In this document: positions 1-27,671 of the stretch, piece by piece | Layout of the letters: every line of letters starts with the position of its first letter | Numbering within the stretch: the first letter of the stretch is position 1 | Virus record (IMG/VR): IMGVR_UViG_3300027754_000346 | Coordinates: 1-27,671 of that record | Length of the DNA: 27,671 nt | Direction: 5' to 3' (one strand) | DNA from: a virus | Translations under genes and position numbers: made by a program | Notes under the pieces: generated by a model | What the model was told of the DNA's origin: nothing | Databases searched by the model: none | What the model saw: the letters and a program-made list of their open reading frames with translations, nothing else

Positions 1-659
1 GTTTCTGTAAATACAGTTGAACCAGTACCAGAAGATTTTGCGGTGATTTTTACATCAATTGAACCAGTATTAACTTTGGTAACAATACCTTTAATAACTC
101 CTGTTTCTGTTGTTGTTATTCCAATACCAGCAACTGTTGCAGAAAAACCAGCAGTAACAGCAAATCCAACACGCACATTACTAGTTAATGCAATACCAAG
201 TCTTTGGTCTGCTGCGGCATCAATAACACAAACCTTCAAGTTATTTGCCCAAGAACCTGGGTTTCTAGCAGCCCAAGCCCAATCAGTAGCAGTGGTATAA
301 CTATTATTATAATCTTCAGTTGATTTAATTTTGAGTGTAGTTCCTGCGGTCGAACCAATCCCAGTAGAATTTGCGTTGTTTAATGCTGTTCCATCGCATC
401 TTACAACTCTTAGAATACCACCGTAAGAAAGATATGAAGAAGCACCTAACCAATATTCATATTGTGCATCTGAAGAAATTGGTTTTCCAAATGTATTGAG
501 TAAATCATTCTCTGTTTCAATTAAAATAGGAATATTAACTGGACCCTTTTGGAAAGGACCAGCAATAGCTCCAACTTGATTGTTTGCTGCGGTAATTCCA
601 CCAACAGTCAAATCAACTTCTCTTATTCTGACTCCTGGTGATACTAAATTTAACGCCAT
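1..659 (-). CDS. 18: Tail sheath protein gp18, N-terminal part (cut by window edge)
   Basis: The frame is open from the ATG at 657-659 to base 1 (219 codons plus two bases), so the C-terminus lies outside the window. The product begins MALNLVSPGVRIREVDLTVG and continues with GAIAGPFQKGPVNIPILIE, DLLNTFGKP, AQYEYWLGASSYLSYGGILR and ARNPGSWANNL. These are hallmarks of the T4-like contractile tail sheath: the N-terminal arm, the 'KGP' loop and the 'GSWAN' segment. The sheath polymerises around the tail tube and contracts at infection. An AGGGGA ribosome site lies five bases before the ATG, and an exact T4 late promoter box lies about 39 bases upstream. Its place directly after the terminase gene is the T4 order (17 then 18). 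From residue 95 on, the sequence is rich in Gly, Thr and Ser, as expected of a variable surface domain. Confidence 0.95.
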   Translation of the reverse strand, partial: MALNLVSPGVRIREVDLTVGGITAANNQVGAIAGPFQKGPVNIPILIETENDLLNTFGKPISSDAQYEYWLGASSYLSYGGILRVVRCDGTALNNANSTGIGSTAGTTLKIKSTEDYNNSYTTATDWAWAARNPGSWANNLKVCVIDAAADQRLGIALTSNVRVGFAVTAGFSATVAGIGITTTETGVIKGIVTKVNTGSIDVKITAKSSGTGSTVFTE

Positions 660-664
660 CTGTT

Positions 665-670
665 TCCCCT
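665..670 (-). promoter_or_regulatory. Ribosome binding site of gp18 (AGGGGA)
   Basis: On the minus strand AGGGGA precedes AACAG and the ATG of gp18, a five-base spacer. Several genes here (gp13, gp8, the 1679-aa gene and both fibre genes) show no such clear purine-rich site, so this one stands out and supports strong translation of an abundant sheath protein. Confidence 0.75.
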
Positions 671-697
671 CGTGAAGAAGTTCATTTTGCCTAAAAG

Positions 698-705
698 TAT
701 TTATA
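698..705 (-). promoter_or_regulatory. T4-type late promoter box TATAAATA before gp18
   Basis: The minus strand reads TATAAATA, identical to the T4 late promoter consensus bound by the phage-encoded sigma factor (gp55 in T4). It lies about 39 bases upstream of the gp18 ATG, the usual late promoter geometry. It is the only exact match I noticed at a gene junction here; the other junction candidates differ at the first base. The 7-base arms TGAAGAA (673-679) and TTCTTCA (714-720) flank it as an inverted repeat. Confidence 0.8.
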
Positions 706-979
706 AATTGTTATTCTTCAAATGGGGAAACAATACGTGAACAATTACCAGTCTGGGTATTGAGAATCTATAGATTTTTGTGATTGTTTTTTTTCTACTA
801 TTGATAATTCTATTCACAGTACATTCTTTACATTCATATGAATAGGCAGATGGAAATCCTCTTCTATTTTTTCTAGTCAAATAAAAATCATTTAGTAAAT
901 CTTTTTTTATTTTACAAGTCCTGCATTTTTTTTCTTTGAAGAGCAAATTATCCAATTCAAGTTCTTCTTCAAACTTCAT
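701..979 (-). CDS. Small four-cysteine zinc-finger-like protein, probably frameshifted at its C-terminus
   Basis: The product has two CxxC pairs, KKCRTC (residues 17-22) and YECKEC (48-53), separated by a basic stretch with RKNRRGFPSAYSYE. This looks like the treble-clef half of HNH or endonuclease-VII-type small proteins, but no catalytic HNH residues are visible, so nuclease activity is not claimed. I place the start at the ATG at 977-979, which shares one base with the gp17 stop codon (TAATG). A GTG at 994 would add five residues. The reading frame as given is 92 aa and ends at 701 inside the gp18 late promoter. After the run of eight A (787-794) the tail loses its phage-like character. 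Dropping one A gives a 77-aa product ending SIDSQYPDW with a stop at 745-747, a typical ending for small phage proteins of this kind. The function is unknown. Confidence 0.65.
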   Translation of the reverse strand: MKFEEELELDNLLFKEKKCRTCKIKKDLLNDFYLTRKNRRGFPSAYSYECKECTVNRIINSRKKTITKIYRFSIPRLVIVHVLFPHLKNNNL

Positions 980-2628
980 TATTGATATTCCCACATAAAA
1001 GATCTATCTCCATACTCATCCAAATGCCACCTATCACCGTCATTATCAACAAATGATGTATCATCACTCAATCCATCAGACATAAAACCAAATGGAGCCA
1101 TATCTTGTTCGATTTGGTCTTTTTGGTCTTCATATATTCTTTTACGGACATCATTATCCGTCATCTCCTTGAAATAATCCTGGACGACTAACCAAGCAAA
1201 AATCACAAGACACATCGCAAGGTCATCATTACATCCTTCTTCTGCTTCAAATGATTGACTTTTTTGAATAAAAGTTGTTAGTTCACTAATAATATCATAA
1301 TCTTTGATAACTAACTTATCGTCTTCAATAATTGTTTTTAGGTTAGAACATCCAACTTTTTTAACTGTTTTGGACATTTTAATTCCAAGTTGAGTTTTCT
1401 TACCAGAAAAACCCTGACCGACCATTTGACCTGCTCTTCCTCTCATTGAACACATCAAAATATTATCATATTCCAAATCATAATGAAGAATACTTGAAAC
1501 TTGCTCTCCGATATCATTTACTTCGGCAAGAACAAATGCTTTGTTGTATGCTTTTGCTATATCGTGAATGATATTTGGAAAAAGCATAGGTTTAATTTCA
1601 TTGTTTCGATATTTTGCGACTACCTTGTATGGGAATTGACTAATATCAAATACAATAAAAGCAGAGTAATCATTACTCATTCCACGAGATACGTCCACAG
1701 TCATTAGATATGTGTGTTTTTCGATTGGATCTTCATAGACATCCATTCCTTTGCTTCTATTGAGTGGATCATCATAAACCATCATTCTAAGTTTTGATGG
1801 AGTAATCAAAGTATCAACAGACCCCAAGAATTCACACTCAAACTCTTGTGTGAACTGTCGTTCAGAAGTATTCGCAATAGTTTGTCGTTTCCACTCTGCG
1901 TCCCTTCCAGGCACCGCAGACCAATGAACTTCTAGTGGAATATAACCATTCTTTCCTCTTTCCGCATCGTGCCAGAGTTTATAAAACATATTCATCCCAT
2001 TTGGAGTTGAGATGATAATAACCTTTGTGCTTTGACCCGAAGAAATAGTAGGATATACAGAAGAGAAAAATTGTTCTGCGATGTGATTTGGAATAAACGC
2101 AAATTCGTCCAAGAAAATAATGTTGAAAGAGTTTCCTCGAACAGCAGAAGATGATGTAGATGCAGCTACGATTTTGGAACCATTTTCAAGTTCCAATGAA
2201 CCTTTATTCCAAGAACCAACACCTTGCTGTAACCACTTTGGTAAATTTTCATAAGACAGTTGTAATCTACCTAAAAGTTCTCTTGCTGTTTCTGCTTTGT
2301 TTGCTAGAATTGCAATTCTTATATTATCATTGAATAAAGCATAATGAAGAAGATAAGAAACAACAGTAGTAGATTTTCCTGTCTGTCTTGGAAGTTTTGC
2401 GATATTAAATCTATTTTGATGAAAGTTTGTAATTAGTTCTTCTTGGAAATCATACATATCAAACGGAACCAATCCGTGATCCAAAGAAACAATTTTCACA
2501 TAATTTTTTGCAAAATGAATTGGGTCACTTTTGCATTTTAAGTATTCTTGAATTTGGTCTGTAGTAAATTCAATTTGGACGTTTTCCGCTTTTAAGTTTG
2601 GATTACCCTTATAATGTTTATCAATCAT
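979..2628 (-). CDS. 17: Terminase large subunit gp17 (packaging ATPase and nuclease)
   Basis: This is the DNA-packaging motor of T4-like phages. It pumps DNA into the prohead at the portal and cuts the concatemer. The 549-aa product shows the ATPase motifs in order: a Walker A-type loop LPRQTGKST (79-87), Walker B IIFLDE (171-175) and the coupling motif STPNG (207-211). The C-terminal RNase-H-fold nuclease follows, with candidate metal ligands D312 in TVDVSRG, E369 in LAEVND and D468/D469 in GCNDDLAM, matching the acidic triad of the family. T4 gp17 is 610 aa, so this is complete but somewhat shorter. The ATG overlaps the stop of the preceding 58-aa gene by four bases (ATGA), which suggests translational coupling. 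The small terminase gp16 is not next door but separated by two genes. Confidence 0.97.
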   Translation of the reverse strand: MIDKHYKGNPNLKAENVQIEFTTDQIQEYLKCKSDPIHFAKNYVKIVSLDHGLVPFDMYDFQEELITNFHQNRFNIAKLPRQTGKSTTVVSYLLHYALFNDNIRIAILANKAETARELLGRLQLSYENLPKWLQQGVGSWNKGSLELENGSKIVAASTSSSAVRGNSFNIIFLDEFAFIPNHIAEQFFSSVYPTISSGQSTKVIIISTPNGMNMFYKLWHDAERGKNGYIPLEVHWSAVPGRDAEWKRQTIANTSERQFTQEFECEFLGSVDTLITPSKLRMMVYDDPLNRSKGMDVYEDPIEKHTYLMTVDVSRGMSNDYSAFIVFDISQFPYKVVAKYRNNEIKPMLFPNIIHDIAKAYNKAFVLAEVNDIGEQVSSILHYDLEYDNILMCSMRGRAGQMVGQGFSGKKTQLGIKMSKTVKKVGCSNLKTIIEDDKLVIKDYDIISELTTFIQKSQSFEAEEGCNDDLAMCLVIFAWLVVQDYFKEMTDNDVRKRIYEDQKDQIEQDMAPFGFMSDGLSDDTSFVDNDGDRWHLDEYGDRSFMWEYQ

Positions 2629-2801
2629 AAATTAATAGCCATACTTGCGACTGTTTCTTGTTGTTTAAAATAAAGTTTCACGTAAGATTTTGATATATTC
2701 TTCAAAAGTTCTACATCATCGCAAGAATCAATTTCCCTAGAAATTTTTTCATATTCAAAAATCTTAGAAAGATTATCTAATTTAATATCATTTGGATCCA
2801 T
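2625..2801 (-). CDS. Small conserved phage protein (58 aa), unknown function
   Basis: I do not recognise a function. The 58-aa product starts MDPNDIKLDNLSKIFEYEK and is acidic in the middle (IDSCDDVELL), with an amphipathic helical look and no membrane segment. It resembles the short ORFs that accompany terminase genes in marine T4-like phages. I chose the ATG at 2799-2801 because AGGA lies seven bases upstream. The ATG at 2807 is too close to that site, and the frame's further extension to 2873 lies entirely within the preceding gene. It overlaps the end of the 433-aa gene by 14 bases and overlaps the gp17 start by four. The position between packaging genes hints at a packaging or assembly accessory, but nothing in the sequence proves it. 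Confidence 0.7.
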   Translation of the reverse strand: MDPNDIKLDNLSKIFEYEKISREIDSCDDVELLKNISKSYVKLYFKQQETVASMAINL

Positions 2802-4089
2802 TTTCATTTCCTGTGAATAGTAAAGGTTTTGTTGGGTCTTTTGTTGCTGGATTGTATGATAATACAATCGCACCAGGATATATCTTTCTTACTTCAAATG
2901 TGACCTGATCTTTTGGAGGTCTAGCAAATTGTGGGAAAAACATTTGAGCTGAAATATATTTTCCTCTCCAATTTAACAGAATACTATAAGTAGATCCACG
3001 AGACTGTATCCGTGTATATATTTCTTGAATATTTTTTAAATTTTTCATCTTTTTATAATTATATTTTTCTTTCATATGGGATGAAAAAATATTATGAATT
3101 ATTTCCTTTGTATGATCGTGTGGTTCTACGGCAAAAGAATATACTCTCCAAAATTCAGGTCCATGTTTACATACGTGCATATGTTCCATTTTTTTACATT
3201 TTGGGCAATACCTTTCTTCTCCTCCATAAATGGGAGTGTCCCATTCATACGCAAGAGCATCAGTACTTTCTGATTTCGTTCCCCAATTTTTAGCACCAAC
3301 TTTACGGCATTTAACAACTGCTCCAGAAGCATAAGCACTAGGCCAAACTTTATATCTTGATTTTACTTTTTTATAGCAAGCATCTTTTTCTCCAGCAGAT
3401 TCATTTGTGGCAACCATTTTTGCCTTACCTTTTCTATCTGGATTTGGGTCTTCTCTTCTTTTTCTTCTTGCTGCTATGTCTTCTTCCTCATCTGACATAT
3501 TTGCAGCCATTTTTGATGAACCACATTTTGGTTTAGTAGTTTGTCCTGGTTGACGGGCACAAGGTTTGCCTGCGTATCTACCACCCAACTGAACCCATCC
3601 TGGTTTCCCATCACTTGATTTACTTTTTGAAAACCAGTCATGAAGAGATGAATCACCAGATGCAGTTTCTTCACTAACACCTTTCATTCTTTCTGGTTTA
3701 ATTAAATCAATAATTTCCAAAAATGTATTTCCATTTGCGTCTTCAATCGTAACTGTTTCCTTTACATCTTTGAACTTTTTGTGTTCTTTTTTCGCACTTG
3801 CTTCCATTTTTTTGAGACGAGTATAATAATCTGGTATTTCATCAAGATGCTGAAGAGCAATATCAGTTGCTAATGTTTTATCTTTTGTATGCTCATGCTC
3901 AATAGGAATTCCCATCTTTAGTTGATTTTTAATAAAAGACACATCCAAACGATGTTTTATTGCGATTGCTTCAACTGTTTTGTGTGATTTTACTTTAGGA
4001 CACTTTGCTTTTCCGTGAGTGGGACAATCCATTCCTTTTGGACTTCCATTACAACTTGCCTCTAAAATAAATTCCTGAAAAGTTTTCAT
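2788..4089 (-). CDS. Multi-domain protein between the terminase genes, with a T4-like capsid-targeting N-terminus
   Basis: The function is unknown. The 433-aa product starts MKTFQEFILEA, very close to the capsid-targeting sequence of T4 internal proteins (MKTYQEFIAEA). Its ILE-A fits the (L/I)xE cleavage rule of the T4 prohead protease gp21. Segments in order: a Cys/His cluster C13, C22, H25, C30; a DUF5661-like segment (about 45-97; EHEHTKDKTLATDIALQHL, DYYTRL); a DUF5872-like basic segment (about 148-228; LHDWF, GGRYAGKPCARQPGQT, RRKRREDPNPDRKGKAK); a segment YKKVKSRYKVWPSAYASG and KCRKVGAKNWG (239-270); and a zinc-ribbon-like C-terminal part (CPKC at 295-298, HVCKHGPEFW, then about 120 residues). 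The domain names are recalled by resemblance. It sits between gp16 and gp17, which are adjacent in T4. A DNA-associated, capsid-packaged protein is the simplest reading, but this is inference. Confidence 0.75.
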   Translation of the reverse strand: MKTFQEFILEASCNGSPKGMDCPTHGKAKCPKVKSHKTVEAIAIKHRLDVSFIKNQLKMGIPIEHEHTKDKTLATDIALQHLDEIPDYYTRLKKMEASAKKEHKKFKDVKETVTIEDANGNTFLEIIDLIKPERMKGVSEETASGDSSLHDWFSKSKSSDGKPGWVQLGGRYAGKPCARQPGQTTKPKCGSSKMAANMSDEEEDIAARRKRREDPNPDRKGKAKMVATNESAGEKDACYKKVKSRYKVWPSAYASGAVVKCRKVGAKNWGTKSESTDALAYEWDTPIYGGEERYCPKCKKMEHMHVCKHGPEFWRVYSFAVEPHDHTKEIIHNIFSSHMKEKYNYKKMKNLKNIQEIYTRIQSRGSTYSILLNWRGKYISAQMFFPQFARPPKDQVTFEVRKIYPGAIVLSYNPATKDPTKPLLFTGNENGSK

Positions 4090-4103
4090 TAGAAATTTTT
4101 TAA

Positions 4104-4526
4104 CTATTTAGAGTCCATTAGACCTTTCTTCAATAATTTTTGAAGGTCTGCTGTGGAACCAATAAAAACAGAATTATTAACAGTAGAAGGACCTCTATTG
4201 TCTTCTTCTTTAAGTTTCTTCATCTTGTGCTGTAAATCAATCAACTTGTCAGTCACATCACCAACATTTTTAATTAACTGACCTGCTACTTCATATGCTC
4301 TTGGACTATCACTTTGTTGTGCTAAATCCATAATACTATCAATTGCTTCTTGTCCTTTTTCAATTAGTGAATATAGATTTCCTCTTGTATATTCATAATC
4401 CTTATCACTCTCTTCCCCAGAAGTCGGTCTTGCTATTGCTTCTTTTGATTTTTTTACAATCTCTTTTGATACAGAAGTTGCTTCTATCTCTAATGCTTCA
4501 TCTATATTTTCGAATTTACTTTTCAT
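4104..4526 (-). CDS. 16: Terminase small subunit gp16
   Basis: The 140-aa product carries the block DYEYTRGNLYSLIEKGQEAI (43-62) followed by DLAQQSDSPRAYEVAGQLIK and a long helix VTDKLIDLQHKMKKLKEE, then the C-terminal SVFIGSTADLQKLLK. These match the T4-like small terminase, which recognises DNA ends or pac-like sites and regulates the gp17 ATPase as a ring. Length is close to T4 gp16 (164 aa). The central region is predicted coiled coil, as expected for ring assembly. The start overlaps the end of gp15 by four bases (ATGA), so the two are probably coupled. The order gp15-gp16 is that of T4. Confidence 0.92.
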   Translation of the reverse strand: MKSKFENIDEALEIEATSVSKEIVKKSKEAIARPTSGEESDKDYEYTRGNLYSLIEKGQEAIDSIMDLAQQSDSPRAYEVAGQLIKNVGDVTDKLIDLQHKMKKLKEEDNRGPSTVNNSVFIGSTADLQKLLKKGLMDSK

Positions 4527-5581
4527 AATGATACATCAATCCCCTTTGTTGTACTATAAACTTTACCATCACCAAAATCAAAACGAGATTCACTAAATCC
4601 AAAATCATCATCCATCTCAACCAATTCATTATCTGCTGTTGTGATCGCATTAATAGAATCCCCTTCACTGTGAGATTCAATTAATGTACCATCTTGTCCT
4701 CTCAATACAGTTAAAATATTTCCAGAAATATTTTTAATATACATTTCCTCATTACCAATCATAATATAAGAATCATCAACCAATGAAACAGCACTTGAAA
4801 CATTAAATACAGTTACTTTATCGTCAATATTTTCGGCAAGTGTTGTTGTATTGTCATTGTTATAATCTTTAATTGCTCTTGGAGTAGCAGTATATCTCAA
4901 TTGTCTTGATGCATTTCTAACATTTGTATTTGTATAATAATCAACTTGGACTTTTTTGATTAGTCCATCTGTACTATCAGCAATTGGTCCAAATAGATAT
5001 GTTTTTGCTGTAAAGTTTAAAGTATAAACTAAAGCTCTTCTTTCTTTGTAATCACTTTCATAATTATCTTCCATACCAATTCCCTCCAGGACTACGGGAA
5101 CATCTTTCTTCTCACCTATTGATGAGATTAAATTTATTGTTAGTGTAAAATTTGGTTGAAATGCTGGAAGAATTTGTTCTACAATTTGAAGCATATCATC
5201 ATTCAACTTAGTCATAATACTAAGTTGAAATCCAATATTATAAGGAACAGGCATAAAAACTTTAACTTGCTCTGTTCTATCAGTAGTTTTTATTGCCTTG
5301 AATGTTTGCATAGCAGAAACTTTTCTGCTGCTATCATATTTCAAACTCGTCATCTCAAAAGACATTCGAGGAAGAGTCATCGCAACTCTTTTTCTCAAAT
5401 CTGGTTTTTGTTCTACTCTTGCTAAAAACTTTTGAATTGGACCATAAGCAATAGGAACTTTAATAAAACTATAATCAGTACCATCCTGCTCCTCATGCTT
5501 GATATACACTTCATTAAAAAGTGTACCAAAAGCAATAATGGTTTTTCTGATTATTTCATTGTAACTATAAGTTCCTAACAT
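4523..5581 (-). CDS. 15: Tail completion and sheath stabiliser protein gp15, with an extra inserted module
   Basis: The N-terminus MLGTYSYNEIIRKTIIAFGT and the core (IPIAYGP-type segment VPIAYGPIQKFLAR, LPRMSFEM, VPYNIGFQLSIM, KTYLFGPI) are those of the T4-like gp15. That protein caps the tail tube and sheath and joins the tail to the neck. T4 gp15 is 272 aa; this one is 352 aa. The extra length lies mainly after residue 245. It includes a module of about 65 residues (250-315) with SYIMIGNEEMYI, ILTVLRGQDGT and SHSEGDSINAI. The same kind of module is visible in the 2483-aa protein and the 1679-aa protein of this window. The acidic tail (EMDDDFGFSESRFDFGDG) follows it. No clear Shine-Dalgarno site precedes the ATG. 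Confidence 0.93.
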   Translation of the reverse strand: MLGTYSYNEIIRKTIIAFGTLFNEVYIKHEEQDGTDYSFIKVPIAYGPIQKFLARVEQKPDLRKRVAMTLPRMSFEMTSLKYDSSRKVSAMQTFKAIKTTDRTEQVKVFMPVPYNIGFQLSIMTKLNDDMLQIVEQILPAFQPNFTLTINLISSIGEKKDVPVVLEGIGMEDNYESDYKERRALVYTLNFTAKTYLFGPIADSTDGLIKKVQVDYYTNTNVRNASRQLRYTATPRAIKDYNNDNTTTLAENIDDKVTVFNVSSAVSLVDDSYIMIGNEEMYIKNISGNILTVLRGQDGTLIESHSEGDSINAITTADNELVEMDDDFGFSESRFDFGDGKVYSTTKGIDVSL

Positions 5582-5603
5582 AACAATAGAGTTTATTAAT
5601 TAT

Positions 5604-6983
5604 TTAGTAATTACCAAAAGGGTTCTTCTGCGAAAAGTCAACAATACCATCTGCTTCATCTTCAATTTCAATATTTTCAGAATAAGGGTCATATTCATCA
5701 AATGTATTGATTGAATATACTTTATGTGTTGCTGCTGCACCAACTATCAGTTCACCATTAGCAAAGTTTCCACCAACTATTGAAACTTTAAGTACTCTAG
5801 TATCCGCATCCCAATCTTTTACATATCCAGTAGTTCCAGTCGAAACACCTCTAACTGATTCATTAAACTCAAAATTACCAGTAGATATTCCAATAGGACT
5901 TGTAAGTGTAATTGTTGGGTTAACAGTATATCCAGCACCAGCATTAGTATAACGAATTGCTGTTACGATTCCAGTGACTGTTAAGACTGCTTCTGCTGCT
6001 GCGTTTACTCCTCCAGCAGGAGCAGTAGATATAGAAACAACGGGAGCAGATGAATATTGACTTCCACCAGAAGTAATATTTACAATTCCCAAAGTTCTAG
6101 AAGCAAGAACAGCAGTAGCAATTCCACCAGAACCAGATTGACCTACAATTGTAACTGATGGTATTTGCGTATAACCAACACCAGGATTAACTACAAGAAT
6201 TCTACTAATCGAATCTCCAGTTCTTCCTGTTTTACTAGTCATAATAGCAACTGCAGTAGCATCTGTTCCTCCTACTGGTGCCTTTGTGATTTGAATAGTT
6301 GGTGTGGACAGATATCCAGTTCCATCATTAATCAAATCAATATATTGGACTGATTTGTTTAATGTAGAAGCAATAGAAACCGTAGCAGTTGCTCTGATTG
6401 CAGTATCTTTAACCATATTAATGGTTTGGATATAACCAAAATCTTGAACTGACCTATCAACTTCATCGATTCCAGTATCAATAAGTTCATCTTCGTATCT
6501 GAAGATTTCACATCTCAGTTCATAAACATAAAGATTGTTTAACTGATAAAATGGAACTTTTCCTTCTACATACTTAATTTCAAAAAGTCCATTATCAATT
6601 GGAAGATAAATTAAATCCCCTTCTTGTGGTCTTGTGGCAACTTTAATATCTGGATCATCCAATATAAATGGAGATATAAAATCTTCGTATCTTTCCTTTG
6701 AAATGATAAGAGTTAGTTCATCACTTGTTTTCACACCAAATTTTGATAAAATATCTCCTTGTCCCCCAAATCCATTAAAATTTGAAATATATGCTTCAAT
6801 TCTAAAACTATCATCAAATTTTGATACTAAAACTTCTTTAATAATAGTTTTTTCATTAATTAACTGTCTGGGCATATAAACAACATCTTGCCCATACATT
6901 TTTAGTTGTTCATTAATTAAATCTTGAACAAGTCTTTGTTCGCTGGAAGAACCTCCCAGAAAATAGGGATTTAGTGGTGCCAT
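5604..6983 (-). CDS. 14: Neck protein gp14, enlarged by inserted repeats
   Basis: The N-terminal 190 residues (MAPLNPYFLGGSSSEQRLVQ, YGQDVVYMPR, SNFNGFGGQGDILSKFGV, LIYLPIDNGLFEIKYVE, LYVYELRCEIFRYEDE) are the T4-like gp14 neck protein, which with gp13 closes the filled head and accepts the tail. T4 gp14 is 256 aa; this one is 459 aa. The excess is about 165 residues (195-360) made of four repeats of a Gly-x-Gly-Tyr...Pro type (NDGTGYLSTPTIQI, NPGVGYTQIPSVTI, SGGSQYSSAPVVSI, NAGAGYTVNPTITL). They are followed by a module FNESVRGVSTGTTGYVKDWD...FANGELIVGA (373-418). The last 35 residues (DEYDPYSENIEIEDEADGIV, DFSQKNPFGNY) look like the native C-terminus. The ATG shares one base with the gp13 stop (TAATG). 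Confidence 0.93.
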   Translation of the reverse strand: MAPLNPYFLGGSSSEQRLVQDLINEQLKMYGQDVVYMPRQLINEKTIIKEVLVSKFDDSFRIEAYISNFNGFGGQGDILSKFGVKTSDELTLIISKERYEDFISPFILDDPDIKVATRPQEGDLIYLPIDNGLFEIKYVEGKVPFYQLNNLYVYELRCEIFRYEDELIDTGIDEVDRSVQDFGYIQTINMVKDTAIRATATVSIASTLNKSVQYIDLINDGTGYLSTPTIQITKAPVGGTDATAVAIMTSKTGRTGDSISRILVVNPGVGYTQIPSVTIVGQSGSGGIATAVLASRTLGIVNITSGGSQYSSAPVVSISTAPAGGVNAAAEAVLTVTGIVTAIRYTNAGAGYTVNPTITLTSPIGISTGNFEFNESVRGVSTGTTGYVKDWDADTRVLKVSIVGGNFANGELIVGAAATHKVYSINTFDEYDPYSENIEIEDEADGIVDFSQKNPFGNY

Positions 6984-7798
6984 TATCCTATCATATCCAT
7001 TGGAGGTAATTCGTATTCTGTCTTGAGTTCTCTTTCAAGTTCTTCAATTTCTCTAATCGCATCATTTAATATTCTTTCACCATTCATCGTAATTCCACCA
7101 GGAAGTTGAACTCCATTAAACTTAATTAAATTCTGTCCCCATTGTCTTTTGATAATTGCTGTTAAATATCTTTTCAACCACCAATCGTTATATACTGCTG
7201 AGAAATCTGATGGGTCTACAATTCGAATACAATCAACAATAATATAACTATTTTCATTTACCATCGACCAGTCTATATCCAAATATAATCTATGTTGTTT
7301 TTTATTAAATCTTAATTGAACATCTGGAGTTATTAATCTGCTAATATCTTCCAAATGTGTTTTTACCATCGCATAATTTAATAAATCCAAAGCACCATAA
7401 TAATACAAATCATTTAAGAATATTTGATATTTAATATTAAACAAACCAGATGATATAGTATTTGCATCTGATTTGAATACGTTATTTACTCCAATAATTG
7501 TATCTGGAAGTTGAATAAAATTAGTTGCCTCCTGATAAGTGACTGTTGTAATTCCAATAGGAGAATTTGCAGTTGAACTTGTAATACCTGTTCTTACTGT
7601 AGTTTTCTCATCGGGGAGAAGTTTGTGCTTTAAATATACTCTTGCCGCACCATCGTAATGCCTTTCGTTAAAATATTGAATAGCATCATCCACCAGGTCG
7701 TCAATTTGGTCGTCATCGACATTGACTTCCAAAACAGGATATCCAAGTTTTCGCAAACAATAATCAATTAATCCCTGACGACTTGATGGTTGAGACAT
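6983..7798 (-). CDS. 13: Neck protein gp13
   Basis: The 271-aa product opens with SRQGLIDYCLRKLGYPVLEV and VDDDQIDDLVDDAIQYFNER, then YLKHKL, IIGVNNVF, KYQIFLNDLYYYGALDLLNY, and KRQWGQNLIKFNGVQLPGG near the C-terminus. These are diagnostic of T4-like gp13, which forms the neck ring with gp14 below the portal after packaging. T4 gp13 is 309 aa, so the length is normal and, unlike its neighbour gp14, it carries no repeat insertion. The gene starts a tight block 13-14-15-16. A GATAAATA late promoter box lies 22 bases upstream of the ATG. Confidence 0.95.
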   Translation of the reverse strand: MSQPSSRQGLIDYCLRKLGYPVLEVNVDDDQIDDLVDDAIQYFNERHYDGAARVYLKHKLLPDEKTTVRTGITSSTANSPIGITTVTYQEATNFIQLPDTIIGVNNVFKSDANTISSGLFNIKYQIFLNDLYYYGALDLLNYAMVKTHLEDISRLITPDVQLRFNKKQHRLYLDIDWSMVNENSYIIVDCIRIVDPSDFSAVYNDWWLKRYLTAIIKRQWGQNLIKFNGVQLPGGITMNGERILNDAIREIEELERELKTEYELPPMDMIG

Positions 7799-7819
7799 TA
7801 TTTAATTGAAGACTCTAAT

Positions 7820-7827
7820 TATTTATC
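7820..7827 (-). promoter_or_regulatory. Probable late promoter box GATAAATA before gp13
   Basis: The minus strand reads GATAAATA, seven of eight bases of the T4 late consensus, differing only at the first base, which is variable in T4-like cyanophages (NATAAATA, from memory). It overlaps the stop codon of the 75-aa gene and lies 22 bases before the gp13 ATG. It could drive the block 13 to 17. Confidence 0.6.
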
Positions 7828-8053
7828 AGTATGTACCGCCATCAATAAATGGATATGGGTTCCATTCTTCTGTTGCTGAATTGTAAACAAGCACTGAATT
7901 ATTTGGAATTCCAGCAGAAGCATTAATGTCATCTAAATCAGAAAGTTTCATTTTTAAATTTGCAACAGCAGAAACTACCCTGTTTGCGTTATCAGAACCA
8001 AGTCTTACTTTTATTAAATTGTCTGAATTAGTTCTTACTCTAATGTCTGACAT
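7826..8053 (-). CDS. Small structural-type protein (75 aa), unknown function
   Basis: The product starts MSDIRVRTNSDNLIKVRLGS and ends with a segment LSDLDDINASAGIPNNSVLV followed by YNSATEEWNPYPFI. That end resembles the short 'L-D-D-I...NGSVLVYNSATxxW' motif found repeated in phage tail fibre and collar proteins. Here there is a single copy. I recognise no domain with a defined role. The gene lies five bases after the 112-aa gene and directly before the gp13 promoter, among baseplate and neck genes, so a minor virion protein such as a fibre or whisker part is plausible but unproven. There are no signal or membrane segments. Confidence 0.75.
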   Translation of the reverse strand: MSDIRVRTNSDNLIKVRLGSDNANRVVSAVANLKMKLSDLDDINASAGIPNNSVLVYNSATEEWNPYPFIDGGTY

Positions 8054-8058
8054 TGTTT

Positions 8059-8397
8059 TTATGCAGTGGTAATTCCAGCAGTAACTAAAGCACTTCCTTC
8101 AACAACTCTTGTCTTTGTTGTTCCATTGTCTAATAATACATCATAACAATATCTTCCTGGTCTTAAAGATGATGTGATAGTTGAACCTAAAGAAATTTTA
8201 ACTCTTCCGTCAGGTCTATTGGGAAAAGAAACTGTAAAAGCAGCAGAAGTGTTTAATGATGCTGGTGATTTTTTTAATTTTGCATATCCAGTATATCCAG
8301 TCAAATTCAGTGGAGTGTTTGCTGTTGATTCGAGAAAAAATGTCTGATTAAAATCAGCACCTCCTGGAATTGTTATATTAGATACATATATTGCCAT
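8059..8397 (-). CDS. Small virion-associated protein (112 aa) typical of marine T4-like phages
   Basis: The product starts MAIYVSNITIPGGADFNQTF and has LTGYTGYAKLKKS, GRVKISLG, LRPGRYCYDVLL and TKTRVVEGSALVTAGIT. This pattern of alternating short beta strands (FNQTFFLES...LNLTGYTG...LRPGRYCYDV) is like the small immunoglobulin-like or BppU-type beta-sandwich proteins of phage baseplates. I know close relatives as hypothetical or structural proteins in marine T4-like phages, without a proven role. The full length is present and the ATG is unambiguous. It follows the 66-aa gene after 33 bases that hold a small hairpin. Confidence 0.75.
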   Translation of the reverse strand: MAIYVSNITIPGGADFNQTFFLESTANTPLNLTGYTGYAKLKKSPASLNTSAAFTVSFPNRPDGRVKISLGSTITSSLRPGRYCYDVLLDNGTTKTRVVEGSALVTAGITTA

Positions 8398-8419
8398 TAT
8401 GATAACTAGATAAAATCTT

Positions 8420-8436
8420 TCCTAATATATTTAGGA
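8420..8436 (-). other. Short perfect hairpin at the end of the 66-aa gene
   Basis: The 17 bases form TCCTAA-loop-TTAGGA, a six-base-pair stem with a five-base loop that overlaps the stop codon of the 66-aa gene. It is not followed by a U-run, so it does not look like an intrinsic terminator. It may protect mRNA ends, or be chance in AT-rich DNA. Confidence 0.3.
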
Positions 8437-8631
8437 TTTGTTTTCTAAAAGTTTTGCGAGTAATGATTTTATCTCAGTCAATTCAGTTTTTAAATTTTCA
8501 ATCTCACCTTTTTCATCTAATGTAGAGTTTTTAGCTCTCAAATATTCTTGATATTCATAATCATTACAATTTACGATTGCATTTGATTTTTCGTCACGAT
8601 ACAATCCTTTGTGTCCTTCTACTGGTATCAT
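8431..8631 (-). CDS. Small coiled-coil protein (66 aa), unknown function
   Basis: The product starts MIPVEGHKGLYRDEKSNAIV and has the tyrosine-rich piece NDYEYQEYLRAK. It ends in a leucine heptad segment (ENLKTELTEIKSLLAKLLEN) that should form a short coiled coil. Small proteins with this 'GHxxLYRD...NAI' start are common beside structural genes in T4-like cyanophages, but no function is known to me. The ATG overlaps the stop of the 2483-aa gene by four bases (ATGA), so it is probably translated by coupling with that protein and may be its partner or assembly helper. Confidence 0.75.
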   Translation of the reverse strand: MIPVEGHKGLYRDEKSNAIVNCNDYEYQEYLRAKNSTLDEKGEIENLKTELTEIKSLLAKLLENKS

Positions 8632-11600
8632 ATTGATGCAATTGCTCTTAGGTCTCTAATAAGTGGAACATATGATTGATTTTTTCCAGTCATAATGATT
8701 TTGATTTGGAATCCATTAAATGGAGTTATATTTTTACCAGTAAATTCATAATTACCAAAATCATTTAAAGTATTTGATGCTTGAACGAATCTATCAGATC
8801 GTCCATTATTTTTTGAAGAATTGATTACGTTTCCATTTTCATCAAGATTATCATACCCTGGGAAGAATTCATATAACTGTTGTGAATCTGGAGTATCGTT
8901 CCTAAGCAATCTATACATAACTCTAATATCATTTGATGAATGTCTATAAGCATCAAAGAGAACTTTTAAACTATCTGCTGATTTTTGTAGTTTTACAAGT
9001 TTAGAGACATAAATTGCTGCATTTGGATCACCATTTAATTGATTGACTCTTGGTTCTAAAACAAAATCAGAAACAGGATTATTAATTCTATTCATTATTG
9101 TGATTATATTTACTCTATGTAAATCAATCATTGGGGATACTTTTCTATCACCTGTTGATAGTAGAAGTTCCATAGTAAATGATCTATTTCCTGGTAAAGT
9201 TGTTAAGTTTGAAAGTTCATTTACTTTAGAATAAATCGCAGAAGTTTCACTTAACTGATTGGTAGAATTTAAAGATATATCTTCAAATCCTCTATCTGCA
9301 AATGAAATTTCATTTCCATTTACACTTGTTCCAGTTGTTGTTCTAATTCTTGCCCCAATTGATGTTGTTTCTGGTAATAATGTTTGTATGTTTGGTCTAA
9401 TGCTATTGAATGTAATATTTTGTGTTGCTTTAGGTCCATTAAAAGATCCATCAGTTGGTGTTGATGAATATGTACCACCAGATTTAGTTTGTTTGAAGAA
9501 TAGTTCTGTCCCAGAACTTCTATCAAGACCTGATTTTGATTGATCTATCTTTATGTGGTAAGAATCAAGTTCAATTGGATATTTTACCAAATCAACATCT
9601 GTAAATTTATGAGTTTTATTAATTCTTCTGAGTGAAACTCCATTAAACTCATATTTGAATACAGAAGCATTTGCTAAATGTAATGTTGGAACTGTATTAT
9701 CAATTCCTCTTGTGATACCAGTTAACGTATTTCCATTAGTTCCTGTATATGCAATAATTTCATTATCAATAATAACATATCCAACATTACTATTTGAACC
9801 AGGAACAACAAGATTTTCAAATGTTGCTAAAGTACCAATAGAATTTAGTGTGATAGTACTATTAGAAGTAGAAGAATAATCAGCAGTCAGTTTTACAGGA
9901 GCAATATCAGATTCAATTCCACTCAAAGTAACTTGATTTATTGGAGAATACATTCCGTGATTTTGATGATTGACTTTGAAGTGCAATCCATCAGTAATAT
10001 TATTAGTACTAATTACTGTTGCTCCTGGTATTTCTGTTCCATTATTGATGATTGTATAACCAGATGTTGTATTTACTTTTCCTTGAATATTATCAACAAT
10101 AATAGAATTAACTGCTGAAATAATTCCAACATTGTTTGGAATAGTTAAAATAAGATTTTTTCCAAGATTACTTGTATCTGTGGAATTTACAGTTAGTGTA
10201 TCACCAGGAGCATATCCAGTTCCACCATCAGTAATGGTCGCAGTAAGTGCTATACCAGAAGAAACAGAAAGATTTACCTTTGCGTTTTTCCCAAATCCTG
10301 TTAATGATATCAAATTTATATTTGAATATGTTGTAAAATTACTCGTAAATCCAGAACCAACATTTGTTAATGTTAAGGTTGAACCAATTCCAACTGCACC
10401 AACCTTAGATACGAGATTTGAAATAAAATTAGTATTAGTGGTTTGACTAATAGTGTTTCCAACACCCAATGAAGTTTGTTCGGAAGCAGATAAACTCTTT
10501 CCTAGACCAATTAATGCTGAATTTGAATACGCATTTAGTGGATTTTTTCTCAATGTTACAACTTGATTATTACCAATAGATAGATCTGGATTATAGAATC
10601 TAAATGATGCTGGTGAAGTTACAAAGTCTGCTCGATATAAAGTAAACTTCAAATCTTCTAAGGCCGATGGAGTCCAAGTTGCTCCATTTTGCGATTTAAA
10701 TAATTCTCCAAGAGTTGGTTGTTTGGAAACAATAATTTTTTGAGAATCTGGTTTGTTTATAGTTGATACATCCGTTTCTCCCATTCTTGAAATCCATACA
10801 TTATATGAATCGGAAGAAGAAAGCAATACAATTGAATATCCAGAACTAGCTTTTTCTAAATAAACTGGAGAAGGGAAAGTGAATGTAGTTGCAACAGTAC
10901 CATCTTCGGATGTTTTAACATCTTTTGAATCTAATGTTACTTCTGCAAATGGTAAAATTGTTTGCGTTGGAAAACCAGTTTTCATTGTTCTGATTTGAAG
11001 TGTTACTGGAATTCCTTTGGTATCCTTTGTTTTGAAGAAAATATCACATTTTGTAATATAAACTCCATTAATATCAGCAACTTCAAAAGATTGTGCTAAA
11101 GGATCTACCCATCTGCTTGATGATGAGGTTGTTGTTGTAGAAGTATTGGATGAAACTAAATTAGTTGCAGATGAAGTAAGTGTTTGAGAATCTGTTTGTG
11201 GGATTCTTTCAACATTTGCATTTCTAATTCTAAGTGTAGAATTTTCAACATTATCCAAAGTTCCAGCAGAAGTAAAATTAACCTCTGCTGTTGTTTCGTC
11301 TGAAGTAACTACTGTAGAATTTGTTGAACTTGATGTTAAAACAAAAGTTTTTGTTCCAGTTTTAAACGATGGAGTTGATGGAATTTTTGGATCTGGAATA
11401 AACAACGAACCAATAAAAACTCCAGATTCATCTGCAACCAATCTCATATCAGAGATGATTGCAATTGCTCCACTAGTTTGTCCAACTAATTGCATACTTT
11501 TTGCAATACTACCATAAAAACCAGATGATACTTGCATTTCCAAACTTGCAGTATCAACATTTAATATTGTAGTTGTTGATGAGTATGAACTAGATAAAGA

Positions 11601-14600
11601 ATTTTCTGGTAAATATGGATTTATTGAAAATGTTTCTGTTGGTGAATTATATGGACCATATTTGTGATTTTGTGATGCAAGTCTAAATCTAATACTTTTT
11701 GAACCTGAGGTTCCAACTACTGTTTCGCCAGCAGTAAAAGTACCACTAGACATCGTAACTTCAATTAATTTTGGTACAACATATGAAGTCATATCAACAT
11801 TATCAAAAAATGCATAAACTCTTGATGATGGTTTTAATCTTTTGGCAATAATTTCAATATTTCTAGATCTCATTGTTGTTATAATTTCTCTAGAAACAAT
11901 TTTATCTCCAAGATTTGTCGAATCAAATCTTTCAGTAACACCAAATTGAATTCCTTGCCTGGATTGATTTGTTGTTGTAGTTACTGTTTGATTATTAAAT
12001 TCTATAAAATCACTTACTGTTGTTGTTGTATCAGTTACTATTCTTCTGCCACCACCTGGATCATAAGTTGATGTGGAACTTGTACTTCCAGTTTGCAATC
12101 TACCCAAAGATGGTCCATTAGAAGTATTAGTTCCAGTCCAAGTAGTTTCCCAAGAATTCCAATCAATTGGAGAAAGACCAGTATTACCATCTACACCAAG
12201 TTGTTGCATTGTTGTGCTGTAAGAACCTTCAATATCATAAGTTCTTTTAGATCTATTTGTATCAATCCAAGTATCACTTGATGGATTTAATTGAATTGAA
12301 CCAATCCAGTTAATTACATTAAATGGATTTACATTTTCACTTCTTGTGGCAAATTGATTTTTTGCATATTCAACCTCAGAATAATTTAAACATAAAAGAT
12401 CTCCAACTCTTTTTATATTTGGAGAACCTAAATCATTAACAAAACGTAAATCAGCATCTGGATTTGACGTTTGACCGATTCCAATAACTGCCTCAGATCC
12501 CAAAAGTAAATCTATAGAAGTTGTATAATGAGTTGGCCTCAATAATCCATTAGCAGTATCAATACTTGATTTATAATCCCTATTTGTTATTTCTCCGCCA
12601 TTATAAGATCTAAAATTATCAACAAAAAAACCACATTTAAATCTATCTAATTTTGTTGTAGTGTCTCTTATTGTTAAATTTTGAGTATCTGTTTCTAGTA
12701 AAGATAATGATGTGTAATATTCAACATTTGAAAGTCTATCTTCCAATCTGGAGATATCTTTCATCGTATATCGTTTGTGTTGTACTAAAGATGTTGAAGC
12801 ATCTTCTGAATTATTTAAATAAGCAGGTAAACGAATTGTTGCTATTTCCAAGCAAGATTCTAAACCATTTGGAAGTTTTGGTTGAAGTGATGGGACACCT
12901 TTATTTACGATGAATGAACCTTCTTTTGTTAAAAATAATCTATCAATTCTTGGTAAATAATACTCATAAGACAAGTTTATTGCTTTTTGTTGTGCAAAGA
13001 TATTCTGTGTAGAATTTTGTCCAGTAAATAATCTTGATTCATATTCAAATGGTGATTTTGTACCAGAATATGGAGCAACTCTTGGTCTTAAATCAATAAC
13101 ATCACTCAGAGATATTCCGTCAACTGATGATATATCATCTCCATACCTATCTTTGTCATAAGAATTTACTCCAACAAAATCACCAGCATCAGATGAATCA
13201 ATTGTATAATTATTATAAATGATTGTGATTTGTTTTGTTGGAGCAGCAACCTGTGGTTTTCTAATAAGTCTTGAAAAATCAAGGTATTCTGATCTTTGTC
13301 CTTCATCTAAAATAAAGTTGGTTCTAATATTTTTATCACCAACTTGAATTGAGTCAACAGTTCCAGAAATTTGAGATTCTTCAAACGTAACTCTTTCACC
13401 AACAGAAAAAATATTTTCATTTAAATAAACAAATTTTACTTCATTTGTTCCATTATTTGATACCAAACTTGCAACTGCTCCAGTATCTTTACCAACTATT
13501 ATCTCTCCTTTAATTGAATTTAAAATATTTGAATTTAATCCAATTATTGTGATTGCTGGCAATATTGGAGTCGTTGAAGAAGATGACTCAAAAACCCCAA
13601 TAACTGATTCTACGTCTGGAACATTTAATGAAATCTCATCATCTTCAACTCTTAAACCATAAACAGTACTAGTAGTCAATCCACTTATAGACGTAGAAAC
13701 ACCAGAAGAAGTTTTGTTGATTGTTAGACTGGAGCATCTATTATATGTCTTTTTACGAGTTTTTGTATTTACTTTTTTAAGAGTAGCAGTTAATATTGCT
13801 GTTGTACTGCCAAATCCAGTAATATTTTGAATAGATATAGTTCTTCCACTTGGAACTAATTTTTGGTCGTCTAATGTTGCTATAGTTCCACCAATAGAAG
13901 TTAAATTATAATCTTCTTCATCAAATGGTTCAAATGTTAACGAAGTATCTGTTTCTAATGTTCCACTATATGCGTTGTTTGTTATAGGAATAACATAAGA
14001 TTTTTTAAATACTACATCAGAACCAGTTAAATCTAGATTTGAAACTTTTGAGTTATTTAAACGTGCGTATAAAAATGCATTTTTTGTATTTAAAACGTCC
14101 AAAGATGATACTTTGAAGTCATTTACAGTAATTGTTGAACCAGGAAGAGCACCAGAACAAACACCAGAAACAGAAGTCGTTGCTACAATAGTTAAAGACT
14201 TTGAAGATCCACTAACAACAGAAACTTTGTTATAAGTAGGTACACTTTCTCCTTGCTTTGTATATGATACAATATCACCTACATTAATTCCAACATAAAA
14301 GTTTTGATTGGAAGTTGTTACTGTGGAAATTCCACTACCACCAGATGTGATGGTAAATTGAGTTCCTGGTTCCGCAACAGATAATGTTTTTGATAAAATT
14401 GGATCAGCAGTAAAAGTTCCTACACCAGATACAGATTCATTTGCAACTATTTGATGAACATCAGATAAGGAATAATCTTTTACAGATGCGATTATGCGAG
14501 AAACATCTAAACCGTTGATTTTGATTTGCTCGTTTACTATAAATGAACCAGAAACTTGATATAAAGTTAAAGTAGTAGATGCTGATACATTACTAACCAA

Positions 14601-16079
14601 ATAACCTTTAGCGCCACTATTTTTCCCTTCAATGTATGCTGGAGCAGTTTGTGTTAAAGCAGTATTGATCGTTAATACTGCATATGTTTGAATGTCATAG
14701 AGAGAACTTTCAAATTGAGTTGAAGCATTTGAATATGCTGCATTTTTTAATTTTAAATCATAAAGTCTAGCAACTCCAATCTTTGTTCCAGAAGAAACTC
14801 CAACAGTTGATGTTCTATCACTATAAAGACTTATTTGTGTTGTTAATCCAACTGCAATAGAACCATAAACATTATTTAATAGAATTTGTCTTCCAACATT
14901 AAATGGAATTGCTGCATTCTCTGCTCGTTCTGTTGTTCTTGGTTTTTCTAAGTCTATAATAGTATTGCTAATTGTTTCAATCTCATATCCACGAACATAA
15001 GCTTTTCCTGGACTTATTGAGATACAAGCAAGATCTTTTGATGGAGTATTTCCTTGTTTAGTTTTTTGATTGGAATAATAAACTCCATTATTTCCAATTC
15101 TATCATTTAACGATTCTTTTACTTGAATATCAAAAGGTCTTACATAATAATCGCCAGACTCATCATAAGTTCTTCTTGCTAACTCATCTTTAATTAAATT
15201 ATAATCAGTTTTATCTACAAATTTAGTTAGTCTACCATTTTCTACTCGCAATAATTCTACAAAATCCTGATCGTTAAAATCATCAATTTCTTTTTTGATT
15301 AAAGTTGTAGAAATTTTTAATCTGTCAGCACCTGGAGCAGCATAATTCGAAAATCCTTGAGCATTATCAAATAAATCATTATAATTATTTGTTGCTACAG
15401 CAATTTCCTCATCAATCAAAAGACCAACACGATATGTTGGAGTGTTTGCGTATTGGTCTAAAATTGCTACTTGTTTTGGAACAGTAATGAAAAATCCACG
15501 AACAAAATACACACCTTCTTCAATTTTTGCTGCTGATCCTTTACCAACAGAACCAGAAATAATTGAAGTTGCAAAAGATGTGTTTGTTCTAATTGAAGAT
15601 AATGTATAATCAACATTTTCTAATGAAATTAAATTTTCACCATCAACAAAAGTTTTACTTGTGAAATTTGTATCACTAGAACTCTTATATTTTACATATA
15701 ATGTATAGTTATTTTTTTCTGATTCTGTACTTGTAATATAATTTTCTACTACCGCAGTAACACCACTTGTTTCCCCTTTTATACTTTTACCTACAAACTT
15801 ATCAATGTATGTTGATACAGGAATTCCCAAATGTGTATCGTCAATTTGTACATAACTATATTCCGAGTCATATCCAATTTGACCTGGAATGACCATAGAA
15901 CCTTCTTTGAAGAAGTGTTTCCCAAACTTTTCAACTTGATTTTGTAAAATTGATTGAAGAGTTGTTAATTCCCTTGCTTGAATTGGAGTTCCTGGTTTAA
16001 ATAAAACTCTTTGATAACTTTTTTTGTCATCAAAGTCATCAAAGTATGGAGATACGTTTAGGTTAGTATTCTGTGGCAT
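8628..16079 (-). CDS. Very large virion structural protein, DUF4815-like N-terminus (2483 aa)
   Basis: The first ~120 residues (SPYFDDFDDKKSYQRVLFKP, GTPIQARELTTLQSILQNQV, FGKHFFKEGSMVIPG) match the DUF4815 family of phage structural proteins. The middle holds many Ser/Thr/Gly-rich beta modules such as IKGETSGVTAVVENY and IIVGKDTGAVASLVSNNG. Around residue 1660 comes a conserved block (WVDPLAQSFEV, VTLQIRTMKTGFPTQTILPF, YNVWISRMGETD, ATWTPSALEDLKFTLYRADF). Around 2066-2143 lies a module IIDNEIIAYTG, LTGITRGIDNT. The C-terminus (FVLEPRVNQLNGDPNAAIYV, YEFFPGYDNL, PLIRDLRAIASI) is conserved in marine T4-like phages. T4 has no protein of this size; in gene order it stands where T4 has baseplate and short-fibre genes 9-12. 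A baseplate-periphery or fibre-connecting role is inferred. It follows gp8 after six bases and so probably shares its transcript. Confidence 0.85.
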   Translation of the reverse strand: MPQNTNLNVSPYFDDFDDKKSYQRVLFKPGTPIQARELTTLQSILQNQVEKFGKHFFKEGSMVIPGQIGYDSEYSYVQIDDTHLGIPVSTYIDKFVGKSIKGETSGVTAVVENYITSTESEKNNYTLYVKYKSSSDTNFTSKTFVDGENLISLENVDYTLSSIRTNTSFATSIISGSVGKGSAAKIEEGVYFVRGFFITVPKQVAILDQYANTPTYRVGLLIDEEIAVATNNYNDLFDNAQGFSNYAAPGADRLKISTTLIKKEIDDFNDQDFVELLRVENGRLTKFVDKTDYNLIKDELARRTYDESGDYYVRPFDIQVKESLNDRIGNNGVYYSNQKTKQGNTPSKDLACISISPGKAYVRGYEIETISNTIIDLEKPRTTERAENAAIPFNVGRQILLNNVYGSIAVGLTTQISLYSDRTSTVGVSSGTKIGVARLYDLKLKNAAYSNASTQFESSLYDIQTYAVLTINTALTQTAPAYIEGKNSGAKGYLVSNVSASTTLTLYQVSGSFIVNEQIKINGLDVSRIIASVKDYSLSDVHQIVANESVSGVGTFTADPILSKTLSVAEPGTQFTITSGGSGISTVTTSNQNFYVGINVGDIVSYTKQGESVPTYNKVSVVSGSSKSLTIVATTSVSGVCSGALPGSTITVNDFKVSSLDVLNTKNAFLYARLNNSKVSNLDLTGSDVVFKKSYVIPITNNAYSGTLETDTSLTFEPFDEEDYNLTSIGGTIATLDDQKLVPSGRTISIQNITGFGSTTAILTATLKKVNTKTRKKTYNRCSSLTINKTSSGVSTSISGLTTSTVYGLRVEDDEISLNVPDVESVIGVFESSSSTTPILPAITIIGLNSNILNSIKGEIIVGKDTGAVASLVSNNGTNEVKFVYLNENIFSVGERVTFEESQISGTVDSIQVGDKNIRTNFILDEGQRSEYLDFSRLIRKPQVAAPTKQITIIYNNYTIDSSDAGDFVGVNSYDKDRYGDDISSVDGISLSDVIDLRPRVAPYSGTKSPFEYESRLFTGQNSTQNIFAQQKAINLSYEYYLPRIDRLFLTKEGSFIVNKGVPSLQPKLPNGLESCLEIATIRLPAYLNNSEDASTSLVQHKRYTMKDISRLEDRLSNVEYYTSLSLLETDTQNLTIRDTTTKLDRFKCGFFVDNFRSYNGGEITNRDYKSSIDTANGLLRPTHYTTSIDLLLGSEAVIGIGQTSNPDADLRFVNDLGSPNIKRVGDLLCLNYSEVEYAKNQFATRSENVNPFNVINWIGSIQLNPSSDTWIDTNRSKRTYDIEGSYSTTMQQLGVDGNTGLSPIDWNSWETTWTGTNTSNGPSLGRLQTGSTSSTSTYDPGGGRRIVTDTTTTVSDFIEFNNQTVTTTTNQSRQGIQFGVTERFDSTNLGDKIVSREIITTMRSRNIEIIAKRLKPSSRVYAFFDNVDMTSYVVPKLIEVTMSSGTFTAGETVVGTSGSKSIRFRLASQNHKYGPYNSPTETFSINPYLPENSLSSSYSSTTTILNVDTASLEMQVSSGFYGSIAKSMQLVGQTSGAIAIISDMRLVADESGVFIGSLFIPDPKIPSTPSFKTGTKTFVLTSSSTNSTVVTSDETTAEVNFTSAGTLDNVENSTLRIRNANVERIPQTDSQTLTSSATNLVSSNTSTTTTSSSSRWVDPLAQSFEVADINGVYITKCDIFFKTKDTKGIPVTLQIRTMKTGFPTQTILPFAEVTLDSKDVKTSEDGTVATTFTFPSPVYLEKASSGYSIVLLSSSDSYNVWISRMGETDVSTINKPDSQKIIVSKQPTLGELFKSQNGATWTPSALEDLKFTLYRADFVTSPASFRFYNPDLSIGNNQVVTLRKNPLNAYSNSALIGLGKSLSASEQTSLGVGNTISQTTNTNFISNLVSKVGAVGIGSTLTLTNVGSGFTSNFTTYSNINLISLTGFGKNAKVNLSVSSGIALTATITDGGTGYAPGDTLTVNSTDTSNLGKNLILTIPNNVGIISAVNSIIVDNIQGKVNTTSGYTIINNGTEIPGATVISTNNITDGLHFKVNHQNHGMYSPINQVTLSGIESDIAPVKLTADYSSTSNSTITLNSIGTLATFENLVVPGSNSNVGYVIIDNEIIAYTGTNGNTLTGITRGIDNTVPTLHLANASVFKYEFNGVSLRRINKTHKFTDVDLVKYPIELDSYHIKIDQSKSGLDRSSGTELFFKQTKSGGTYSSTPTDGSFNGPKATQNITFNSIRPNIQTLLPETTSIGARIRTTTGTSVNGNEISFADRGFEDISLNSTNQLSETSAIYSKVNELSNLTTLPGNRSFTMELLLSTGDRKVSPMIDLHRVNIITIMNRINNPVSDFVLEPRVNQLNGDPNAAIYVSKLVKLQKSADSLKVLFDAYRHSSNDIRVMYRLLRNDTPDSQQLYEFFPGYDNLDENGNVINSSKNNGRSDRFVQASNTLNDFGNYEFTGKNITPFNGFQIKIIMTGKNQSYVPLIRDLRAIASI

Positions 16080-16085
16080 TTTTCT

Positions 16086-17642
16086 TTAGAACTCCAAAAC
16101 GATTTTAATATCTTCTTTTTGACTTGCTGACCTTGGTATTGGTGGTCTGTTGTCAATATAAATGATTTCACCAGACTTTTTATTGTATTCTGCAGATGCA
16201 ATACCAGCAACAAAGTTGCTTCCCAGTTGATATGTCCTACTATTTATTACAGTACTAATACCAGTAAATGAAGTATCAATACTCAGTGGTGTTCCAGAAG
16301 CAGCACCATTTATTACTAAAGATGAACCAGTAGAACTAAAGTTATTAATTTTATATCCAACACCAACTGTTGCTAGTCCAACTGGTTGATAATATTTCAA
16401 AACACCTGTTACATTGTTCCAAGAAGCAACAAATCCAATTGCAGTAGTTCCAGCACTAATTGTTTGAGTGATTGTTGAATCAACTGCATAAGTTGTTAGT
16501 GTAGTAGCGGCACCAGTTAATTTTAATGCTTTCAAAGCACTTACTTCTGCTGTGGCCAATGGTTCAACATCACTTGTTGTTTTTGTTGGATTTTTGATAA
16601 TTCCAATTCTAGCAAAATCATTTCCAATAATAGTATCAGGATTTGTCTCATCTGTATTATAACGAGAATATACTAAAACACGATATGTCCCAAGTTCTCT
16701 GTAAATGTCATATCCATGACCTCCTTTTGGTGGAATAATTACATCAAATTTAGCAATAGTTCCAGTATTTGTTAATTCGACTGGAATTCCTGGTGCTCCT
16801 GGTTCAAATTGAATAATTCCTTTGGTATATCCAGTTCCACCATCAGTCACATAAGCATCCGAAACTTTTCCAAAAGAATCAACAACAACAGTTGCTTTTC
16901 CTCCAGTTCCATCACCAAGAATTGGAATATTTGCAAATGTTTTTGAGATTGGGGCATACCCAGAACCTCTATTGGTTATGGTTAAAATTTGAACCTTTCC
17001 GTTGATGGCATTATTTTTAGTTGAAATACTTTCACCGACTGTTCCCCAATCTTCTGGAACTGGAATGAATTCAATAGAATCAAATTTTACAATTTCGGAT
17101 GGTTTGATGGTGTAAAGATATTTCCAAATATAACCATCACCACTCGTTCCTGCAGGTCTTGGTTCTAAATCTACAAAATCTGGTTGATCTACTGATGGTT
17201 TTCCTTTTGTATTTTCTGGATCTGTTCCATTTTGTAAACAAATATAAACTCTCAAATCTTCATTAATTACATAATAGTTTGCATCATATAATGATGGGGA
17301 GTTTGTAATTGGGGATAAATTGTAAATTGTATAATCATGTCTATACATTTCATAAGTAGTACCACTCCCCCAAGTGTTTTTTCTTACCATTCTTCTCACG
17401 TCACTTCCCGTGATTTTTTTCATAGAAATGATAGTTTCTTTTATTTCATCTTCCTCTTTAAATCCATCCAATGGAGGTAATCCTTCACCCCAAGATGATG
17501 AACCATTTGCTTGAGAATTTAAAGCATTTGGTTGTCCTATAAAAGTATAATAAGTATTGAATGTATTCCCAACACCAACAAGACTTTTTACAAAAGTCTC
17601 AGCATTCATTATTCTAAATTGATCTGATATAATTGCAGACAT
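16086..17642 (-). CDS. 8: Baseplate wedge protein gp8-like, with two inserted repeats
   Basis: The 518-aa product begins MSAIISDQFRIMNAETFVKS and includes YYTFIGQPNA, ISMKKITGSDVRRMVRKNTW, YEMYRHDYTIYNLSPI, ANYYVINEDLRVYICLQNGT and GYIWKYLYTIKPSEIVKFDS. This is the form annotated as baseplate wedge gp8 in T4-like cyanophages. T4 gp8 is 334 aa. The extra length comes after residue 215 and includes two Gly-x-Gly-Tyr repeats (ITNRGSGYAPI, VTDGGTGYTKG) like those in gp14 and the 1679-aa protein, then a beta-rich C-terminal region. The position between the gp7-place gene and the 2483-aa gene agrees with T4 order. An AATAAATA late box lies 22 bases upstream. There is no clear Shine-Dalgarno site. 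Confidence 0.85.
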   Translation of the reverse strand: MSAIISDQFRIMNAETFVKSLVGVGNTFNTYYTFIGQPNALNSQANGSSSWGEGLPPLDGFKEEDEIKETIISMKKITGSDVRRMVRKNTWGSGTTYEMYRHDYTIYNLSPITNSPSLYDANYYVINEDLRVYICLQNGTDPENTKGKPSVDQPDFVDLEPRPAGTSGDGYIWKYLYTIKPSEIVKFDSIEFIPVPEDWGTVGESISTKNNAINGKVQILTITNRGSGYAPISKTFANIPILGDGTGGKATVVVDSFGKVSDAYVTDGGTGYTKGIIQFEPGAPGIPVELTNTGTIAKFDVIIPPKGGHGYDIYRELGTYRVLVYSRYNTDETNPDTIIGNDFARIGIIKNPTKTTSDVEPLATAEVSALKALKLTGAATTLTTYAVDSTITQTISAGTTAIGFVASWNNVTGVLKYYQPVGLATVGVGYKINNFSSTGSSLVINGAASGTPLSIDTSFTGISTVINSRTYQLGSNFVAGIASAEYNKKSGEIIYIDNRPPIPRSASQKEDIKIVLEF

Positions 17643-17663
17643 TTTAATCGTATACTTTTTTTC

Positions 17664-17671
17664 TATTTATT
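17664..17671 (-). promoter_or_regulatory. Probable late promoter box AATAAATA before gp8
   Basis: The minus strand reads AATAAATA (seven of eight bases of the T4 late consensus, first base changed) in the 30-base gap between the 1679-aa gene and gp8, 22 bases before the ATG. The same 8-mer also occurs inside gp8 (16241-16248), so the motif alone is not proof. The junction position is what supports it. Confidence 0.5.
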
Positions 17672-17672
17672 A

Positions 17673-20600
17673 CTAAATCAAACCACGAGTTCTATAAACT
17701 TCTGCTGCTGTAGATAATCCAGTCAATCCATTATTTGTATTTACAATAAAGTCCTTTGGATTTTCTCTTGCTCTATTTTGATAATCATATATTTTACTCC
17801 AAGTGTATCTTCCATAAAATGTATTGATACCAATATTTACTGCTTTATTTACACCGTTAGGAACAGGTACAAAATCACACCTCACAGTTACTATTCCAGA
17901 TGATGGATTTGAGATGACATTTTCTACTCTATAAAGACCATCAATAAATGAAGTTGCTGTCCCAACTTTAACTCCATTAGTAGTTGTTATCCCGGTTAAA
18001 GCATAACCAGAAGTTACATTACTATCAAAAATTACAAAATAATCTCCAGTTTCTAATTGACTATATGTTACACCAAACTTATCAAGTGATGAATATCCAA
18101 TACCAAGATTTGTATTGTCATAAGTTTCTGATTTTAATTTAAATTCTAAAGAAGATACTCCAATCCCTATAGTATTAATACCAATAATAGTTCCAAAATC
18201 ACCTTTTGCTTTTATTGAATAAACTTTTTCTCTATTTGGTTTTGGACTTTCAAAAATAACAGGAGGAATATTTGTTTGTGAGTAACCAAATCCACCATTT
18301 GTGATTGTTACTGAAGTTACAATACCGTTTGTAGTTGAAGACGTTGCTGTTGCTCTATTATAAACTGGTTCCGAGTACATAATTGTTGCAGCAGAACCAA
18401 CTACAACATATCTTCCTTCAGAACTTAATGATGGAACAAAAATTAAATCTTTAACTGCATTTGATTGATTTGTCGATCTTTGTTCCCAAGTTGATAGATC
18501 TAATGAATAATATAACTTTCCATCAGTATCCAATACAACATAAACACCATCATAGTAGTTTATATTTGTTAAATTATTTGTAATATTTACATTAGGTCGT
18601 AAAGACCACTTTTCTCCATCTAATGAAGTTATAATCACACCACTATTTCCCACTGCAACAAATTTGGACCCATCCCATATGGTTTTATTTAAATTTTGTG
18701 TTGTTAAATTTGATATATCAATAAAGTTCCATTTATTTACATTAGTGGCAGAATAAAAAATTATTCCACCATCACCAACTACAACAAAAGTACTATTATT
18801 ATTTGAGACTGAATTTAGATTTTTTGTGTTTGTTTTATTTTTTTCAAAAAATTCTGTTGTTCCAATTCCAACTGCAATAAAAATTGGGGACTTATTGACG
18901 ATTGAAGTTTTACCAACAGCAACAAAAGTTTCTTTAGATGAGGAATAAGAGATATCTTTAAATTCTCCATCGTATGTACTAACGTTGTCTTCTGGCAATT
19001 GGTTATCATTTCCCTCACTAATTCTATTAGTTAATTTACATTCTACCCAAGTAGATAATCCAGTCCCAATCCCTGTTGCTCTTATAATTTTTCCAGTTTG
19101 TCCTACAGCAACATAAGTATTTGATCCCACAAATGCAACAGAATTAAATGCTATTGAATTTCCATATCCAACATTACTATTAGACCAAGAAATTCCATCT
19201 ACACTCTTAACTAAAAGACTGCTTGTTCCAACACCAACAAAAATATTTCCATAAGTAATTGATTTTATTTCATAATTTGTAGTTATTCCAGAAGTTCCTG
19301 TCCAATTATAAATTGGATCTTTTCTTGTTATGAATGCTGAAGAAATTGTAACCGATGGATTTGCAACTTGATATCCAGAACCAGAATCTATAATTGTAAT
19401 ACTTGAAACAGTCGATGCCACAGAAACACTAGCAGTTCCAGTTGCAAACCCAACTGTTTTATTATCAAGAACAATAATATCTCTTAGATCTTCCTTTAGA
19501 CCTTTTCCAATACCAATATAATCCTCATCATCTTTTACAAATAATGGAAAGGCATTATTTACATATATTGCAGTATCGTTTTTTTCGACTGATTTGATGA
19601 TTCTCGTTGTTGGTGTATTCCTTGATTTTAAATCTGGTCTTCCTTTTGAATACAGAACACCATTAATAATTCTATCTCTTGTTTGTTTGGTCCATCTAAG
19701 AGGTCTTGCTTTTTTTGAATCAGTATTAATTCCAAGACTATCATAAGGAAATGTATCAAATATATCTTCAGAAATAATTTTCTTCACCACACGTTCAAAC
19801 TGTTCTCTATCATATGGATCTAATATGTTTTCTCCAATTTGAATTGAATCACCTTCTTTAATTGTTCTTGGTGGATCTATCTGCTCTACATCTAAATCTG
19901 ACCCTCTATAATATAAAATCAAACATTTTGAATTTGCTTTTGGTGCTTCACTAAAAATTATTTGAGACCCAATTATGTTATAAGATTCTCCTGGTTTTTG
20001 TAAAATATCATTTATAAAAATAAAAAAGTTATTATTTTTATTTAAATCCGAACCCGGAACTGTTCTTACTGAAAATATATCTGTTATGCCAAGATTTGTA
20101 ACAGTCAATAAGAATTTACGTTTTTTTCCAGTAAAAAATGGTGCAAGACTGTTGATTCTAACAAATTGACCTGGATAAAATCCACCAAATTTATCTGTAA
20201 ATGTTTCCAGTACTGTCATTCTAAATTCACTAAATCCTGCCCCAACTGATGGATTTGTAGTAATACCAACAACTTTTAATACTTCACCAACTTTATAACC
20301 ATATCCAGGATCATCTAAATTGAATCCAGTAATACTAGATCCATTACTTACAATCACAGAAACTTTTGCTCCTTCACCAGAACCACTAAAACCACCAGTA
20401 TAAGCAACACCAAGATTGCTATAATTTGGAGGAATTGGTATGTTGATTATTGGTTTTGCAACAGTTGTATAACCAGTTCCTGCATTTACTATAGTCAGTG
20501 AGGTTACTGTTCCTCCAGAACCAATTGAAGCAGTGATTGTAGCACCACTACCAATCGTAGAAGCAATACTAATTACTGGAGCAATCCTATAACCACTTCC

Positions 20601-22712
20601 AGCACCAGTTAAGTAAATATTTGATATTGTGCCAGCAGCAGATACAGAAACCGTTGCAGAGGCACCTACAAGGGGTTGATAACCATATCCAGTCGTAATG
20701 GCAACTCTAACAATTTTTCCAGCATTTGGAACTCCACCTATAAACTTAATAGTATTATTTCCTTCTGTATCAATAATAAAATCACTATCTGATATTTGAG
20801 AAACATTATTCAATAAAATAAATGGATTATTGTTTATACTCGAAGAACTATTAGTATCAGAATATAATCCAGATATACTTTCCCCATTTGATTTTAACAC
20901 ATAATTCAATCTTGTAATATTGAATGTTGTTGTGGCAATTCCAGTATTTACATTATGATTTGGAGCAATAGTAATTGACCCAACACCTATAGATTGAATA
21001 ACTGTATTTCTTACAATATATTCATTTTCTGTATATTCTAAATTTAGAACATCTCCTAAACTTAAAGAAGATGTAATAATTCCACTAATTATATTTTTAC
21101 TTGAAAAATTTAGAGTTCCTGTTTTAATTCCTACTGTTTCTGCCTTTCCGGTAAAATCTTTAGAAATGTCATCAATAATTAAATTTTTATCTGATGGTTT
21201 TCCTGGATCAAATCTTCTTGAGAACAATCTTCCTTGAAATGACGAATTTACCTGCAAACTTTCTTGACCTATTTTTCCATATGGTGGATCGGTAAAATAA
21301 ATTGTATCTTTAACTATATTAAAATCACCTCTCATTACAGTAACTGCTGCTCCAACAGTATGACCTGCTGCTGTTGTTCCATAATATCCACGATCTACTA
21401 TTACACTATTAGTAGAACCAATACCAACCGTTCTGACTTTCATTAATTCGAAATCAACCATTAAAATATCTAAAGATGTTAGTGATGAAATACCAGATCT
21501 CAAATAGATTGTATTACCAATCCCAATTGATGTTGCTGCGTATGATACATTACCTCTTTTGTATAGTGGTGATTGAATAATGTTATCAATCGTGATTAAC
21601 GCACTTGAATTTGGTTCGGGATAAGTAAATGAATGAGTTCCAATTCCATAAGTTTTGATATCTAATGTAGAAGAAGTAGATAGTCCAGATACTTTAAATT
21701 GATTGTCATTAAGTTTATCAACATATAAGACTTTTGGTAAAACATCAGTTCCCAAAAGTGTTGGTGAGACATATAAATTATCTGCTGGTGTAGAACCACC
21801 AATAGATGTTCCAGCAATACTAATAATGTCTGTAGGAGTTGAAGATGTGCTTGTAGTTCCAACACCAACCACTCCTATCGAATAACTTCTTCCACCATTT
21901 GCAACTTGAACTGAACTAATTTTTCCTGTAGAATCTCTTGATACGTTAAATGTTGCTCCATATCCATCACCAACTATTGTAGAACCAGCAACACCAGTAT
22001 ATGTTGCATTTGCTGCTGCTACTATTGCTGTACTTGAAACTCTAGATACATTAAACGATAACGTATTGGTTGGATTTGTTCCTCCAAAATTAGTTCCAGC
22101 AATTGAAACTGTGTTTCCTATTCCATATCCTCTTCCACCATCTTTAAGAATAATAGATGTTGAAATTGGATTTCCAGTTGCTAAACCATCATAAGTAATC
22201 CAAACTTCAAATGTTGCTCCAGTTCCAATTCCAGACGTAGTAGATTGAAGTGGATTTCCAAATCCATAAATGCGACTAAAAGCATTTGGTATTGAAGTAG
22301 ATACACCAGTGATTGTAGTACTGATTGCTACATTATATCCATTTTCAAATATTGCACTTCCTATACCACCACTTACACCCATTATAATTCCACCACCATA
22401 TTGTTTTGTAACAAATTGTGGTTCTACTTCAGATGTTGTACCAATACCAATTTTTGTTCCCGTTTCTGTTTCTATTGGATAATAACCAGATCCACCATTA
22501 ATTATTTTTACACTTTGAATGGAACCACCAGAAATTATAGGATAAAAAACTCCTTCTATTACTGGTGTTGCAGTATTTTGTATAGTAATTTTTGGTGGAT
22601 CAGTAGAGGTGTATCCAGACCCACCATTAAGAACAACGATATTTGAGACAGCATAAAACTCTGTCTCAAACTCTGGTTGAAGAATTGCACCTGACCCTGG
22701 AACTGTTCGCAT
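17673..22712 (-). CDS. Large baseplate-type structural protein in the gp7 position, with an inserted beta-propeller (1679 aa)
   Basis: In T4 order the gene before 8 is 7 (a 1032-aa wedge protein), so this is a positional candidate for gp7; sequence identity to T4 gp7 is not visible to me. The likely conserved core spans about residues 880-1060 (FFIFINDILQKPGESYNIIG, LYYRGSDLDVEQIDPPRTIK, YDREQFERVVKKIISEDIFD, GVLYSKGRPDLKSRNTPTTR). The end also looks conserved (YGRYTWSKIYDYQNRARENP, FIVNTNNGLTG). About ten Gly-x-Gly-Tyr repeats surround the core (LNGGSGYTSTDPPKITI, LTGAGSGYRIAPVISI and others). Residues about 1134-1450 hold seven propeller-like blades. A short module GYYGTTAAGHTVGAAV lies near 430-460. 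An AATAAATA late box lies 30 bases upstream. Confidence 0.85.
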   Translation of the reverse strand: MRTVPGSGAILQPEFETEFYAVSNIVVLNGGSGYTSTDPPKITIQNTATPVIEGVFYPIISGGSIQSVKIINGGSGYYPIETETGTKIGIGTTSEVEPQFVTKQYGGGIIMGVSGGIGSAIFENGYNVAISTTITGVSTSIPNAFSRIYGFGNPLQSTTSGIGTGATFEVWITYDGLATGNPISTSIILKDGGRGYGIGNTVSIAGTNFGGTNPTNTLSFNVSRVSSTAIVAAANATYTGVAGSTIVGDGYGATFNVSRDSTGKISSVQVANGGRSYSIGVVGVGTTSTSSTPTDIISIAGTSIGGSTPADNLYVSPTLLGTDVLPKVLYVDKLNDNQFKVSGLSTSSTLDIKTYGIGTHSFTYPEPNSSALITIDNIIQSPLYKRGNVSYAATSIGIGNTIYLRSGISSLTSLDILMVDFELMKVRTVGIGSTNSVIVDRGYYGTTAAGHTVGAAVTVMRGDFNIVKDTIYFTDPPYGKIGQESLQVNSSFQGRLFSRRFDPGKPSDKNLIIDDISKDFTGKAETVGIKTGTLNFSSKNIISGIITSSLSLGDVLNLEYTENEYIVRNTVIQSIGVGSITIAPNHNVNTGIATTTFNITRLNYVLKSNGESISGLYSDTNSSSSINNNPFILLNNVSQISDSDFIIDTEGNNTIKFIGGVPNAGKIVRVAITTGYGYQPLVGASATVSVSAAGTISNIYLTGAGSGYRIAPVISIASTIGSGATITASIGSGGTVTSLTIVNAGTGYTTVAKPIINIPIPPNYSNLGVAYTGGFSGSGEGAKVSVIVSNGSSITGFNLDDPGYGYKVGEVLKVVGITTNPSVGAGFSEFRMTVLETFTDKFGGFYPGQFVRINSLAPFFTGKKRKFLLTVTNLGITDIFSVRTVPGSDLNKNNNFFIFINDILQKPGESYNIIGSQIIFSEAPKANSKCLILYYRGSDLDVEQIDPPRTIKEGDSIQIGENILDPYDREQFERVVKKIISEDIFDTFPYDSLGINTDSKKARPLRWTKQTRDRIINGVLYSKGRPDLKSRNTPTTRIIKSVEKNDTAIYVNNAFPLFVKDDEDYIGIGKGLKEDLRDIIVLDNKTVGFATGTASVSVASTVSSITIIDSGSGYQVANPSVTISSAFITRKDPIYNWTGTSGITTNYEIKSITYGNIFVGVGTSSLLVKSVDGISWSNSNVGYGNSIAFNSVAFVGSNTYVAVGQTGKIIRATGIGTGLSTWVECKLTNRISEGNDNQLPEDNVSTYDGEFKDISYSSSKETFVAVGKTSIVNKSPIFIAVGIGTTEFFEKNKTNTKNLNSVSNNNSTFVVVGDGGIIFYSATNVNKWNFIDISNLTTQNLNKTIWDGSKFVAVGNSGVIITSLDGEKWSLRPNVNITNNLTNINYYDGVYVVLDTDGKLYYSLDLSTWEQRSTNQSNAVKDLIFVPSLSSEGRYVVVGSAATIMYSEPVYNRATATSSTTNGIVTSVTITNGGFGYSQTNIPPVIFESPKPNREKVYSIKAKGDFGTIIGINTIGIGVSSLEFKLKSETYDNTNLGIGYSSLDKFGVTYSQLETGDYFVIFDSNVTSGYALTGITTTNGVKVGTATSFIDGLYRVENVISNPSSGIVTVRCDFVPVPNGVNKAVNIGINTFYGRYTWSKIYDYQNRARENPKDFIVNTNNGLTGLSTAAEVYRTRGLI
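18360..19315 (-). other. Seven-unit beta-propeller-like region inside the 1679-aa gene
   Basis: Seven successive units of about 40-60 residues share the pattern hydrophobic-x-x-hydrophobic, then F/Y-V-x-V-G, then two short strands and usually a W: FVGVGTSS...DGISW, TYVAVGQTG...TWVE, TFVAVGKTS, TFVVVGDGG...KWNF, KFVAVGNSG...DGEKW, VYVVLDTDG...LSTW and RYVVVGSAA. This resembles the BNR/Asp-box and YCF48-type blades of six- or seven-bladed propellers. The region sits exactly between two Gly-x-Gly-Tyr repeats (IDSGSGYQVANPSVTI before, TNGGFGYSQTNIPPVIF after), which looks like an insertion. Confidence 0.7.
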
Positions 22713-22741
22713 TATTACGAAAAACTACTCTATTATTCTTA

Positions 22742-22749
22742 TATTTATT
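22742..22749 (-). promoter_or_regulatory. Probable late promoter box AATAAATA before the 1679-aa gene
   Basis: The minus strand reads AATAAATA in the 43-base gap after the 667-aa fibre gene, 30 bases before the ATG. It matches seven of eight bases of the T4 late consensus and the NATAAATA form of marine relatives. Confidence 0.55.
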
Positions 22750-22755
22750 GAGGAC

Positions 22756-24759
22756 TTATGCGACAAATGTACCAGTTGATGGACCTACTTTTTCTATTGT
22801 ATAATAACTACCAATAAGTGGAGTTACAGTACCAGCACTTTGACTTAAACGAAGTCTCCAGTTAGTGGCAGCACTTGTTACAGCAATTAATTCAAATCTT
22901 GAAAAATGATTCACTCCCGTAGTTAATGATGCAGTAGCAGCATGAGCCATCGAAGCAGTAGCCTGACCTCCAGAGTATGAAAGTACATTTGTCTGTGTTC
23001 CATTTGCAATACCAGTAACTGGTGAATATGTGAGAGATGATGTGAATATAGTAGGAGCAGAAGAAAACGTATGAGTCCAAGTTGCAGTACCTGCTGTAGT
23101 TTTTGTAAAGTATGCGAAGCAAGTAATTTTATAGACTGATGATGCTTCTAAACTTAATGAACTTGTTGTTGCAAAAAAGTCTGCAATTGTAGCACCAATA
23201 TTTGCACCATTAGCAGTTAATCTAAATGAATAAACAGGAGGAACATATGCTCTACCAGAAGTAGAGTTTGGTGTTTGATATAAGTAAGAACCATCATACT
23301 CAATCGCACCTACTTCTGGTGTTGTAAGAATGGTAGTTCCTGCTCCAATTTTTAATGGAGCACCACCTGCAGCAGAAGTTGTTGCAGCACCTATATGAAC
23401 TTTTGCAGTTGGATTTGTAGTTCCAATACCAACATTACTATCAAAATAACTATCTGAATCAACAAGTATTCCAGAAGACTCAAAATACACATAGTTAGCA
23501 CCACCTGCGTTTATTTCTGGAGTAATTACTTTAGTAAATCTACCCTCACCAAAAACATCTAATTTTACTCCTGGATTTGTGGTTCCAATACCAAGATTAC
23601 CAGAAACATAAGCACCACCAGTTACTTGAAGTGGTTGTGGTGCGGTTCCTGTTGCTGTTGTGGTTCCTACTAATAAGTTAGTTCCAGAGTTAATAACAAC
23701 AGTACCAACACCAGCAGTTGGTCCAATATTAATTTGAGTAAATGAACTAGTGAGTCCAGAAGTACCTAAGTTAATTGTCTTTGTTGTTCCTACACCAGAA
23801 GCACCTGCTTGAATATTGGTGATTTGTGAGACAGTTGACTGCCCCAAAGTCATAGTACCAGTTTGAAACTCACCACCAAGACTTAATACTCCTGTAGTTA
23901 AATTTACTGCATATATATTTGAAGATGTTGCCGAAAGTGAAAAAAATCCACTAAAAGTATTACTACCAGTAAATGTTTGAGTTGAACCAAGAGTTGCTAA
24001 TGTATCAGTAGCAGTAATCACTGGTAAGTTAAGAGTTCTATCGGCAGCAATCGCACCACCAGTGATATTATATTGGAAACTATTTGCTGCGTTTCTTATC
24101 TTTAACCCAGAAGACAAAAAGGTTCCTACACCAGCAACATATAAGTTATTAGTTGTTGTTAAACCACTTACAGATACACCACCAGTTGAATTTAATTGTG
24201 AAGCAGTTATAATACCAGTTGGATTATTGATATTGGCAGTTGTAGATAACCCAAGAGCAGTAGTTGCTGTTGATGCTGTACCAGTAAGACTTCCAGTAAA
24301 ACTTGTAGCAGTTATAATTCCACTAGTGTTTATATTAATAGTAGAACTTACATTATTAGCAGTTGATGCTGTACCAGTAAGACTTCCAGTAAAACTTGTA
24401 GCAGTTATAATTCCACTAGTGTTTATATTAATAGTAGAACTTACATTATTAGCAGTTGATGCTGTACCAGTAAGACTTCCTACAAAACTAGAAGCAGTAA
24501 CTACACCAGTAAATCTACCATCACCTTGAACTTGTAGTTTTGTTGTTGGATTTGTGGTTCCAATACCTAAGTTTCCACTTACATAAGCACCACCAGTTAC
24601 TTGGAGTGGTTGTGCTGCGGTTCCTGTTACTGATGTTGAACCAATCAAACAATTCCCATAAAGGTGATTAATCATCACCTTACCATCAGTAGAAACACCA
24701 ACTAAAGGTATTCCATCATTATCATTAACGTTAAAAAATGTTCCTGTGTTGTTTGCCAT
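22756..24759 (-). CDS. Tail fibre-like protein with tandem repeats and a globular C-terminal tip (667 aa)
   Basis: The N-terminus (MANNTGTFFNVNDNDGIPLV) is followed by a Thr/Ser/Gly/Ile-rich shaft with three GIGTTNPxxKLxV-type motifs, typical of trimeric beta-structured phage fibres. The shaft includes two perfect 31-residue repeats plus part of a third (GIITATSFTGSLTGTA). A segment GTAPQPLQVTGGAYVSGNLG recurs 325 residues apart. From about residue 485 a distinct domain begins (GAIEYDGSYLYQTPNSTSGR, then YSFRLTANGANIGATIADFF, and the end IGSYYTIEKVGPSTGTFVA). I know this as a C-terminal tip domain of fibre proteins in marine phages; it is the likely receptor-contact part. No self-cleaving chaperone domain is visible. 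It follows the 634-aa gene after 15 bases. A weaker box TATAAATC (24780-24787) lies 21 bases before the ATG. Confidence 0.85.
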   Translation of the reverse strand: MANNTGTFFNVNDNDGIPLVGVSTDGKVMINHLYGNCLIGSTSVTGTAAQPLQVTGGAYVSGNLGIGTTNPTTKLQVQGDGRFTGVVTASSFVGSLTGTASTANNVSSTININTSGIITATSFTGSLTGTASTANNVSSTININTSGIITATSFTGSLTGTASTATTALGLSTTANINNPTGIITASQLNSTGGVSVSGLTTTNNLYVAGVGTFLSSGLKIRNAANSFQYNITGGAIAADRTLNLPVITATDTLATLGSTQTFTGSNTFSGFFSLSATSSNIYAVNLTTGVLSLGGEFQTGTMTLGQSTVSQITNIQAGASGVGTTKTINLGTSGLTSSFTQINIGPTAGVGTVVINSGTNLLVGTTTATGTAPQPLQVTGGAYVSGNLGIGTTNPGVKLDVFGEGRFTKVITPEINAGGANYVYFESSGILVDSDSYFDSNVGIGTTNPTAKVHIGAATTSAAGGAPLKIGAGTTILTTPEVGAIEYDGSYLYQTPNSTSGRAYVPPVYSFRLTANGANIGATIADFFATTSSLSLEASSVYKITCFAYFTKTTAGTATWTHTFSSAPTIFTSSLTYSPVTGIANGTQTNVLSYSGGQATASMAHAATASLTTGVNHFSRFELIAVTSAATNWRLRLSQSAGTVTPLIGSYYTIEKVGPSTGTFVA
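23573..23653 (-). repeat. Dispersed repeat within the 667-aa fibre gene, copy 1 (copy 2 at 24548-24628)
   Basis: About 81 bases recur 975 bases (325 codons) apart in the same frame with only a few substitutions. They encode the GIGTTNP-containing shaft unit. This points to internal duplication or gene conversion within the fibre. Confidence 0.7.
24270..24480 (-). repeat. Perfect 93-bp in-frame tandem repeat in the 667-aa fibre gene
   Basis: Bases 24271-24363 and 24364-24456 are identical. A third, partial copy covers 24457-24480 before diverging. The period is 93 bp, or 31 codons, so copy number can change without breaking the frame. Perfect identity, including third codon positions, indicates recent duplication or ongoing homogenisation. 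Confidence 0.95.
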
Positions 24760-24774
24760 TTTTCTTTAATACCT

Positions 24775-26679
24775 TTATTGATTTATATTGTTTCCAACCT
24801 GATTTGTTGGGAATAATCTTGAGAACTTAGAACTTGGAGACCATATAATCCGCACAACACCTTGTGCTCCATTACCACCAGAAAGATCACCATTACCAGG
24901 ACCACCATCAGCACCACCACCTCCTCCACCATAATTTCCACCATTACTTCCAGTGTTTGATGATGCTATTATTCCATTTGTTCCTCCAGAACCACCGACT
25001 CCACCAGATTCTCCAGAAGAACCTTGTCCCAATATACCAGTTCCTCCTCCCCCATTACCACCGTTAGTGCCATTACCTTCAGAACCACCACCTGCTCCAC
25101 CACCAGATCCAGCACCACTTGGAGTTCCATTCGATGTTCCACCAGAACCCCCATTGCCCAAGTACCCAGCAGAACCACCACCTCCACCACCAGCAGTATT
25201 TGTTCCTTTGCCAGAAGAACCTCCATTTGAAATTCCACTATTTACAACATTGCTCTCCACAGAACCAGAACCACCCAGACTGCCATTATTACCAGCACTT
25301 GCTGCACCACCTTTTCCTCCAAATGCTATAGCAACTCCTGTAATTGAACTATTTCCACCATCTCCACCAGCACTAGCAGAAACTGCAGCACCACCACCAC
25401 CAACAACCACAGTAAGAGTTTGTCCTGGAGATACTGGATAGTCATTAATATACACTAAACCTCCACCTCCACCTCCATTGCCTCCAGCACCACCCCTATC
25501 ACATCCACCACCTGCTCCACCACCACCAATCAATACAGCAGAAATCTTTGTTACACCAGCAGGAACTGTGAAAGTATTACTTCCAACAGTGGTGAAAGTA
25601 GTTGATAAACCAGTCATATTTAATATTTCTGTTCCAATCACCGTTGAACCATTTACAGATAATGAAGATGTTGGGTTTGTAGTTCCAATACCTATTGAAT
25701 TGGAAAAATAAGAATTACCAACAAAAGTAGAAACACCAGAAACATAAACATTAGTAGCACTAATAAAACCTACTGTTGCAATTCCAATATAAGCACTAGT
25801 AGCAGTTATAAAACCTACTGTTGTAATACCAGAAATATAAACATTAGTAGCACTAATAAAACCTACTGTTGCAACACCAATATAAGCACTAGTAGCAGTT
25901 ATAAAACCTACTGTTGTGATACCAGGACCAACAGAAAGTTGTGTAATAGAACCAATACCACCAATAACATTTGTAGAAGTTCTAGCAGTTGCAACAGTAC
26001 TAGAAACCTCACCAGTAATTGTTCCAGTAACTTTTAGATTTCCTTGAACATGAAGAGATTCTGTTGGATTTGTAGTTCCAATACCAACTGAACCACCAAT
26101 ATAAACACCACTACTAATACCAGTAACCTGAAGAACTTGACCTATTGTTCCTGTAGAAGTTCCACCACCTATCAATACTGGTCCATTGGTGAATGTAGAA
26201 ATTCCAGTAACTTGAAGTTGTGTAATGGAACCAATACCACCAATAACACTTGTGGAAGTTCCAGCATTAGTGGCATAAGTTGCTATACCTGCTGTTGTAG
26301 CATAACTAGCAGAAGATGAATTTCCACTAAAACTAAGAGCAGAAACTATACCAGTAAAGTTGCCACCACCAATAACATGAAGGTTTGATGTTGGATTTGT
26401 AGTTCCTACACCAACAAAACCTGTGATAAAAGTATCTCCAGATACTTGAAGTTTTGAGGTTCCTGTTTGTATTCCAGAACCAACTAATATTGGTCCATTA
26501 GTAAATGTAGAAAGTCCAGTAACTGTAATAGATGAAAGACTATTTGTTATATTTGTTCCGTCTCCAAGAGCAGTATAAATTTCACTAAAGTTGCTATTAA
26601 TCTTTACAGCACCTTGAGCTAAGGTATCTCCAGTAGTATCATTTGCTGAGGTTCCAGTAAATATTCCTAGTTTTGCCAT
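24775..26679 (-). CDS. Tail fibre-like adhesin with a glycine-rich C-terminal domain (634 aa)
   Basis: The start MAKLGIFTGTSANDTTGDTL and AVKINSNFSEIYTALGDGTN is a common N-terminal attachment module of fibre proteins in T4-like cyanophages. The shaft carries GIGTTNPxxxLxV motifs, duplicated VIGGIGSITQL segments and a tandem 31-residue repeat (VGFITATSAYIG and VGFISATNVYVSG). From residue 360 the sequence changes to FTVPAGVTKISAVLIGGGGA and then about 240 residues rich in GG, GGG and GGxG. It closes with GAQGVVRIIWSP, the usual end of phage glycine-rich adhesin domains. By analogy with T4-like gp38-type adhesins, such tracts may pack as polyglycine II helices with host-binding loops between them. 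This is a strong candidate for receptor recognition. A CATAAATA box lies 25 bases upstream of the ATG. Confidence 0.87.
   Translation of the reverse strand: MAKLGIFTGTSANDTTGDTLAQGAVKINSNFSEIYTALGDGTNITNSLSSITVTGLSTFTNGPILVGSGIQTGTSKLQVSGDTFITGFVGVGTTNPTSNLHVIGGGNFTGIVSALSFSGNSSSASYATTAGIATYATNAGTSTSVIGGIGSITQLQVTGISTFTNGPVLIGGGTSTGTIGQVLQVTGISSGVYIGGSVGIGTTNPTESLHVQGNLKVTGTITGEVSSTVATARTSTNVIGGIGSITQLSVGPGITTVGFITATSAYIGVATVGFISATNVYISGITTVGFITATSAYIGIATVGFISATNVYVSGVSTFVGNSYFSNSIGIGTTNPTSSLSVNGSTVIGTEILNMTGLSTTFTTVGSNTFTVPAGVTKISAVLIGGGGAGGGCDRGGAGGNGGGGGGLVYINDYPVSPGQTLTVVVGGGGAAVSASAGGDGGNSSITGVAIAFGGKGGAASAGNNGSLGGSGSVESNVVNSGISNGGSSGKGTNTAGGGGGGSAGYLGNGGSGGTSNGTPSGAGSGGGAGGGSEGNGTNGGNGGGGTGILGQGSSGESGGVGGSGGTNGIIASSNTGSNGGNYGGGGGGADGGPGNGDLSGGNGAQGVVRIIWSPSSKFSRLFPTNQVGNNINQ
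25735..25925 (-). repeat. Near-perfect 93-bp tandem repeat in the 634-aa fibre gene, built of 45+48-bp half units
   Basis: Two copies (25735-25827 and 25828-25920) differ by a few bases until they diverge at the end of the second. Within each, a half unit repeats with alternating spacing of 45 and 48 bases. The encoded period is 15+16 = 31 residues, the same total as in the neighbouring 667-aa fibre gene, although the sequences differ. Confidence 0.88.
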
Positions 26680-26703
26680 TATTTAATAGACTGCCTTTTT
26701 GTT

Positions 26704-26711
26704 TATTTATG
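26704..26711 (-). promoter_or_regulatory. Probable late promoter box CATAAATA before the fibre genes
   Basis: The minus strand reads CATAAATA (NATAAATA form) just after the stop codon of the preceding gene and 25 bases before the ATG of the 634-aa fibre gene. It would place both fibre genes under late control. Confidence 0.55.
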
Positions 26712-26713
26712 TT

Positions 26714-27671
26714 TTAATTTGAGTCGAATGTAAATATAGTCATATCAAATGAAGCCCAGATAGTATCATCAAATTTTTTGTTTATACTATAAGCAAATGC
26801 ATTATCAACAGATGTGGTTGCTGCTCCTGTTGGATTTATATCTGCAATTACTGCGGAATATAATATTTTTTGTCCTGTTTGGAAATTATGATTTGGAATA
26901 TTAATAACATCATTATCAATATTGACAATGCTACTAGCAGAACTAACAAATTCACGATAGAATATAGGAGTTTTATTGCTAGTTAATTTGAAAGATTTAC
27001 TTCCAACAATAGAATTTCCAGCAAGTCTTCTTCTAATTTTTACATTAGAAGTTTGAGTGCCGTGATTTAATCTGTGTGGAAGATTTAATCTTATACTTCC
27101 AATACCAATTGCATCAATAACAGTACTGTCTGGGATAAGTAAAGTAGAAAATCCCACATAATCACCAACCCTCAAATTATCAGTATTAAGATTTATATAA
27201 TATGGATAGAAACTATTAAATGTAGCAGTTTTTATTCCAATTGAAATATATTCATTCGAACCATCAAACTGACTACTTATATCGTCCATTATCAAAACCT
27301 TATTTGTTTTACTTAAAGTATAAGGTTTGAGTGCTAACCCAAAAATAGGTCCAGTTATACCAATACCAGCAACATTTGCTTCTTCTGCTCCAATATTTAC
27401 TCTTTCAATTGAACCATCTTCAAATAAACTGTCAGATTCTTCGGTAACTAATGATAAATTGTTTCTACTATAAAATGATGATATATCATCAAGATTTATA
27501 AGTAAATCTAAAGTAGAATTTGCAATTCCAACTTTTAAATCATTTTTTATTACACTTCCAATTCCAACATAAGTTAAAAACTTAGGAGAAACACTTATAA
27601 TATCCAAATCAGAAAATTCTTTAAATCCTGCTGGATGAATTACAGAACGAACTGATTCTTTCCAGACATCA
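26714..27671 (-). CDS. Virion structural protein, C-terminal part (5' end outside the window)
   Basis: The frame is open to the right edge, so the start lies outside the window. A TTG at 27605-27607 is internal, because in-frame sequence upstream of it (DVWKESVRSVIHPAGFKEF) is clearly coding. That 'R-x-x-x-HPAGF' motif recurs in large structural proteins of marine T4-like phages. The remaining ~300 residues are beta-rich with repeated GIGSI/GIGI pieces, a segment KTPIFYREFVSSASS, and the ending SFDMTIFTFDSN. I cannot assign it to a T4 gene. Its place upstream of the fibres and the gp7-position gene suggests a baseplate or baseplate-associated protein. Confidence 0.8.
   Translation of the reverse strand, partial: DVWKESVRSVIHPAGFKEFSDLDIISVSPKFLTYVGIGSVIKNDLKVGIANSTLDLLINLDDISSFYSRNNLSLVTEESDSLFEDGSIERVNIGAEEANVAGIGITGPIFGLALKPYTLSKTNKVLIMDDISSQFDGSNEYISIGIKTATFNSFYPYYINLNTDNLRVGDYVGFSTLLIPDSTVIDAIGIGSIRLNLPHRLNHGTQTSNVKIRRRLAGNSIVGSKSFKLTSNKTPIFYREFVSSASSIVNIDNDVINIPNHNFQTGQKILYSAVIADINPTGAATTSVDNAFAYSINKKFDDTIWASFDMTIFTFDSN

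Follow-up and report, generated by a model that had tools for sequence, protein, structure and literature searches.

A multi-domain protein encoded between the terminase genes of a very probable cyanophage carries a T4-like head-loading tag and is probably packed with the DNA

The closest described counterparts of the protein considered here are the internal proteins of phage T4, IPI, IPII, and IPIII, which are 95-193 aa long. Both ipII and ipIII begin with MKTYQEFIAEA, and ipI begins with MKTFKEFTSTT (translated from AF158101). In the IPIII tag, targeting depends mainly on residues 4 and 7 and processing on residues 8 and 10, according to the accessible part of PMC9026906. A second point of comparison is the gp16-gp17 interval, which the accessible part of PMC3037559, on 26 T4-like genomes including 16 from cyanophages, names among the gene hot-spots. 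Slot proteins of the phrog_727 family include the version in phage S-P4, annotated "structural protein, T4 GC0119," and ORF29 of S-SCSM1, called "virion protein" in its record. Cyanophage proteomes also report enzymes in purified virions, where cargo and carry-over are indistinguishable, and their authors name carry-over after CsCl as a possible source (accessible parts of PMC9602691 and PMC10665884). Among these enzymes, the virion cytidylyltransferases/NMNATs (S-SCSM1 ORF91, S-CREM2 gp154, S-SZBM1_140) carry a tag of the T4 kind and are not thought to be structural. Finally, polyvalent proteins combine unlike modules in one chain and are thought to be injected with the DNA (Iyer et al. 2017; accessible part of PMC5512222).

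The protein described here resembles IPII and IPIII in its tag, with 9 of 11 residues the same and an (L/I)xE site closing it, and in its basic character, but it is 433 aa long, has several modules, and is encoded between the terminase genes. It comes from the same region as the slot proteins, and S-SCSM1 ORF29 (E = 1.2e-126 to phrog_727) is homologous to it over residues 133-424; however, DUF6321 forms the C-terminal end of ORF29 and of the S-SRM01 version but is absent from our protein. The body of the virion cytidylyltransferases belongs to a known enzyme family, and we saw no domain in common. Our protein is modular like the polyvalent proteins, but no enzyme domain was recognized in it, and the accessible text of PMC5512222 never uses the word cyanophage. 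Among the non-subscription papers searched, "capsid targeting" and "cyanophage" occurred together only in a T4 review, and none of the 15 papers with "capsid targeting sequence" concerned cyanophages by its title.

The window analyzed is a whole virus record of 27,671 bases, part of a T4-like phage genome with its genes on the minus strand, as are all features of the terminase region placed below by window coordinates. The gene of interest (2788..4089, ATG start) matches phrog_727 at E = 2e-74. As the initial annotation had it, the gene lies between the terminase subunits: its upstream neighbor is a gp16-like small subunit (TerS, 4104..4526; phrog_445 E = 3.8e-55, Pfam DNA_Packaging), and the gp17-like large subunit (TerL, 979..2628; Terminase_6N/6C) is 77.5% identical to that of Synechococcus phage S-H38. 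In reading order, the region holds two neck-protein genes (5604-7798, named via matching ORFs of a relative), gp15 (4523-5581), gp16, the 433-aa ORF, a small ORF (2625..2873) that overlaps both the 433-aa ORF and gp17, gp17 itself, and directly behind it an endonuclease-VII-like ORF (701-994, phrog_4723). S-SCSM1 likewise has an endonuclease after gp17. The small ORF matches phrog_27081 (E = 1.9e-29) over residues 25-80; its conserved part begins at residue 25, and the GTG start assigned by the program probably lies too far upstream. Elsewhere in the window, the translation of the ORF at 22756-24759 contains near-identical repeats (ATSFTGSLTGTASTANNVSSTININTSGII) within 24200-24500, which were seen by eye.

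The source is very probably a cyanophage, because a 171-kb IMG/VR relative that encodes a 94% identical protein also carries psbA, psbD, phoH, mazG, and hsp20. The best 30 records matching TerL, at 74-78% identity, are from Synechococcus and Prochlorococcus phages and two uncultured marine viruses. One such match appears under "tail sheath protein" in MW015081 and under "terminase large subunit" in NC_070963; the two names look swapped in the former record, that of S-SRM01 (L083 9887-12900; L numbers denote our loci).

The first 11 residues, MKTFQEFILEA (4057..4089), had been described initially as differing from the T4 sequence at two positions, and the T4 record bears this out, with Y to F at 4 and A to L at 9. 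An (L/I)xE site of the gp21 type is present as ILE at residues 8-10, so noted before, with a predicted cut after E10. The start can hardly be moved, because the frame spans only about 439 codons from stop to stop. In T4, the tag pattern near the start of frames of at least 50 aa found IPII, IPIII, and gp61.1 only, and missed IPI. T4 gp61.1 is a 54-aa hypothetical protein that starts MKTFKEFIKEDM (L340 367-531, corresponding to AF158101 18966-19130).

Pattern forms differed between scans: a laxer one for the window and the 171-kb relative, a strict one for S-CREM2 and S-SCSM1, a version with V later added at position 8, and a looser one for the homologue count. The laxer form had a single match in the window. 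In the 171-kb relative it marked six frames: the query-family protein, a cytidylyltransferase, a 650-aa DUF6321 protein, two short ORFs, and a frame starting MDFLKDIVKE, which we take to be a RecA-like protein and treated as a false positive. The DUF6321 protein (L094 16563-18515) adjoins the cytidylyltransferase and has a weaker tag-like start, MRPWNEIIAEA. The same relative encodes a prohead protease homologue, and in the N-terminal region of its major capsid protein the sequence FLGE|AS forms an LxE|A site after residue 54, which may serve as an indirect point for the gp21 site rule.

A near-identical T4 head-loading tag stands at the start of this protein, which is therefore probably packaged along with the viral DNA and carried into the host. 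We consider it likely that this T4-like cyanophage makes the protein late and holds it inside the head as cargo. F4 and F7 of the tag would dock the precursor onto the prohead core, and the prohead protease gp21 would cut after E10 (ILE|A). The mature, basic, multi-domain protein would remain in the head and exit with the DNA at infection. Its body, composed of DUF5661, two Cys-bearing basic modules, and a beta-beta-alpha-beta domain, may be an exchangeable effector with nucleic acid or a host protein as its target early in infection. For import, the support comes from the presence and conservation of the tag and from virion proteomes of other cyanophages. Docking on the core and any role in the host are inferred, and so are cutting and ejection, which follow what is known of T4.

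Behind the tag comes a Cys-rich linker (residues 12-34, with C13, C22, H25, and C30; 3988..4056; phrog_32143 E = 7.2e-4) that is missing or different in many homologues. A DUF5661 segment had been proposed from the letters, and Pfam places the domain at residues 41-96 (3802..3969; E = 7.1e-15, 55.5 bits against a gathering cut-off of 27), where the AlphaFold model has its best-predicted helical part. Two modules follow: a basic one at residues 148-229 (LHDWF..WVQLGG..PCARQPGQ..PKC; 3403..3648; phrog_3477 and phrog_12753) and the YKVWPSAYASG module at 230-275 (3265..3402; phrog_38880 E = 3.6e-16), over which no Pfam match was found and whose C238 and C261 are invariant in a 37-row alignment. 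The claim of a strongly basic middle held, with 29 K+R against 14 D+E in residues 148-275. Both modules occur together, at about 50% identity, in gp160 of S-CREM2, a virion-detected protein encoded about 20 kb from the slot.

The remaining suggestions about the body fared less well. No Pfam match to DUF5872 appeared at E up to 1. The zinc-ribbon-like segment is present as cysteines (residues 293-309, C295-x2-C298...C307; 3163..3213), and a CPKC..C stretch also occurs in S-SCSM1 ORF29, but no model supports a zinc ribbon; the only Pfam row besides DUF5661, DHODB_Fe-S_bind (302-314, E = 0.11), falls under the cut-off. A PDB sequence search with the whole protein found nothing, and the whole-protein AlphaFold model (mean pLDDT 58.6) is usable mainly in its DUF5661 and C-terminal parts, with weak fold matches.

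The C-terminal domain (residues 364-416; 2842..3000) is defined by profile matches and, modeled alone, folds in beta-beta-alpha-beta order with core pLDDT block means of 90-96. Its profile drew nine PDB chains at E up to 1, of which the best (0.0087), a designed protein, was taken as chance. Against solved structures, Foldseek gave none at E 0.001; among viral models ten reached E 0.001 or better, and the five named ones are from cyanophages, including the S-SCSM1 virion protein. VIA-align ranked T7 Gp2 first (Z 5.0, rmsd 2.6 over 50 residues), a weak match at 6% identity, followed by the RNA-polymerase-interacting YkzG (Z 4.7); these scores are tied with those of unrelated folds, archaeal ribosomal proteins (L18a/LX-type chains). 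The modeled domain weakly resembles the T7 Gp2 fold, and we do not claim Gp2 function; that it binds host RNA polymerase as Gp2 does is a prediction we regard as very unlikely to hold.

Homologues were found at 80 IMG/VR loci and, in a phage collection, in 375 records, 364 of which are named Synechococcus, Prochlorococcus, or Cyanophage; none of the 375 matched more than 80% of the query in a single stretch. In every one of the 68 loci that extend far enough, TerS lies upstream of the homologue. TerL lies downstream in 62 of 80, and none was found in six loci with at least 1,000 bases behind the gene, which fits variable extra genes there. The initial annotation called the location unusual, which is so only relative to T4: according to the accessible part of PMC3037559, the interval is a cyanophage hot-spot, and slot content differs between phages in our data as well.

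The neighborhood also bears on a different reading, in which the protein assists the terminase as an accessory of packaging or of the neck and is carried in virions through its binding at the portal; the tag would then serve only docking on the core or assembly, with no delivery afterwards. Its constant place next to TerS, the overlap with a small ORF that itself overlaps gp17, and its basic middle all fit such a role. However, a hot-spot with varying content is unlike the setting of an essential motor part, the tag is also found on proteins unrelated to packaging, and two of the modules recur in gp160, far from the slot, so we consider this accessory role unlikely.

Our preferred reading, a head-internal cargo protein, also depends on how well the tag is conserved. 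Six of the 80 homologue loci were left out for want of a usable start; in the remaining 74, 44 members are tagged and 30 are not, and this share of tagged members is an overestimate, since MKTFQEFI was among the patterns of the locus search. Across ten distinct homologue tags, M1, K2, F4, F7, and E10 are invariant, position 8 is I, V, or L, and positions 3, 5, 6, 9, and 11 vary. The conserved positions agree with the residues used in T4 for targeting (4 and 7) and processing (8 and 10), as judged from sequence. Homologue N-termini are exchanged freely: they carry the tag, or a start like MSWSNEYKRSINCDSPKGFSQ, or MSINSFKNWRF, or begin almost directly with DUF5661.

All five named-phage orthologues examined start with other sequence and lack the tag; either this family has more than one way of working or of getting into the virion, or a neighboring gene has taken over the tag. 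In six loci with an untagged member (L051, L054, L062, L082, L083, and L086), the tag sits on a neighboring ORF of 102-106 aa. The small tagged proteins between or near the terminase genes lie at L086 7362-7682, L051 7418, L054 4052, L062 7395, L082 7971-8291, L083 8253-8561, and L379 44312-44629. Those of L051, L054, and L062, together with S-SCSM1 ORF30 (L086) and S-SZBM1_191 (L379), consist of the tag followed by a query-type C-terminal domain, which thus also occurs in small separate proteins. Two more small tagged proteins, in L150 and L158, match phrog_1742. Of the initial reading, a probable head-internal protein with a T4-type targeting sequence is supported; the absence of the tag from 30 of 74 homologues and from all five named orthologues speaks against a need for the tag.

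Virion proteomes of other cyanophages bear on whether the tag marks cargo. In S-CREM2, 52 of 219 annotated CDS were detected by mass spectrometry of CsCl-purified virions (accessible part of PMC10665884). At annotated starts, the strict pattern marked six proteins, five of which were detected: gp6 (SAM hydrolase), gp13, gp14 (APH/ChoK-like kinase), gp136, and gp154 (cytidylyltransferase). The sixth, gp175 (55 aa), was not detected. The tag therefore occurs in 5 of 28 detected proteins outside the structural list of that paper (22 of these 28 are hypothetical), in 0 of 24 listed as structural, and in 1 of 167 undetected ones (Fisher P = 0.00024); all detected against undetected proteins gives 5/52 vs 1/167 (P = 0.0032). 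Of these, gp136 is encoded between TerS and TerL, has the tag MQTFSMFFSED, and yielded 8 unique peptides; a search for sequence kinship between it and our protein found none. The virion-detected Cas9-like gp12 (L087 7704-10313) contains a tag-like LRFASFMAEA at residues 17-26, away from its Met. On the question, raised initially, of whether the tag is common on clearly non-virion enzymes, the tagged named enzymes of S-CREM2 (gp14, gp6, and gp154) are all virion-detected, an answer that holds only where proteomes exist.

In S-SCSM1, the tagged proteins are ORF91 (NMNAT, virion) and ORF30 (not flagged), so that taken alone this phage shows no significant enrichment among virion proteins (1/48 vs 1/234, P = 0.31). 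Our tally of its GenBank record gives 48 virion flags, compared with 45 proteins detected according to the accessible part of PMC9602691, and a few flags, possibly that of ORF29, may therefore not rest on peptides. Pooling both phages, the tag occurs in 6 of 100 virion proteins and 2 of 401 others (Fisher P = 0.0011). When residues 2-31 were shuffled, 0.14 matches to the relaxed tag were expected in the 501 proteins of the two cyanophages, and 8 were observed. We also considered W[RK]x[EDNQ][LIFM], exemplified by EYSDWRSELFNEDC, as another candidate motif; it occurs in 3/48 virion proteins vs 2/234 others in S-SCSM1 and in 1/52 vs 2/167 in S-CREM2, and was dropped as unproven.

A third phage, S-SZBM1, was examined over bases 78,000-177,834 of 177,834, with detected proteins as given in the accessible part of PMC9146016. 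Its virion-detected cytidylyltransferase, S-SZBM1_140, starts MRFRQFIIEA, a tag one residue shorter, and this enzyme has now been detected in virions of S-SCSM1, S-CREM2, and S-SZBM1 (same sources). In the gp16-gp17 slot of S-SZBM1, the tagged _191 and _192 are absent from the 30 detected proteins, and the untagged _190 and _195 are among them. Virion association does not require the tag, because S-SCSM1 ORF29, S-CREM2 gp137 (a slot protein with 4 peptides that has its C-terminal domain in common with our protein), and S-CREM2 gp160 are virion-linked and untagged.

The virion data also weigh on the idea that the protein is a scaffold-like component of the prohead core, recruited by the tag to aid head assembly and then largely degraded or lost at maturation. 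Internal proteins can act in this way, since T4 IPIII mutants slow head assembly (accessible part of PMC9026906). Relatives of our protein are reported from mature virions, however, and neither the multi-domain build nor the exchange of N-terminal modules suits a conserved scaffold role, which leaves this idea with little probability.

To see how widely the tag occurs, we compared a degenerate DNA pattern of it with IMG/VR, which returned at least 120 matches; 80 loci with 81 matches were examined. Of the matches listed, 77 of 81 open the dominant reading frame. A control pattern, in which F stood at position 5 instead of 4, likewise gave at least 120 matches, and 74 of the 80 listed had F4 as well; among the six without it, two open a frame, both with L4. 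Family scans covered the 79 tagged proteins that reach 40 aa, with two matches in shorter frames (L161 and L171) left out. Among these 79, 26 match phrog_395 (cytidyltransferase; the unnamed phrog_455 is matched by 27), 7 match phrog_727, the family of our protein, and 3 match Zeta-toxin/AAA models, with one each of GNAT, SET, HAD-type phosphatase, DUF6321, and DUF6267. We also searched IMG/VR with the cytidylyltransferase of the 171-kb relative, with the tag not among the patterns, and obtained 37 loci. After leaving out L361 and L368, in which the start is missing, 35 of 35 relatives with a readable start are tagged, in seven forms; they include the contig of the search query itself (L341), and most are more than 90% identical to it.

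That the likeness has some other cause, such as a common phage leader helix on an ordinary intracellular late protein, draws on the several IMG/VR enzyme families that bear the tag, the many homologues without it, and the tagged proteins undetected in virions, but is highly improbable given the detection of five of the six tagged S-CREM2 proteins and the scarcity of control matches lacking F4.

The T4 tag is thus a marker of non-structural virion proteins in a cyanophage and the start of many uncultured-phage proteins. As a mark of virion proteins it is the wider result, of more interest than the single gene. We see roughly even chances that cyanophages and other environmental T4-like phages use it generally as an address for import into the head, with a large set of swappable cargo and the gp16-gp17 slot as one cassette; the proposed cargo set comprises the cytidylyltransferase, kinases, SAM hydrolase, GNAT, SET, and HAD proteins, and the protein described here. 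A conserved head-import tag would give a sequence reason to call such virion enzymes cargo. The T4 internal-protein mechanism, studied in coliphages, would then extend to abundant marine and freshwater phages, and the tag would predict which proteins enter the cyanobacterial cell with the DNA. If the general address is true, the cargo of uncultured phages would be readable from their sequence.
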